64,000 bases of DNA from Komagataeibacter sp. FNDCR2 (GTDB lineage Bacteria > Pseudomonadota > Alphaproteobacteria > Acetobacterales > Acetobacteraceae), in contig NZ_JAIWOU010000001.1 in the NCBI RefSeq assembly GCF_021295395.1, positions 2,496,501 to 2,560,500 on the forward strand, given 5' to 3'. The notes below the pieces were generated by a model. The model had not been told where the DNA came from and did no database searches. It saw only the letters and a list, made by a program, of their open reading frames with translations. Position 1 is the stretch's first letter, and each line of letters begins with the position of its first letter. The position numbers were made by a program, and so were the translations under genes. Below are positions 1 to 64,000 of this stretch, one piece after another.

Positions 1-320
1 AGGGAACACCGGCGCGGCTGCCACAGGTCGTGCGCCGCAAGAGCCCCCACGCCGTGGCGTGGCCGGAAATGTCCGGTAAGCATCTGCCGCGCATGCATGG
101 TGCATGCCGGATGGAGTAAATCATGCCCGCGGGCATCCCGCCGTTTCGGACATGCCCAAAAGGGGCAGCCGGATGCAGCATGGTCCATCACGGCTGGGCA
201 GCATGACGCAATGCACGCATTCCCGCAAGGGGTCTGTGCGTTTATCCCGCTGACGCGGGTTGCGTACGGTGGTAATGACAGGAAGTTTTTCCCGCAACCG
301 TTCAGCACGGAACCACATGC
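1..320. other. Intergenic region rich in short palindromes, no gene supported
   Basis: No convincing coding region lies here; the short open frames on both strands show no recognisable protein. The stretch holds several short palindromes, including a perfect 14-base one at 123-136 (ATGCCCGCGGGCAT) and a TGCCC/GGGCA hairpin just after it. In related alphaproteobacteria the amidase that follows often diverges from the RNase E gene rne, whose mRNA has a long structured leader, so this may be part of such a leader on the minus strand. That is inference; rne itself is outside the window. Confidence 0.4.
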
Positions 321-1244
321 ATGACCCAAGGTCGGCCGGATGGACGTAACCCATGCCCCAGCGCGCCGGTTCTCGCGCGCCGCGCGGTGGTGACGGCGCT
401 TGGGGTCCTGGCCCCTTCCGTGGCGCTGGCCCGGGTGGTGGCGCACGGATCCGCCCCGGCCCACGCGGTGGCGCATCATGCGGCCCCCCACGGCGCGCGC
501 GCGCCGCTGCATGCGCCCGGCATTATCGGGCAGGCCAGGCCGCCCAGGCCGCTGGTCATGCTCGACCCCGGCCATGGCGGCAAGGACCCCGGCGCGATCG
601 GCGTTTCCGGCACGTATGAAAAACATGTGGCGGAGGCGGCGGCTTCCGAACTCCAGCGCCAGCTTGTGGCCAGTGGCCGTTACCGCGTGGCCATGACCCG
701 CGCCGATGACCGCTTCATTCCGCTGGAGGGGCGGGTGGACATCGCCCACAGCCACAAGGCGTCGCTGTTCATATCCATGCATGCCGACGCCCTGCTTGAC
801 CGCGCGGTGCGCGGGGCCAGTGTCTATACCCTGGCCGCCAGGGCGTCGGACCGGCAGACGGCCATGCTGGCCCAGACGGAAAACAGCGCCGACCGCTATG
901 GCGGCCCGCAGGTGCACGCGACCTCGCCCGAGGTACAGGAAATCCTCGCCAGCCTCGTAACGGAGGAAACGCGCCACGGCGCGGCCCACATGGCCAGCAC
1001 CATCGTCAGCGCATTCCGCCCGCGCGTGGGGCTGTTGCAGCATCCCTCCCGCCATGCCTCGTTCGTGGTGCTGAAATCGGCCGATATCCCCTCCGTGCTG
1101 GTGGAGATGGGGTTCATGTCCAACCATATGGATGAAGCCGCCCTGCGGCAGGCCGCCCATCGCGCCGTGGTGGCGGGCGCGATGGTGCAGGCGATCGACC
1201 ATTATTTCGCCACCGACAGCATGGTCACGCATGCGACTGGCTGA
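321..1244 (+). CDS. amiC: N-acetylmuramoyl-L-alanine amidase (AmiC type, Amidase_3)
   Basis: Zinc amidase that cuts the bond between N-acetylmuramic acid and L-alanine of peptidoglycan, acting in the periplasm, usually in daughter-cell separation. The 307-residue product starts with a twin-arginine-like export signal (RR at 20-21, then a hydrophobic stretch ending near ALA). The Amidase_3 domain fills roughly residues 78-296. Likely zinc ligands are H85 (LDPGHGGKDPG), E100 and H154 (SMHAD); the catalytic glutamate is E262 (VEMGFMSN). The segment between signal and domain is alanine/histidine/proline rich and looks like a linker. There is no AMIN domain, so it is shorter than E. coli AmiC. The ATG at 321 has a GGAA about 10 bases upstream. 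The family call is firm; the AmiC name follows Tat export plus fold. Confidence 0.9.
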   Translation: MTQGRPDGRNPCPSAPVLARRAVVTALGVLAPSVALARVVAHGSAPAHAVAHHAAPHGARAPLHAPGIIGQARPPRPLVMLDPGHGGKDPGAIGVSGTYEKHVAEAAASELQRQLVASGRYRVAMTRADDRFIPLEGRVDIAHSHKASLFISMHADALLDRAVRGASVYTLAARASDRQTAMLAQTENSADRYGGPQVHATSPEVQEILASLVTEETRHGAAHMASTIVSAFRPRVGLLQHPSRHASFVVLKSADIPSVLVEMGFMSNHMDEAALRQAAHRAVVAGAMVQAIDHYFATDSMVTHATG

Positions 1245-1288
1245 AGGCGGGCGGACGCGCGGCATTCATGCGCCCGCGCGTTTTACGG

Positions 1289-1316
1289 TTGCAATCACTC
1301 ACCCCCGCTGTATTGT
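1289..1316 (+). promoter_or_regulatory. Probable leuA promoter
   Basis: A sigma70-like pair TTGCAA (1289-1294) and TATTGT (1311-1316) is separated by 16 bases. The start point expected 7-8 bases after the -10 element is the A of an ATG at 1324, which opens the leader peptide below. Read from sequence only. Confidence 0.55.
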
Positions 1317-1323
1317 GCGCGCC

Positions 1324-1434
1324 ATGGTAACGACAACGCACATCGCGGGAACCGGGTCGGGCGCATGCGCGCGCCTGTCCGCGCGCGCCTGTGCCGGTGC
1401 CGGGCTTCTTCGTCTTCGACTTATCCGCCCCTGA
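1324..1434 (+). CDS. Putative leucine attenuation leader peptide of leuA
   Basis: A 36-codon frame ends 141 bases before leuA. Its tail reads GLLRLRLIRP and then stop; all four leucines of this tail use CTT, a codon rarely used by the high-GC neighbours, and an isoleucine and three arginines sit among them. Clustered codons of the regulated amino acid just before a stop are the hallmark of ribosome-mediated attenuation of leu, ilv and similar operons. The predicted transcription start coincides with the ATG, so the peptide may be translated without a Shine-Dalgarno site, as is known for the trpL leader of Sinorhizobium meliloti. It follows the amidase gene by 79 bases. No function beyond leucine sensing is proposed. 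An in-frame start further downstream cannot be excluded. Confidence 0.6.
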   Translation: MVTTTHIAGTGSGACARLSARACAGAGLLRLRLIRP

Positions 1435-1477
1435 GCGACCACGGCCGGCCTGCGCCGGTGCGCCCAGGGGACTGATC

Positions 1478-1495
1478 GGACCGGCTGGCCGGTTC
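1478..1495 (+). promoter_or_regulatory. Hairpin in leuA leader, possible attenuator element
   Basis: GGACCGGC and GCCGGTTC pair over about seven base pairs around a CTGG loop, 43 bases after the leader-peptide stop and 80 bases before leuA. No U-run follows, so if it attenuates it would do so without a classical intrinsic terminator or as one of several alternative structures. Upstream GC-rich blocks at 1386-1404 and 1441-1466 could compete with it. Confidence 0.4.
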
Positions 1496-1575
1496 ACGAA
1501 CACGAATTGAACAAGATGGGGCACGCCGCCGTGTCACCCGCCCGTTCCACATCCGGATATGTCCGAGGTAGTACC

Positions 1576-3150
1576 ATGAGCATCAATCACCCCTCCTTTG
1601 GCCGCATGGACGCGAACCGCGTCATCATTTTCGACACCACCCTGCGTGATGGCGAACAGTCTCCCGGCTTTTCCATGAACCTGGCCGAAAAGCTGCGCAT
1701 GGCCGAGGCGCTGGAGGAACTGGGCGTCGATGTGATGGAGGCGGGCTTTCCCGTCGCGTCGAAGGGGGATTTCGACAGCGTCCACCAGATCGCGCAGAAG
1801 ATGAAGGATACGGTGGTGTGCGCGCTGGCGCGCAGCGGTGGCAAAAACGATATCGCCAGCGCGGGCGAGGCGATCCGCCCGGCGAAGCGCGGGCGGATCC
1901 ACAACTTCATCTCCACCTCGCCGCTGCACATGAAGTACAAGCTGCGCATGGAGCCCGAAACGGTGCTGGAGGTGATCGAGGCGGGCAACCGCGCCGCGCG
2001 CCAGTTTACCGATGACGTGGAATGGTCGGCCGAGGACGGCTCCCGCACCGAACCCGATTTCCTGTGCCGCTGTGTCGAGACCGCGATTCGCGCCGGGGCC
2101 ACGACCATCAACATTCCCGATACCGTCGGCTATTCCACGCCCGAGGACATGGCCCGCATTTTCGCGGATCTGCGCGCCCGCGTGCCCGGCGCGGACGGGG
2201 TGATCTTTTCCACGCACAACCATAACGACCTGGGGCTGGGCGTGGCCAACACCATCGCGGCGCTGAAGGCGGGCGCGCGGCAGGTGGAATGCACCATCAA
2301 CGGCATTGGCGAGCGCGCGGGCAACGCGGCGCTGGAGGAAATCATCATGGTGCTGCGCACGCGCCATGACGTGCTGCCCTATACCACCGGCATCCATACC
2401 GAGCGCCTGCTGCGCACCTCGCGCATGCTGGCCACCATCACCGGCTTCGACGTGCAGCCGAACAAGGCCATCGTGGGCCGCAACGCGTTTGCGCATGAAA
2501 GCGGCATCCATCAGGACGGAATCCTGAAAAACGCGGCCACCTACGAAATCATGACGCCCGAAAGCGTGGGCTGGACCCGTTCGTCACTGGTGCTGGGCAA
2601 GCATTCCGGTCGCGCCGCCTTCCGCGACAAGCTCCAGGCCATGGGGTATGACGGGCTGGAGGAAGCGCAGTTCAACGAGGCGTTCACCCGCTTCAAGGAT
2701 CTGGCCGACCGCAAGAAGGTCATCTACGACGAGGATCTGGCCGCCCTGGTCGATGACGAGGTGCGCGACCATGCCCGCATCCGCTTCGTCGCGCTGGATG
2801 TGACCGCCGGTTCCCGCCGCCCCGCCACCGCCGATCTGGTGCTGGAAGTGGATGGCGAGAAGCGCGAGGCGCAGGCGCAGGGGCAGGGGCCGGTCGATGC
2901 CGCCTTCAACGCCATCCGCGCCATCGTGGCCCATGACGCGAGCCTGCAGCTCTATTCCGTCGGCGCGGTGACGGAGGGCAGCGACGCGCAGGCCCGCACC
3001 ACCGTCCGGCTGGAGGAAGGCGGCAAGCTGGTGGACGGGCAGGGCGCGGATGCCGATACGCTGGTCTCCGCCGTGCGGGCCTATGTCCATGCGCTGAACA
3101 AGCTGCTGGTCAAGCGCGATCGCGCCGAACCCGCTGCACTGGATGCCTGA
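1576..3150 (+). CDS. leuA: 2-isopropylmalate synthase
   Basis: First committed step of leucine synthesis: condenses acetyl-CoA with 2-oxoisovalerate to 2-isopropylmalate in the cytoplasm. The 524-residue product has the DRE-TIM barrel opening [12 protein letters not shown] near residue 20, the metal-binding THNHND motif, the HESGIHQDG segment and a C-terminal LeuA regulatory domain (roughly residues 390-500) that normally gives leucine feedback. I chose the ATG at 1576 because GAGGTAG lies just upstream and homology begins there; an in-frame ATG at 1507 would add 23 unlikely residues. Length is typical for the family. It is transcribed alone between the leader described above and a strong hairpin at its 3' end, so transcript attenuation and protein feedback probably both apply. 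Confidence 0.95.
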
Positions 3151-3158
3151 ACCAACCC

Positions 3159-3192
3159 GCCACCCCGCCGCGACGTACTGCGGCGAGGTGGC
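3159..3192 (+). terminator. Hairpin terminator after leuA
   Basis: Thirteen-base arms GCCACCCCGCCGC and GCGGCGAGGTGGC pair with one mismatch around an eight-base loop, nine bases after the leuA stop. No T-run follows, so it may work as a weak or Rho-assisted terminator between leuA and the converging lipoprotein gene. Confidence 0.55.
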
Positions 3193-3230
3193 CCCGTGAC
3201 CGGGCGCGCCCGGGCGTCAGTAACCGTATC

Positions 3231-5114
<1,884 letters not shown>

Positions 5115-5258
5115 CGAACGGGACGGTACGCCGCCAGCCAGGGTTTGAAGGCCGGCGTGCCGATAGGGGAGACGCAGGACGATGCAGGTCCGGCGATCAG
5201 GCACGGTAGGACAACCCGGCAGGCACGACGGCACCGTCGCGCGTGAAGGGGCTGGCTG

Positions 5259-6173
5259 ATGCCCGTCTCCATCCAGTTCCGCCAGGCGCTGGGCAAGCTG
5301 GTCCTGCCCGCGCTGATTCTCGTGGCCTGCGGGGTGATCCTGCTGGGCAAGGCGGATCGCGCGCTTGTTGAAAGACTGCGCATGCGCACCGCCGACCTGC
5401 TTTCCCCCGCCTATGCGCTGGTGGAGTGGCCGCAGGAAAAGCTGCGCTGGCTTTCGGGCAACCTGCAGGACATCCGGAATCTGGAGGCGGAAAACATCCG
5501 CCTGCGCGCCGAAAACGCCTCCCTCCGGCACTGGTACGACGTGGCGGCGGCGCTGGCCGATGAAAACGCGACGCTGAAGGCCAACCTGCACTGGATTCCC
5601 GATAACGCGCCCAGCTTCGTCACCGGGCGGGTGGTGCGTGACACCAGCGGGCTGTACGCGCGCGCGGTGCTGCTGGCGGTCAATCCCGAAACCGCGCTGG
5701 CCAAGGGGGGCATCGCCCTTGATGGCGCGGGTCTGGTCGGGCGGGTGACGGAAGTGGGCAGGCGCTCGGCGCGGGTGCTGCTGATCACCGATTCGTCCAG
5801 CAGGCTCCCGGTCACGCTGGAAGCCAGCCACGCGGCCGCCATCATGGCGGGGGACAATTCGCCCATGCCGCGCATCATCTTCTACCCGCAGGACAATGTC
5901 CCGATCGAAGGTGAGCGCGTGGTGACCAATGGCGAAATCGAGAACCTGCCCGCGGGCCTGCCCGTGGGGCATGTGCATTACCTGCGCCCCGGCCTGCCGG
6001 TCGTGGTGCCGGCGGCGGCGCTGGACCATGTCGATACGCTGCGCATCTTCAATTATGAAGACAGCATAGCCCCCCCCGACGCGCCGGGTCGCGTGCCGCT
6101 GCCCGCCGTTGGCCGCACCATGGTCCTGCCGTCGCAGTTCCAGATCAACCAGGACCGGGGGCTGCACGGATGA
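5259..6173 (+). CDS. mreC: Rod shape-determining protein MreC
   Basis: Bitopic inner-membrane scaffold of the elongasome that links MreB and MreD to PBP2 in the periplasm. The 304-residue product has one N-terminal membrane segment (about residues 12-30, LVLPALILVACGVILLG), a coiled coil rich in L/E/A (about 60-105, with ENIRLRAENASLR), and a beta-rich periplasmic domain with the family motif GLVGRVTEVG. Its last codons overlap the mreD start (ATGA-type overlap at 6170-6173), indicating translational coupling. Confidence 0.93.
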   Translation: MPVSIQFRQALGKLVLPALILVACGVILLGKADRALVERLRMRTADLLSPAYALVEWPQEKLRWLSGNLQDIRNLEAENIRLRAENASLRHWYDVAAALADENATLKANLHWIPDNAPSFVTGRVVRDTSGLYARAVLLAVNPETALAKGGIALDGAGLVGRVTEVGRRSARVLLITDSSSRLPVTLEASHAAAIMAGDNSPMPRIIFYPQDNVPIEGERVVTNGEIENLPAGLPVGHVHYLRPGLPVVVPAAALDHVDTLRIFNYEDSIAPPDAPGRVPLPAVGRTMVLPSQFQINQDRGLHG

Positions 6174-6736
6174 AGGCCTTCACCCCCCCGCCGATCCGCC
6201 CGGGAATCCACCCCCGTTCCGGCCTGGGCAACAGGGTGGACCAGGGCATGCGGCGCAGCGTGCCCTGCCTCATGGTGTTTTTCGTGACGCTGGTGCTGTC
6301 CGCGCCGCTGAACCTGCCGGGGCAGGTGGAACTCATGCCCGCCATCGTCATGGCGCTGGTGTTCCTGTGGTCGGTGTTCATGCCCGCGGTCATGCCCTCG
6401 CTGGCGGTGTTCGCGCTGGGCCTTTGGGCGGATATCCTCAGCTTCGGCCCGGTCGGGGTGCTGCTGCTCATGATGCTGATCGTGCACGGGGTGGCGCTGT
6501 CGGGACGCTACACGCTGGCACGGACCAATTTTTTTATGCTCTGGCTTGTGTTTGGCGTGGTGATGGCGGGGGTTACGGCGCTACAATGGGTGCTGTGTTC
6601 CGCGCTGGCCCTGCATGTTGTGGAGTTTCTGCCTTTTGTTTTCGAGACAGTTCTGTCCTTCGGCAGTTTTCCTGTCCTGTATGCAGGGTTTGTCTGGACT
6701 TACCGTTTTGTCGTCAATAACGCGGACCACTCCTGA
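6170..6736 (+). CDS. mreD: Rod shape-determining protein MreD
   Basis: Polytopic inner-membrane partner of MreC in the elongasome. The 188-residue product is hydrophobic from about residue 35 on, with five or six predicted membrane segments and very few motifs, as is usual for this fast-evolving family. The ATG overlaps the stop of mreC by four bases. Assignment rests on size, hydrophobicity and position between mreC and mrdA more than on sequence motifs. Confidence 0.85.
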   Translation: MKAFTPPPIRPGIHPRSGLGNRVDQGMRRSVPCLMVFFVTLVLSAPLNLPGQVELMPAIVMALVFLWSVFMPAVMPSLAVFALGLWADILSFGPVGVLLLMMLIVHGVALSGRYTLARTNFFMLWLVFGVVMAGVTALQWVLCSALALHVVEFLPFVFETVLSFGSFPVLYAGFVWTYRFVVNNADHS

Positions 6737-6772
6737 AACGGGTGGAATGGCCTGTCCGTGCCGGATGAGTGA

Positions 6773-8692
6773 ATGACGTTTCGTAAGAAGAAGTCCGGCA
6801 ACCGGCTCATGTCCCGCCCCGAGGAAGGCCGCAATCCCTCCCGTGGCGTGTTCACGCGCCGCGCCCTGCTGCTCATGGCCACGCAGGGGGCCATACTGGG
6901 CGCATTGGGTGAACGCCTGTACGGGCTTCAGGTTCGCGAGGGAAGTCATTATGCGAAACTTGCGGAAAACAACCGCCTGAGCAAACGCTTCTTCGCCCCG
7001 CCGCGCGGGCGCATTACCGACCGCTTCGGCATTGCGGTCGCGTCCAACCGCATCAACTGGCGCGCCCTGCTTCTGGCCGAGGAAACCAGTGACATTCCCG
7101 GCACGCTGGCGCGTTTTGCCCAGATCGTGCCGCTGGAGCAGCGCGACACGGTGCGCATCGAGCATGAACTGCGTCACAAGCGGCGGTTCATCCCGATCAT
7201 GCTGCGTGATTTCCTGTCGTGGGATGACATGGCGCGGCTGGAACTCAACATGCCCTCGCTGCCCGGTGTGCTGATTGATGTGGGCACCACGCGCGTCTAC
7301 CCGTTCGGGCCGCTTCTGGCGCATGTGGTGGGCTATGTCGCGCCCCCGGCGGAAAAGGACGTGGTGCATAACGCCGAACTCGCGCTGCCCGGCATGCGCG
7401 TGGGGCGCGCCGGCATCGAGCAGACGCAGGATCTGAACCTGCGCGGGCAGGTCGGCTCGGTGGAGATGGAGGTCAACGCCGTGGGCCGCGTGATGGCCGA
7501 GCTTGACCGTGACGAGGGACTGACGGGCGACGAGATCGCCCTTACGATCGACAGCGGCCTCCAGCAGCAGGTGCTTGCCCGCATTGGCGAACAGTCGGCC
7601 AGTGCCGTGGTCATGGACTGTCGCAATGGTGAGGTGCTGGCCATGGTCAGCAACCCGTCCTTCGATCCCTCCCTGTTCGATAGCGGGGTGACGCAGGCGC
7701 AGTGGATCGAGTGGACCAACAACAGCCAGACCCCGCTTATCAACAAGGCGGTGTCGGGGCTGTATCCGCCCGGTTCCACCTTCAAGCCCGCCGTGGCCAT
7801 GGCGGCGCTGCGCGCGGGCACGCTCTCGCCGTCCGACCGGATCAACTGCCCCGGATACATCGATGTGGGCGGCACGCGCTTTCACTGCTGGTCGCGCTAT
7901 GGCCATGGTTCGATCAACCTGCGGCAGGGACTGAAATATTCCTGCGACGTCTTTTTTTACGAAGTCGCCCGCCGCACCGGCATGGACACCATCGCCGCGA
8001 CATCCGAACTGTTCGGGCTGGGTGCGAAACTGTCCGAAATCGAGCTGCCGCATGTGCGTCAGGGCCTGATCCCCACGCCCACATGGCGGCGCGCGCATGG
8101 CCATCACTGGAACGGGGGCGATACGATCGTGAGCGGCATCGGGCAGGGCTTCGTGCAGGTGACGCCGCTGCAACTGGCCACCTATGCCTCGCGCATCGCC
8201 ACGGGGCGCAACGTGCAGCCGCACCTGATCCGCTCGGTTGCCGGGCGCATGGGGCAACTGACCGATCTGGGCCATGCGCCCGACATGACCATGCCCGAAC
8301 ATTTCTTCGAGGACATCCGCGCGGGCATGTTCGCCGTGGTGAACGAGGAAGGCGGCACCGCGCCCAAGGCCCGGCTGGATATTCCCGGTGTACAGATGGC
8401 GGGCAAGACCGGCTCGGCGCAGGTGCGGCGCGTCTCACGCGCGATGCGTGAAAGCGGGCATTTCAATTCCGCCAGCCTGCCGTGGGAGTACCGGCCCCAT
8501 GCGCTGTTCATATGCTATGCCCCCTATGACGCGCCGCGCTATGCTACGGCGGTGGTGATCGAGCATGGCAATGCGGGCGCGGACGTCGCGGCCCCCCTTG
8601 CGCGTGACATCATGACCGATACCCTGCACCGCGATCCGGTCAATCACCGCGAACCGCCGGGGCAGGAAGTGGCGCAGGCCGACGTGGACTGA
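6773..8692 (+). CDS. mrdA: Penicillin-binding protein 2, peptidoglycan D,D-transpeptidase
   Basis: Elongation-specific class B PBP that cross-links new peptidoglycan with RodA. The 639-residue product has a cytoplasmic N terminus, one membrane anchor (about residues 30-47), a PBP dimerisation domain (about 60-240) and the transpeptidase domain with the serine nucleophile at S335 (STFK), SCD at 390-392 as the SxN-type motif, and KTG at 545-547. SxN reads SCD here, as in other PBP2 proteins. It starts 36 bases after mreD; rodA follows after 59 bases. Confidence 0.96.
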   Translation: MTFRKKKSGNRLMSRPEEGRNPSRGVFTRRALLLMATQGAILGALGERLYGLQVREGSHYAKLAENNRLSKRFFAPPRGRITDRFGIAVASNRINWRALLLAEETSDIPGTLARFAQIVPLEQRDTVRIEHELRHKRRFIPIMLRDFLSWDDMARLELNMPSLPGVLIDVGTTRVYPFGPLLAHVVGYVAPPAEKDVVHNAELALPGMRVGRAGIEQTQDLNLRGQVGSVEMEVNAVGRVMAELDRDEGLTGDEIALTIDSGLQQQVLARIGEQSASAVVMDCRNGEVLAMVSNPSFDPSLFDSGVTQAQWIEWTNNSQTPLINKAVSGLYPPGSTFKPAVAMAALRAGTLSPSDRINCPGYIDVGGTRFHCWSRYGHGSINLRQGLKYSCDVFFYEVARRTGMDTIAATSELFGLGAKLSEIELPHVRQGLIPTPTWRRAHGHHWNGGDTIVSGIGQGFVQVTPLQLATYASRIATGRNVQPHLIRSVAGRMGQLTDLGHAPDMTMPEHFFEDIRAGMFAVVNEEGGTAPKARLDIPGVQMAGKTGSAQVRRVSRAMRESGHFNSASLPWEYRPHALFICYAPYDAPRYATAVVIEHGNAGADVAAPLARDIMTDTLHRDPVNHREPPGQEVAQADVD

Positions 8693-8751
8693 TCCACGCG
8701 CCTGTCCCCTTGTCGGGGGTGCGCCATGCCCTGCCTGTTGTGGAGGACGCC

Positions 8752-9906
8752 ATGAAATTCCAGAAGCGCCTGCTGCGCGCCGAACCCAATTTCCAGATCC
8801 TGACCAAGCTGTGGCAGGTCAACTGGCTGTATGTGCTGCTGATCTGCGCGCTGGCCGTGGTGGGGTATGGGGCGCTTTATTCCGCGGGTGGGGGCACGCC
8901 GCGCCCGTTCGCGGGGCCGCAATCCATCCGCTTCTGCTTCGGGCTGGTCATGATGCTGGGCCTTGCGCTGATGAGCCCGGGCATTCTGGTGCGCATGGCA
9001 TGGCCGCTCTATATTTTCTCGATCATGCTGCTGGTGGCCGTGCTGCGCATGGGGCATGTGGGCAAGGGGGCGGAGCGGTGGATCATGCTGGGCGGCATAC
9101 AGGTCCAGCCCTCGGAACTGGCCAAGATCGCGCTGGTGCTCATGCTGGCAAGCTGGTTTCACAAGATCAGCTACCGCAGGATGGGCAATCCGCTGCTGCT
9201 TCTCCCGCCAGCACTCATGGTGCTGCTGCCCGTCGCCCTGGTGCTGAAGGAGCCCAACCTGGGCACCGCCGTCATCATCGGCACGGTGGGGGCGAGCATG
9301 TTCTTCGGCGCGGGCATGCGGCTGTGGCAGATCGCCCTTGTGGTGCTGCCGGTGCCTTTTCTGGCCCGCATCGCCTACGGCCACCTCCATGATTACCAGA
9401 AGGCGCGGGTCACCACTTTCCTCCATCCCGAAAGCGACCCGCTGGGGGCGGGCTACAACATCATCCAGTCAAAGATCGCGCTGGGGTCGGGCGGCATGTG
9501 GGGGCAGGGCTACCTGCAGGGCACGCAGGGGCAGCTCAACTTCCTGCCGGAAAAGCAGACCGACTTCATCTTCACCATGATTGCCGAGGAATGGGGCTTT
9601 GTCGGCGGGATCATCGTCATCGGCATGCTGCTGCTGCTGGTGTTCGGCGGCATGCTGATCGCCATGCGCAGCCGCAACCAGTTCGGGCGGCTGCTGGGGC
9701 TGGGCATTTCCATGAACTTCTTCCTCTACTGCGCGGTCAACCTGTCCATGGTGATGGGCGCGATCCCGGTGGGGGGCGTGCCGCTGCCGCTCATTTCCTA
9801 TGGGGGGTCGGCCATGCTTATGGTGATGTTCGGCTTCGGGCTGCTCATGTCCGCATGGGTGCACCGCAACGCGACCTTTGGCGAGACGGTGGGGGAAGAC
9901 GCCTGA
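8752..9906 (+). CDS. rodA: Peptidoglycan glycosyltransferase RodA
   Basis: SEDS-family glycosyltransferase that polymerises lipid II during elongation in partnership with PBP2. The 384-residue product has about ten membrane segments, the large conserved loop with QPSELAKI (after WIMLGGIQ), the KARVTTFLHPESDPLGAGY segment, the EWGF motif and the C-terminal GGVPLPLISYGGSA motif that identifies SEDS proteins. I chose the ATG at 8752 because GGAGG lies six bases upstream; an in-frame start at 8710 lacks a ribosome site. Its stop overlaps the next gene by one base. Confidence 0.96.
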   Translation: MKFQKRLLRAEPNFQILTKLWQVNWLYVLLICALAVVGYGALYSAGGGTPRPFAGPQSIRFCFGLVMMLGLALMSPGILVRMAWPLYIFSIMLLVAVLRMGHVGKGAERWIMLGGIQVQPSELAKIALVLMLASWFHKISYRRMGNPLLLLPPALMVLLPVALVLKEPNLGTAVIIGTVGASMFFGAGMRLWQIALVVLPVPFLARIAYGHLHDYQKARVTTFLHPESDPLGAGYNIIQSKIALGSGGMWGQGYLQGTQGQLNFLPEKQTDFIFTMIAEEWGFVGGIIVIGMLLLLVFGGMLIAMRSRNQFGRLLGLGISMNFFLYCAVNLSMVMGAIPVGGVPLPLISYGGSAMLMVMFGFGLLMSAWVHRNATFGETVGEDA

Positions 9907-10298
9907 TGGCGGGCATCGTGCCGCCCACGCCCGCCGTGCACCGTTCCTACCGGCTCAGCACCTATCATGCGCCGGGGCTGCCGGTTATCCGCATCGGGCA
10001 CCGGCCGCGCTGGCATGGCCGCGCGCCGAAGGGCGACATCGTGCTGCTGAGCGCGTGCAACCCCGGTGGCAGGCTGTACGCACCGGGCTGGAACCGGCGG
10101 ATGATGCCGCATCTGGCGCGGCGTCTGCGCGGTCTGGATCATACCCTGGGGGAGGGGCGGCTGGGCCGCTGGTCCGAGCCACTTTATGCGGTGCGGGTGC
10201 CGCTTGCGCGCGGGCTGGTGCTTGCGCGCGCGTTCCGGCAGAACGCGGTGGTGGTCGTGCATGGCGACCGGCCCGCGCGGCTGGTCTATCTGGCCTGA
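9906..10298 (+). CDS. DUF3293-like protein
   Basis: A 130-residue protein coupled to rodA: its ATG shares one base with the rodA stop. The middle carries LLSACNPGGRLYAPGWNRRM, close to the 'A(W/F)NP' core of DUF3293 proteins, which are small soluble proteins of unknown function. There is no signal peptide or membrane segment; it is rich in arginine. The tight coupling suggests co-expression with the elongasome genes but does not show a role in it. Confidence 0.7.
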   Translation: MAGIVPPTPAVHRSYRLSTYHAPGLPVIRIGHRPRWHGRAPKGDIVLLSACNPGGRLYAPGWNRRMMPHLARRLRGLDHTLGEGRLGRWSEPLYAVRVPLARGLVLARAFRQNAVVVVHGDRPARLVYLA

Positions 10299-10321
10299 CA
10301 CCTGTCGGGGTATCAGGCCAG
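10290..10321. terminator. Bidirectional hairpin between DUF3293 gene and glyS
   Basis: Nine-base perfect arms CTGGCCTGA and TCAGGCCAG around a 14-base loop, overlapping the end of the DUF3293 gene and lying just beyond the convergent glyS end. No T-run is present; the placement between convergent genes supports a terminator role. Confidence 0.5.
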
Positions 10322-10329
10322 CGCCGGGA

Positions 10330-12390
10330 TCAGCCCTCGATCTGGCTGAAATCGGCAATCAGCACCGTCATGCGGCGCAGTTCGGACAGCAGGCGCAGGC
10401 GGTTGGCGCGTACGGCGGGGTCATCGTCATTGACCGTCACGGCTTCGAAAAAGCGGTCAAGGGCGGGACGCAGGCTGGCCACGTCGCGCATGGCGTCCGC
10501 ATAGCGTTCCTGTCCGATGGCCTGTTCCACGGCGGGAATGGTTTTTTCCAGTTCGCCCGCCAGCGCCGTCTCCTCCGGCTGGGTATAGAGCGCCGGATTG
10601 GGCGCGCCCTCATGCGGGCCGTCCCTGCGGTCCTCGATGCGCAGGATGTTGGCCGCGCGCTTGGTGGCGGCCAGCATGTTGCGTCCGTCCTCGGTCGCCA
10701 GCATGTCGGCTATGGCGGTGGCGCGGGCCAGCAGGCGCACGATGTCGGTATCGGTATTGCCAACCGACACGGCGGCCAGAATGTCATGCCGCGCCCCTTC
10801 GCCGCGCAACTGCACGCGCAGGCGGTCCGCCACGAATTCCGGCAGCGTGTCCAGATCGGGGGCCAGCCGCAGTTCCTCCGGCAGGCCCTGCGCCGCTTCC
10901 CAGAACACGCGGGCCAGATCGAGCCGCAGCCCGTTTTCACGGATGATGCGGATCACGCCCAGCGCCGCCCGGCGCAGCGCGTACGGATCGCCCGAGCCAC
11001 CGGGTTTTTCACCCACGGCAAAGAAGGCCACCAGCATGTCGATCTTGTCAGCCAGCGCGACAGCGACCGATACCGGGGCGCGCGGCACGTCATCCTGCGG
11101 GCCACGCGGCATGTAATGCGCGCCGATGGCTTCGGCCACGGCATCATCTTCATGGTCATGGCGGGCGTAATAGGCGCCCATGATGCCCTGCAACTCGGGG
11201 AATTCACCAACCATGCCGGTGGTCAGGTCCGCCTTGCACAGCAGGGCCGCGCGTTCGGCCTGCGCCGTGTCCGCGCCCGTAAGCCCGGCCAGGATACCGG
11301 CCAGGCGCACGATACGCCGCACCCGCGCGCCCTGGCTGCCCAGCGCCGCGTGGAACACGATCCGCTCCAGCGCGGGCACCCGGCTTTCCAGCGTATGGGC
11401 GCGGTCCAGATCCCAGAAATGGCGGGCATCGGCAAAGCGGGCGCGCAGGACGCGCTCGTTACCGGCAATGGTCAGCGCGCCGCCATCGCGCGGCAGGAGA
11501 TTGGCCACAAAGGCGAAGCGGGGCGCTGCCGACCCATCCGCGTTGCGCAGTGCGAAATAGCGCTGGTTCACGCGCATGGAAACCTGCATCACCTCGGGCG
11601 GCAGGTCCATGAATTCGTCATCGATGCGGCCAAGGAAGGGAACAGGCCATTCGGTCAGGCCCGCCACTTCATCGATCAGGCCGGGATCGGCCACGACATT
11701 CAGCCCTTCCTCACCAGCCAGGCGGGCCACGCCTTCGGCGATGAGGGTGCGGCGGGCGGCGGCGTCGGGCTCCACCTCATGCGCGCGCAATCCGTCCAGC
11801 CATGTCTGGACGCTGGTGACGGCGAACGCGCCGGGCGCGGTAAAGCGGTGGCCTTCGGTCAGGTTGCCCGAGCGCAGGCCGTGACCATCATCATCGCCTT
11901 CCGCCAGCGTGAAATCGACGGTCTTTCCATCAAGGATACAGACAATCCGGCGCAGCGGGCGCACCCATGTAAAGGCGCTGCCTTCGCCCCAGCGCATGGA
12001 TTTCGGCCATGGGAAGCGGCGCAGCAGGCCGGGCAGCACGGTCGCGACCTGCTGGGCCGCGGCAACGGGCGGCACGCTGCGGCGCAGCAGCCAGAATCCG
12101 TTTTCCAGCACCAGCGCGTCACGTTCCACCCCATGCTTGCGCATGAAACCGGCCAGCGCCTTTTCGGGCGCGCTTTCACGCGGGCCGCGTTCCTCCACCA
12201 TGGCGCCGGGCACGGTGCCCTCCACGGCAAGAGACAGGGCGATGCGGCGCGGCCCGGCGAAGGACGTGGCCGCGCGCGGCTTCAGCGCGGCCAGCGCCTC
12301 GCACACGAGACGTTCGAGATCCTGCGCCGCACGCGCCTGCATGCGGGCGGGGATTTCCTCGGAAAAGAGTTCGATCAGAAGTTCGGGCAT
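10330..12390 (-). CDS. glyS: Glycine--tRNA ligase beta subunit
   Basis: Beta subunit of the alpha2beta2 glycyl-tRNA synthetase, providing tRNA recognition and structure for charging tRNA-Gly. The 686-residue product begins MPELLIELFSEEIPARM, the family signature, and contains the HD-like region and a C-terminal anticodon-binding (DALR-like) domain. Its ATG lies six bases after the glyQ stop, so the two are an operon. Length matches the family. Confidence 0.97.
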   Translation of the reverse strand: MPELLIELFSEEIPARMQARAAQDLERLVCEALAALKPRAATSFAGPRRIALSLAVEGTVPGAMVEERGPRESAPEKALAGFMRKHGVERDALVLENGFWLLRRSVPPVAAAQQVATVLPGLLRRFPWPKSMRWGEGSAFTWVRPLRRIVCILDGKTVDFTLAEGDDDGHGLRSGNLTEGHRFTAPGAFAVTSVQTWLDGLRAHEVEPDAAARRTLIAEGVARLAGEEGLNVVADPGLIDEVAGLTEWPVPFLGRIDDEFMDLPPEVMQVSMRVNQRYFALRNADGSAAPRFAFVANLLPRDGGALTIAGNERVLRARFADARHFWDLDRAHTLESRVPALERIVFHAALGSQGARVRRIVRLAGILAGLTGADTAQAERAALLCKADLTTGMVGEFPELQGIMGAYYARHDHEDDAVAEAIGAHYMPRGPQDDVPRAPVSVAVALADKIDMLVAFFAVGEKPGGSGDPYALRRAALGVIRIIRENGLRLDLARVFWEAAQGLPEELRLAPDLDTLPEFVADRLRVQLRGEGARHDILAAVSVGNTDTDIVRLLARATAIADMLATEDGRNMLAATKRAANILRIEDRRDGPHEGAPNPALYTQPEETALAGELEKTIPAVEQAIGQERYADAMRDVASLRPALDRFFEAVTVNDDDPAVRANRLRLLSELRRMTVLIADFSQIEG

Positions 12391-12396
12391 GATCTC

Positions 12397-13287
12397 TTAT
12401 TCCTCGCCCGCCAGCCACGCTTCACAGCAGCGCCTGGCCAGCGTGCGTACGCGGCCAATATAGGATGCGCGCTCGCTCACGCTAATGACGCCGCGCGCAT
12501 CGAGCAGGTTGAACAGGTGGCTGGCCTTCAGGCACTGGTCATAGGCGGGCTGGGCCAGCCCGGCTTCGGCCAGCGTGGTGGACTCACGTTCCGCGTCGAT
12601 GAAGTGGCGGTGCAGCATCTCCACATCCGCCAGTTCGAAATTATGGCGCGAGTAATCGCGCTCGGCGCGCAGGAACACATCGCCATATTTCAGGCCCTGG
12701 CCGTTGAAGTCGAGGTCATAGACATTCTCGACCCCCTGCACGTACATCGCCAGCCGTTCCAGCCCGTAGGTCAGTTCGGTCGAGGGGACGACGGTGGGAA
12801 TCCCCCCCACCTGCTGGAAATAGGTGAACTGCGTCACCTCCATCCCGTCGCACCAGACTTCCCACCCAAGGCCCCATGCGCCGATGGTGGGGTTTTCCCA
12901 GTCATCCTCGACAAAGCGGATGTCGTGCTCCAGCGGGTCGATGCCGATGGCGCGGTAGCTGTCGAGCAGCAGCTTCTGGCTTTCATCGGGCGTGGGCTTG
13001 AGCAGCACCTGGTACTGGTAATAGTGCTGGAGACGATTCGGGTTCTCGCCATAGCGCCCGTCCGACGGGCGGCGGCAGGGCTGCACGTAGGCCGCTTTCC
13101 ACGGGCGCGATCCCAGCGCGCGCAGGGTCGTGTGGGGTGACAGCGTGCCGGCGCCCACCTCCGTATCATAGGGCTGGAGGATGGCGCAGCCCTGTTCAGA
13201 CCAGAACTGGTGCAGCTTCAGGATCAGCCCCTGGAACGACAGCGGGCGGGAAGACGTGGGTGATCGGGGCACTGGGGCCGGGTCCAT
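12397..13287 (-). CDS. glyQ: Glycine--tRNA ligase alpha subunit
   Basis: Catalytic alpha subunit of tetrameric glycyl-tRNA synthetase, a class II enzyme that makes glycyl-adenylate. The 296-residue product carries [17 protein letters not shown] near residue 18, the [11 protein letters not shown] segment, and [19 protein letters not shown], all diagnostic of GlyQ. An N-terminal extension of about 15 proline/serine-rich residues precedes the conserved part, so the true start could be slightly downstream, though no better in-frame ATG exists. Promoter presumably in 13288-13494. Confidence 0.97.
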
Positions 13288-13494
13288 GAACGAGATGCTC
13301 CGGTAAACGGGGACAGGTATGCACCATCTGGCGCAAAAACGCGGGGCAGCATACCGTCATGCCGCCCGTACCGGAAGGTCGCGCGTGCCCCCGGCCCAGA
13401 CGCGCCGCGCATGGCGGCCCCGGTCTTGCACATTGCATCGGTACGGACCACATCTGCGCAGTACGGTTTCCCAGCCCAAGGCAGGACAGACAGG

Positions 13495-14229
13495 ATGAAT
13501 GACCAGGAACGTGATCTGATCACACAGTTTTTCGCCCGCATAGGTGGCGCCACGACAGGCAGCGTGCCGCAGACGACATCGTCCCTCCCACCGATCGACC
13601 CGCAGGCCGATCAGTATATCGGGCAGATGTTCCAGAAATATCCTGAAGCGCCCTACCGCGTGACCCAGATGGCCGTGGTGCAGGAAGCGGCGCTGGCCGA
13701 GGCGCAGAACCGGATTCGCCAGCTCCAGTGGCAGCTCCAGCAGGCGCAGCAGCAGCTCCAGCAGCAGCAGGCCGCGCCCCCGCCCTCGGGTGGCGGCGGG
13801 TTCCTCAGCGGTATGTTCGGGGGTGGGCAGCGCGCGCAGGCCGCCCCGCCGCCGGGCTGGGGGAATGCGCCTTCCGCCCCCCCGCCGCAGCCGGTTTACC
13901 CGCCGGGCATGCAGCCGGGCATGTTCCCTTCGCGCGGTTCGGGCTTTCTGGGTTCGGCGCTGACCACGGCCGCTGGCGTGGCGGGCGGCATGATGGTGGG
14001 CAATGCGCTGACCGACCTGTTCAGCGGGCATCATGACGCGGGCGGCTTCGCCGGTGGCATGCCGCAGCCGGGCGAGACCATCATCAACAATAATTATGGT
14101 GACAATGGCGCTGGCGCGGATCCGTTTGCCGGTGGTGGCGCGAGCGCCGATTCGGGCTTTGACGCCGGGGGTGATTCCGGTGGATTCGACGATGGCGGTT
14201 TTGACGCGGGCGACGATAACAGTTTCTGA
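13495..14229 (+). CDS. DUF2076 family protein
   Basis: A 244-residue protein beginning MNDQERDLITQFFARIGG, the typical DUF2076 opening. A glutamine-rich coiled-coil stretch (about residues 70-95, repeated QLQ/QQQ) is followed by glycine/proline-rich low-complexity sequence, an alanine/glycine hydrophobic helix (about 145-170, LGSALTTAAGVAGGMMVGNAL) and an aspartate/glycine-rich tail ending FDAGDDNSF. Function of the family is unknown; the glycine-rich helix suggests membrane contact. The ATG at 13495 follows AGGACAGACAGG. A good intrinsic terminator follows. Confidence 0.8.
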   Translation: MNDQERDLITQFFARIGGATTGSVPQTTSSLPPIDPQADQYIGQMFQKYPEAPYRVTQMAVVQEAALAEAQNRIRQLQWQLQQAQQQLQQQQAAPPPSGGGGFLSGMFGGGQRAQAAPPPGWGNAPSAPPPQPVYPPGMQPGMFPSRGSGFLGSALTTAAGVAGGMMVGNALTDLFSGHHDAGGFAGGMPQPGETIINNNYGDNGAGADPFAGGGASADSGFDAGGDSGGFDDGGFDAGDDNSF

Positions 14230-14253
14230 CACGCGGCAGGCCAGTGCAGGAAA

Positions 14254-14280
14254 GGGGCATCCGGTTCGGGTGCCCTTTTT
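14254..14280 (+). terminator. Intrinsic terminator after DUF2076 gene
   Basis: GGGCATCC pairs with GGGTGCCC around GGTTC, with one G-U pair, followed immediately by TTTTT, 25 bases after the stop codon. This separates the DUF2076 gene from alkB, though the alkB ribosome site follows so closely that readthrough could feed alkB. Confidence 0.8.
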
Positions 14281-14298
14281 CGTTCGGGGGAGGGGAGC

Positions 14299-14958
14299 GT
14301 GACGCAGCAGCGTGAACTGGCGCTTGATCCATGCCCGCCCATGGCCATGCGCCCCGAATGGCTTGATGACGGAGCCGTGATCCTGCGCGGCCATGCGACG
14401 GCCCATGCGGCGCGGATGATCGCGGAGATACGGCGGATCGCCTGTCTCGCGCCCTTCCGGCGCATGACGACACCGGGCGGTGGCGTGATGTCCGTCGCCA
14501 TGACCTGCTGTGGCGCGCGGGGCTGGTGCAGCGATGCGCGCGGCTATCGTTACGTGGCGGTGGACCCGCGTACGGGCCAGCCATGGCCCGCCATGCCCGA
14601 AACATGGCGGGGGCTGGCCATCACTGCCGCGCGGGCGGCGGGGTATGACGGGTTTGAACCCGATTCGTGCCTGATCAACGGCTACAGGCCCGGCGCGCGC
14701 ATGGGGCTGCATCAGGACCGTGACGAACGCTCCGACGCGCCGGTGGTCTCCGTATCCTTCGGCCTGCCCGCCATTTTCCAGTGGGGTGGGGTACGGCGTA
14801 CGGACCCGTTACGACGCATCCCCCTGCTGCATGGGGATGTGGTGATATGGGGCGGGGCGTCGCGTTACGTCTTTCACGGCATTGCCCCGCTGCGCGCGGG
14901 CGCGCATGCGGTGACGGGTTCGTGCCGCTATAATCTTACATTCCGGCGCACGTTGTAA
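14299..14958 (+). CDS. alkB: Alpha-ketoglutarate-dependent DNA dealkylase AlkB
   Basis: Fe(II)/2-oxoglutarate dioxygenase that removes N1-methyladenine and N3-methylcytosine from DNA by oxidative demethylation. The 219-residue product shows the iron triad H138, D140 (GLHQDRDE) and H193 (YVFHGIAPL), and the 2-oxoglutarate-binding arginines R210 and R216 in the signature RYNLTFR. The family substrate-lid region YRYVAVDP is present at about 84-90. The start is GTG at 14299 with a strong GGGAGGGG seven bases or less upstream. No Ada-type regulator is nearby. A palindromic repeat element follows its stop. Confidence 0.95.
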   Translation: MTQQRELALDPCPPMAMRPEWLDDGAVILRGHATAHAARMIAEIRRIACLAPFRRMTTPGGGVMSVAMTCCGARGWCSDARGYRYVAVDPRTGQPWPAMPETWRGLAITAARAAGYDGFEPDSCLINGYRPGARMGLHQDRDERSDAPVVSVSFGLPAIFQWGGVRRTDPLRRIPLLHGDVVIWGGASRYVFHGIAPLRAGAHAVTGSCRYNLTFRRTL

Positions 14959-14977
14959 GCATTTGATGGAACACAAT

Positions 14978-15058
14978 AAAAGTTTTTGGGTGCCGCCTTT
15001 TTTCCAAAAGGCGGCGTTCCCTGAAGCCTTTTGAAAAAAGCGTCACCCAAAACCTTTT
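14978..15058. repeat. Dispersed palindromic repeat, copy A (most complete)
   Basis: An 81-base element between the convergent ends of alkB and eda. Outer arms AAAAGTTTTTGGGTG and CACCCAAAACCTTTT pair imperfectly; inside lie two hairpins, GCCGCC-TTTTTT/AAAAGGCGGC and GAAGCCTTTTGAAAAAAGCGTC, giving a three-way-junction shape. Both inner hairpins carry T-runs, so the element can terminate transcription from either side. Related sequences occur at 27928-27963 and 36153-36200. I recall similar sequences in Komagataeibacter/Gluconacetobacter genomes. Confidence 0.75.
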
Positions 15059-15080
15059 TGAGGATTTACGGAATGTCCTG

Positions 15081-15695
15081 TCAGCCCTTCAGGGCCGCGG
15101 CCTGCCGGGCGCGCTGGGTAATCGCGGCCTGATCCGGCGTGCCAGCCGGGACCAGCCATGATCCACCCACGCACAGCACGGAGGGCAGGGCCAGCCACTC
15201 GGGCGCCGTTTCCTGCTTGATGCCGCCGGTGGGGCAGAAGCGTACCTGACCGAACGGGGCGGACAGCGCCTTGAGCGCGGGGATGCCGCCCGCCGCCGTG
15301 GCGGGAAAGAACTTGAAATGTGTCAGCCCAAGGTCGAGCCCGCGCATGATGTCGCTGGCGTTCGCCGTGCCGGGCAGCAGCGGCACTTCGGCGGCGCGCG
15401 CGGCCTGCACCACGCCCGTCGTCAGGCCGGGGCTGACAATAAAGCGCGCGCCCACATCGACCGCGCTTTTCAGGTCATCGCCATTCAGCACGGTTCCGGC
15501 ACCGACAACGGCCCCTTCCACCTTGGCCATTTCCGCAATCACCTCCAGCGCGCATTCGGTGCGCAGCGTCACCTCCAGCGCGCGCAGGCCACCGGCCACC
15601 AGCGCTTCCGCTATGGGGCGCGCCTGCGCGGGGTCGTGAATGACCAGAACCGGAATAACCGGGGCGATTGTCATGATGTCCTGAATCTGGGCCAT
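15081..15695 (-). CDS. eda: KDPG/KHG aldolase
   Basis: Cleaves 2-keto-3-deoxy-6-phosphogluconate to pyruvate and glyceraldehyde 3-phosphate, the last step of the Entner-Doudoroff pathway. The 204-residue product has the catalytic glutamate E41 (ALEVTLRT), the Schiff-base lysine K128 (GLTHFKFFPAT) and the phosphate-binding GGI near the C terminus. I chose the ATG at 15695 since AGGAGG sits seven bases upstream; an ATG at 15713 would place that site inside the gene. It lies 45 bases after edd and is co-transcribed with it. Confidence 0.96.
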   Translation of the reverse strand: MAQIQDIMTIAPVIPVLVIHDPAQARPIAEALVAGGLRALEVTLRTECALEVIAEMAKVEGAVVGAGTVLNGDDLKSAVDVGARFIVSPGLTTGVVQAARAAEVPLLPGTANASDIMRGLDLGLTHFKFFPATAAGGIPALKALSAPFGQVRFCPTGGIKQETAPEWLALPSVLCVGGSWLVPAGTPDQAAITQRARQAAALKG

Positions 15696-15740
15696 GGGCT
15701 GGCCTCCTTTCATATCGGTTCGCGACCGGACAGGCCGCGC

Positions 15741-17579
15741 TTACGCGTTCTCTTGTGCGGCCATGCGGTCCATGGAGGCAAGGATGGCGGACGCCCCGCG
15801 TTCGGGGCTGTCCACGTTCCCGCGCATGAGCGCGAACAGTTCCCGCCCGGTGCCGGACTGCGGCGCGGGGGGGCGTGCGGGCGTGCGGTCGCTCCATTGC
15901 GCTTCGGGCACCAGCATTTCAATGCGGCCCGTGCGGGCGCAGACGCGCACCATGTCCCCATCGCGCAGCAGCGACAGCGGGCCGCCGACATAGGCTTCCG
16001 GCCCGATATGGATGGCGGCGGGCACCTTGCCGCTGGCGCCCGACATGCGGCCATCGGTCACAAGGGCGACCTTGTGCCCCCGGTCCTGCAATACGGCAAG
16101 CGTGGGGGTCAGCTTGTGCAGTTCGGGCATGCCGTTGGCCGCCGGCCCCTGGAAGCGCACCACGACGACCACATCACGGTCCAGTTTCCCGTCACGGAAG
16201 GCGCGCAGCACGTCTTCCTGATGGTCGAAAACCGCCGCCGGGGCCTCGATCGTCCAGCGTTCGGGGGCGACGGAGCTGGTCTTGTAAATGCCACGCCCCA
16301 GGTTGCCCTCCATCAGCCGCATGCCGCCATCGGCGCGGAAGGGGTTGGCGGGCGCGCGCAGGATGCTCTCATCGGTCGAGGGACCGGCCTCTTCCCATAC
16401 CAGCGTGTCATCGCGCATGCGCGGCGTGGTGCGGTAGGCGGCAAAGCCCCCGTTCGCCACGCTCAGGATATCGGGATGCAGCAGGCCCGCATCCAGCAGG
16501 GAGCCGATCAGGCTGGGCATGCCGCCCACCGCGTGGAAGGCGTTCACATCTTCCGACCCGTTGGGATAGACGCGGGTAAGCTGCGGCACGATGGAGGAAA
16601 GCCGGTCCAGATCGCTCCAGTCGATCACGATTCCCGCCGCCCGCGCGATGGCGGGCAGGTGGATGGCGAGGTTGGTGGACCCGCCCGTGGCCAGCAGCCC
16701 GACAGCCGCGTTGACAATGGCGCGTTCATCCACGCACAGGCCCAGCGGGCGGTAATCATTGCCACGCGCGCCGATCTCGCTCAGGCGGTGGATGGCGGCG
16801 CGGGTCAGTTCCTGCCGCAGCCTGGTGTTGGGCGGCACGAAGGACGAACCGGGCAGGTGCAGCCCCATGACCTCCATGAGCATCTGGTTGGTGTTGGCCG
16901 TGCCGTAGAAGGTGCAGGTGCCGGCGGCGTGATAGGATCCCGATTCCGCATCCATCAGGCGGTCCTTGCCCACCTTGCCTTCGGCATAAAGCTGGCGAAT
17001 GCGCTGCTTCTCGCTGTTGGGCAGGCCCGATGGCATGGGGCCGGAGGGGATCAGGATGGCGGGCAGGTGGCCAAAGCGCAGCGCGCCGATCAGCAGGCCG
17101 GGAACGATCTTGTCGCAGATGCCCAGCATCGCGACCCCTTCATACATGCCATGGCTCAGCCCCACCGCCGTCGAAAGGGCGATGACATCGCGGCTGAACA
17201 GCGAGATTTCCATGCCCGGCAGGCCCTGCGTCACGCCATCGCACATGGCGGGCGTGCCACCGGCCACCTGCGCGGTGCCCCCCACCTCACGCGCGAACAG
17301 CTTGATCTGTTCGGGGTAGCGGCCATAGGGCTGATGGGCGGAAAGCATGTCGTTATACGACGTGATGATGCCCACATTCATGCCCTGCGCCGCGCGCAGG
17401 CCCGATTTGTCATCTCCCGCCGCGGCAATGGCATGGGCCAGGTTGCCACAGGCCAGGCGGGGGCGGCTTATGCCGTTCTCACGCTCACGCGCGATCAGAT
17501 CCAGATAGGCGCGGCGGGTGCCAGCCGAACGGGCGATGACCCGTTCGGTCACGGCGGTCAGGACAGGGTGCAGGCTCAT
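15741..17579 (-). CDS. edd: Phosphogluconate dehydratase
   Basis: Dehydrates 6-phosphogluconate to 2-keto-3-deoxy-6-phosphogluconate; iron-sulfur enzyme of the ILVD/EDD family. The 612-residue product has the cysteine motifs expected to bind the cluster ([11 protein letters not shown] and [15 protein letters not shown]) and the C-terminal [16 protein letters not shown] motif. Length matches Edd rather than IlvD. With eda it gives the route by which such oxidative bacteria use hexose. The AT-rich segment upstream carries a good promoter. Confidence 0.96.
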
Positions 17580-18045
17580 GGATACTCACAGACATTGATG
17601 GACCTGCCCGCGCATGCATGGGCAGGTTCGCCATCCATTGCACCAGCAACGATAGCGGGTTTGAAAGCGACCGGAATGTGCGAATATCCCATGGCCGCGT
17701 AGCATGAGGTCATCTATTTTAAAAAACACCCCTAGATCAAGACATAAAATTATAAAATACATCATAAAATGACAACTTAATTATGAAAGCGAATGAAACA
17801 GGGTCTGAAAGCGAACATCTGGCCCGGTGAAAATGTTGCCTTTCGGGCAGGCCGCATCACGCCCATGCCATGACGGGACAGGCATGGCTTCTATAAAACC
17901 GTTATATTTCAGTATATTGAGGCTTAATCTCCCGTTCGTTCCCGCCCGCTGGAGCGAACATGCGTATTGATCCGCATGGGCGCGCGAAACGACAGGCCCG
18001 GCAGCGGGCCATGACACGATCCGGAAAGGGGAAGGGGGCAGGGAA
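17580..18045. other. AT-rich intergenic region upstream of edd
   Basis: 466 bases between edd and tRNA-Lys with no supported gene. Base composition drops sharply at 17712-17795 and 17885-17935, unlike the rest of the window. It holds the edd promoter candidate; further AT-rich words near 17889-17920 could be other promoters or protein sites. A 78-codon minus-strand frame (17781-18017) has no recognisable features and I do not call it. Confidence 0.5.
17749..17775 (-). promoter_or_regulatory. Probable edd-eda promoter
   Basis: On the minus strand TTGTCA (17775-17770) and TATAAT (17754-17749) are separated by 15 bases within an AT-rich island. Both boxes match consensus well; the spacing is short. 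It would give a leader of about 160 bases before edd. Confidence 0.5.
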
Positions 18046-18121
18046 TGGTGAGCCGGGTGGGATTCGAACCCACGACCATTCGATTAAAAGTCGAATGCTC
18101 TACCGACTGAGCTACCGGCTC
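18046..18121 (-). tRNA. tRNA-Lys (anticodon UUU)
   Basis: Read on the minus strand, a 76-base cloverleaf has acceptor stem GAGCCGG/CCGGCTC, D arm GCTC-AGTCGGTA-GAGC, anticodon arm TTCGA-CTTTTAA-TCGAA with anticodon TTT, and T arm GTGGG-TTCGAAT-CCCAC. The discriminator is A and CCA is encoded (18048-18046). Confidence 0.97.
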
Positions 18122-18429
18122 ACAGCGCCTGCGTGGCAGGCGGATACACGGTAAAAACCGCGATAAGCTGCCTTGCGCAGGTCTCTAAACATCCTGGGCG
18201 GGGGTGTCAACCTGTGCATGTCCGCCAACGGGCGGCGTGAACAGGGAAAATACCGTTGCGCGTGACTGTACGGGCCAGCTTCCGTCAATCCGGCGGGTAA
18301 TGGCCACTCCGGCCACGCCGCCGGGGGCTGTTCGCCCCCCGCCAGCGCGTGTTTTTCACCGCCAGCCGCCAAAAGTGGTCGCTCCGGCTGGCGGCGGTTC
18401 ACCGGGCGTGGATGGCCCGGTGGGCCGGA
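18122..18429. other. Intergenic region between tRNA-Lys and ppiB with several hairpins
   Basis: No gene is seen. It should hold the tRNA promoter (minus strand, just upstream of 18121) and the ppiB 3' end. Strong inverted repeats are CCGCCAGCCG/CGGCTGGCGG (18359-18394) and GGGGGC/GCCCCC (about 18322-18340), besides the hairpin at 18400-18422. Confidence 0.5.
18400..18422 (-). terminator. Hairpin after ppiB
   Basis: Perfect eight-base arms CACCGGGC and GCCCGGTG around a seven-base loop, eight bases beyond the ppiB stop. No U-run follows on the minus strand; likely a weak or Rho-assisted terminator of the gyrA-coaD-ppiB genes. Confidence 0.5.
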
Positions 18430-18921
18430 TCAGCCTTCGGCGTCGGCGGGACGCATGCGGATGATGCGGTCAGGATCCTGCACCATGCCGCTCTGGCCCG
18501 CGCCGCGCTTGATCTGGTCGATATGGTCCATGCCTTCGATCACCTGCCCCACGATGGTGTACTGGCCATCGAGATGCGGGGAAGGCTCAAACATGATGAA
18601 GAACTGGCTGTTGGCGCTGTCCGGGTTCATGGTGCGGGCCATGCCCACCGTGCCGCGCTCGAACTTCGCCTCCCGCGTGAACTCGGCCTTCAGGTCCGGC
18701 AGCTTGCTGCCCGACGTGCCGGTGCCCGTCGGGTCGCCGCCCTGCGCCATGAAGCCATGGATCACGCGGTGGAAGGGGGTGTTGTCGTAAAAACCTTCCG
18801 CCGCCAGCGTGCGGATACGCTCGGCCGCAAGCGGGGCGATATCGGGGCGCAGGCGGATCACCACCGGCCCTGTCTTGAGTTCGACGTTGATCAGGTCGGA
18901 CTTGTTTTCTGTAGCAGACAT
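18430..18921 (-). CDS. ppiB: Peptidyl-prolyl cis-trans isomerase, cyclophilin type
   Basis: Cyclophilin that speeds proline isomerisation in folding proteins. The 163-residue product has the core motifs FHRVIHGFMAQGGDPTGTG (about residues 50-68), the catalytic arginine within FHRV, MARTMNPDSANSQFFIM and the C-terminal GMDHIDQI. No signal peptide is present, so it is cytoplasmic. It lies 62 bases after coaD on the same strand. Confidence 0.95.
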   Translation of the reverse strand: MSATENKSDLINVELKTGPVVIRLRPDIAPLAAERIRTLAAEGFYDNTPFHRVIHGFMAQGGDPTGTGTSGSKLPDLKAEFTREAKFERGTVGMARTMNPDSANSQFFIMFEPSPHLDGQYTIVGQVIEGMDHIDQIKRGAGQSGMVQDPDRIIRMRPADAEG

Positions 18922-18983
18922 CGTGATCCGTTTCGTAAATGAAGATGTGGGAAAGCCGGGCCACGCCTGCGACCCGGCCTCTG

Positions 18984-19488
18984 TCAGCCGCGCAGGCGGG
19001 TGAGGATGTGCCTGCGCGTAAAGGGTGGGACGAAGGCGGAAATGTCCCCATCCAGCCGGGCTATTTCCTTCACCAGCCGGGAGGAGATGTACTGGTGCCC
19101 CTCCCGCGCCATAAGGAACACCGTGTCAATGTCGGGCGCGAGATGCTGGTTCATACCAAACATCTGGTTCTCGTATTCGAAATCCGCAACCGCCCGCAGC
19201 CCGCGAATGATTGCATGCGCCCCATGCGTACGCGCCGCATGCACCACCAGCCCGGTAAAACCCACCACGGTAATGGGCGTGGCGCGCCCGGCATTGAGGG
19301 GGGCGATATCGGTGCGCAGGCACAAAAGCCGCTCCTCCAGCGGGAGGAGGGGGTGCTTGTCGCGGTTTTCCGCCACGCCGACCACCAGCCGGTCCATCAG
19401 TCCCGCCGCACGTTCGATAATATCCATATGCCCGCTGGTGACGGGATCGAACGTGCCGGGATAGAAGCCGGTACGCGAAGCCGGGGCC

Positions 19489-19496
<8 letters not shown>
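18984..19496 (-). CDS. coaD: Phosphopantetheine adenylyltransferase
   Basis: Fourth step of coenzyme A synthesis: transfers AMP from ATP to 4'-phosphopantetheine. The 170-residue product has [16 protein letters not shown] (the T/HxGH nucleotidyltransferase motif), the [12 protein letters not shown] substrate loop and [14 protein letters not shown]. The ATG at 19496 overlaps the gyrA end by eight bases, indicating coupling; upstream in-frame ATGs lie inside gyrA and lack homology. CoaA for the first step is also in this window. Confidence 0.95.
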
Positions 19497-22281
<2,785 letters not shown>

Positions 22282-22435
22282 GGCAGTTCCGTCATGTCAG
22301 GGTTATCCCGCCCGTCGCGGCCGCGCGGGCGCAAGGGCGGGACAGAAGGCAGGCATGGCCCACCGCGCGGCGGCCATCATGTCCCTGCGTGCATATAGCA
22401 TGGCCAGCGGCCCGGCGCGAAGCGCCGCGCGGGGC

Positions 22436-22987
22436 CTAGAACGGGATTTCATCATCCAGGTCGCTGCCGCCGGCGGGCGCGTCCCAGCCACCACCGCCAC
22501 CGCCGCCACCCGCCGGGCGGTCGTTGTTCCGCTGGGGCTGGCTGCGGGCTGGCGCGCTATAGCCACCGCCACCGCCGCCATAGCTTCCGCCGCCGTAACC
22601 GCCGCCCGCGTCATCGCCGCCGCCTTCGCCGCCACGGTTGCTGTCCAGCAGCACCAGGTCGCCACGGAAGCGGTCCACCACCACTTCGGTCGTGTAACGG
22701 TCCTGCCCGCTCTGGTCGGTCCATTTGCGGGTCTGGAGCGAGCCTTCCAGATAGACCTTGCGGCCCTTGCGCAGGAAGCGCTCGGCCACGTCGCCGATGC
22801 GTTCGTTGAATATGACCACCCGGTGCCATTCGGTCCGCTCGCGGCGTTCGCCCGATGCGCGGTCATTCCATGTGTCGCTGGTCGCCAGTGTGAGCGAGAC
22901 GATCTTCGCCCCGTTCTGGCTGGTGCGGACCTCCGGGTCCTTGCCCAGATTGCCCACGAGAATGACCTTGTTGACGCTGCCCGCCAT
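22436..22987 (-). CDS. ssb: Single-stranded DNA-binding protein
   Basis: Binds single-stranded DNA in replication, repair and recombination. The 183-residue product has the OB fold in residues 1-110 ([38 protein letters not shown]), a glycine-rich disordered linker with some arginine and tyrosine, and the acidic C-terminal tip DLDDEIPF that recruits partner proteins. It lies upstream of gyrA with 154 bases between them and diverges from uvrA, a common alphaproteobacterial arrangement. Confidence 0.97.
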
Positions 22988-23251
22988 ATGCTGTCCTGCT
23001 GCAGTTCGAGTATCGGGACCGGCAGATACGGGCCGGAGCCCCTGCCGGGAGCCGCCCGGGCCGCCTGCTGGCGACCGTCGCGGAATATGCGCGGCGATCC
23101 TACAGGAAACTCCCGCTCATTGCGAGTGCGCGCGCGGGGTATGGCCCACGGGCCTTGTCGCGGCGGGCGGGGGAAGCCAGATATGGGACCAGCCGGCATG
23201 CGATGCCGGGCGGCATCCGGTTCCCCGCGGGGAGCGGAACAGGGAGAGTTC

Positions 23252-26200
23252 ATGAGCATTTCTTCACGCCCGGCGCGGGTTCCGGCGGGCCAGCATGTCA
23301 GCCAGCAGTCAATCCGCGTGCGCGGCGCGCGGGCGCATAACCTGAAAAACGTGGATGTCGACATTCCCCGTGACGCGCTGACGGTCATGACCGGGCTTTC
23401 GGGGTCGGGCAAGTCCTCGCTCGCCTTCGACACCATCTATGCCGAGGGGCAGCGCCGTTACGTGGAAAGCCTCTCGGCCTATGCGCGGCAGTTCCTTGAG
23501 CTCATGGGCAAGCCCGATGTCGATTCGATCGAGGGCCTGTCCCCCGCCATTTCCATCGAGCAGAAGACCACATCCAAGAATCCCCGCTCCACCGTCGGCA
23601 CGGTGACGGAGGTGCATGACTACATGCGCCTGCTCTGGGCGCGCGCGGGCGTACCCTATTCCCCCGCCACCGGCCTGCCGATCGAGGCGCAGACGATCAG
23701 CCAGATGGTGGACCGTGTCATGGCCATGGCGGAGGGCACGCGCCTCATGCTGCTGGCCCCGGTGCTGCGCGACCGCAAGGGCGAGTGCAGGAAGGAACTG
23801 GCGGAACTCCAGCGCAAGGGCTTCACGCGCGTCAAGGTGGACGGCACGCTGTACACCATCGAGGAGGTGCCGGATCTCAACCGCCGCCTGCGCCACACGG
23901 TGGAGGCCGTGGTGGACCGCGTGGTGGTGAAGGAAGGAATCGAAAGCCGCCTGGCCGACAGTTTCGAGACCGCGCTCGGCCTGTCCGACGGGCTGGTCTA
24001 TGCCGAGGAGGTGGTGAAGAACGCGCCCGAGGGCAGCGAACCCCCGCGCACGGTCTTCTCCTCCCGCTTCGCCTGCCCCGTCAGCGGTTTCACGCTGGAG
24101 GAGGTCGAGCCCCGCCTGTTCTCCTTCAACGCGCCGCAGGGGGCCTGCCCCGCCTGTGACGGAATCGGGCAGGAAACATTCTTCGATCCCCGCCTGATCG
24201 TGCCCGACGAATCGCTCTCGCTCGGCGCGGGGGCGATCGCCCCGTGGCGCAACAGCCAGAGCCCGTACTACACCCAGACCCTGGCCGCCATCGCCGCGCA
24301 TTACGGGGTGTCGATGGAGACCCCGTGGGAAGACCTGCCCGAAGGCGTGCGCGATGTGATCCTTGAGGGCGGGAAAGACCCGATCGAGTTCACTTACCGT
24401 GATGAACGGCGCAGCTACAGCCTGACCAAGCCATTCGAGGGCGTCGTGACCAACCTGCGCCGCCGCATGGCGGAGACCGACAGCGCATGGGTGCGTGAGG
24501 AACTGTCGCGCTACCAGTCCGAAAAGCCCTGCCATGTCTGTGACGGCGCGCGCCTGCGGCCCGAGGCCCTGTCCGTGCGGGTAGCGGGCATGAACATCGC
24601 GCAGGCGTCGGATATGCCGATCAGCCGGGCGCTGGAATGGTTCGGCACGGTGGAGGCCACGCTCACGCCCCAGCGCGCCGAGATCGCGCACCGCATATTG
24701 CGCGAAATCCTCGACCGCCTGCGTTTTCTGGATGATGTGGGGCTGGATTACCTGACACTTTCACGCGGCTCGGCCACGCTTTCGGGCGGGGAGAGCCAGC
24801 GCATCCGGCTGGCCAGCCAGATCGGCTCCGGGCTGACCGGGGTGCTGTACGTGCTGGATGAACCCTCCATCGGCCTGCACCAGCGCGATAACGAGCGCCT
24901 GCTGGGCACGCTGGACCGGCTCAAGAAACTGGGCAACACGCTCATCGTGGTCGAGCATGACGAGGATGCGATCCGTGCCGCCGACTGGCTGATCGACATG
25001 GGGCCGGGGGCCGGGGTGAATGGCGGCCATATCGTGGCTGCGGGCACCCCGGCGGAAGTCGCGGCCAACCCCGCCAGCCTGACGGGGGATTACCTGTCGG
25101 GCCGCCGGTGCATTCCCGTGCCCGCCCGGCGCCGCACGGCGGCCGAAGGGCGCGAACTGGTGCTGCGCGGGGCCACGGGCAACAACCTCAAGGACGTGAC
25201 GGCGCATTTCCCGCTGGGCACGTTTACATGCGTGACCGGCGTGTCCGGCGGCGGCAAGTCCACGCTGGTGATCGATACGCTGTACAAGGCCCTGTCGCGG
25301 CGGCTGATGGGATCGGGCCAGAACCCGGCCCCCTATGAAGCCATCGACGGGCTGGACCAGCTCGACAAGATCATCGACATCGACCAGTCCCCCATCGGGC
25401 GCACGCCGCGCTCGAACCCGGCCACCTATACCGACCTGTTCGGCCCGATCCGTGACTGGTTTGCCGAACTGCCTGAAAGCAAGGCGCGCGGCTACAAGGC
25501 GGGCCGCTTCTCCTTCAACGTCAAGGGCGGGCGGTGCGAGGCCTGCCAGGGCGACGGCGTGCTCAAGATCGAGATGCACTTCCTGCCCGACGTGTTCGTC
25601 ACCTGCGATACCTGCAAGGGCGCGCGCTACAACCGCGAGACGCTGGAGGTGAAATTCCGGGGCAAGTCCATTGCCGATGTGCTGGCCATGTCGGTGGATG
25701 AGGCGCTGCCCTATTTCTCCGCCGTGCCACGCATCCATGACCGGCTGGCCATATTGCAGAAGGTGGGGCTGGGCTACGTCGCCCTGGGCCAGCAGGCCAC
25801 CACGCTTTCGGGGGGGGAGGCGCAGCGCGTCAAGCTGTCCAAGGAACTGGCGCGCAGGGCCACGGGGCGCACGCTCTACATCCTTGATGAACCGACCACC
25901 GGCCTGCATACGGAAGATGTGCGCAAGCTGCTCGAAGTGCTGCACGCGCTGGTCGATCAGGGCAATACGGTGGTGGTGATCGAGCATAACCTCGAAGTCA
26001 TCAAGACAGCCGACTGGGTGATCGACATGGGCCCGGAGGGCGGTGACGGGGGCGGCCGGATCGTGGCCAGCGGCACGCCCGAACAGATCGCGGCCTGCGC
26101 CGCCAGCCATACCGGGCGATTCCTCAAGCCCCTGCTGGGTGACAGGCCGGAGGCGCCGGTCGCGCCGCCGCCCGCCACAAAGGGGCGCGGCAAAAAAGCC

Positions 26201-26275
26201 ACACTGGCCAAAGCGCCCGAGAATGTAAAAAAGAAGGCAAAACCGGCAAAAGCCGGGCGCAAAACGGCAAAGTAA
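23252..26275 (+). CDS. uvrA: UvrABC excision nuclease subunit A
   Basis: Damage-recognition ATPase of nucleotide excision repair. The 1007-residue product has two ABC modules: Walker [13 protein letters not shown] near the N terminus and [12 protein letters not shown] in the second half, two signature motifs ([18 protein letters not shown]) and zinc-finger cysteines ([24 protein letters not shown]). The ATG at 23252 follows GGGAGAG; the frame is open far upstream but without homology. The C terminus ends in an extra lysine/alanine-rich tail (about 35 residues) that could bind nucleic acid. It diverges from ssb across 264 bases in which I see no firm LexA box. Confidence 0.98.
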
Positions 26276-26321
26276 GCCCGGCTCCGCGCCATGGATGGGG
26301 CGGTGGAGATAAAAAAACCGG

Positions 26322-26359
26322 GCCGATGGTGCGAAAAACACTTGCATCGCACCATCGGC
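26322..26359 (-). terminator. Strong hairpin between uvrA and speD
   Basis: Perfect 13-base arms GCCGATGGTGCGA and TCGCACCATCGGC around a 12-base loop. An A-run (26311-26317) lies four bases before the left arm, so on the minus strand the hairpin is followed by CCGG and a T7 run, the form of an intrinsic terminator for minus-strand transcripts. On the plus strand it could end uvrA without a U-run or structure the speD leader. A second palindrome, GGGCAATCTTGCCC (26391-26404), lies closer to speD. Confidence 0.6.
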
Positions 26360-26435
26360 TGGCCCTATCAGCGCCTCTCTTGGCCCAAGGGGGCAATCTT
26401 GCCCAACAGGCTATCTACTGGTTTTGGGGTACGTG

Positions 26436-26900
26436 ATGAACGCACTTGCTCAACTGGGGATGGTCTCGGAACACCCGAGCGATAACCAGATTTCTTCAGC
26501 GCCGTTTTCGTCCGAGGACGACCGGAAGGACTATTTCGTCGAGAAAGACGGAATGAAGTTTGCGGGAACGCACCTTCTTGTTGATCTTTGGGACGCCCGG
26601 AATCTAGACGATCCGGAGCAGATCGACCGTACCCTGTGCGAGGCCGCCGTAACGGCCGGGGCCACGATCCTGCACAGCCACTTCCACCACTTCACGCCCA
26701 ATGGCGGCGTGTCGGGCGTGGTGGTCCTGGCGGAAAGCCACATCTCCATCCACACATGGCCCGAGCGGAATTTCGCCGCCGTGGATATTTTCATGTGTGG
26801 GGCGTGCGATCCGCACCTTGCCATTCCGGTCATGCAGCGCCTGTTCCAGGCCGGCCGGATCGAGGTGGACGAGCAGCGCCGTGGGCGCGTCTCGCTCTAG
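26436..26900 (+). CDS. speD: S-adenosylmethionine decarboxylase proenzyme
   Basis: Makes decarboxylated S-adenosylmethionine, the aminopropyl donor for spermidine. It is the small bacterial type (154 residues) that self-cleaves to give a pyruvoyl group: the cleavage site is E100-S101 in LAESHISIHTWPE, and the conserved C121 lies in MCGACDPH. About 35 residues precede the conserved core, longer than usual. The ATG at 26436 is preferred; an in-frame TTG 12 bases upstream is possible. It is followed by an intrinsic terminator and then speE. Confidence 0.95.
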   Translation: MNALAQLGMVSEHPSDNQISSAPFSSEDDRKDYFVEKDGMKFAGTHLLVDLWDARNLDDPEQIDRTLCEAAVTAGATILHSHFHHFTPNGGVSGVVVLAESHISIHTWPERNFAAVDIFMCGACDPHLAIPVMQRLFQAGRIEVDEQRRGRVSL

Positions 26901-26959
26901 CGCCTGGGGCCGGGGTGGTCTTGCCATGCCCGGCCTGCCTTCAGCAAAAATCAGGTATC

Positions 26960-26990
26960 GGGCCGGATGCATGTCCGGCCCGTGCTTTTT
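26960..26990 (+). terminator. Intrinsic terminator between speD and speE
   Basis: GGGCCGGA and TCCGGCCC form a perfect eight-base stem around TGCATG, followed by GTGC and TTTTT. It lies 60 bases after speD and 35 before speE, so it may lower speE expression from a shared transcript. Confidence 0.75.
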
Positions 26991-27024
26991 CATGTGTATT
27001 GATTAGGACGGAAGGGGAACCGCA

Positions 27025-27888
27025 ATGTCCCGTGAGTGGATCAGCGAGGGCCTGTACGAAGGCTGGCGGCAGGAACTGCGTGTGGACCGGCTGCTGGCGC
27101 GGACAAAAAGCGCGTTTCAGGATATCGTCGTGTTCGAGAATGTCGATCTCGGCCGCGTCCTGATGCTTGACGGCGTGGTCCAGATCACCGAGCGGGATGA
27201 GTTCGTCTATCAGGAAATGCTGACCCACGTTCCCCTGCTGGAACATGGTGATGCGAAGCGCGTGCTGATCATCGGCGCGGGTGACGGCGGGGTGCTGCGC
27301 CGCGTGCTTGAGCACGGCACGGTGGAAAAGGCCGTGATGGTCGAGATCGATGGCGACGTGATCGAGCTGTCCAAGACGTTCCTGCCCTCCATCGCGGGTG
27401 ATGCCTGGACCGATCCGCGCGCCGAGGTGATCGTGGGCGACGGGATCGAATACGTCACCAACGCCGCCGATGGCGCGTTTGACGTCATCATCGTGGACAG
27501 CACCGACCCGATCGGCGTGGGCGAGGTGCTGTTTACCGATTCGTTCTACAGACACTGCGCGCGTATCCTCAGCGCCAACGGCATTATCGTGAACCAGTGC
27601 GGCGTGCCGTTCATGCAGGCCGATGAACTGCGGGACACCAGCGCGCGGCGGGCGCAGTTCTTCGCCCATGTCTCGGCCTATGTGGCGGCGGTGCCGACCT
27701 ATGTGGGCGGGTTCATGACGCTGGGTGTCGCGGCCAAGGGCGCCGTTCCGGGCCAGCATTCAGCCGATGTGATCCGCGCGCGCGCGCAAAAGGCCGGGAT
27801 CGGCGCGGACTGCCGTTACTGGACGCCGGAGATGCATGCCGCCTCCTTCATCCTGCCGCCCTATATCGCGAAGAACCTGCCGCGCTGA
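27025..27888 (+). CDS. speE: Spermidine synthase
   Basis: Aminopropyltransferase joining decarboxylated S-adenosylmethionine and putrescine to spermidine. The 287-residue product has the typical opening WISEGLYEGWRQELRV, the LMLDGVVQITERDEFVYQEM segment, the nucleotide-binding IIGAGDGGVLRRVL and the catalytic VDSTDPIGVGE. GGAAGGGG lies upstream of the ATG. With speD it completes spermidine synthesis from putrescine; no ornithine or arginine decarboxylase gene is seen here. Confidence 0.96.
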   Translation: MSREWISEGLYEGWRQELRVDRLLARTKSAFQDIVVFENVDLGRVLMLDGVVQITERDEFVYQEMLTHVPLLEHGDAKRVLIIGAGDGGVLRRVLEHGTVEKAVMVEIDGDVIELSKTFLPSIAGDAWTDPRAEVIVGDGIEYVTNAADGAFDVIIVDSTDPIGVGEVLFTDSFYRHCARILSANGIIVNQCGVPFMQADELRDTSARRAQFFAHVSAYVAAVPTYVGGFMTLGVAAKGAVPGQHSADVIRARAQKAGIGADCRYWTPEMHAASFILPPYIAKNLPR

Positions 27889-27900
27889 ACGGATCGCGTC

Positions 27901-27921
27901 CCCCCGGGTTTTCCCTGGGGG
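27901..27921 (+). terminator. Hairpin after speE
   Basis: CCCCCGGG and CCCTGGGGG pair with one mismatch around TTTT, 12 bases after the speE stop. No downstream T-run of its own, but the adjoining palindromic repeat supplies one. Confidence 0.45.
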
Positions 27922-27927
27922 ATGGAC

Positions 27928-27963
27928 GTTTCCGGGTGCCGCCTTTTTTGAAAAAAAGGCGGC
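27928..27963. repeat. Dispersed palindromic repeat, copy B (partial)
   Basis: GTTTCCGGGTG followed by the near-perfect hairpin GCCGCCTTTTTT-G-AAAAAAAGGCGGC. It matches the left arm and first hairpin of copy A; the second hairpin and right arm are missing. It sits between the convergent speE and monooxygenase genes and should terminate both. Confidence 0.65.
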
Positions 27964-27975
27964 ATAAGGGCCCGT

Positions 27976-28287
27976 TCAGGCCCTTGGCGCATGGCGCGCG
28001 GCCTTGCGCACGCTGATTTCCTTTACACCAAGTTCCTTCACCCCATCGGCGAAGACCTTGAAATGCGGCGTGGCGAGATGGGTCTCGAAGGCGGCTTCAT
28101 CGTCATAGACCTCAAGCAGGATGACGGTCCGCGGGTCATCGAGGGGGGTTACGGCCTCAAAGCGCAGGCAACCCTTCTCATCCGCGACCGAGCGTTCGCT
28201 GTCATAGGCGCAGAGTTCGAGAAACCGCGCGCGGCTTTCGGCGGGAACGTCGAATTCCGCCACGATGGTCAACGGGCTTGTGGTCAT
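27976..28287 (-). CDS. Antibiotic biosynthesis monooxygenase (ABM) domain protein
   Basis: A 103-residue ferredoxin-like-fold protein of the ABM/YgiN group (TIVAEFDVPAESRARFLEL, GCLRFEAVTPLDDPRTVILLEVYDDEAAFETHLATPHF). Members act as small quinol or heme-type monooxygenases or have no known activity; substrate unknown here. I chose the ATG at 28287 because AAGGAG lies nine bases upstream; starts up to 28374 are open but lack a ribosome site. It diverges from the glycine riboswitch. Confidence 0.85.
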   Translation of the reverse strand: MTTSPLTIVAEFDVPAESRARFLELCAYDSERSVADEKGCLRFEAVTPLDDPRTVILLEVYDDEAAFETHLATPHFKVFADGVKELGVKEISVRKAARHAPRA

Positions 28288-28414
28288 GGCCGGGCTCTCC
28301 TTATTCATGTCTCGGTTCCACGATATACGCATGGGCGCGCAGGTGGTGGCCACCCGTATCATGCCGATTTTCATGGATTGACTTGGCGCATCCTGTCATG
28401 TCAAGTCAGTGCTG

Positions 28415-28576
28415 TCGACACGGGAGAGACCGGCCATGCGCCGGCGCCGAAGGAGCAACCGCCCCGGAAACTCTCAGGCCAAAGGACCGGTCGGCCGAGA
28501 CTTCTGGAAAGAGGTATCCCCTGGTGGATACCCGCCGACGGGATAGCGATCTCAGGCACATGCGACAGAAGGGGCA
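28415..28576 (+). promoter_or_regulatory. Tandem glycine riboswitch upstream of gcvT
   Basis: Two successive glycine aptamers. The first (about 28421-28499) carries CGGGAGAGACCGG, the GCCGAAGGAGCAA core and CTCTCAGGCCAAAGGACCG. The second (about 28501-28575) is closed by CTTCTG and CAGAAGGG and contains AAAGAGG, CGCCGACGGGATAGC and ATCTCAGGCACATGCGACAGAAGG. These are the conserved words of the gcvT RNA motif, whose paired domains bind glycine and usually switch on glycine cleavage genes. End points are approximate. Confidence 0.93.
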
Positions 28577-28611
28577 CGTAGAATCCACCCGGATTCGACA
28601 GGAGTGCCGCC

Positions 28612-28758
28612 ATGTCCATCCCGTTGCCCGCCCGTGTTCCCGCCCGTTCCCCGTTTTCCATTTTCCGTTCCGCTGGCGCGTATCGTGCCGCCCTGCCCGC
28701 ATGCGCGCGTGGGCGGGCCCGCGCGCATGCGGATATGCACAAGGCCCAGCCCGCATGA
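28612..28758 (+). CDS. Putative 48-codon ORF between riboswitch and gcvT
   Basis: An ATG at 28612 has AGGAG seven to eight bases upstream and opens a frame that overlaps the gcvT start in an ATGA arrangement (stop at 28756-28758, gcvT ATG at 28755). The predicted basic peptide starts MSIPLPARVPARSPFSIF and is rich in arginine and alanine. It resembles no family I know. It may be a leader frame coupling gcvT translation to riboswitch state, or chance in GC-rich DNA. Confidence 0.35.
   Translation: MSIPLPARVPARSPFSIFRSAGAYRAALPACARGRARAHADMHKAQPA
28697..28732 (+). promoter_or_regulatory. Perfect inverted repeat just upstream of gcvT
   Basis: Thirteen-base perfect arms CCGCATGCGCGCG and CGCGCGCATGCGG around a ten-base loop, ending 22 bases before the gcvT ATG. 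It could be the riboswitch expression platform, a Rho-linked stop or a structure near the gcvT ribosome site (AAGG at 28741-28744). No T-run follows. Confidence 0.55.
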
Positions 28759-29888
28759 ACCAGCCCCTGCTGCGCACCCCGCTTTACGATCTTCATCTTG
28801 AACTCGGTGCCCGCATGGTGCCGTTCGCCGGTTACGAAATGCCGGTGCAGTATCCCGCGGGCGTCATGGCCGAACACCTGCATACCCGTGGGCAGGCCGG
28901 GCTGTTCGATGTCTCCCATATGGGGCAGGTGCGGATCCGCCCCCATTCCGGGCAGGTGGCGGACGCCGCTCGCGCGCTGGAAGCACTGGTGCCCGCCGAT
29001 CTCGTGGCGCTGCGCCCCGGCCGCCAGCGTTACGCCCTGTTCATGACGCCCGATGGCGGCATCAGCGACGATCTCATGGTCACGAATATGGGGGAGTGGC
29101 TGCTGCTGGTGGTCAACGCGGCGTGCAAGGCGGCGGATTTCGCGCATGTGCATAAAGCTCTGGGCGATACCTGCACGGTCGAGATGCTGTCCACGCGCGC
29201 GCTGCTTGCCGTGCAGGGGCCTGCGGCGGAGGCGGCGCTGGCCAGCCTGAACCCGGCGGCGGCCGGGATGCGCTTCATGGATGTGGCGGAGATGGACCTG
29301 GCGGGCGTGCCCTGCATCGTTTCGCGCTCCGGCTATACGGGTGAGGACGGATATGAAATCGGCATGGCGGACGGGGATGCGCTTACGGTGGCGCGCGCCC
29401 TGCTGGCGCAGCCGGGCGTGGCCCCCGCCGGTCTGGGCGCGCGTGACAGCCTGCGGCTTGAAGCCGGGCTGTGCCTGTACGGAACCGATATCGACCTGAC
29501 CACCACGCCGGTCGAGGCCGCGCTGGAATGGTCCATCCAGAAAAGCCGCAGGCCCGGCGGCGCGCGCGCGGGTGGCTATCCGGGGGCGAAGATCGTGGCG
29601 GACCAGTTGGCCGATGGCGCGTCGCGCCGCCGCGTGGGCCTGCGTGCCGAAGGGCGCGCGCCGGTGCGCGGCGGCGCCGAACTGTTTGCCGATGCGGCAG
29701 GCGCCACCCCGGCGGGCCGCGTCACCTCCGGCGCGTTCGGCCCCAGCGTCAATGCCCCCGTGGCCATGGGTTACGTGGCGAATGACCTGTCAGCCCCCGG
29801 CACGCGTCTTTTCGCCGCGGTGCGCGGGCGGCTGCTGCCGGTGCAGGTTACGGCGCTGCCTTTTGTCGCGCCGACATTCCGCCGCTAG
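28755..29888 (+). CDS. gcvT: Glycine cleavage system aminomethyltransferase (T protein)
   Basis: Transfers the methylene group from the aminomethyl-lipoyl arm of H protein to tetrahydrofolate, releasing ammonia. The 377-residue product has VPFAGYEMPVQYPAGVMAEH near the N terminus, LFDVSHMGQ, and SGYTGEDGYEI with the C-terminal barrel (GRVTSGAFGPSV). The ATG at 28755 begins the homology; earlier frame is open but unrelated. It heads gcvT-gcvH-gcvP under the glycine riboswitch; gcvH follows after about 45 bases. Confidence 0.95.
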   Translation: MNQPLLRTPLYDLHLELGARMVPFAGYEMPVQYPAGVMAEHLHTRGQAGLFDVSHMGQVRIRPHSGQVADAARALEALVPADLVALRPGRQRYALFMTPDGGISDDLMVTNMGEWLLLVVNAACKAADFAHVHKALGDTCTVEMLSTRALLAVQGPAAEAALASLNPAAAGMRFMDVAEMDLAGVPCIVSRSGYTGEDGYEIGMADGDALTVARALLAQPGVAPAGLGARDSLRLEAGLCLYGTDIDLTTTPVEAALEWSIQKSRRPGGARAGGYPGAKIVADQLADGASRRRVGLRAEGRAPVRGGAELFADAAGATPAGRVTSGAFGPSVNAPVAMGYVANDLSAPGTRLFAAVRGRLLPVQVTALPFVAPTFRR

Positions 29889-29933
29889 GTCCCGCGTATT
29901 TTCACAGAACTTCCAGATCAATGGAGCATGAGC

Positions 29934-30299
29934 ATGACGGTCTATTACACGAAAGAGCATGAATGGCTGCGCGTTGAGGGCAATGTCGCGGTGATCGGCA
30001 TCACGCCCCATGCGGCGAACGAACTGGGCGAACTGGTCTTTGCCGAGGCGCGCGACCCCGGCACCACCGTCGAGCAGGGTGACAGCGTGGCCGTCGTGGA
30101 ATCGGTCAAGGCGGCATCGGACATCTATGCCCCGATCACGGGGGATGTGCTGTCGTTCAACGATGCGCTGACCGATGACGCCTCCCTCGTCAACCGCGAC
30201 CCGGAGGGGGAAGGCTGGATCGTGCGCATGAACATGGCCGACCCCGCCCAGCTTGACGGCCTGCTGGACGCCGCCGCCTACGCCGCGCTGGTTGGCTGA
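29934..30299 (+). CDS. gcvH: Glycine cleavage system H protein
   Basis: Lipoyl carrier that shuttles the aminomethyl group between P, T and L proteins. The 121-residue product carries the lipoylation lysine K59 in VVESVKAASD, and ELGELVFAEAR before it. Of two ATGs (29928 and 29934) I prefer the second because GGAG at 29923-29926 is seven bases from it and only one from the first. It sits 28 bases before gcvP. Confidence 0.96.
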   Translation: MTVYYTKEHEWLRVEGNVAVIGITPHAANELGELVFAEARDPGTTVEQGDSVAVVESVKAASDIYAPITGDVLSFNDALTDDASLVNRDPEGEGWIVRMNMADPAQLDGLLDAAAYAALVG

Positions 30300-30327
30300 T
30301 CTCATCCCCCCTTTCATCTGACGGAGT

Positions 30328-33222
30328 ATGCTGGCCGTGACGTCTCCCTCCTGCGGTTCTTCTTCCCTGTGGCATGGTCTGGGCGATGACACCGGTGCGT
30401 TCTGCGCCCGGCATGTCGGCCCGGACGCGCAAGACGTGGCCGGGATGCTGCGCGTGGTGGGGGCTGACACGCTTGACAGCCTGATGGCGCAGACCGTGCC
30501 GGACAGCATCCGCCTCCATGGCGGGATGGGTCTGGGCGCAGGCGTGTCCGAGCCCGTGGCGCTGGCCCGCCTGCGCGCCATCGCGGCGGAAAACCGGGTC
30601 CTGACATCGCTGATCGGCCAAGGCTATTACGATACGTTCCTGCCCGGTGTGATCCAGCGCAACGTGCTGGAAAACCCGGCCTGGTACACGGCCTATACCC
30701 CCTACCAGCCCGAAATCAGCCAGGGTCGTCTCGAAGCACTGCTCAATTTCCAGACGCTGGTCATCGAACTGACCGGTCTGGACGTGGCCAATGCGTCCCT
30801 GCTGGATGAAGGCACGGCGGCGGCCGAGGCCATGGCCATGGCCCGCCGCGTGGCCAAGAGCAGGGCCACGGCCTTTTTTGTCGATGCCGACTGCCACCCG
30901 CAGACCATCGCCGTGCTGCGCACCCGTGCCGAGCCGATGGGCTGGCAGCTCGTGCTGGGCGATCCCGCAACCGATCTGGACCCCCAGGCGGTGTTCGGCG
31001 CGCTGTTCCAGTATCCCGGCTCGACTGGTGAACTGCGCGACCCGCGCCCGTGGATCGAGGGCCTGCATGCGGCGGGCGCCATCGCCGCGGTCTGCGCGGA
31101 CCCGATGGCGCTCATGCTGGTGGAAAGCCCCGGCGCGCTGGGGGCGGACATCGCGGTGGGAACCATGCAGCGTTATGGCATGCCGATGGGGGCCGGTGGC
31201 CCGCACGCGGCCTACATGGCGGTGCGTGACGCGTTGCGCCGGAACATTCCGGGGCGGATCGTGGGTGTGTCCATCGATGCGCGCGGCAAGCCCGCCTACC
31301 GTCTGGCGCTCCAGACGCGCGAACAGCACATCCGCCGTGAAAAGGCGACATCCAACATCTGCACGGCGCAGGCGCTGCCCGCCATCATCTCGTCCATGTA
31401 TGCGCTGTATCATGGGCCGGCGGGGCTTAGGGCCATTGCCGGGCGCATCCACCGCCTGACCGCCATCGCGGCGGCGGGGCTGCGCGCGCTGGGCTGCACG
31501 GTCGTCACGCAGGCGTTCTTTGACACGCTGAAGGTGAAAACCGGCGCACAGACCGATGCGGTCATCGCCCGCGCGCTGGATGCGGGCATGAACCTGCGCC
31601 GCGTGGATGACGCCCATATCGCTCTCAGCCTTGATGAAACCTCAACCCCCGGGACCGTGCGCGCCGTATGGCGCAGCGTGGGCGGGGACGGCGGGCCGGT
31701 GGCGGAGATCGAAGCCGGTCTGGGCGCGGTGGGCGACACCATCCCGGCGGGTCTTGCGCGCGGGGGTGAATTCCTGACCCAGCCGATCTTCTCCGCCTGC
31801 CGCTCGGAAACCGACATGCTGCGCTACCTGCGCCGTCTGGCGGACCGTGATCTCGCGCTTGACCGTTCCATGATCCCGCTTGGCTCATGCACCATGAAGC
31901 TGAACGCCACGGCGGAAATGCTGCCCATCACCTGGCCGGAATTCTGCAATATCCATCCCTTCGCCCCGGCCGATCAGATGCGGGGTTACGCGCGCCTGTT
32001 CACCGACCTTGAGCGCATGCTGTGCCAGATCAGTGGCTACAGCGCGGTGTCGCTCCAGCCCAATTCCGGCGCGCAGGGCGAATTCGCGGGGCTCATGGCC
32101 ATTCGCGGCTACCACCATGCCCGTGGTGACGCGGGGCGTGACGTATGCCTGATCCCGGCATCTGCCCATGGGACCAACCCCGCCTCCGCCCAGATGGCGG
32201 GCATGCGGGTCGTGGTGGTGGCGTGCGACGGGCAGGGCAATGTCGATATCGCGGACCTGAAGGCAAGGATCGCGCAACATGCGGACCAACTGGCCGCCAT
32301 CATGATCACCTATCCCTCCACCCATGGGGTGTTTGAGGAAAACGTGCGCGAGATCTGTGATCAGGTGCATGCGGCGGGTGGTCAGGTCTATGTGGATGGC
32401 GCGAACCTGAACGCGCAGGTGGGACTGGCGCAGCCGGGTGTGTATGGCGGTGATGTCAGCCATTTCAACCTGCACAAGACCTTCTGCATTCCCCATGGCG
32501 GGGGTGGTCCCGGCATGGGGCCGATTGGCGTGGGCGCGCATCTGGCCCCCTACCTGCCCGGCGCGCCGCAACGGGGGGAGGCCAATGCCATTTCGGCCGC
32601 GCCGTTCGGCTCGGCCGATGTGCTGCCCATTTCATGGATGTACATGGTCATGATGGGTGATGCGGGGCTGAAGCGCGCGACCGGGGTCGCGATCCTGAAT
32701 TCCAACTACATCGCGACCCGCCTGTCCGGGCATTACCCAGTGCTGTACCGGGGCGCGCAGGGGCGGGTTGCGCATGAATGCATCATCGACCTGCGTCCGC
32801 TCAAGGATGAGACCGGCGTTACGGTGGATGACATCGCCAAACGCCTGATCGACCATGGTTTCCATGCGCCCACGGTCAGCTTTCCCGTGGCGGGCACGTT
32901 CATGATCGAACCGACCGAATCCGAAAGCCGGGCGGAGCTGGACCGTTTCTGTGACGCGATGATCGCCATCCGCGCGGAAATCAGCGCCGTGGCGGATGGA
33001 AAGCTGACGATTGAACACAGCCCCCTGCGCCACGCCCCGCATACCGTGCGCGACCTGACCGACCCGGAGTGGAACCGCCCGTACGACCGCGCCGCCGCCT
33101 GCCTGCCCGGCGCGGTGGCGGCCGCGAGCAAATACTGGTCGCCCGTCAACCGGCTGGATAATGCCTATGGCGACCGTAACCTGGTGTGTTCCTGCCCCGA
33201 TACGGGAAGCTACATGGACTAG
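30328..33222 (+). CDS. gcvP: Glycine dehydrogenase (decarboxylating), P protein
   Basis: PLP enzyme that decarboxylates glycine and loads the aminomethyl group onto H protein. The 964-residue product is the fused homodimeric form: N-terminal half with HVGPDAQDV and [16 protein letters not shown]-terminal half with the PLP lysine K717 in [16 protein letters not shown] and [14 protein letters not shown]. The ribosome site GGAG lies just before the ATG. No L-protein gene is adjacent; dihydrolipoamide dehydrogenase must come from elsewhere. Confidence 0.97.
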
Positions 33223-33251
33223 GAACGGATTGCGTCGTTCCGGTTCGGGTA

Positions 33252-33274
33252 TATATTCGCAAGAATATAATTCT
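33252..33274 (+). promoter_or_regulatory. Overlapping AT-rich palindromes, probable operator of the metal transporter genes
   Basis: TATATTC-GCAA-GAATATA (33252-33269) is a perfect seven-base inverted repeat; AGAAT-ATA-ATTCT (33262-33274) overlaps it. They lie 25-47 bases before the solute-binding protein gene, in an AT-rich patch of otherwise GC-rich DNA, and so look like a promoter with an overlapping repressor site (Fur-, Mur- or other metalloregulator-like). The regulator is unknown. Confidence 0.5.
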
Positions 33275-33298
33275 CGCGACCGGATCGGGGGCAGGGGC

Positions 33299-34354
33299 AT
33301 GAACTGGGGCAGAAGGGGTATGATCGCCGGGGTGGTGGCGGGGAGCATGGTGCTTGGCGCATCCGTTCCGCCGCCCGCCATGGCGCGCGACATTACGGAT
33401 ATGGCGGGCAACGCCGTGTCCGTGCCCGATCACCCCACCCGCATTGCCGACCTGTGGTTCGCCCATAATGAACTGGTGCTGATGCTTGGCGGCGCGCGAC
33501 AGGTGGTCATGACCGTGGACCGCCCGCAGGCGCGGCCATGGATGTACCGGGTCTTCCCCGCCCTGTATGACGCGCAGGCGGTCAATGGCCCGCAGGTCAA
33601 TGCCGAGACCCTGCTGCGTGAGCGGATCGATCTCGTATTCGTGCCGGAGGCGTCGGCCACCATCGCGGCGTTCCGCGCGGTGGGGGTGCCTGTTCTCGTC
33701 TCCTCCTTTCAGGACACGGACGGGCTTTTGCGCGCGGTGGACATGACGGCCACCGCACTGGGCACGGACGATGCGCGTGCGACGGCGGCCCAGTACCGCA
33801 CCATGATGCGGCAGACCGTAAATGATGTGCGTGCGCACCTGTCCGGCCTGACCGATGCCGCGCGCCCGCGTGTCCTGCATGTGCAGTCGCTGCATCCGTT
33901 GCGGGTGGATGGGGGGCACAGTATCGTTGATGAATGGATCACCCTTGCGGGCGGCCGCAATGCGGCCACGGAGCTGGCAGGCAACCTGAAAGCAGTCTCG
34001 GCCGAGCAGGTCGCGGCGTGGGATCCCGATGTGGTGATCCTCGGCCCCGGTAGCGGCCCGCTGGATCTGGGGGCGGATGGCGGCATGTGGAGCAGGCTGC
34101 GCGCGGTGCGCACGGGCCGCGTCTATCAGAATCCCGATGGTGTTTTCCCCTGGGACCGATATGGCAGCGAACTGCCACTCCAGATCCGCTGGGCCGCGAA
34201 GACCCTGCATCCCGACCGCTTTGCCGATACGGACCCCGTGGGCATGACGCGCGATTTCTACCGTACCTATTTCCACTATGACCTCAGCACTGCCGATGCG
34301 CAGCGTATCCTCGCGGGGCAGCCCCCCCAGCCCGCCACGGATCAGGCGCAGTGA
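33299..34354 (+). CDS. ABC transporter solute-binding protein, FecB/BtuF type
   Basis: Periplasmic binding protein for a metal chelate (ferric siderophore, heme or corrinoid). The 351-residue product has an export signal (MNWGRRGMIAGVVAGSMVLGASVPPPAMA, cleaved near residue 29), then RDITDMAGNAVSVPDHPTRI, the usual start of the TroA-like fold, and the C-terminal RLRAVRTGRVYQ. The ATG at 33299 follows GGGGGCAGGGGC. A GTGA overlap couples it to the permease gene. Substrate cannot be read from sequence. Confidence 0.88.
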   Translation: MNWGRRGMIAGVVAGSMVLGASVPPPAMARDITDMAGNAVSVPDHPTRIADLWFAHNELVLMLGGARQVVMTVDRPQARPWMYRVFPALYDAQAVNGPQVNAETLLRERIDLVFVPEASATIAAFRAVGVPVLVSSFQDTDGLLRAVDMTATALGTDDARATAAQYRTMMRQTVNDVRAHLSGLTDAARPRVLHVQSLHPLRVDGGHSIVDEWITLAGGRNAATELAGNLKAVSAEQVAAWDPDVVILGPGSGPLDLGADGGMWSRLRAVRTGRVYQNPDGVFPWDRYGSELPLQIRWAAKTLHPDRFADTDPVGMTRDFYRTYFHYDLSTADAQRILAGQPPQPATDQAQ

Positions 34355-35382
34355 GCCTGCCGCGCCTGCGCGCGCCGGTTGTGGGGTTCGTGTGTATCGC
34401 AGCGCTGGTGGTTCTGGCGGGGGGGTCGGCCTGTGTCGGCCGGTTTCCGCTCCGGCCGGAGCAGGTGCTCGGGGCGCTGCTTGCGGCAGCGGGCCTGACG
34501 CCCCGCGTGCCGCCGGTGGATGCGGATCTGGTGCATACCATCCTGTTTGGCGCGCGCCTGCCGCGTATTGGCGGGGCGATGTGCGTGGGGGCGGCACTTT
34601 CGGTCGCGGGCGCGGCGTATCAGGCCGTGTTCCGTAATCCGCTGGTCTCACCCGGCCTGCTGGGGGTGCTGGCGGGGGCGGGAACCGGGGCCGCGCTGGG
34701 CATTGTATGGGGGCTGGGTACGCCGGGTGTCGCGGCGCTGTCCTTTGTGGGCGGTCTCGCGGCGGTGGGTTTCGGGGTGGGGGTGGCGCATATGTTCGAT
34801 GCGGCTTCCATGATGATGCTGGTCTTTGGCGGCCTGATCAGTTCGGCGCTGTTCACCGCGCTGCTTTCATTGCTGAAATATATCGCGGATCCGCAGAACC
34901 AGTTGCCGGACATCGTATTCTGGCTGCTGGGCAGCCTGACGCAGGTGAGTGCGCAGGCGCTGGGCGTGCTGGTGCTGCCGGTTGTGGTCGGCATCGTGCT
35001 GCTTTCGGCCTGCGGGCGCATGCTCGATGGTCTGGCGATGGGGGATGAGGAAGCCCGCACGCTCGGCATTCCCGTCATGGCGCTGCGCTATGGGGTGATT
35101 GGCGCGGCGACGGTGCTGGCGGCGATGACGGTATCGGTCGCGGGCATGATCGGCTGGGTCGGGCTGGTGGTGCCGCATGTGGCGCGGCTGCTGGTGGGGC
35201 CGTGCAATATGCGGGTGCTGCCGGTCAGCGCATGTATCGGGGCCATGTTCCTGCTGGTCTGTGATGATCTGGCGCGCACCCTTTCGGTGGAGGAAATACC
35301 CGTTGGCCTGATTGCCGACCTGCTGGGGGTTGTGGTGTTCGTGGCGGTGCTGCCGCTGCTGCGGCGCGGGTGGCGGGCATGA
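34351..35382 (+). CDS. ABC transporter permease, FecCD family
   Basis: Inner-membrane permease of the same importer. The 343-residue product has about ten membrane segments, the family motifs RLPRIGGAMCVGAALSVAGA, FRNPLVSPGLLGVLAGAG and the C-terminal GWVGLVVPHVARLLVG that contacts the ATPase. The start is a GTG overlapping the upstream stop by four bases; its own stop overlaps the ATPase start, so all three genes are translationally coupled. Confidence 0.93.
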   Translation: MSLPRLRAPVVGFVCIAALVVLAGGSACVGRFPLRPEQVLGALLAAAGLTPRVPPVDADLVHTILFGARLPRIGGAMCVGAALSVAGAAYQAVFRNPLVSPGLLGVLAGAGTGAALGIVWGLGTPGVAALSFVGGLAAVGFGVGVAHMFDAASMMMLVFGGLISSALFTALLSLLKYIADPQNQLPDIVFWLLGSLTQVSAQALGVLVLPVVVGIVLLSACGRMLDGLAMGDEEARTLGIPVMALRYGVIGAATVLAAMTVSVAGMIGWVGLVVPHVARLLVGPCNMRVLPVSACIGAMFLLVCDDLARTLSVEEIPVGLIADLLGVVVFVAVLPLLRRGWRA

Positions 35383-36128
35383 GCAACGATATGCCCGTCC
35401 TGTGCATGGACCATGTGGGGTTCCGCCGCGGCAGGCGCATGGTGCTGCATGACCTTTCCTTCGGCATAAGGGCGGGAGAGACCACGGCGCTGCTGGGGCC
35501 CAATGGCGCGGGCAAGACCACGCTGCTGCGGCTGCTGCTTGGTCTTGTACAACCCCATACGGGGCAGGTCCTGCTGGACGGGCGGCCCATGTCGCACTGG
35601 TCACGGCGCGAGGTGGCCCGGCGCATCGCCTATGTGCCGCAGGGGCATGTGCCGCTGTTTCCCTATAGCGTGCGTGATATCGTCGGCATGGGGCGGCTGG
35701 CGGAAACGCCTTTCGCACCCGCCCTGCGCGCAACGGATAAGGACGCGGTCGATCGCGCCCTTGCGGAACTGGCCATTACCCGTCTGGCCAGCCGCCCCTA
35801 TACCGACCTTTCCGGGGGGGAGCGGCAGGCGGTGCTGCTGGCGCGCGCGCTGGCGCAGGGCGCGCGCACCCTTATTCTGGATGAGCCGGAAACGGGGCTG
35901 GACCATGGCCAGAAGCAGCGCCTGTACGCCCTGCTGCGCCGGCTGGCGGCACAGGGGCATGCCGTGGTGGCCACGACGCATGACCCGCTTCAGGCGGCGT
36001 GCATGTTTGATCGCGCGGTGCTGTTGCGCCATGGGCGGATCGTGGGTGATGGCATGGCCGCCGATGTACTCTCCGCCGATATGGTGGAGCAGCTTTATGC
36101 GCCAGCCGACACTCTGGAGACTGTTTGA
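35379..36128 (+). CDS. ABC transporter ATP-binding protein, FecE type
   Basis: ATPase of the importer. The 249-residue product has Walker A LGPNGAGKTTLL (about residue 40), the Q loop, signature LSGGERQAVLLARAL, Walker B LILDEPETGLD and the switch histidine TTHD. I chose the ATG at 35379, whose ATGA overlaps the permease stop, over an in-frame start at 35370. A palindromic repeat follows the stop. Confidence 0.94.
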   Translation: MSNDMPVLCMDHVGFRRGRRMVLHDLSFGIRAGETTALLGPNGAGKTTLLRLLLGLVQPHTGQVLLDGRPMSHWSRREVARRIAYVPQGHVPLFPYSVRDIVGMGRLAETPFAPALRATDKDAVDRALAELAITRLASRPYTDLSGGERQAVLLARALAQGARTLILDEPETGLDHGQKQRLYALLRRLAAQGHAVVATTHDPLQAACMFDRAVLLRHGRIVGDGMAADVLSADMVEQLYAPADTLETV

Positions 36129-36152
36129 AAATAACTGTCTGATAAATAAGGG

Positions 36153-36200
36153 AAGTTTTTGGATACTACCTTTTTTCAAAAAGGTGGCGTTTCCAGAAAC
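36153..36200. repeat. Dispersed palindromic repeat, copy C (diverged)
   Basis: AAGTTTTTGG followed by ATACTACCTTTTTT-C-AAAAAGGTGGC and GTTTCCAGAAAC. Compared with copy A, the stem GCCGCC/GGCGGC has become CTACC/GGTGG with changes on both arms that keep pairing, a sign that structure is maintained. It lies between the convergent ATPase gene and the 122-residue protein gene and supplies a terminator to both. Confidence 0.65.
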
Positions 36201-36226
36201 CGCTTCCTGGCCGCACAGGGGGGATG

Positions 36227-36595
36227 TCAGCGGGGCGGATTGGTATCCACGCGCACGGCCTTGCCGGTGCGGTCGTAATACAGGATGGCGCCCCCGCGCC
36301 GTTCGGCATAGCCATCGGGTTCGCCGCTTTTGGTCCAGAACAGCAGGCGGTTCATGTCCGGCTGTTCCTTTATCTTGTCACCATCGGGGATGTAGCGGTA
36401 CTGGCCATAATCCATATGCAGCCGGGGCAGGGGCGGCTTCTTGGAGAGCTGGTGCATGGAAAAATGGCGCTGCGAGGCCTCACCGGGGTCTTCGTTACCG
36501 GCATCGGTATGTCCGCTTTCCGCCATGGCCAGCCCCGGTGCGAGAGCCGCGCAAAGCCATGCTGAAAGCACCACGTGCCGTAACCTGATTGACAT
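36227..36595 (-). CDS. Small secreted protein of unknown function
   Basis: A 122-residue protein with a clear signal peptide (MSIRLRHVVLSAWLCAALAPG, cleaved after AMA near residue 25). The mature part is polar, with DYGQYRYIPDGDKIKEQPDMNRLLFWTKSGEPDGY. I do not recognise a family. The ATG at 36595 has GGAAGG about ten bases upstream; open frame to 36835 lacks signal or ribosome site. It lies 86 bases after the porin gene on the same strand and may be co-transcribed. Confidence 0.65.
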   Translation of the reverse strand: MSIRLRHVVLSAWLCAALAPGLAMAESGHTDAGNEDPGEASQRHFSMHQLSKKPPLPRLHMDYGQYRYIPDGDKIKEQPDMNRLLFWTKSGEPDGYAERRGGAILYYDRTGKAVRVDTNPPR

Positions 36596-36681
36596 GAATG
36601 CTGGCCCTTCCACCCTGTGCCGGTCGGGGGCAACATCCTCCTTTTCCATGGCGGACGCAATATCCGCCACGAAAGCGGCCG

Positions 36682-38565
36682 TTACTGGAAGGGCAGGTAG
36701 CGGAAATCGAAGAAGATTTCGCTCAGGCTTGTGGTTGGCGCGCCGCCCATGCCCGCCCATGTATGCACGCGCGAATAGGCAAGCTGCGTGCCCGCCTGCA
36801 CGGTGCCGTACTTGCCATGGATGAAGCGGTACCACGCCCCGATGGTAAATTCCTCCACCGAGCGGATGTTCGCGGTGCAGCCGCCAAGGCCGGTATTGAT
36901 GTCCGAGCCCTCAACGCCGCAGCCGGTATTGTCGGACATGGGGTTGCCATAGCCATAGGCCTGTCCGTTATCGTCAAAGTAGCTGCGGCCCGCGCGCTGC
37001 ATGCCAAAATAGCCGTACACATCCAGCAGCTTGTTGGGGTGGGAGATGATGCCCGCCGTCGCCTGCGCGCTGGACAGCAGGGCGGGCGCGCCATTGGCCC
37101 GCAATGTGGCATCAGGCAGCAGCACGGAGCCGTAGCGCCCGATTCCCTTGCCCGCCAGCCCCGCCAGCCGCACTTCCAGCCGGTGGGGAATGACCGGCAG
37201 GATCATCGACCCACCCGCGCCCCATGCAATGGCGGTATGGTTCTCGCCCACGCCGTTTATGACCGAGCGGTCATGCGGGAAGTGCAGCAGGCCCTCGATT
37301 TCGTAATGGCCCCAGGTGGGATCCCACGCGACCTTGCCGATGATGTCGGGTGCGATTTCGTTGGAATAGTTGGTGGTGGCGCTGCTCAGCCCCACGCCGT
37401 TGGATCCCACCTTGGCGTAATTGCTGTTGCTGCCGGGCAGGCGGTACTCCCCGTTGCCCACGTCATCACCAAAGCCGGTGGTGTCATAGATCGTGGCCGG
37501 GTTCTCGATCGAAAAGCCGGTCCACAGCCGGTGCTTGAGGAAGTCCTTGACGATCCGCACCTGCCATTGCCGTGACCATGTCTGCCCCGCGAGGATGGAG
37601 GATTCGATCGTTTCCGGCAGGCTCTCCTGCCGGGGGACGATACCCACGCGGTCCGGGGTCAGCATGGTCCATGCCTGACCGATCAGGAAATGCATGTTGG
37701 CGCGCGAATCGTCCAGCGTCAGGTAAGCCTGCCGCAGGCGGGGCACGTAGGAATTGCTCTCGTACGGATTGGTGGTTTCGGCGCTGGCGCCAAAATCCGT
37801 TTCCACGAACCCCGCCACCGTCAGGTGCGGATTGAGCTGCCCCCGCGCCATGAGCGAGAAACGCGAATAGCGGGCGTCGCCATTGAAGTTGGTGGTGTGG
37901 AAATTCGAGCTGTCGCGAAACGGAATGGCGTTCCAGTAATTGAAGATGCCCGATGAAACCTGGCGGTTCTCCACCAGCGCCGCCGCATCGAAGAAGCCAC
38001 CCAGAATGATCGAGACCGGGCCAAGATGGAACACCTTGTTACCCAGCGCGCCAGCGGACTGCGCGCCCGCCGTTTCACGGTTATGCGGGCCGACATTGTT
38101 GTTGGCCATATGGGCGATCAGGTCTTCTTCCCGGTGCGCCACGACGGATTCATAGGTCGGCTGGTCGCCCAGCGCGCTCAGCGGGTCGGAATGGCCGCCA
38201 ATATGCGGCTGGCCCGCGATCTCCGCCCCCGTCGCCATGCGGGTTGCCGCGCCGCCGGCTTCCACCGGTGTCCATCCGCCATGGACATGCCCGCCCGATC
38301 CGGTCACCTGCAGGGGGTGGGCGCCATTGCCCGCCGACCCGCCGGCATGCACGCGGTGCTGCGCGATCTGCTGGCGCATGGCCGCAAGCTCGTTCTGGAG
38401 GGACATCTGCTGCTGTTGCAGATGTTCCATCTGGCGTTCCATGATATCCAGTGATTCAGGGTCGTCATCACCCCACGCGAGCGGGATCGGGGCCAGAACT
38501 GAACACAGCATCAGCAGCCCGGTAAAGCGGGCATGCCGGTTTCTGGAAAAGGACGGAATCCGCAT
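36682..38565 (-). CDS. Outer-membrane porin-like protein with N-terminal coiled coil
   Basis: A 627-residue exported protein: signal peptide to about residue 32 (LAWGDDD), a heptad-type coiled coil at about 38-68 (MERQMEHLQQQQMSLQNEL), a histidine/glycine-rich linker, then a beta-barrel region with alternating aromatic residues (GGFFDAAALVENR, YSRFSLMARGQLNPHL, AYLTLDDSRANMHFLIGQAW) and a final FDFRYLPFQ typical of barrel ends. Coiled coil plus barrel resembles trimeric DcaP-like porins, which take up small acids; substrate unknown. Read-out rests on architecture. Confidence 0.75.
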   Translation of the reverse strand: MRIPSFSRNRHARFTGLLMLCSVLAPIPLAWGDDDPESLDIMERQMEHLQQQQMSLQNELAAMRQQIAQHRVHAGGSAGNGAHPLQVTGSGGHVHGGWTPVEAGGAATRMATGAEIAGQPHIGGHSDPLSALGDQPTYESVVAHREEDLIAHMANNNVGPHNRETAGAQSAGALGNKVFHLGPVSIILGGFFDAAALVENRQVSSGIFNYWNAIPFRDSSNFHTTNFNGDARYSRFSLMARGQLNPHLTVAGFVETDFGASAETTNPYESNSYVPRLRQAYLTLDDSRANMHFLIGQAWTMLTPDRVGIVPRQESLPETIESSILAGQTWSRQWQVRIVKDFLKHRLWTGFSIENPATIYDTTGFGDDVGNGEYRLPGSNSNYAKVGSNGVGLSSATTNYSNEIAPDIIGKVAWDPTWGHYEIEGLLHFPHDRSVINGVGENHTAIAWGAGGSMILPVIPHRLEVRLAGLAGKGIGRYGSVLLPDATLRANGAPALLSSAQATAGIISHPNKLLDVYGYFGMQRAGRSYFDDNGQAYGYGNPMSDNTGCGVEGSDINTGLGGCTANIRSVEEFTIGAWYRFIHGKYGTVQAGTQLAYSRVHTWAGMGGAPTTSLSEIFFDFRYLPFQ

Positions 38566-38726
38566 TTCGCGTCAGGAGGCCCCGGGTCAGGTTTCAGATA
38601 ATATTTTTCAAAACATTTCCAGCTACGCAGGTAAATGATAATTTCTTTTAACATGCACCAAAACTGGCGGGCCGTGCGTTTTTTGCCACCCGTCCGCGCC
38701 GGGCAAGCCCGTATTACCGGCCAATG

Positions 38727-39371
38727 TTACAAATTGTCAGGACGCCGCGCGGTCATGGCGTGCACGGCGTCATGCCAGAACATATCCTCCGGCGCGGGGG
38801 TGACGTTGCCATTGTCAACCGGCCCGAACCCCGCGCGCTGGAGTATGATGCCCAGCATGCGGCGGCGGTCGCCTTCATCAAGGGCCTGCCACAGGGCCGT
38901 GGCCTTCTGGGGGATGAAGCGTGAGCCAAAGGTCATGATGATCAGGCCACCGGGTTGCAGCACCCGCGCGATTTCCCGGAAGACGCGCACCGGCTGGCGT
39001 AGATAGGGCACCACGTCGCACAGGCAGGCGGCGTCCATGCTTTCATCGGCCAGCGGCAGGTCCGGGGTTTCGTTTATGTCCTCGACCACGCGGTCCGTCA
39101 GGCGCGGGTTGGCGTCAAGCGCCTGCGCGTTGACGCCAATGCCGATCACGCTGTCAAACGCCATGTCCGGCGGCAGGTGGCTGTCGGGCCCGGCCATGAG
39201 GTCGAGGATATTGCCATCTTCAGGCAGGAGCGTGCGGTACAGCGCGGTCACCGCCCTCTGCGCGCCCTGGTCCAGCAGGGGGCCGGCGGGGCGGCGGGAA
39301 TAGAAGACCGCATCGGACTGGTCGGATGCGGTAGTAAAGGAATGCGGGTGGAACCCGTGCAGGTCGTTCAT
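38727..39371 (-). CDS. SAM-dependent methyltransferase (type 11-like)
   Basis: A 214-residue class I methyltransferase. Motif I reads ILDLMAGPDSHLP, near residue 50; later motifs are LPLADESMDAACLCDVVPYL and VFREIARVLQPGGLIIMTFG. The pattern fits a group in which motif I is DLM-S-SHLP rather than the usual GxGxG. Substrate unknown. The ATG at 39371 begins MNDLHGFHPHSF; an upstream start at 39431 would overlap the divergent glyoxalase gene region. It diverges from gloA. Confidence 0.75.
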   Translation of the reverse strand: MNDLHGFHPHSFTTASDQSDAVFYSRRPAGPLLDQGAQRAVTALYRTLLPEDGNILDLMAGPDSHLPPDMAFDSVIGIGVNAQALDANPRLTDRVVEDINETPDLPLADESMDAACLCDVVPYLRQPVRVFREIARVLQPGGLIIMTFGSRFIPQKATALWQALDEGDRRRMLGIILQRAGFGPVDNGNVTPAPEDMFWHDAVHAMTARRPDNL

Positions 39372-39454
39372 GAATATGCCAGACAGTACGGAAGTAACAA
39401 TGCCATATGCGGCGGTCGTATCATGCGCCATGCCGCGTGGAACAGGAGAACAGC

Positions 39455-39859
39455 ATGATGGCCCGTATGATCCATTCCATGATCCGTGTGCGCGATGAGG
39501 CCGCGAGCATTGCGTTTTATGACACGGCTTTCGGCCTGAAGGTAGCCGACCGGCTTGTTTTTGACAGTTTCACCCTTATCTACCTGTCCAATGCCGAACA
39601 GACGTTCGAACTGGAACTGACCGTCAACCACGACCGCGCGCGGCCCTATGACCTTGGGGACGGGTACGGTCACCTTGCCGTGTCGGTCGCGGATGTGGAC
39701 GCGGAACATGCCCGCCTTGCGGCCGCGGGCCTGTCGCCGCTGGCGGTCAAGGACATGGCGTGCGGGGCGCGGTTCGTTGGTAGGTTCTTTTTCATCACCG
39801 ACCCCGATGGGTACCGGATCGAGGTGCTGCAGCGCGGCGCGCCGGGGCGTTTTGTCTGA
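39455..39859 (+). CDS. gloA: Lactoylglutathione lyase (glyoxalase I)
   Basis: VOC-family metalloenzyme that isomerises the methylglyoxal-glutathione adduct to lactoylglutathione. The 134-residue product has IHSMIRVRDEAASIAFYDTAFG at the start (metal ligand H near residue 6), FELELTVNHD, YGHLAVSVADV (histidine ligand) and DPDGYRIEVLQ (glutamate ligand). AGGAG lies six bases before the ATG at 39455. It is followed after 72 bases by dapF on the same strand. Confidence 0.9.
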   Translation: MMARMIHSMIRVRDEAASIAFYDTAFGLKVADRLVFDSFTLIYLSNAEQTFELELTVNHDRARPYDLGDGYGHLAVSVADVDAEHARLAAAGLSPLAVKDMACGARFVGRFFFITDPDGYRIEVLQRGAPGRFV

Positions 39860-39931
39860 TCGGGCTTGCAACGGAGCGCGCGCGGTGCCATCCCGCTCGG
39901 CAGGGTGGCGGGTAGCCTCTATACAGGGTGG

Positions 39932-40756
39932 ATGATGACCGGTTTTTTCAAGATGCACGGGTTGGGCAACGATTTCGTGGTGGTGGATGAACGCGCCCAC
40001 CGTCACGATCTGACCCCCGCGCGGATCGCGGCCCTGTGTGACCGGCACAAGGGCATCGGCTGCGACCAGTTCGTCATCCTGCGCCCCGCCTGCGTGGACG
40101 GGGCGGATGTGTTCGTACGCTTTTTCAACGCGGATGGCACGGAATCCGGCGCGTGCGGCAATGCCTCGCGCTGCGTGGCCGATCTGCTGGCGCGTGAGAC
40201 GGGGCGGGACAGTATCGGGTTGCAGACCCGCGCGGGCGTGCTGCGTGCGACCATCGTGCGGCCCGGCCTGGTCACGGTGGATATGGGCATACCCCGGCAG
40301 GGCTGGGCGGAGGTGCCGCTGGCCCATGCGTGCGATACGCTGCGCCTGCCCATGGCGGGCGACCCGGCGGCGGTCTCCATGGGCAACCCGCACGCCACGT
40401 TTTTCCTGTCCACGCCCGACGCCATGGCGCCGGAGGCGGCCGGGCCGGAACTGGAACATCACCCCCTGTTTCCCGAACGCGCGAATATCGGCTTCGCCCA
40501 TGTCACGGCGCGTGATGCGATGCGGCTGCGGGTATGGGAACGTGGCAGCGGGCTGACGCTGGCCTGTGGTTCGGGCGCATGCGCCGCCGTGGTCAACGCC
40601 GTGCGGCGCGGGCTGGTGGAGCGCACCTGCACGGTCGTAATGGATGGTGGCGAACTGGGCATTACGTGGCGTGAAAGCGATGGGCATGTGCTCATGACCG
40701 GCCCGGCGGTCACCAGCTTCACGGGCACGTTCAACCCGGAAGATTACCCCCGATGA
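39932..40756 (+). CDS. dapF: Diaminopimelate epimerase
   Basis: Converts LL- to meso-diaminopimelate for lysine and peptidoglycan. The 274-residue product has FKMHGLGNDFVVVDE, the first catalytic cysteine C75 (GACGNASRC) and the second C212 (ACGSGACAAV). Two adjacent ATGs open it (39932 and 39935); either may be used. Its stop overlaps the mtaB start (ATGA). Confidence 0.96.
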   Translation: MMTGFFKMHGLGNDFVVVDERAHRHDLTPARIAALCDRHKGIGCDQFVILRPACVDGADVFVRFFNADGTESGACGNASRCVADLLARETGRDSIGLQTRAGVLRATIVRPGLVTVDMGIPRQGWAEVPLAHACDTLRLPMAGDPAAVSMGNPHATFFLSTPDAMAPEAAGPELEHHPLFPERANIGFAHVTARDAMRLRVWERGSGLTLACGSGACAAVVNAVRRGLVERTCTVVMDGGELGITWRESDGHVLMTGPAVTSFTGTFNPEDYPR

Positions 40757-42000
40757 AGAAGCCGGAAATCCTGACCTTCGGCTGTCGCCTCAATACCTAT
40801 GAGAGCGAGGTCATGCGCACCCACGCCGCGGGGCTGGACAACGTGGTGATCGTCAATACCTGCGCGGTCACCGGCGAGGCCGAACGGCAGGCCCGCCAGG
40901 CGGTGCGCCGCGCCCATCGCGAGCGGCCCGACGCGCGCATCGTGGTGACGGGCTGCGCCGCGCAGATCGACCCCGAACGCTGGGCGGCCCTGCCGGGCGT
41001 GACCCGCGTGCTGGGCAACCGCGAAAAGCTGGAGGCCGCAAGCTGGAGCGAGATGGCGCTGGGTGAAGGCGACGCCGTGTCCGACATCATGGCGGCGAAG
41101 GAGACCGTGCCGCATCTGGTGACCGAATTCGCGGGCCGCACCCGCGCGTTTGTGGAGGTGCAGCAGGGCTGCGATCACCGTTGCACCTTCTGCATCATTC
41201 CCTTCGGGCGCGGGCCGTCGCGTTCCGTGCCGGTAGGGGCCGTGGTGGAGCAGGTGCGCGCACTGGTGGGCGCGGGCTACCGGGAAGTGGTGCTGACGGG
41301 GGTGGACATTACCTCATGGGGCGGGGATCTGCCGGGCAGGCCGTTACTGGGGCAGTTGTGCCGCAGGCTGCTCGCGCTGGTGCCCGAACTGGAGCGGCTG
41401 CGCCTGTCCTCGGTCGATCCGGTCGAGATCGATGCGGATATATGGAAGCTGCTGGAAAGCGAGCCACGCTTCATGCCCTATCTGCACCTTTCGCTTCAGG
41501 CGGGGTGTGATGTCATCCTCAAGCGCATGAAGCGCCGGCATCTGGCGGCGGATGTCGCCGCCGTGGTGGCGCGCGCGCGCGCGTTGCGGCCCGACATCGG
41601 CATCGGGGCGGACATCATCGCCGGTTTCCCGACCGAGGATGAAGAACTGTTTGCCCAGACACTCGAATTCGTGCGTGCGAATGCGCTGCCCTATCTGCAT
41701 GTTTTCCCCTATAGTGAGCGCCCCGGCACGCCCGCCGCGCGCATGCCCGCCGTCGCGGTGGCGGAACGCAAGGCCCGCGCGCTCCGGCTGCGCGGGGCGG
41801 GCGCACAGGCGGCGCATGATTTCCATACCCGCCTGATCGGGAAGCCCCTGCGGGTCCTAATGGAAACGGACACGGCCGGACATTCCGAGGAATTCGCCCC
41901 GGTAAGGCTGGTGGACGGCGCGGTATCCACGGCGGGGCGGATCGAGACGGTGCGCCCGGTGGCGGTTGACGATAACGGACTGGTTGCGGAAATTCTCTGA
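40753..42000 (+). CDS. mtaB: tRNA t6A37 methylthiotransferase MtaB
   Basis: Radical-SAM enzyme that adds a methylthio group to t6A at position 37 of tRNAs reading ANN codons. The 415-residue product has an N-terminal UPF0004 domain with three cluster cysteines (TFGCRLN, NTCAVT, VTGCAAQ), the radical-SAM motif CDHRCTFC, then a TRAM-like end. The GCRLN form and length fit MtaB rather than MiaB or RimO. It overlaps dapF and ends one base before the ftsY start, forming dapF-mtaB-ftsY. Confidence 0.94.
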   Translation: MKKPEILTFGCRLNTYESEVMRTHAAGLDNVVIVNTCAVTGEAERQARQAVRRAHRERPDARIVVTGCAAQIDPERWAALPGVTRVLGNREKLEAASWSEMALGEGDAVSDIMAAKETVPHLVTEFAGRTRAFVEVQQGCDHRCTFCIIPFGRGPSRSVPVGAVVEQVRALVGAGYREVVLTGVDITSWGGDLPGRPLLGQLCRRLLALVPELERLRLSSVDPVEIDADIWKLLESEPRFMPYLHLSLQAGCDVILKRMKRRHLAADVAAVVARARALRPDIGIGADIIAGFPTEDEELFAQTLEFVRANALPYLHVFPYSERPGTPAARMPAVAVAERKARALRLRGAGAQAAHDFHTRLIGKPLRVLMETDTAGHSEEFAPVRLVDGAVSTAGRIETVRPVAVDDNGLVAEIL

Positions 42001-42001
42001 T

Positions 42002-43012
42002 ATGGCTCTTGGTTTCTTCTCACGCCTCAAAGCGGGGCTGTCGCGCTCCACGCAGAAACTCAGCGGTGGCATCGCCGCCGTGTTCACCCGGCGCAAACTC
42101 GATGACCAGGCGCTGGAGGAACTGGAGGATCTGCTGATCTCCGCCGATCTGGGCCCCAGCGTGGCGGAAAAGGTGATTGAGTCCTTCCGCCGCTCCAAAT
42201 TCGGCAAGGAAGTGACGGATGAGGAAGTGCGCGCCGCACTGGCGGAAGAAATCGCGACCATCCTGCAACCCGTCGCCATTCCCTTCGAACCCGACCCCGC
42301 GCACAAGCCGCATGTGGTGCTGGTGGTGGGGGTGAACGGCACCGGCAAGACCACGACCATCGGCAAGATGGCCCGCTTTTATGGTGAGCAGGGCAAGAAG
42401 ATCATGATGGTGGCGGGCGATACCTTCCGCGCCGCCGCCGTGGAGCAGTTGCAGGTCTGGGGGGAGCGCGTGGGCGCCCCCGTCATTTCCGGCAAGCCCA
42501 ACGCGGATGCGGCGGGACTGGCGTTCGAGGCGCTCAAGCGGGGCCGGGCGGAAGGGGTTGACCTGCTGCTGGTCGATACGGCGGGCCGCCTGCACAACAA
42601 GAGCGCGCTGATGGAGGAACTGGCCAAGATCATCCGCGTCATGCGCAAGTTCGATGAGACGGCGCCCCATTCCGTCCTGCTGGTGCTGGACGCCACCACC
42701 GGGCAGAACGCGATGGAACAGGTGCGCGTGTTCAAGGAACTGGTCAATGTGACGGGGCTGGTCGTGACCAAGCTTGATGGTTCGGCGCGCGGCGGCATCG
42801 TGGTGGCGCTGGCCGATGCGTTCGGCCTGCCGGTGCATCTGGTGGGCGTGGGCGAACAGGCGGAAGACCTGCGCCCCTTCTCGGCGGAAGCCTTCGCCAG
42901 GGGACTGGTGGGTGATTCGATCAAGGTCATCGACCGCGAGGAAGAAACGCCGGAAGGCGAAACCGAAAAGGATCAGGCCCCCCAGCCGGAACATGACGCG
43001 CAGGCGGGCTGA
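42002..43012 (+). CDS. ftsY: Signal recognition particle receptor FtsY
   Basis: GTPase that docks SRP-ribosome complexes at the membrane. The 336-residue product has a short N-terminal A region, the helical N domain and the G domain with G1 GVNGTGKTTTIG (110-121), the DTAGR G3 motif and TKLDGSARGG for G4. The acidic extension seen in E. coli is missing, as in other alphaproteobacteria. A clean bidirectional terminator follows. Confidence 0.96.
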   Translation: MALGFFSRLKAGLSRSTQKLSGGIAAVFTRRKLDDQALEELEDLLISADLGPSVAEKVIESFRRSKFGKEVTDEEVRAALAEEIATILQPVAIPFEPDPAHKPHVVLVVGVNGTGKTTTIGKMARFYGEQGKKIMMVAGDTFRAAAVEQLQVWGERVGAPVISGKPNADAAGLAFEALKRGRAEGVDLLLVDTAGRLHNKSALMEELAKIIRVMRKFDETAPHSVLLVLDATTGQNAMEQVRVFKELVNVTGLVVTKLDGSARGGIVVALADAFGLPVHLVGVGEQAEDLRPFSAEAFARGLVGDSIKVIDREEETPEGETEKDQAPQPEHDAQAG

Positions 43013-43056
43013 CCCCAAAAGTAAAGCTTCAGGTGCCGACATGGGGCGCGGCCATG

Positions 43057-43091
43057 AAAAAAAGGGACCATCCCGCGATGGTCCCTTTTTT
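43057..43091. terminator. Bidirectional intrinsic terminator, ftsY / pgk
   Basis: A7-GGGACCATC-CCGC-GATGGTCCC-T6: a perfect nine-base stem flanked by A and T runs, 44 bases after ftsY and 22 before the pgk stop. It serves both convergent operons. Confidence 0.95.
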
Positions 43092-43112
43092 CAGGTCAAC
43101 GCCCGGTCCCGA

Positions 43113-44336
43113 TCAGATCGGCATGGCGCGTTCAAACACGTTTTCCAGCGCCATGATGCCGGGCAGCGTCTTGCCTTCCAGCCATTCAAGGAACGCGCCA
43201 CCCGCGCTTGAGATGTAGGAGATATGCTTCTCCACCCCCGCGTGGCGCAGGGCGGATACCGTATCCCCACCCCCGGCGATGCTTTTCAGCACGCCCGCAT
43301 CGGTCAGCCTGGCCACTTCCGCCGCCACCGCGTTGGTCGCGGCGTCGAAGGGCGGGATCTCGAACGCGCCCAGCGGGCCGTTCCAGACCAGGGTTTTCAG
43401 CGTTGCGATCTTCTGGCTGATCAGCTTCACCGTTTCCGGCCCCACATCCAGCATCATCGCATCCGCCGGGATGGCGTCGATGGGCACCGTGCGGGTGGGC
43501 ACGTTGGCCTGGAAGTCGGTCGCGGTCACGGCATCGACCGGCAGCACGATCTCGCAGCCCTTTTCCTTCGCCTTGTCCATGATCGCGCGCGCGGTGTCGT
43601 GCATCTCCGCTTCCTGCAACGACCGGCCCACGTTCACGCCCCGCGCGGCCAGGAACGTGTTGGCCATGGCCCCGCCGATGATCAGCATTTCCACCTTTTC
43701 AAGCAGGTTGCCGATCAGGTCGAGCTTGGTGGAGATCTTGGCCCCCCCCACGATCGCGCCAACCGGGCGTTCGGGGTTTTCCAGCGCGATGTTCAGCGCG
43801 TTGAGTTCCGTCTCCATAAGCCGCCCGGCAAAGGAGGGCAGCAGGCGCGCCACCCCTTCGGTCGAGGCATGGGCGCGGTGCGCGGCCGAGAACGCGTCAT
43901 TGACGTAGTAATCGGCCAGCGCCGCGAACGCCTTGGCCAGTTCGGGGTCGTTCTGTTCCTCGCCGGGGTAGAAGCGGGTGTTTTCCAGCACCACCACGTC
44001 GCCATCCTGCATGGCGTCAACGGCCTGCTGCGCCACCGGGCCGATACAGTCTTCCACGAACGTGACCGGGCGGCCCAGCGCGTCACCCAGCGCATCGGCG
44101 ATCGGGCCGAGCGACATGGCGGCCACGCGCTGGCCCTTGGGGCGGTCGAAGTGACTGACCACAATCACCCTGGCCCCTTTCTGCGCCAGTTCCTCGATGG
44201 TGGGCAGCAGGCGCAGGATGCGCGTTGCATCGGTAATCTGCCTGTCCCGCACCGGGACGTTCAGATCGGCACGCAGGAGCACCTTTTTGCCCTTGGCATC
44301 AAGCTGGTCCAGCGTCTTGAAATTGGCAGCGGCCAT
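43113..44336 (-). CDS. pgk: Phosphoglycerate kinase
   Basis: Transfers phosphate from 1,3-bisphosphoglycerate to ADP. The 407-residue product has [19 protein letters not shown], the FVEDCIGP segment, [26 protein letters not shown] and the C-terminal [12 protein letters not shown] nucleotide loop. Its ATG abuts the gap stop directly, so the two are tightly coupled. Here it works downstream of the Entner-Doudoroff aldolase. Confidence 0.97.
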
Positions 44337-45359
44337 TTACAATGCTCCGAATACGGCAGCGGTGTCAGCCATGCGGTTGGAGAAGCCCCATTCATTGTCA
44401 TACCAGCTACAGATGCGCACCAGCTTGCCGCCGTCGATCACGGCGGTCTGGGTCGCGTCGAAGGTGGATGAGGCGGGGGAGTGGTTGAAATCCGTGCTGA
44501 CCAGCGGCGCGGTGTTGTAGGCGAGGATACCCTTCAGCGGGCCGCACTCGGCGGCCTTGCGCATGGCCTCGTTCACTTCCTCGACCGAGGCCGGGGCCTT
44601 TTTGGGCACGAAGTCCAGCGATACGAGCGAGACATTGGGGGTCGGCACGCGAATCGCGGTGCCGTCGAGCCGGCCCTTCAGGTGCGGCAGCACCAGCCCC
44701 ACGGCGCGCGCCGCCCCGGTGGAGGTCGGGATCATGTTGAGTGCCGCGCCACGCGCGCGGCGCAGGTCCTTGTGCAGGGTATCCACCGTGCGCTGGTCGC
44801 CGGTGTAGGAATGGATGGTGACCATGTAGCCACATTCGATCCCGAACGTGTCATCGAGCACCTTGGCCACCGGGGCCAGGCAGTTGGTGGTGCATGACGC
44901 GTTGGAGATGACCGTCATGTCGTGGGTCAGGATGTTCTGGTTCACGCCGAACACGATGGTGGCGTCCACGCCCGACGCCGGGGCGGAGACGATCACCTTG
45001 CGCGCGCCCGCGGTGATGAGCTGGGCGGCCTTGGTCTTGTCGGTAAAGCGGCCGGTGCATTCCAGCGCCACGTCCACGCCGTGGAAGGGGACCTTGGTCG
45101 GGTCGGCCTCGGCCGAGACGGTGATCGGGTCGTAGGTGCGGCCATTGGCGGTGATGATGATCTTGTCGTCATCCACCTTCACCTCAGCGGGGAAGCGGCC
45201 ATGTACGCTGTCATAGGACAGCAGGTGCGCGTTGTCCGCCACGCTGCCAAGGTCATTGATGGCAACCGGCACGACATCGGTACGGCCACTTTCGATAATG
45301 CCGCGCAGAACCAGGCGACCGATGCGACCGAAACCGTTTATTGCGACTTTGACAGCCAT
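44337..45359 (-). CDS. gap: Glyceraldehyde-3-phosphate dehydrogenase, type I
   Basis: Oxidises glyceraldehyde 3-phosphate to 1,3-bisphosphoglycerate. The 340-residue product has the NAD fold [16 protein letters not shown], catalytic C156 in [13 protein letters not shown], and [12 protein letters not shown] near the end. A leucine follows the asparagine-aspartate (INDLGSV), as in glycolytic NAD-dependent forms. It lies 33 bases after the transketolase-like gene on the same strand. Confidence 0.97.
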
Positions 45360-45392
45360 TTTCTTATTTTCTCCGTAAGGGGTCAGACATGT

Positions 45393-47327
45393 TCATACGC
45401 TGGCATCGACCGATGCCATTCCGGGCGGGGCCGCTTCAGTGTTCCCTCCCGCGGTCTGGATCGGGGCGCCAGCCAAAACAGGGCGGAGCAGCCGCATCGC
45501 ATCGCGGCAGATCCGCTCCGGCGTGATGTCAGCCGGGCTGTCGGGCCGGTCCGGGCCGGTTGCGGCCCCAAATCCGTCTATACCAACAAACAGCCCGTCC
45601 GGCCCAAGCCAGCGTTCCCATCCGAAACCCGATGCGGCCTCTATCCCGATCCGGGGTGCCGTTCCCAGCACGCCATCACGATACGTCATTTTTTGCGCGG
45701 CGAACAGTTCCCAGCATGGCAGGGACACCACGGCCGCCGCAATTCCCTCGTCCCTGAGCAGCCTGCGGGCGGCCAGCGCCACGATCGCTTCCTGCCCCGT
45801 GGCGACCAGCGTGACCTGCCGGGGGCCTTCGGCCTCGGCCAGCACATAGCCGCCACGCGCGCACAGGTTGGTGAGGCCGTGCTGCTCGCGCTCGGGCAGG
45901 GGGGTGGACAGGGAGAAGGTGGATTCCAGCGTCAGCAGGCTGGGCCCGTCGGTGCGCCGCAGGGCCAGTTCCATGCACTCCATGGTTTCCCGGTGGTCGG
46001 CGGGGCGGAACACCACCATGTTGGGCATGGCGCGCAGGCTGGCCAGCTGTTCCACCGGCTGCCACCCGCCAGCGCTTTCGCCCCGGTGCATGTCATCATC
46101 GGTCAGGAGATAGATGACCTGCTGGCCGGTCATGGCGGCGTAGCGCAGGGCGGGACGCATGCGGTCCACCGCGATGATGGTCGAAGCCCCGCAGGCCAGC
46201 AGCCCGCCATGGATCGCGATGCCGTTGAGCAGCGCCCCCATGCCATTGACCTGCGTGCCACAGGACAGGTCCTGCTCGCCGCCCGCGCGGCGGATGGTGG
46301 AAAGATCGGCCATCATCCCCTGGCGCGAGCGCAGGCAGGTCAGTTCGGGCAGCAGTTCATGCAGGGTCTCGAGTCCCAGCCGCGCCGCGAACGGCGGCGC
46401 GGCCCGGCTGGCCGTGGCCCCGTGCTCACGCCATGACCGCTGCCAGTCCGGCTGCCAGAAGGCGGGGCGCTGGTTGCGCGCCATGCGTTCGAAATCGGCT
46501 TTCTGCCGGTCCTTGAGCAGCCTGCGCAGCCACGAACGCCGCGCGCTGGCCCCACGCCGCGCGGCCCCCGCCCACAGGCCGGGATCATCGACCACGGGGG
46601 GGGCTGGCGTGGTGTCGGGCGTGGCGATGCAGGCGATCAGGCAGGGTTTGTGTGTGCGTTGCAGCGATGCGATGGCGGTTGCGATCTGTTCGGCATTCCC
46701 GGCGTCCACCTTGCGCACCGACCAGCCCGATGCGCTGTAGCGCGGCAGGATGGCGTCCACCTGCGCGCGTTCGCCCTGCCACAGCCCGACCACCAGCGTT
46801 ACGCGGTCGAGCCCCATCTCGCCCGCCAGCGCGGCGCTTTCCAGCGCCACCCCGGTGGAGAGTTCCGTCCAGCAGCCCAGCGCCCAGACGCGATGGTTGA
46901 CGAGCGAGCGGCCAAAGCGGGCCGCCAGCGTCTGTTCCGCCAGCGCCATGCCGATGGCCGCCCCCAGCCCCTGTCCGCTGGGGCCATAGGCCTGCCGCCC
47001 GGTCCCGGCGGCGCGCGCATCGGGGGTGGGGGGCGGGGGAAGCTGCCCCGACAGTTCGGCCATGATGCGGGGAAGGACGCGGTAGAGCGGTGATGACACG
47101 ATGAAGCGGTCCCGGTCCGGCCAGTCCGGGCTGGCGGGGTCGAAGCGCAGGAAGCGACTCCACAGCACCGCGCAGAACCCGGCCATGACGCGCGCCTGAA
47201 GCGCGTGGCGGCTGTCGGGTTCATGAATGCCGATGGCGTGGCGGATCGCCGTCGCCAGCCGTTCAGGCATGCTTGGCGCGGGTGGCCCGGCATCGGCCCG
47301 GGTGATGGAAACCTGGTCTTCTGGCAT
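45393..47327 (-). CDS. Transketolase-like protein with degenerate active site
   Basis: The 644-residue product aligns along its whole length with transketolase, for example DPASPDWPDRDRFIVSS, GPSGQGLGAAIGMALAEQTL, QPVEQLASLRAMPN and the C-terminal domain ARGGYVLAEAEG. Yet the working residues are gone. NGHGS is SSPLYRV (78-84); the thiamine-diphosphate motif GDG is LGC (150-152) and its distal DDN is LWQ (182-184); the REHAM-type glutamate is replaced in GTQVNGM (357-363); THDS is TDDD (409-412) and GEDGPTHQPVE is GESAGGWQPVE (416-426). The middle segment holding another histidine is missing. It heads the operon with gap and pgk, the position of true tkt in many alphaproteobacteria. I infer a pseudoenzyme with a binding or regulatory role; real transketolase must be encoded elsewhere. 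Confidence 0.85.
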   Translation of the reverse strand: MPEDQVSITRADAGPPAPSMPERLATAIRHAIGIHEPDSRHALQARVMAGFCAVLWSRFLRFDPASPDWPDRDRFIVSSPLYRVLPRIMAELSGQLPPPPTPDARAAGTGRQAYGPSGQGLGAAIGMALAEQTLAARFGRSLVNHRVWALGCWTELSTGVALESAALAGEMGLDRVTLVVGLWQGERAQVDAILPRYSASGWSVRKVDAGNAEQIATAIASLQRTHKPCLIACIATPDTTPAPPVVDDPGLWAGAARRGASARRSWLRRLLKDRQKADFERMARNQRPAFWQPDWQRSWREHGATASRAAPPFAARLGLETLHELLPELTCLRSRQGMMADLSTIRRAGGEQDLSCGTQVNGMGALLNGIAIHGGLLACGASTIIAVDRMRPALRYAAMTGQQVIYLLTDDDMHRGESAGGWQPVEQLASLRAMPNMVVFRPADHRETMECMELALRRTDGPSLLTLESTFSLSTPLPEREQHGLTNLCARGGYVLAEAEGPRQVTLVATGQEAIVALAARRLLRDEGIAAAVVSLPCWELFAAQKMTYRDGVLGTAPRIGIEAASGFGWERWLGPDGLFVGIDGFGAATGPDRPDSPADITPERICRDAMRLLRPVLAGAPIQTAGGNTEAAPPGMASVDASV

Positions 47328-47462
47328 TCGGCGTCGTCCATGTGCGCGGCAGGAACGGTGGGTGCCGCGGTCCCATGACTACCGTCGCATGCCCGTGGCG
47401 GCAATATTGCGCGCCCGTGGCCCCTATGCCGCGCGGGGGGGATCCTGTATCGGTTGGGGGCC

Positions 47463-47927
47463 ATGTTCGCTCTGTCACGCCCCTTTGTCCGCCGTGCCGC
47501 CCTTGTCGCCGCCATGTGCCTGCCGGTGGTGACGGGGTGCAGGCTGGTCAGCCAGAAAACGTTCGACCGCCATGCGGGCGACCCGCCAATCCTGCCTGAA
47601 ACCCCGCCGCCGCCCGTTCCCGGCAGTGACCTGCCCGCCCTTGTCACGATCGTGGCGGGAACGCCGGAGGCACAGTGGAAACCGGCCGTCAGGGCCGCCG
47701 TGGCGCAGGCGCTTGCCCGTCGGCCCAATGCGCTGTTCACGGTGGTGGTGGAAGTCCCCTCCGGCCCTGATGGCGCGGAGCCGGACATGCGCCACGCCGT
47801 GGAGGCGAATGGCCAGCCCGTGCTGCAGGCCGTGATGGACGCGGGCGCCGGCGCCGCCCAGACGGAACTGGACGCCCACACCGTCTCCCCCACAGGCGCA
47901 ACCCAGACCTGCATTTACGTGCAGTAG
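47463..47927 (+). CDS. Putative lipoprotein
   Basis: A 154-residue protein with a lipoprotein signal: positive N terminus, hydrophobic core and lipobox VVTGC near residue 26. The mature part starts RLVSQKTFDRHAGDPP, has a proline-rich linker and a small alpha/beta-looking domain with VTIVAGTPE and LFTVVVEVPSG, the kind of repeat-free domain seen in OmpA-like or DUF lipoproteins. I do not recognise a family. It diverges from the transketolase-like gene and precedes hemA by 187 bases. Confidence 0.65.
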   Translation: MFALSRPFVRRAALVAAMCLPVVTGCRLVSQKTFDRHAGDPPILPETPPPPVPGSDLPALVTIVAGTPEAQWKPAVRAAVAQALARRPNALFTVVVEVPSGPDGAEPDMRHAVEANGQPVLQAVMDAGAGAAQTELDAHTVSPTGATQTCIYVQ

Positions 47928-48114
47928 CCCAATGCGGTTTTGCAATTCCTGCTTCCGTCATGCCATAAAGGGTACCGCGATGGTGGTTAACCGCCAGCAA
48001 TGACGCCGTAAGCCCGAACGCAGCGCGCCCCGCATGGGCCACCCGGACGGTGATCGTAATAAATTAAAGGCCCCGGAATGCAGCAAGCCGGGCTGTGCAT
48101 GGAGAAAAGCAGCA

Positions 48115-49395
48115 GTGTCCAGTAAGCATGTGGATGGACATCCGTTCTTCCGGTTCTGCCGGACGGCGCTGGAGGGCATCCGCGCACAGGGTCGATACCG
48201 GCAGTTCACGCCACTGGCGCGCCAGGCCGAGCGTTATCCCCTGTATGACCAGCCGGAAACCGTCGCCACGCCTTCAACCCCCGCCTGCCCGCAGGACCGG
48301 GAGGTCGTGGTCTGGTCATCCAACGACTATCTGGGCATGGGTGTGGACCCCGTGGTGGTGGAGGCCGCCATCCAGGCCATTCATGAACATGGCGCGGGCG
48401 CGGGCGGCACGCGCAACATCGCGGGCACCAGCCCCCTGCATACGGCCATCGAGGCCGAACTGGCCGACCTGCATGGCAAGGAAGCGGGGCTTCTGTTCGT
48501 GTCCGGCTACGTGTCCAACCAGGCCACGCTCCAGACCATCCTGACCTCCATGCCCGGCTGGATCTGCTTTTCCGACCGGCTGAACCATGCCTCCATGATC
48601 GCGGGGATCAAGGGCGCGCGTGGCTCCAGCACCGTCATTTTCGAACATAACGACCTGGCCGACCTCGAAGCCAAGCTGGCCGCCGCCCCCAAGGACGCGC
48701 CCAAGCTGATCGCGTTCGAGAGCGTGTATTCCATGGATGGCGATGTGTCGGACATCGCGGGCACCTGCGCGCTGGCGCGCAAATACGGCGCCATGACCTA
48801 TCTGGACGAAGTCCACGCCGTGGGCCTGTATGGCGAGGAAGGCGGCGGCGTATCGCAGCGCGATGGCGTGGCCGACCAGGTCGATATCATCGAAGGGACG
48901 CTGGCCAAGGGTTTTGGCGTGCATGGCGGCTACATCACCGCGTCGAGCGATATTGTGGAATACCTGCGGCTTTCGGCCTCGGGCTTCATCTTCACCACCT
49001 CGCTGCCGCCCGCGGTCGTGGCCGCGGCGCTGGCCAGCGTGCGGCTGGTGCGCAAGGATGGCTGGCGGCGCGAGCGCATGTTCGAGCGCGTCAACACCTT
49101 CCGTGAAAAGCTGCGCAGGGCCAATGTGCCCTTTACCATGACGGCAAGCCACATCGTGCCGATCCCGGTGGGCGATGCGAAGCGCTGCCGCGAACTGAGC
49201 GACCGGCTGCTCAGTGATTACGGGATCTACGCCACGCCCATCAATTATCCCACCGTGCCGCGCGGGACCGAGCGCCTGCGCCTGACGCCGGGGCCGTTCC
49301 ACACGGATGCGATGATGGATGACATGGTGGCCGCCCTGACCCACCTGCTGCGCCTGAACGACCTCAAGACGCAGCCGGTGCCCGCCATGGCCTGA
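48115..49395 (+). CDS. hemA: 5-aminolevulinate synthase
   Basis: PLP enzyme of the C4 (Shemin) route that condenses glycine and succinyl-CoA to 5-aminolevulinate, first step of heme synthesis. The 426-residue product has [38 protein letters not shown] and the PLP lysine K265 in [15 protein letters not shown] prefer a GTG start at 48115 with GGAGA upstream; an in-frame ATG at 48034 would add 27 unlikely residues. Alphaproteobacteria use this route, and glycine use here meets the gcv system. Confidence 0.95.
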
Positions 49396-49401
49396 ACCGC
49401 G

Positions 49402-49438
49402 CCCGCCCGCCTGCCTGTCGCGACAGAGGGCGGGCGGG
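49402..49438. terminator. Hairpin between convergent hemA and DsbA-like gene
   Basis: CCCGCCCGCC and GGGCGGGCGGG arms, with an inner CTGTCG/CGACAG palindrome, form a long GC-rich hairpin between the two stops. No T-run. Confidence 0.55.
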
Positions 49439-49444
49439 AATGGT

Positions 49445-50239
49445 CTAGCGGTTCTGGGCGATGGCTTTTTTCAGCGTGTCATAATCCGCCGCGCCGGGAA
49501 TGATCTGGCGGGCGTTGAAGACGAAGGTCGGCGTGCCGTCCAGCCCGATGGCGCGCGCCAGATCCATGTTCGCCTCCAGGATGGCGGTCACCTTCGGGCT
49601 GCTCATGTCGGTCGCGAGCTGGGTCGCGTTCAGGCCGGACTGACCGGCCAGCGCGCGCATGCGCTCGACCGTGGGGGTGGTGGAATCATTCATGACCGCG
49701 TGCTGCATGCGGAAATAGGCGTCCTGCCCCCCCTGTACAAACGCCGCCACCAGCGCCTGCGAGGCGATGAGGCTGCCCTGCCCCAGAACGGGGATGACCT
49801 TTTCGACAATCCGTACATCCGTGTCCTCCCGCGTCAGGCGGTCGAGGTCGGGCAGCACCTTGCGGCAGTAGGGGCAGCGTGGGTCGTAGAATTCCACCAC
49901 CGTCGCATGGGCCGCGGCATTGCCCAGTACGCCATCACTCGCCGCCGGGGCCAGCAGTTCGGCGCGGTGGCCATCCAGCGCGGTGCGCGCGGCGTTCTGC
50001 TGGGCGGTCGTGGCGGAGGTGCGCAGGGCGGCGATGGCGTCGGACAGGATGGTGGGGTCCGTCTTCAGCGCCTCGCGCACGATGCTGACGATTTCCTGCC
50101 GCTGGGCGGGGGTGAAGCTGCCGGCGGTATCGGCGGCGGTGGCCAGGGGGGCTGCAACCGGCCCGGCCACGCTCATTGCCCCGGCGGCCAGCAGGACGTG
50201 CAGCAGGCGCGGACGCCGGCATGGGGAAATGAAGGTCAC
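49445..50239 (-). CDS. DsbA-family thiol:disulfide oxidoreductase
   Basis: Exported thioredoxin-fold protein: signal peptide to about residue 36, an N-terminal helical segment (about 42-90) of the kind seen in ScsC/Com1-like proteins, then the DsbA domain with the active site C122-P-Y-C125 in FYDPRCPYCRKVLP and the cis-proline loop GLDGTPTFVFN. It probably oxidises or isomerises periplasmic disulfides; the helical arm suggests an oligomeric Com1/ScsC-type enzyme. No DsbB gene is nearby. Confidence 0.85.
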   Translation of the reverse strand: MTFISPCRRPRLLHVLLAAGAMSVAGPVAAPLATAADTAGSFTPAQRQEIVSIVREALKTDPTILSDAIAALRTSATTAQQNAARTALDGHRAELLAPAASDGVLGNAAAHATVVEFYDPRCPYCRKVLPDLDRLTREDTDVRIVEKVIPVLGQGSLIASQALVAAFVQGGQDAYFRMQHAVMNDSTTPTVERMRALAGQSGLNATQLATDMSSPKVTAILEANMDLARAIGLDGTPTFVFNARQIIPGAADYDTLKKAIAQNR

Positions 50240-50441
50240 GGGTTTGCTCCGTTATCATGTCGGGATAGGGTGTCTGTAACGGATCGGGCTGCGGAAAGGA
50301 ATGGCCATGCTGGCCGCAGGGGGGCATGGCGGTTGCCGGGGGGCCATAAGGCCGCTAAGTCGTGATGGGCCTGTCACGATCGCGCGGGGCCGCGCACGGG
50401 CAGCCTATGAACAAAGCCGACCTGCCCATGGAGAAGCGTGC

Positions 50442-51905
50442 GTGCCTGAGCATTCGATCATACCTCTTGCCCGTCGGTATATGCGTACGGCGGTTACGGC
50501 TGTCCTGGCCATTTCGGTTGCCGGTTGCTCCCTGCATCGCTATTCGCCCGTGCGGCTGGTGTCGCACATGTTCGGCCCTTCGCCCGGCCCGCTGATCGGC
50601 ATGGTCTCGGCCGATGAGCCCCAGGCCACGCTGGTCGGGCGCGACATTCTCCAGCGCGGCGGCAACGCGGCGGACGCGGCGGCGGCCATGGGCATGGCGC
50701 TGGCGGTCACGCTGCCTTCACGCGCCTCGCTTGGCGCGGGCGGGGCGTGCCTGGCCTACAGGCCGGGCGACCAGAATGGCGGGCGCGCCTTCATGTTCCT
50801 GCCCGTCGCGGGCACGGTCACGGATCCCGCCATGCCGCGCGCGGACCGTCCGGCCTCGGTGCCCATGCTGGCGCGCGGGCTTTATCTCATGCATCTGCAA
50901 TATGGCTCGGCGGCCTTTTCGGATCTGCTGCCCGATGCGATCACGCTGGCCGCGAACGGCATCAATGTCAGCCGCCAGCTTGCCACCGATCTTGCCGCCG
51001 TGCAGGTTCCGCTACTGGCCGATCCGGGGGTGCGGGTCGTGTTCAGTCGTTCGGATGGCAAGGCGCTGGCCGAAGGTGATGCGCTGGTGCAGACGCATCT
51101 GTCCGGCGCGCTGGACCAGATTCGCGGCATGGGCGTGGGCGACCTGTATAACGGCGCGCTGGGGCAGTCCTTTGTCGCGGGCAGTCAGGCGGCGGGCGGT
51201 GGATTGCAGATGAGCGACCTGCGGCAGGCCATTCCATCCGAACGCCTGCCGCTGGTGGTCAGAAGCGGTGAAACGCAGGTCGCCTTCCTGCCGCCGCCCG
51301 CCGATGGGGGGCTGGGCAGCGCGCTGGCGTTCCGCGCCGCCTCCACTTCCGACGCCACGCAGCGCGCGCAGGCCAGTGTTGCGGCATGGCGCGCCCAGAA
51401 TGGCAACCGCCAGACCGGAACGGGGGATGACATGACCGCCCGCGCGCAGGCCATCGTCAATGCCGGTGGCGGGGCGACTGGCGGCCTGCTGCCAGCACTT
51501 CCGGCCTCGACCTCGTTCACGGTGGTTGACCATGGTGGCATGGCGGTCGCCTGTAGCGTGAGCATGGACAACCTGTTCGGTACCGGGCGCATGGCGGGCA
51601 ATACCGGCATTGTTCTGGGCGCGTCGCCCGCGCGGGTGCCGCAACCGTTGCTGACGGCGGCCGTCGCCTCTCAGGGGCGCGCCTTGCGGGCGGTCGCCGC
51701 CGGTTCGGGCCAGAATGACGCCGCCGCCGCCGTAGGGATCGCGATGCGCCAGATCATGGCCGGGCAGACGCCCGACGCCCACCCGGTGACGGCGCAGGGC
51801 CGTGTCAACGCCATATCCTGCCCGCAGGGCCTGCCGGGGGATGCGTCAACCTGCGTCGCCGCCACCGATCCGCGTGGCGCGGGGCTGGCGCTCGGGCCGC
51901 GCTAG
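50442..51905 (+). CDS. Gamma-glutamyltransferase-like lipoprotein, degenerate active site
   Basis: A 487-residue protein with a lipoprotein signal (MRTAVTAVLAISVAGC) and a fold related to gamma-glutamyltranspeptidase: QRGGNAADAAAAMGMALAVTLP near the start and STSFTVVDHGGMAVACSVSMDNLFGTG in the second half. Compared with the enzyme, the nucleophile threonine is serine (S356), the substrate arginine segment FRE is missing, the MDDF acidic motif is lost and the PPSSGG oxyanion loop is not found. It may be inactive or have another substrate. I chose GTG at 50442 with GGAGAAG five bases upstream; ATG at 50481 would start right at the signal. Confidence 0.75.
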   Translation: MPEHSIIPLARRYMRTAVTAVLAISVAGCSLHRYSPVRLVSHMFGPSPGPLIGMVSADEPQATLVGRDILQRGGNAADAAAAMGMALAVTLPSRASLGAGGACLAYRPGDQNGGRAFMFLPVAGTVTDPAMPRADRPASVPMLARGLYLMHLQYGSAAFSDLLPDAITLAANGINVSRQLATDLAAVQVPLLADPGVRVVFSRSDGKALAEGDALVQTHLSGALDQIRGMGVGDLYNGALGQSFVAGSQAAGGGLQMSDLRQAIPSERLPLVVRSGETQVAFLPPPADGGLGSALAFRAASTSDATQRAQASVAAWRAQNGNRQTGTGDDMTARAQAIVNAGGGATGGLLPALPASTSFTVVDHGGMAVACSVSMDNLFGTGRMAGNTGIVLGASPARVPQPLLTAAVASQGRALRAVAAGSGQNDAAAAVGIAMRQIMAGQTPDAHPVTAQGRVNAISCPQGLPGDASTCVAATDPRGAGLALGPR

Positions 51906-51945
51906 GGCATTACTTGCGGGAAGTGATGAACGGGGCATTGTAAAT

Positions 51946-51960
51946 GATCCTGTTTTGTTC
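51946..51960 (+). promoter_or_regulatory. Probable LexA (SOS) box upstream of recA
   Basis: GATC-CTGTTTT-GTTC matches the alphaproteobacterial LexA site GTTC-N7-GTTC except for one base in the first half, with the usual T-rich spacer. It lies about 100 bases before the recA ATG. Confidence 0.5.
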
Positions 51961-52058
51961 CATATTGAACGGCATGACGCATCGCCTTGGTAATCTGGCG
52001 GCGCAGGGCAGGGTGCCCGCTCTCGGTTTCATCTTCTCAAGCACCAGGTAGGCAGGCT

Positions 52059-53108
52059 ATGGCACAGGCTCCGGGTATGGATAAAAGCAAGGCCCTGGAA
52101 GGGGCATTGAGCCAGATCGAGCGCGCGTTCGGCAAGGGTTCGATCATGCGCATGGGCGAACGCCCCACCCAGGAGGTGGCGGTGATCTCCTCCGGCTCGC
52201 TCGGGCTGGATATCGCGCTGGGCATTGGCGGCCTGCCGCGTGGCCGCATTGTCGAGATTTATGGCCCGGAAAGCTCGGGCAAGACCACGCTCGCGCTGCA
52301 CGCCATTGCCGAGGCCCAGCGCAAGGGCGGCACCTGCGCCTTCATCGACGCCGAACACGCCCTTGACCCTGGCTATGCCCGCAAGCTGGGCGTGGATGTG
52401 GACAACCTGCTGATCAGCCAGCCCGATGCGGGTGAGCAGGCGCTTGAAATCGCCGATACGCTGGTCCGCTCCGGCGCGATCGACGTACTGGTTGTCGATA
52501 GCGTGGCCGCCCTCGTACCGCGCGCGGAACTGGAGGGCGATATGGGCGACAGCCATGTCGGCCTGCATGCGCGGCTTATGAGCCAGGCGCTGCGCAAGCT
52601 GACCGGCTCGGTCTCGCGTTCCAACACCATGATGATTTTCCTGAACCAGATCCGCCTGAAGATCGGCGTGATGTTCGGCAGCCCGGAAACGACCACGGGC
52701 GGCAACGCGCTGAAGTTCTATGCTTCCGTGCGCATGGATATCCGCCGTATCGGCTCGATCAAGGACAAGGACGAGGTCACGGGTAACCAGACGCGCGTGA
52801 AGGTGGTCAAGAACAAGATGGCCCCCCCCTTCCGGCAGGTCGAATTCGACATCATGTATGGCGAAGGGATCAGCAAGGTGGGTGAGCTGATCGACCTGGG
52901 CGTCAAGGCGGGCATTGTCGAGAAATCCGGTGCATGGTTCTCCTGCGACAGCCAGCGTATCGGGCAGGGACGCGAGAACGCCAAGCAGTACCTGCGCGAC
53001 CACCCGGAAATGGCGGCCGACATCGAACGCCGCGTGCGTGAGCAGGCGGGCGTTGTGGCCGAAGCCATGCTGGTCGATGAGGCGGGTGAGGATAGCGGCG
53101 AGGACTGA
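52059..53108 (+). CDS. recA: Recombinase RecA
   Basis: ATP-dependent strand-exchange protein and SOS co-protease. The 349-residue product has Walker [10 protein letters not shown] (69-77), Walker B LLVVDS-type [12 protein letters not shown], the NQIR(L)KIGVMFG loop and [10 protein letters not shown]; it ends in an acidic tail ([10 protein letters not shown]). I chose ATG 52059; an in-frame ATG six codons later is possible. Preceded by the LexA box. Confidence 0.98.
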
Positions 53109-53207
53109 TCGCCCTTGGCCTGGGCCGTTGTGGCAGGCTATCGTTTTCCCGTGGGCCCCATCCGTTCGGGGGCCATGCGGGATATGAAGCGGGGTAAGGC
53201 TGTTGAA

Positions 53208-53585
53208 ATGAGACCGCGTCTTGCAATGATCGGATTGCTGGCCTGTCTTGCTTCCTGTAGCGGGGGGCACGACGACAATAATGATCCGGTCGATGTGGAT
53301 GAGGCCCCGCCCCCCGCCGGCGCCGCCGGGCGACAGCTCGCCCGCGCGCGTGAGGCGCTGCGCCCGCTTTCGACAAAGCACCTGCCCCCCCCGGCTGACC
53401 CGGCCGATGACACGGCGACGGAAGCCTACCACGCGCCGCCCGATGCGGCGGCGATGCAGATGATCTCCTCCGGTTACGACCCCAATCAGGCCGGTGATGA
53501 TGATGGCGGCAGCGAGGACGGCAAGCATTTTGTCGTGCCGGACACGCAGGTCAGTTACGGGCGGCAGGGCAAGCCCGCGAATTAG
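53208..53585 (+). CDS. Small putative lipoprotein
   Basis: A 125-residue acidic, proline-rich protein with a lipoprotein signal (MRPRLAMIGLLACLASCSGG, lipobox LASC near residue 16). The mature part is mostly disordered: DDNNDPVDVDEAPPPAG, then DPADDTATEAYHAPP. No family recognised. Starts at 53175 and 53184 are also open. It follows recA by 99 bases and may be read from its transcript. Confidence 0.6.
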   Translation: MRPRLAMIGLLACLASCSGGHDDNNDPVDVDEAPPPAGAAGRQLARAREALRPLSTKHLPPPADPADDTATEAYHAPPDAAAMQMISSGYDPNQAGDDDGGSEDGKHFVVPDTQVSYGRQGKPAN

Positions 53586-53587
53586 GG

Positions 53588-53628
53588 CCTGCCAGGTAAT
53601 GTGCGGGTTGCTCCCCGGGCAGGTTTTT
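53588..53628 (+). terminator. Possible terminator after the small lipoprotein
   Basis: CCTGCC and GGCAGG pair around a 24-base loop, followed directly by TTTTT. The stem is short and loop long, so strength is uncertain. Confidence 0.4.
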
Positions 53629-53638
53629 CAGGCCGATC

Positions 53639-54940
53639 CTAAAGCACCAGCACGGCACGGATATCATTGACGTTGGTGAGTGTCGGGCCGGTAATGATCA
53701 GATCCCCGGTCTGCCGGAACACGCTGTAGCTGTCATGCGCGCGCAGGTGGTGGCGCGGGTCGCAGCCCAGCGCACGGGCGCGGGGCAGGGTATCGGGGGC
53801 GATGAGGGCGCCCGCGGCGTCTTCCGTGCCGTCAATCCCGTCGCTATCCGCCGCTATGGCCCATATACCGGGCTGTTCATGCAGGGCCGTGGCCATGGCG
53901 AGCAGGAATTCCGTATTCCGCCCGCCACGCCCCGGCGCCGGGGCGGCGGGGTTGATCGTAACCGTCGTCTCACCGCCCGAAAGCAGCACGGCAGGCCCGG
54001 CCACAGGCAGGCCATGCAGGCGGGCGGACAGGGCGATCCCGGCCATGAGGGTGCCCGCGTCGCGGCTTTCCCCCTCCAGCGCATCGCCCAGGATCATGGC
54101 GGTCAACCCATGTTCGCGTGCCGCGACGGCCGCGGCCTGAAGCGCCATGAGGGGGGTGGAGATCAGCCTGAAATCGCCCCGTGGCGCGTGACTGCCGGAC
54201 GGGGCCTGCATCAGCACGGTTCTGATCGCATCGGGAATGGTGATGCCATAATGGGTGAGGATGGACAGCGCATCGGCCGGTGTGGTCGGGTCCGCCACCG
54301 TGGGGCCGCTGGCTATGGTCAGCGGGTCATCGCCCGGCACGTCGCTTATGGCCAGCGTCACCACCCGCGCGGGGGCGGCGGCCTGGGCCAGTCCGCCCCC
54401 CTTGATGGTGGACAGGTGGCGGCGGACGACATTCATGTCCCGTATGCTCGCCCCCGAATGAAGCAGGGCGCGGTTGATCGCGCGGATATCATCCAGGCTT
54501 ACACCGGGCTTTGGCAGTTCCAGCAGCGCGGACCCGCCACCGGAAATCAGGGCGATGACCAGATCATCCGGCCCCAGGCCCGCCACGGCCGCCAGCATGG
54601 CGCGGGCGGCGTCCTCGCTCCGGCTGTCGGGCACCGGATGGGCGGCTTCCATGACACGGATGCGGCGGGTGGGCGTGGTATGGCCATCGCGCGTGACCAC
54701 GCAGCCCGTCAGCTCCACATCCGGCCATGCCGCCTCCAGCGCCGCCGCCATGGAGGCGGCGGCCTTGCCCGCGCCCACCACCACGCATTTCCCCCGTGGG
54801 CGGGGCGGCAGGTAGCGGGCCAGCACCACGGCGGGCATGGCGCTGCGGATGGCGGCGTCCAGCATGGCGCGCAGGGCGGCGCGGGCGCGCGCGTCCGTCC
54901 ACTGCGTGGCGGGTAAGGGGGATATGGTCGTATCGTTCAT
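53639..54940 (-). CDS. Glycerate 2-kinase (GckA/TtuD, MOFRL family)
   Basis: Phosphorylates D-glycerate to 2-phosphoglycerate; older annotations call the family hydroxypyruvate reductase. The 433-residue product has the DUF4147 domain with VVVGAGKAAASMAAALE, ISGGGSALLELP and IKGGGLAQAA, and the C-terminal MOFRL domain with LLSGGETTVT and GRGGRNTEFLLAMA, then DSDGIDGTEDAAGAL. I chose ATG 54940 with AGGA seven bases upstream; frame open to 55072 is unrelated. It could link serine/glyoxylate metabolism to lower glycolysis. Confidence 0.88.
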   Translation of the reverse strand: MNDTTISPLPATQWTDARARAALRAMLDAAIRSAMPAVVLARYLPPRPRGKCVVVGAGKAAASMAAALEAAWPDVELTGCVVTRDGHTTPTRRIRVMEAAHPVPDSRSEDAARAMLAAVAGLGPDDLVIALISGGGSALLELPKPGVSLDDIRAINRALLHSGASIRDMNVVRRHLSTIKGGGLAQAAAPARVVTLAISDVPGDDPLTIASGPTVADPTTPADALSILTHYGITIPDAIRTVLMQAPSGSHAPRGDFRLISTPLMALQAAAVAAREHGLTAMILGDALEGESRDAGTLMAGIALSARLHGLPVAGPAVLLSGGETTVTINPAAPAPGRGGRNTEFLLAMATALHEQPGIWAIAADSDGIDGTEDAAGALIAPDTLPRARALGCDPRHHLRAHDSYSVFRQTGDLIITGPTLTNVNDIRAVLVL

Positions 54941-55173
54941 TGCACTGTCCTGGTCATGTGGCACGGCCCGTGGGGCCAGTTCATGCCATGCGGGCGGGGG
55001 TGGGAGGTGTGTCACAATTGTCACGTCTGTGTCAGGATACCCGGAATGGGGCGATGGCCAGCGGGTGTACACGCTAATTTGGGCGGGCCTTGTCTGGATT
55101 GGCGGGGGCGATGGTGATACGCGGCAGATGGTCTGCGCGCAGGGGCAGGCGCCACAGCAGAAAGGACAAGGGC

Positions 55174-56151
55174 ATGGAGAAGTGTGTGCTGGACGGCGGT
55201 CCTGTCATCTCCACGCATCCTGCCCACGGCACGGTGCAGCCTTACATGATCTTTCCCCGCCCGGAATGGGCGGCCCTGCGCGCCAATGTGCCGCAATCGC
55301 TGGGGGAGGCGGACATCGCCTCGCTGCGCGGGTATAACGAGCCGGTCTCGCTGGAAGACATAACCGAGATTTACCTGCCGCTTTCGCGCCTGCTCAACCT
55401 GCATGTCATGGCGACGCGCAGCCTGAACAACATGGTCAAGAGCGCCTTTATCGGCGCACCGATGGCGCGGATGCCGTTTGTGATCGGGATCGCGGGCAGC
55501 GTGGGGGTGGGCAAGAGCACGTTTGCGCGCCTGCTGCAGGCGGTGCTGTCGCGCTGGCCTGATCACCCCAATGTGGCGCTGGTCACGACGGATGGCTTCC
55601 TGCACCCCACGCAGGTGCTGGAGCAGCGCAACCTCATGCACCGCAAGGGCTTTCCCGAAAGTTACGACCTGCGGCAGATGATCTCCTTCCTCGCGGCGCT
55701 GAAGGCGGGCGCGCGTGAGCTGAAGGTGCCGGTCTATTCGCATGAGGCCTACGACATCGTGCCCGGCCGCTACCAGGTGATCGACCAGCCCGACATCCTG
55801 ATATTCGAGGGGCTGAACGTGTTGCAGACCGTGTCCGAACAGCCGTTCATGGCGTCCGACTTCTTTGATTTCTCGATCTATCTCGATGCCGATACCGATG
55901 TGATCGCGGACTGGTACGTGCAGCGTTTCCTGCTGCTGCAACAGACCGCGTTCCGCAAGCCGACATCCTATTTCCATCACTGCGCCAATCTTTCCCCCGG
56001 CGAGGCCGAGCGCATGGCGCGCGACATCTGGCGGCGGATCAACCTGCCCAACCTGCAGCAGAACATCCTACCCACACGCGAACGCGCCCGTGTGGTCATG
56101 CATAAACAGCCGACCCATGCGGTGGACACCGTATGGATGCGCCAGATCTGA
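55174..56151 (+). CDS. coaA: Pantothenate kinase, type I
   Basis: First step of coenzyme A synthesis. The 325-residue product has YMIFPRPEWAALR, the P-loop GIAGSVGVGKSTFARLL, VTTDGFLHPTQVLEQRNLM, KGFPESYD, and VYSHEAYDIVPG, all typical of CoaA. I chose ATG 55174 with AGGA eight bases upstream over the open start at 55090. It diverges from the glycerate kinase gene. Confidence 0.96.
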   Translation: MEKCVLDGGPVISTHPAHGTVQPYMIFPRPEWAALRANVPQSLGEADIASLRGYNEPVSLEDITEIYLPLSRLLNLHVMATRSLNNMVKSAFIGAPMARMPFVIGIAGSVGVGKSTFARLLQAVLSRWPDHPNVALVTTDGFLHPTQVLEQRNLMHRKGFPESYDLRQMISFLAALKAGARELKVPVYSHEAYDIVPGRYQVIDQPDILIFEGLNVLQTVSEQPFMASDFFDFSIYLDADTDVIADWYVQRFLLLQQTAFRKPTSYFHHCANLSPGEAERMARDIWRRINLPNLQQNILPTRERARVVMHKQPTHAVDTVWMRQI

Positions 56152-56157
56152 AACCGG

Positions 56158-56187
56158 AAAAAAATGGCCCGACGCATCGCCGGGCCA
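56158..56187 (-). terminator. Intrinsic terminator after aldA (minus strand)
   Basis: TGGCCCG and CGGGCCA pair perfectly around nine bases; a run of seven A on the plus strand (56158-56164) gives T7 after the stem on the minus strand, 20 bases beyond the aldA stop. Confidence 0.85.
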
Positions 56188-56206
56188 CTGGAATGCCGCC
56201 TGCGGC

Positions 56207-57655
56207 TCAGGTGTTGAGATAGATGGTCTTGGTATCGACATAGGCTTCGAGACCGTACTGGCCATCCTCGCCGCCGATGCCACTGTCGCCATAGCCGTGG
56301 TGGAAGCCCTGCGCTGCCTCGCCGCCTTCGCGGTTGACATAGATCTCGCCAAAGTTGAGGTCGTTGGTCAGGCGCATGATGTTCGCGAGGTTCTGCGTGA
56401 ACAGATAGGCTGACAGCCCATAGCGCGACTTGTTGGCCTGGGTGAGGGCATCATCGAAGTCCCGCACGCGGATCAGGGACAGGACGGGGCCGAACACTTC
56501 ATTCTGCACAATGTCCATGTCCCCCGATATGTCGGTCAGCAGGGTCGGGGCGTAGAAATTGCCCTTGTCGTAAGCGCCGCCGGTCAGGCGCTTGCCACCC
56601 AGTTCGACCTTCGCCCCCTGTTCCACGGCGCGGCGCACCATGTCATCCACCTTTTCCAGTTCGGCGGTGCTGATCTTGGGGCCCATGTCGGTCTTTTCAT
56701 CCAGCGGGTCGCCGGTCCGGATCTCCGCGATTTTCGCGCGCAGGCGCTCCAGGAAGGCATCATAGACGGCCGTATGCACATAAGTGCGTTCATTGGCCGT
56801 GCAGACCTGGCCGCAGTTCATGAACCGCGCGCTGACGGCGGCATTGACCGCCGCGTCCAGATCCGCGTCCTCCATCACGATGAAGGGGGCCTTGCCGCCA
56901 AGTTCCAGCCGCACTTCCTTCAGCCCTTCGGATGCGGCGGCCATGATCTTGCGGCCCGCGGGCGTGCTGCCGGTCATGGTGATGAGCTTGGTGATCGGGC
57001 TCGTGACCAGCGCATTGCCCACCGTGGCCCCGCCGCCGGTCACGACATTGACGATCCCCTTGGGGAACCCGGCCTCAACCGTCAGTTCGGCCAGCGCCAG
57101 GGTGGAGAGCGGCGTCAGTTCATGGGGCTTGATGACAAAGGTGTTCCCGGCGGCCAGCGCCGGACCCAGCTTGCGGGCGGTAAGCGCGAGCGGGAAATTC
57201 CACGCGGAAATGCCCGCGACCACGCCATGGGGTATCTTTTCGATCAGGATCTTCTCGCCCGGTCGGCTGCCGGGAATGATGTTGCCTTCCAGCCTGCGCA
57301 CGTTCTCGGCCGCGAAGCGGATGAGCTGGATGGCGAAATTGACCTCGATCCGGGCTTCCTTCAGCGGCTTGCCGTTTTCGGATGTAATGATGCGGGCCAG
57401 TTTTTCCCCGTCGCGCCGGATCAGCTCGATCAGGCGGTACAGGTAATCCGCCCGGTCCGTCGCGACCTGCCGGCTCCATGCGGGAAAGGCGTCCTGCGCG
57501 GTGCACAGCGCGCGGGCGACGTCGCCTTCGCCCGCGATGGCGACATGGGCCAGCACATCGCCAGTGGCGGGGTTGCGGATGGTGTCACGTTCGGAATTGT
57601 CAGCTTTGGTCCATTCCCCGCCGATGAACAGGTCATAGGTTTTCGGCTCGGCCAT
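56207..57655 (-). CDS. aldA: Aldehyde dehydrogenase, AldA-like (lactaldehyde/glycolaldehyde)
   Basis: NAD-dependent oxidation of small hydroxy-aldehydes to acids. The 482-residue product has N153 (SAWNFP), E251 (LELGGKAPF), the catalytic C285 (NCGQVCTAN) and FGPVLSLIRVRD. The ending (NREGGEAAQGFHHGYGDSGIGGEDG) closely follows E. coli AldA. Substrate is inferred from that likeness. It lies downstream of a ferritin-like gene's 3' side on the same strand, about 144 bases apart. Confidence 0.85.
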   Translation of the reverse strand: MAEPKTYDLFIGGEWTKADNSERDTIRNPATGDVLAHVAIAGEGDVARALCTAQDAFPAWSRQVATDRADYLYRLIELIRRDGEKLARIITSENGKPLKEARIEVNFAIQLIRFAAENVRRLEGNIIPGSRPGEKILIEKIPHGVVAGISAWNFPLALTARKLGPALAAGNTFVIKPHELTPLSTLALAELTVEAGFPKGIVNVVTGGGATVGNALVTSPITKLITMTGSTPAGRKIMAAASEGLKEVRLELGGKAPFIVMEDADLDAAVNAAVSARFMNCGQVCTANERTYVHTAVYDAFLERLRAKIAEIRTGDPLDEKTDMGPKISTAELEKVDDMVRRAVEQGAKVELGGKRLTGGAYDKGNFYAPTLLTDISGDMDIVQNEVFGPVLSLIRVRDFDDALTQANKSRYGLSAYLFTQNLANIMRLTNDLNFGEIYVNREGGEAAQGFHHGYGDSGIGGEDGQYGLEAYVDTKTIYLNT

Positions 57656-57799
57656 TATGGAGTCTCCGTTTCGGGTGATGGGAAAAATTTCGGCGCCCCG
57701 GACGCAGTACGTAGCAATGCCCCCCGATCCCGCGGGGGCGGGACGGGGCAGGCGGGCGCGGGGTGGTACGGGTGTTGGGGGAAAGGTAACAGGCGGGGA

Positions 57800-58363
57800 T
57801 CAGGACAGGAAGGGGTGGCCTTCATGGGCGACCAGCAGATCATGCATATCGGTTGCGTGTTCTTCTTCTTCCGCAAGGATCTTTTCGAGCATGATGCGCG
57901 TTGTGGGGTCATGATCGGCAAAGTAGCGGATCAGTTCACGGTAATGCTCGATCACCAGCCGTTCGGCCACCAGGTTCTGGCGCACCATCTCGATCAGGTT
58001 GCCGCCATGGCCGTATTCGGTGGCGGAACGGGTGGCCAGTCCCTCGGGCGAGAGATTGGGCGTGCCGCCCAGCTGGTCGATGCGGTTGGCGGCCCAGAGC
58101 ATGTGGGCGCGCTCTTCCTTCGCATGGGTCGCGAACTCGCTGGCCACGCTTTCGCTGTTGATGCCCGCCACGGCAATGGAATGCATGGTATAACGCAGGA
58201 CACAGACAAGTTCGGTGGCCACCACCGTCTGCAACAGCTCGATCGCGGTCTTTACGTTTCCCTGATAGGCCGGGGTCAGCGCGCCTTTCTCGATCGCCTG
58301 TTTGGCGCGTGCGCGCAATGTCTGCACATCGGTCAGGAAAGTGTTCTCGACTACATCGGACAT
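57800..58363 (-). CDS. Ferritin-like / bacterioferritin-type protein
   Basis: A 187-residue four-helix protein with di-iron motifs: VVATELVCVLRY, KEERAHMLWAANRI, and EEEEHATDMHDLL (ExxH repeats). It resembles bacterioferritin/Dps-like ferritins that store iron or remove peroxide; exact type unsure, and a heme-ligating methionine cannot be assigned. I chose ATG 58363, with AAGGAG nine bases upstream, over an open start at 58405. Confidence 0.82.
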   Translation of the reverse strand: MSDVVENTFLTDVQTLRARAKQAIEKGALTPAYQGNVKTAIELLQTVVATELVCVLRYTMHSIAVAGINSESVASEFATHAKEERAHMLWAANRIDQLGGTPNLSPEGLATRSATEYGHGGNLIEMVRQNLVAERLVIEHYRELIRYFADHDPTTRIMLEKILAEEEEHATDMHDLLVAHEGHPFLS

Positions 58364-58612
58364 GGTCGTCTCCTTGTCTGTTCCCGCATGGCGGGAAGCC
58401 CGCACCGGGGTGCGGGCCGTTGCCGGGGTAACGGTCGGAAAGGGGAGGGGGTTCCCCGCCGGGAGGAGGGCCGTGACGACAAAATGGTCATGAATGGCGG
58501 AAACCGCGCAAAAAAAACGGAGTTTTCGCTTTTTCAGGCGTTGCCATTCACGGTCAGATCATTATTGATCCGTATTAATAAGACCTATCAGCTTTAAGGA
58601 TGACTCAACGGC
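58364..58612. other. Divergent intergenic region, ferritin-like gene / GntR gene
   Basis: About 250 bases, AT-rich from 58490 on. It contains an inverted repeat GATCA-TTAT-TGATC (58557-58570) followed by TATTAATAA, 45 bases before the regulator gene, which may be an operator for the GntR-type regulator. No gene seen. Confidence 0.4.
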
Positions 58613-59285
58613 ATGGTATCATTCACCGCAGGCCAGTCTGAAAAGCTCCCGCGTCGCGCATTGAGCGAGGAAGCCTATGACCATGTGCGCCGCGGGCTGA
58701 TCCGCAGCCGTTACCGCTCGGGGGAACGTCTGGTCCTGCGGCCCCTGGCCGCCGAGCTGGGATTGAGCCCGACCCCGGTGCGCGAGGCGCTGCTGCGCCT
58801 TGTGTCCGAACATGCGCTGGAACTGAATGATCGCAATACCGCCATCGTTCCCGCCATGACCCAGCGCAGCTTTGCCGAGATTCATGACCTGCGTTCGGAT
58901 CTGGAAATGCGTCTGGCCGCCGCCGCCGCCCAGAATGCGTCCGACCATGGAATCGAGGCGCTGGTCATTTTGCAAAACCAGTTCATGGACGCCGCGCGCG
59001 CATGATGATGGCGGCATGGCCGCCTTCAACGCGGATTTCCACACCACGGTCGCGACCCTGGCCGAACTGCCGCTTACGGCCACCATCCTGCGCAACCTGT
59101 GGATGCGCATCGGGCCGATCTACGCGCTCTCGCGGCCCATGCGCCACCTGGAGCATGAGGGGCGCATCCACCCGCATGAGGAACTGATCGCGGCGCTGCG
59201 CCAGCGTGACGTGGCGGCGGCACAGGCCGCCGTGGCGCGTGATTTCGAACATGCCCGCCGCTGGATCGAACCCCGGCTGACCTGA
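58613..59285 (+). pseudogene. GntR/FCD-family regulator, frameshifted in a GC repeat
   Basis: The first frame (58613-59005) encodes an intact winged helix: LSEEAYDHVRRGLIRSRY, LRPLAAELGLSPTPVREALLRL, and the start of the FCD effector domain to QFMDAARA, then stop. The rest of the FCD domain continues in another frame (HDDGGMAAFNADFHTTVATLAE ... ARRWIEPRLT) to 59285. Adding one GC unit to the GCGCGCGC run near 58994-59003 restores one frame of about 224 residues. FCD regulators respond to small carboxylates. The break may be an assembly error or a real inactivation; the truncated 130-residue protein would keep DNA binding. Confidence 0.8.
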
Positions 59286-59327
59286 ATGGCGCGGTCCCGG
59301 TCGCGCCGGTGGCCCCTTTCGGGGCGT

Positions 59328-59603
59328 TCAGGGGCGTTCAGGGGCCTTGAGCTGGGGCACCTCGATGTCGATTTCCAGCATCGAGACGGAGTTGCCGCGG
59401 TCCAGCTTGACCTGCACCTTGTCCTGATCGACGGGGATATGCTTCTTGATGACTTCCAGAATCTCGGCATGCAGCTTGGACAGCAGGTCGGATTCGGATG
59501 CGTTTCCCGTGCGTTCATGGGCCAGCAGGATCTGGAGCCTGTCACGCGCGACCGGGGCGGATGTCTTGCCGCCACGGCCGAAAAAGGAGCTGAACAGGCT
59601 CAT
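59328..59603 (-). CDS. minE: Cell division topological specificity factor MinE
   Basis: Displaces MinC and stimulates MinD ATPase to set the pole-to-pole oscillation. The 91-residue product begins [19 protein letters not shown] (membrane-targeting helix), then [11 protein letters not shown] and the anti-MinCD strand region [29 protein letters not shown]. Its ATG overlaps the minD stop by one base. Just after the stop the plus strand shows a tandem GGGGCGTTCA repeat (59321-59340) and a GCCCC/GGGGC hairpin. Confidence 0.97.
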
Positions 59604-60415
59604 CAGTTTCTTCCCTTGAACAGCCGTGCGAACAGGCCCTTGCGCTCGGTCGGCACGGTCACTTCCAGCTTTTCGCCCTCCAGCCTGCGCGCGGCCTCGG
59701 CATAGGCGCGGGCGGGCGGGCTGTCGGGGCTGCTCAGGGTCACGGGCGCGCCAAGGTTGGACGCGCGCAGCACTTCCTCGCTTTCGGGAATGATGCCCAG
59801 CAGCGGGATGGACAGGATTTCCAGAACATCCTCGATACGCAGCATTTCGCCACGCGCGGCGCGCGCGGGGTCGTAGCGGGTCAGCAGCAGGTGCTTTTCA
59901 ACCTTGCCGCCGCCCTTGGCCTTCTCGGTCGTGCTGTCGAGCATGCCGATGATCCGGTCACTGTCCCGCACGGACGATACTTCCGGGTTGGTCACGACAA
60001 TGGCGTAATCCGCGTGGTACATGGCAAGCTGCGCGCCGCGCTCGATCCCGGCGGGACTGTCACAGATTACCCAGTCGAATTTTTCGCGCAGTTCCTGCAT
60101 CACGCGCGCCACGCCCTCGGCGCTCAGCGCGTCCTTGTCGCGGGTCTGGGATGCGGGAAGGATGGAGAGCGTCTCGATGCGCTTGTCACGGATCAGCGCC
60201 TGCGAAAGCTTGGCGTCGCCCTGGATCACGTTGATCAGGTCGAATACGACGCGCCGCTCCGCCCCCATGACAAGGTCGAGATTGCGCAGCCCGACATCGA
60301 AATCGACCACAACGACATTCTGCCCGGTCTGTGCCAGTGCCGCGCCCAGCGCCGCGGTTGACGTCGTCTTTCCGACGCCGCCCTTGCCGGATGTGACAAC
60401 CAGCACTTTTGCCAT
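59603..60415 (-). CDS. minD: Septum site-determining protein MinD
   Basis: ParA-type ATPase that binds the inner membrane and recruits MinC. The 270-residue product has the deviant Walker A KGGVGKTT (K11, K16), [22 protein letters not shown], and a C-terminal amphipathic helix [11 protein letters not shown] for membrane binding. I chose ATG 60415 at the start of homology, with GGAA eight bases upstream; the open frame to 60505 is spurious. It lies 111 bases after minC. Confidence 0.97.
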
Positions 60416-60526
60416 TGGGGTAGTTCCTTGTCCGCTTTTGGGGGGTGTTTTCTTGTTCATGATCTGATGGATACAGTTGTATGGGTTGGCGCGCGCAGGG
60501 CGCAATGGGAATTCAGCACGGTATTG

Positions 60527-61261
60527 TCAGGTTTTGCGGCCCGCGAATGCGGGCGGCACCAGCGGCTGCACGACAAGTGTGTCATTACTGAGAACGATCT
60601 GCGCGGGTTTGTGCACGTAGCGCGGATCCATCTCTTCAGCGGTAATGTAATAGCCGTCAATGGCCAGCAGCTCGGCCTGCATGGACTGGGCGAAGATGCG
60701 GGCGTCGGGCTGCCCGTTCATGCCCGCGATGGCCCGCCCGCGCAGCGCGCCATACACATGGATCGACCCGCCCGCCGTCACCTCCGCCCCCGAACCGACG
60801 GAACCGACGATGATGATGTCCCCATCGGGGTTCATGATCACCTGGCCGGAGCGGATCGGCTGCTCGATGATCATGGAGGAGCCGCGTGGCGCCTCGGGGG
60901 GTGTGGGCGCGCTGTCTTCGGGAATGTCCACCGCGCCCGAGGCGCGGCCCCCCATGAAGCCCGCCGGCCAGTCCCACTGCGCGCAGGCGGGCCATGAGGT
61001 ATCGCCACCCTCGATGCCGATGATGCGGATGCCGCGCGCGCGCAGCGCGGGGTAGAGTTCGGCCAGTCCCTCGGTCTGTGCATTGAGCAGCGACAGGTCC
61101 AGAATGACCGGCTTGCCGGCGAAGAACGTGCTCGAACGCGCGATCTGCGCATCCAGCCCGGCCAGCCAGTCCGCCAGCATGGGTTCGGGGGAAAGCACCA
61201 GGGCAAGAAACGACCGCCCGCGTGCGCGGATTTTCGGTGTGGGACGCAGTTCGTCTGGCAA
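60527..61261 (-). CDS. minC: Septum site-determining protein MinC
   Basis: FtsZ-polymerisation inhibitor of the Min system. The 244-residue product has an N-terminal domain with KPVILDLSLLNAQ, a proline-rich linker (about 115-125), and the C-terminal beta-helix with RSGQVIMNPDGDIIIVGSV, GAEVTAGGSIHVYGALRG and ARIFAQSMQAELLAIDG. The start is TTG with AGGATCACG before it. It opens minC-minD-minE. Confidence 0.95.
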   Translation of the reverse strand: MPDELRPTPKIRARGRSFLALVLSPEPMLADWLAGLDAQIARSSTFFAGKPVILDLSLLNAQTEGLAELYPALRARGIRIIGIEGGDTSWPACAQWDWPAGFMGGRASGAVDIPEDSAPTPPEAPRGSSMIIEQPIRSGQVIMNPDGDIIIVGSVGSGAEVTAGGSIHVYGALRGRAIAGMNGQPDARIFAQSMQAELLAIDGYYITAEEMDPRYVHKPAQIVLSNDTLVVQPLVPPAFAGRKT

Positions 61262-61426
61262 CGTGATCCTGTCCTGTATGGTAAGTGGGCGTGTCTGTTT
61301 CCAGCTATCGCGCCATGCCGCCCCTGTCGAGGGGTGGATGGCTTTTCACCGCCTGTACGCGGCAGCTTTTCCTTTCATGCGCGTCAGGGCTTGGCGAAGG
61401 GCGGCCCAATGCAATAAAGCGGGAAC

Positions 61427-62095
61427 ATGCGCATCCTCTACCACCTTCCCCTTTCGCCCTATTCCCGCAAGGTCCGGCTTGTGCTGGGGGAAAAGCGGCT
61501 GCCGTTCGAACTCAAGATCGAGCGCGTATGGGAAAACCGCCCCGATTACCTGGACCGCAACCCAGCGGGTACCGTGCCCATGCTACAGGAAGAAAACGGC
61601 CTGTGCATTCCGCATTCATGGGTCATCTGCGAATATCTGGAAGAAGCGTATCCGGACACCCCGCTCCTGGGCCGCACGCTGGCCGAACGGGTGGAGGTGC
61701 GCAGGCTGGTGGCGTGGTTCGATGAGAAATTCGGCGGTGAAGTCTCGCGCCCCCTGCTCAATGAAAAGGTGCTGAAGCGCATTTCCAAGCGCGGCAACCC
61801 CGATGGGGCCGCGCTGCGCGCGGGGTATGCGCATATCCGCGCCCATCTTCCCTATATCGACTGGCTGGCCGAAACGCGGCAGTGGCTGGCGGGCAACATG
61901 CTGTCCATGGCGGATTTCGCCGCCGCTTCCCACCTGTCCAGCCTTGATTACCTGGGGGATGTGGACTGGGCGCGCGCCCCCGCCGCCAAGGACTGGTACG
62001 CCCGGATCAAGAGCCGCCCGTGTTTCCGCGCACTGCTGCAGGAGCGGGTGACGGGCATCAACCCGCCCGCCCATTACGCGGATCTGGATTTCTGA
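61427..62095 (+). CDS. Glutathione S-transferase family protein
   Basis: A 222-residue GST: N-terminal thioredoxin-like domain MRILYHLPLSPYSRKVRLVLGE with the likely catalytic serine near residue 9-13, NPAGTVPMLQEENG (cis-proline) and SWVICEYLEEAYP, then the helical domain with NMLSMADFAAASHLS. Substrate unknown. It diverges from minC and is followed four bases later by the flavoprotein gene, suggesting an operon. Confidence 0.9.
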   Translation: MRILYHLPLSPYSRKVRLVLGEKRLPFELKIERVWENRPDYLDRNPAGTVPMLQEENGLCIPHSWVICEYLEEAYPDTPLLGRTLAERVEVRRLVAWFDEKFGGEVSRPLLNEKVLKRISKRGNPDGAALRAGYAHIRAHLPYIDWLAETRQWLAGNMLSMADFAAASHLSSLDYLGDVDWARAPAAKDWYARIKSRPCFRALLQERVTGINPPAHYADLDF

Positions 62096-62099
62096 GTCG

Positions 62100-63335
62100 A
62101 TGACAGGCGGGAGAGCCCCCATCCTTGATGCCATCGTCCTGGGCGCGGGGGCCGCGGGCCTTATGGCGGCGGCGACCGCGGGGCAGGCGGGCAGACAGGT
62201 GCTGGTGGTGGACCATGCGCCGCAGGCGGGGCGCAAGATCCTCATTTCCGGTGGGGGGCGGTGCAACTTCACCAACATGGATGCGGGGGCGGGGCAGTTC
62301 CTGTCCGCCAATCCGCATTTCGCCAAATCGGCGCTGGCGCGCTACACCCCGGCCGATTTCCTCTCCCTTGTCCGCCGCCACCGCATTCCCTGGCACGAAA
62401 AGGCGGCGGGCCAGCTGTTCTGTGACCGCTCGGCGCGCGACATCGTGGACATGCTGCTGCGCGAATGCGCGGCGGGGCAGGTGGACATACGCCTGTCGCA
62501 CCGGATCATCGACGTGGCGCGTGACGGCGCGGGGCTGTACCGGGTCGAGACGGATCACGGGGTTTTCGTGGCGCGCGGGCTGATCGTGGCCACGGGGGGG
62601 CTGTCCATTCCCAAGCTGGGCGCCACGGGCCTTGCGCATGATCTCGCGCGCCGGTTCGGCCTGCGGGTCGTGGCGCCGGCCCCCGCACTCGTGCCGCTGA
62701 CATTCGGCGCGCAGGATCTGGAATGGATGGGGGCGCTGGCCGGGCTGTCGGTCAATGTGGCGATCGGCTGCCACAGCGGGGCGGGACGGCAGGCGCGCCA
62801 CGTCGTGTTCCGTGATGGCATGGTCTTTACCCACCGGGGCCTGTCCGGTCCCGCCATCCTGCAGGCGTCATCCTACTGGCAGCCGGGACAGGCGCTGGAG
62901 ATCGACCTGCTGCCCGGCATCGACGCGGGGCGGCGGTTGCTGGAAATCAAGCGCGACCGCCCGCGCGCGGGCGGGGTAGCCATGCTGTCCATGCTGCTGC
63001 CGCAGCGCCTGGCCCAGCTTCTGGCGCGGTCCTGCCTGCCCGAAGGGCAGCTTGCAGGCATGCCGGACGCGGTTCTGGCCGGTGTGGCCGGCATGCTTTC
63101 GGCATGGCGGCTCAACCCCCATGGCACGGAAGGCTACGTGAAGGCCGAGGTCACGCGCGGTGGCGTGGATACGGATTGCCTCTCCTCACGCGATATGGAG
63201 GCGCGGGATGTCCCGGGCCTGTTCATGGTGGGGGAAGCCGTGGACGTGACCGGCTGGCTGGGCGGCTACAACTTCCAGTGGGCGTGGGCCAGTGGCCACG
63301 CGGCGGGGCGGGCCGTGGCGGAACGCACGGGCTGA
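62100..63335 (+). CDS. BaiN/HI0933-family FAD-dependent oxidoreductase
   Basis: A 411-residue flavoprotein with the dinucleotide motif VLGAGAAGLMAAATAGQAG, GRKILISGGGRCNFTN, IVATGGLSIPKLGATG and the C-terminal GLFMVGEAVDVTGWLGGYNFQWAWASG. This pattern marks the HI0933/BaiN family; cellular role is poorly known. Start four bases after the GST gene; stop overlaps the MBOAT start. Confidence 0.9.
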   Translation: MTGGRAPILDAIVLGAGAAGLMAAATAGQAGRQVLVVDHAPQAGRKILISGGGRCNFTNMDAGAGQFLSANPHFAKSALARYTPADFLSLVRRHRIPWHEKAAGQLFCDRSARDIVDMLLRECAAGQVDIRLSHRIIDVARDGAGLYRVETDHGVFVARGLIVATGGLSIPKLGATGLAHDLARRFGLRVVAPAPALVPLTFGAQDLEWMGALAGLSVNVAIGCHSGAGRQARHVVFRDGMVFTHRGLSGPAILQASSYWQPGQALEIDLLPGIDAGRRLLEIKRDRPRAGGVAMLSMLLPQRLAQLLARSCLPEGQLAGMPDAVLAGVAGMLSAWRLNPHGTEGYVKAEVTRGGVDTDCLSSRDMEARDVPGLFMVGEAVDVTGWLGGYNFQWAWASGHAAGRAVAERTG

Positions 63336-64000
63336 TGCTGTTTGCCTCGCAGCCTTTCCTTGTGGTGTTCCTGCCGCTGGTGCTGGGGCTGTATTACGGC
63401 GTGGCGGCGTCAAGGGCGGGACGGCAGACGGTGGTGATCGCGGCGTCGGTGCTGTTCTATGGGCTGTGGGACTGGCGGTTCGTGCCGTTCCTGCTGGCGA
63501 TGGTCGGGTTCAACCAGATGGTTGCCATGGCGTGGGGGCGCTGGCGGCGGCGGGGGTGGCTGGGGTTCGGGATCGCGGCCAATCTCGCGGTGCTGTTCGG
63601 CTTCAAATACGCGGACTGGCTGGCCGGTGTGGCCATGGGGCTTGCGGGCCGGGCGCATGCGCCGTGGCCGATCATCCTGCCGCTGGGGCTGTCGTTTTTC
63701 GTGTTCCAGAAAATCTCCTATCTGGTTGACCTGGGGCGCGGGCAGGCGCGGGTGTACCGGCTGGCGGATTTCATGGAATTCGTCACCTTCTTCCCCCAGC
63801 TCGTGGCGGGGCCGATCGTGCGGCATAACGAACTGATCCCGCAGTTCGACGCCAGCCCGCGCAATGGCGCGATGTGGGAAAACCTTGGCCGGGGTGGCCT
63901 GCTGGTGCTGGTCGGGCTGGGCAAGAAGCTGGGTCTGGCCGATACGCTGGGCGCCATGGCCAACCCGGTGTTCGATGCCGCCCATGCGGGGCACCCGCCG
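63335..64000 (+). CDS. MBOAT-family membrane-bound O-acyltransferase, cut by window end
   Basis: An open frame of 222 codons from an ATG overlapping the flavoprotein stop runs to the end of the window. It encodes a membrane protein beginning MLFASQPFLVVFLPLVLGLYY, with VLFYGLWDWRFVPFL, LPLGLSFFVFQKISYLVDL and FVTFFPQLVAGPIVRHNELIPQ, the signature of the DltB/AlgI branch of MBOAT enzymes that acylate extracellular polymers. The catalytic histidine lies beyond the window. In acetic acid bacteria such proteins acylate surface polysaccharide; the polymer here cannot be named. Confidence 0.88.
   Translation, partial: MLFASQPFLVVFLPLVLGLYYGVAASRAGRQTVVIAASVLFYGLWDWRFVPFLLAMVGFNQMVAMAWGRWRRRGWLGFGIAANLAVLFGFKYADWLAGVAMGLAGRAHAPWPIILPLGLSFFVFQKISYLVDLGRGQARVYRLADFMEFVTFFPQLVAGPIVRHNELIPQFDASPRNGAMWENLGRGGLLVLVGLGKKLGLADTLGAMANPVFDAAHAGHPP

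Follow-up and report, generated by a model that had tools for sequence, protein, structure and literature searches.

A probable transketolase pseudoenzyme at the head of the gap-pgk operon of Komagataeibacter, and the apparently recurrent erosion of its active site among the Acetobacteraceae

The window analysed here is a stretch of 64,000 nucleotides from the genome of Komagataeibacter sp. FNDCR2 (contig NZ_JAIWOU010000001.1, positions 2,496,501 to 2,560,500). It contains an operon with the order tkt-like gene, gap and pgk, all on one strand, with a spacer of 33 bp between the tkt-like gene and gap (Table 1). The tkt-like frame runs from an ATG at 47327 to a stop at 45393 on the minus strand and is open over all 644 codons, as a preliminary description of the locus had stated. 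Its product matches the Pfam profiles Transketolase_N (3.1e-25), Transket_pyr (1.8e-17) and Transketolase_C_1 (3.4e-29), each match passing its gathering cut-off, and the PP, Pyr and C-terminal domains of transketolase are all present in the correct order, both by Pfam and by PDB homologues, the best of which is a transketolase (1.3e-71). The score against the NCBIfam equivalog TIGR00232, 286.3 bits, is below the cut-off of 682.25 bits. A split-chain transketolase with separate genes for the N- and C-terminal halves is ruled out by the single chain of 644 residues. Codons 1-19 are highly variable among relatives and Met20 is nearly invariant (window 47250-47330); the protein might start at either the first Met or Met20.

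A scan of positions 42000-49000 against Rfam returned no RNA element at the gathering score. A scan for promoters and terminators gave one promoter-like site, on the opposite strand, and four terminator-like sites (2.7 expected). Plasmid records gave no match at 1e-60. Elsewhere in the window (50301-51905, plus strand) lies a homologue of gamma-glutamyltranspeptidase with a lipoprotein-like start; its best PF01019 stretch spans only profile positions 1-257 of 512, and the remainder of the enzyme, its C-terminal half, may likewise have degenerated.

Table 1. Genes of the operon and regions of the tkt-like protein, with positions in the window
Feature	Position	Strand	Evidence
tkt-like pseudoenzyme gene (probable), 644 aa, first in operon	45393..47327	-	ORF, Pfam, PDB match, alignments, dN/dS
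gap, glyceraldehyde-3-phosphate dehydrogenase, 33 bp downstream of the tkt-like gene	44337..45359	-	ORF, Pfam
pgk, phosphoglycerate kinase	43113..44336	-	ORF, Pfam
Residues 151-158 (GCWTELST), replaced GDG...E part of the thiamine-diphosphate/Mg motif	46854..46877	-	two alignments
Inter-domain linker, residues 246-304, Arg/Trp-rich, lowest dN/dS in Komagataeibacter (0.085)	46416..46592	-	dN/dS, conservation
Transketolase C-terminal domain, residues 490-610, best-kept domain	45498..45860	-	Pfam, dN/dS, conservation

In a multiple alignment with Escherichia coli TktA and family members, the tkt-like protein keeps one of the 18 TktA active-site residues, H26; a four-row alignment places an ADL motif such that D381 also appears kept, and the number of retained residues is one or two, depending on the alignment. 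The letters at the 18 positions were checked by alignment, and their roles are those we take the TktA residues to have. Replaced or missing are H66, H100, D155/G156, E160, N185, I187, H261, R358, S385, E411, F434, H461, D469, H473 and R520. The GDG...N motif for thiamine diphosphate (ThDP) and metal is absent together with the glutamate E411, and H26 is the sole survivor of the catalytic and substrate-binding histidines and arginines (H26, H66, H100, H261, H461, H473, R358, R520). The preliminary description had noticed that nearly every functional motif is replaced, which the TktA alignments bear out. Its statement that the protein aligns end to end with transketolase is true of the three domains and not of each loop, because column mapping finds about 32 residues net absent between C243 and W294 of TktA, the stretch that contains H261. 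Clear homology to an enzyme together with the loss of its catalytic residues, as expected of a pseudoenzyme, is found in the tkt-like protein. An AlphaFold prediction from the protein and 14 Komagataeibacter relatives has a pLDDT of 43.2 and a pTM of 0.39, too low to support a structural reading.

The genome has two further transketolase (TKT) genes outside the operon, each encoding 18/18 active-site residues and each followed by a gene for a transaldolase-phosphoglucose isomerase fusion: the true tkt that the preliminary description proposed to look for elsewhere exists twice. The tkt-like protein is 27-28% identical to these TKTs. The two paralogous clusters are at G000:C1 ~272000-290000 (L053) and 2230000-2246000 (L052), and their TKT proteins are 84% identical to each other.

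Across 14 Komagataeibacter pairs, the dN/dS (NG86) of the tkt-like gene is 0.079-0.211. Eight pairs taken from other genera, in which one or both copies are eroded, gave 0.126-0.253, and intact operon TKTs gave 0.061 and 0.108 in two pairs. For these pairs, gap yielded 0.021-0.216 and pgk (often a short piece) 0.023-0.363. In six pairs from four Komagataeibacter-group genomes, dN/dS was 0.064-0.089 for the true TKT versus 0.158-0.216 for the TKT-like gene: the constraint on the latter is real, but it is relaxed, with a dN/dS exceeding that of the enzyme by a factor of 2.4-2.9. When neutral evolution of the window's coding sequence was simulated, a distance of 0.06 produced a mean of 2.9 stops, with 62 of 1000 runs open; at 0.27 and at 0.54, the largest of the three distances, the means were 10.2 and 16.6 stops and 0/1000 runs were open each time. 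Among the eroded rows listed by the family search, only L023 and L036 have a stop, and in both it is the frame's own last stop, which the alignment overran. The TKT-like frame is preserved by purifying selection and is not decaying. This had been argued from the absence of stops and shifts, with a dN/dS below 1 proposed as the check, and it agrees with the dN/dS of 0.08-0.21 in the 14 Komagataeibacter pairs and with the about 17 stops expected neutrally at a distance of 0.54.

A related-locus search recovered 14 Komagataeibacter loci with 80-90% identity to the tkt-like gene. Across the family, 197 of 200 genomes have some match at 1e-10; because this count includes true TKTs, a subset of operon copies was read individually. 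The resulting alignment has 89 rows, two being the genome's own off-operon TKTs. The active-site residues retained number 17-18 in 34 of its operon copies and 0-15 in 51; the two others are contig-edge pieces (L059 and L060, which match at every one of the 8 and 6 sites that can be read) and enter neither count. Among the 51 eroded rows are some that are redundant within Komagataeibacter and a few that are incomplete; behind them stand 35 genomes, that of the window and named Komagataeibacter records. Expressed by genome, the gap-linked copies examined are intact in 34 genomes (31 genera) and eroded in 36 (21 genera), and intermediate cases exist: L036 keeps 15 of 18 residues, L019 and L020 keep 11, L024 seven and L023 six. 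The locus contains gap for 34/34 intact and 35/36 eroded copies, and pgk for 25/34 and 32/36, respectively, some stretches ending too early. Intact tkt genes are thus found before gap in relatives, in line with the proposal that the tkt-like gene occupies the operon place of a true tkt.

Twenty further genomes of genus g31, picked because the search had matched them, each carry an eroded copy (1-4 of 18 residues) that directly adjoins gap-pgk, and the gene is conserved in relatives in this sense. For another g31 genome, G203, that search lists no match at 1e-60. In G117, also of g31, the tkt-like gene (L146 6074-7999, minus strand) lies away from gap-pgk and adjoins aconitase B; its sequence is very divergent, its frame is intact and it still points away from its counterpart of the PLP enzyme that neighbours the window's copy (73% identity between the two PLP enzymes). 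Fifteen sampled genomes have no tkt-like gene in the ~4 kb read upstream of gap, and tblastn with nine queries against 17 loci found no remnant there at 0.01. Shorter copies are those of L109 (genome G043; ~534 aa, 0/18 residues) and L056 (G178; ~569 aa, 2/18), with starts chosen by the analyst; they perhaps represent a further reduction towards a smaller protein. Outside the family, 219 of 289 genomes of the class were matched at 1e-50. The matches listed span only about residues 229-636, as do those of intact TKTs, and each of eight TKTs fetched keeps 17-18 of the 18 residues; by this indirect test, no eroded copy was seen outside the family among the matches listed and the eight TKTs fetched.

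Loss of the active site goes together with possession of a second transketolase. An off-operon TKT is present in 36/36 genomes with an eroded operon copy, at least one per genome keeping 17-18 of the 18 residues, versus 6/34 genomes with an intact copy (Fisher p 5e-14 by genome and 7e-10 by genus, kinship ignored). A second TKT therefore looks like a precondition for erosion of the operon copy.

How often the active site was lost was addressed with trees. The all-row TKT, gap and GAP+PGK trees omit redundant Komagataeibacter rows and contig-edge fragments, and the GAP+PGK tree also omits the long-branched L090, L110 and L111, some near-duplicates, L114 and L115. In the all-row TKT tree, most eroded copies form one clade, with L024 outside, and many branches are very long; we read this single clade as long-branch attraction. 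In the gap and GAP+PGK trees the eroded carriers are scattered, and the latter needs a minimum of seven changes between the intact and eroded states. AU tests on GAP+PGK, with groups chosen by us after the tree had been inspected, rejected a single clade both for 33 eroded carriers (p=0.00021) and for the 15 eroded carriers outside the acetic-acid-bacterial group (p 0.019); a grouping of L030 with g54 was not rejected (p 0.405). When 22 eroded rows were added one at a time to the intact TKT set, L024 and L030 each came to lie beside an intact copy of the same genus (L077, support 100, and L087, support 99.1), L036 and L019 beside L079 (93 and 95), L020 beside L077 (81) and the window's row beside L061/L062 (89); most strongly eroded rows had no well-supported place. 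We conclude from these trees that there were probably more than three, and at least three, independent losses of the active site, and erosion thus appears recurrent within the family; transfer of parts of the operon is also conceivable.

The erosion is uneven along the protein. Columns invariant in 32 intact operon copies were scored in 20 eroded copies from different lineages (both sets chosen by us): 27/36 are kept in the C-terminal domain and 8/11 in the linker, versus 35/86 in PP and 20/71 in Pyr. Together, the C-terminal domain and linker keep 35/47 columns and the two thiamine-binding domains 55/157 (Fisher p 2e-6), part of the contrast between the C-terminal domain and PP/Pyr being expected because all 18 active-site residues sit in PP and Pyr. 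The pooled dN/dS values from Komagataeibacter are 0.085 in the linker, 0.135 in the C-terminal domain, 0.192 in PP, 0.221 in Pyr and 0.307 in the tail. Judged by conservation and dN/dS, the C-terminal domain and linker survive the loss of catalysis best. Eroded and intact operon copies, in sets chosen by us, share 121 conserved columns in one comparison and 127 in another, and at 41 of the 127 the residue is not the majority one in 33 off-operon TKTs, TktA included (for example R146, W148, R269 and W573). Many of these 41 residues are also the consensus in the eight alphaproteobacterial TKTs from outside the family, six of which have a gap match within the stretch fetched. The 41 columns may therefore mark an old gap-linked type of TKT and not a special function, and the conserved columns of the eroded copies may reflect folding alone.

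On balance, we favour the reading that the tkt-like gene encodes a transketolase pseudoenzyme which selection maintains for a non-catalytic role, and this role may go back to the catalytic enzyme of the operon. The roles named in the preliminary description (scaffold, regulator or metabolite sensor for the glycolytic operon) would be candidates. Our reading builds on what is seen in the sequence: the residues for ThDP, metal and substrate have been lost, the frame is under selection, intact TKTs are encoded elsewhere and relatives have an intact TKT before gap. The gain of a second TKT would have released the operon copy from catalysis and not from a non-catalytic second task; the two cofactor-binding domains would then have eroded, and the C-terminal domain and linker stayed. 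The TKT-like protein, probably still a dimer, could serve as a docking or allosteric partner via the C-terminal domain and linker. From the operon place and the kept domain, its most plausible partners would be the triose-phosphate enzymes GapA and Pgk encoded downstream, and docking would replace a contact formerly made by an active TKT supplying glyceraldehyde-3-phosphate. We put forward this particular mechanism tentatively: it seems to us the likeliest one, but taken by itself it is less probable than not. Partnership with gap is not absolute, because the gene of G117 left gap yet kept its other neighbour. GAP also has no clear co-change with the loss of the tkt-like gene in 16 genomes without it before gap (including L114, where only ~0.65 kb upstream of gap is on the contig and absence is unsure): of 148 near-invariant GAP columns (85 rows), eight are changed in at least three of the 16 genomes, one being the start residue, and most changes are within one or two clades. 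Both G117 and the lack of GAP co-change speak against strict dependence on gap linkage.

The main rival is a regulatory subunit, that is, a pseudoenzyme that pairs with an active TKT subunit and lowers or tunes its activity. The active sites of transketolase sit at the dimer interface, the fold is retained by homology, and eroded copy and active TKT occur together in 36/36 genomes. However, this co-occurrence is expected without any contact, because the cell requires an active TKT in any case; TKTs from inside and outside the operon are only distantly related (27-28% identity between the window's protein and those of its own genome), and 41/127 columns kept in the eroded copies do not have the majority residue of off-operon TKTs. 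We therefore think such a subunit unlikely. A remodelled pocket that binds a sugar phosphate or another ligand and passes a signal to the operon or to the enzymes encoded there could account for some of the new residues fixed at the former site in 18/18 Komagataeibacter-group rows (W at D155, V at E411, T at F434 and D at H461), but the former site varies between lineages, the window's protein lacks R358 and R520, and Pyr is the least constrained of the three domains: a metabolite sensor seems quite improbable to us. A new, ThDP-independent enzyme activity would fit homology across three domains and strong selection; with no new residue at the former catalytic columns common to all eroded lineages, a test which activities of single lineages would escape, we give it very little credence. 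Even less plausible is that the frame is kept for its mRNA only, as a leader or for translational coupling to gap-pgk, to which the 33 bp spacer and the position before gap in 35/36 eroded genomes would point: the constraint acts at the amino-acid level, the G117 gene is intact though parted from gap, the 15 sampled genomes do without the gene, and there is no Rfam match. Least credible is a decaying pseudogene on its way to being lost, suggested by its absence without remnant before gap in those 15 genomes and by the 2.4-2.9-fold dN/dS, but opposed by dN/dS values of 0.08-0.25, the absence of real internal stops among the eroded rows listed by the family search (those of L023 and L036 being artefacts of alignment overrun) and the lack of open neutral runs at distances of 0.27 or 0.54; for Komagataeibacter neutral decay is refuted by dN/dS and simulation, and slow loss of the gene is possible in other lineages.

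Compared with bacterial transketolase (TktA, TIGR00232; PF00456/PF02779/PF22613), the tkt-like protein has the same three domains and, in relatives, the same place before gap, but it keeps only one or two of 18 active-site residues and scores 286 versus 682 bits. Vertebrate transketolase-like protein 1 (TKTL1) is a TKT paralogue with an altered active-site region and doubtful TKT activity; it lacks a short segment and has most of the active-site residues. Both are TKT homologues with an altered active site, but the tkt-like protein is bacterial and has nearly all of these residues replaced, apparently recurrently. The related C-terminal domain of pyruvate dehydrogenase E1 beta, a member of the ThDP-enzyme superfamily, is a docking site for a partner protein; for the tkt-like protein, docking is a proposal. 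With pseudoenzymes in general, for example bacterial pseudokinases (PMC12599244), the tkt-like protein shares homology without catalytic residues, under selection. Searches of the open-access literature (preprints only as PMC copies) found no ThDP-enzyme pseudoenzyme with repeated loss at one operon place and, by title and opening of the abstract, neither an inactive bacterial transketolase nor the tkt-like gene as a pseudoenzyme. Four tkt genes are named in the genome report of Gluconacetobacter xylinus CGMCC 2955 (PMC5908849), one of which is probably the counterpart of the tkt-like protein. New beyond the preliminary description is that the loss seems to be recurrent, accompanies possession of another TKT and leaves the C-terminal domain and linker in place.

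It is possible, though in our view not probable, that an old moonlighting function resides in the C-terminal domain and linker of the gap-linked TKT of Acetobacteraceae and was exposed by repeated pseudoenzyme formation after each gain of a second TKT; such a function perhaps extends to other Alphaproteobacteria. In practice, the tkt-like protein passes the Pfam cut-offs, and its annotation as tkt could add a false reaction to metabolic models of cellulose producers. If the interpretation is true, a central metabolic enzyme was stripped of its chemistry on several occasions within a single bacterial family, with a non-catalytic surface preserved each time. The family would then offer a natural experiment in which catalysis and the moonlighting role of one enzyme come apart, and it would point to the C-terminal domain and linker.
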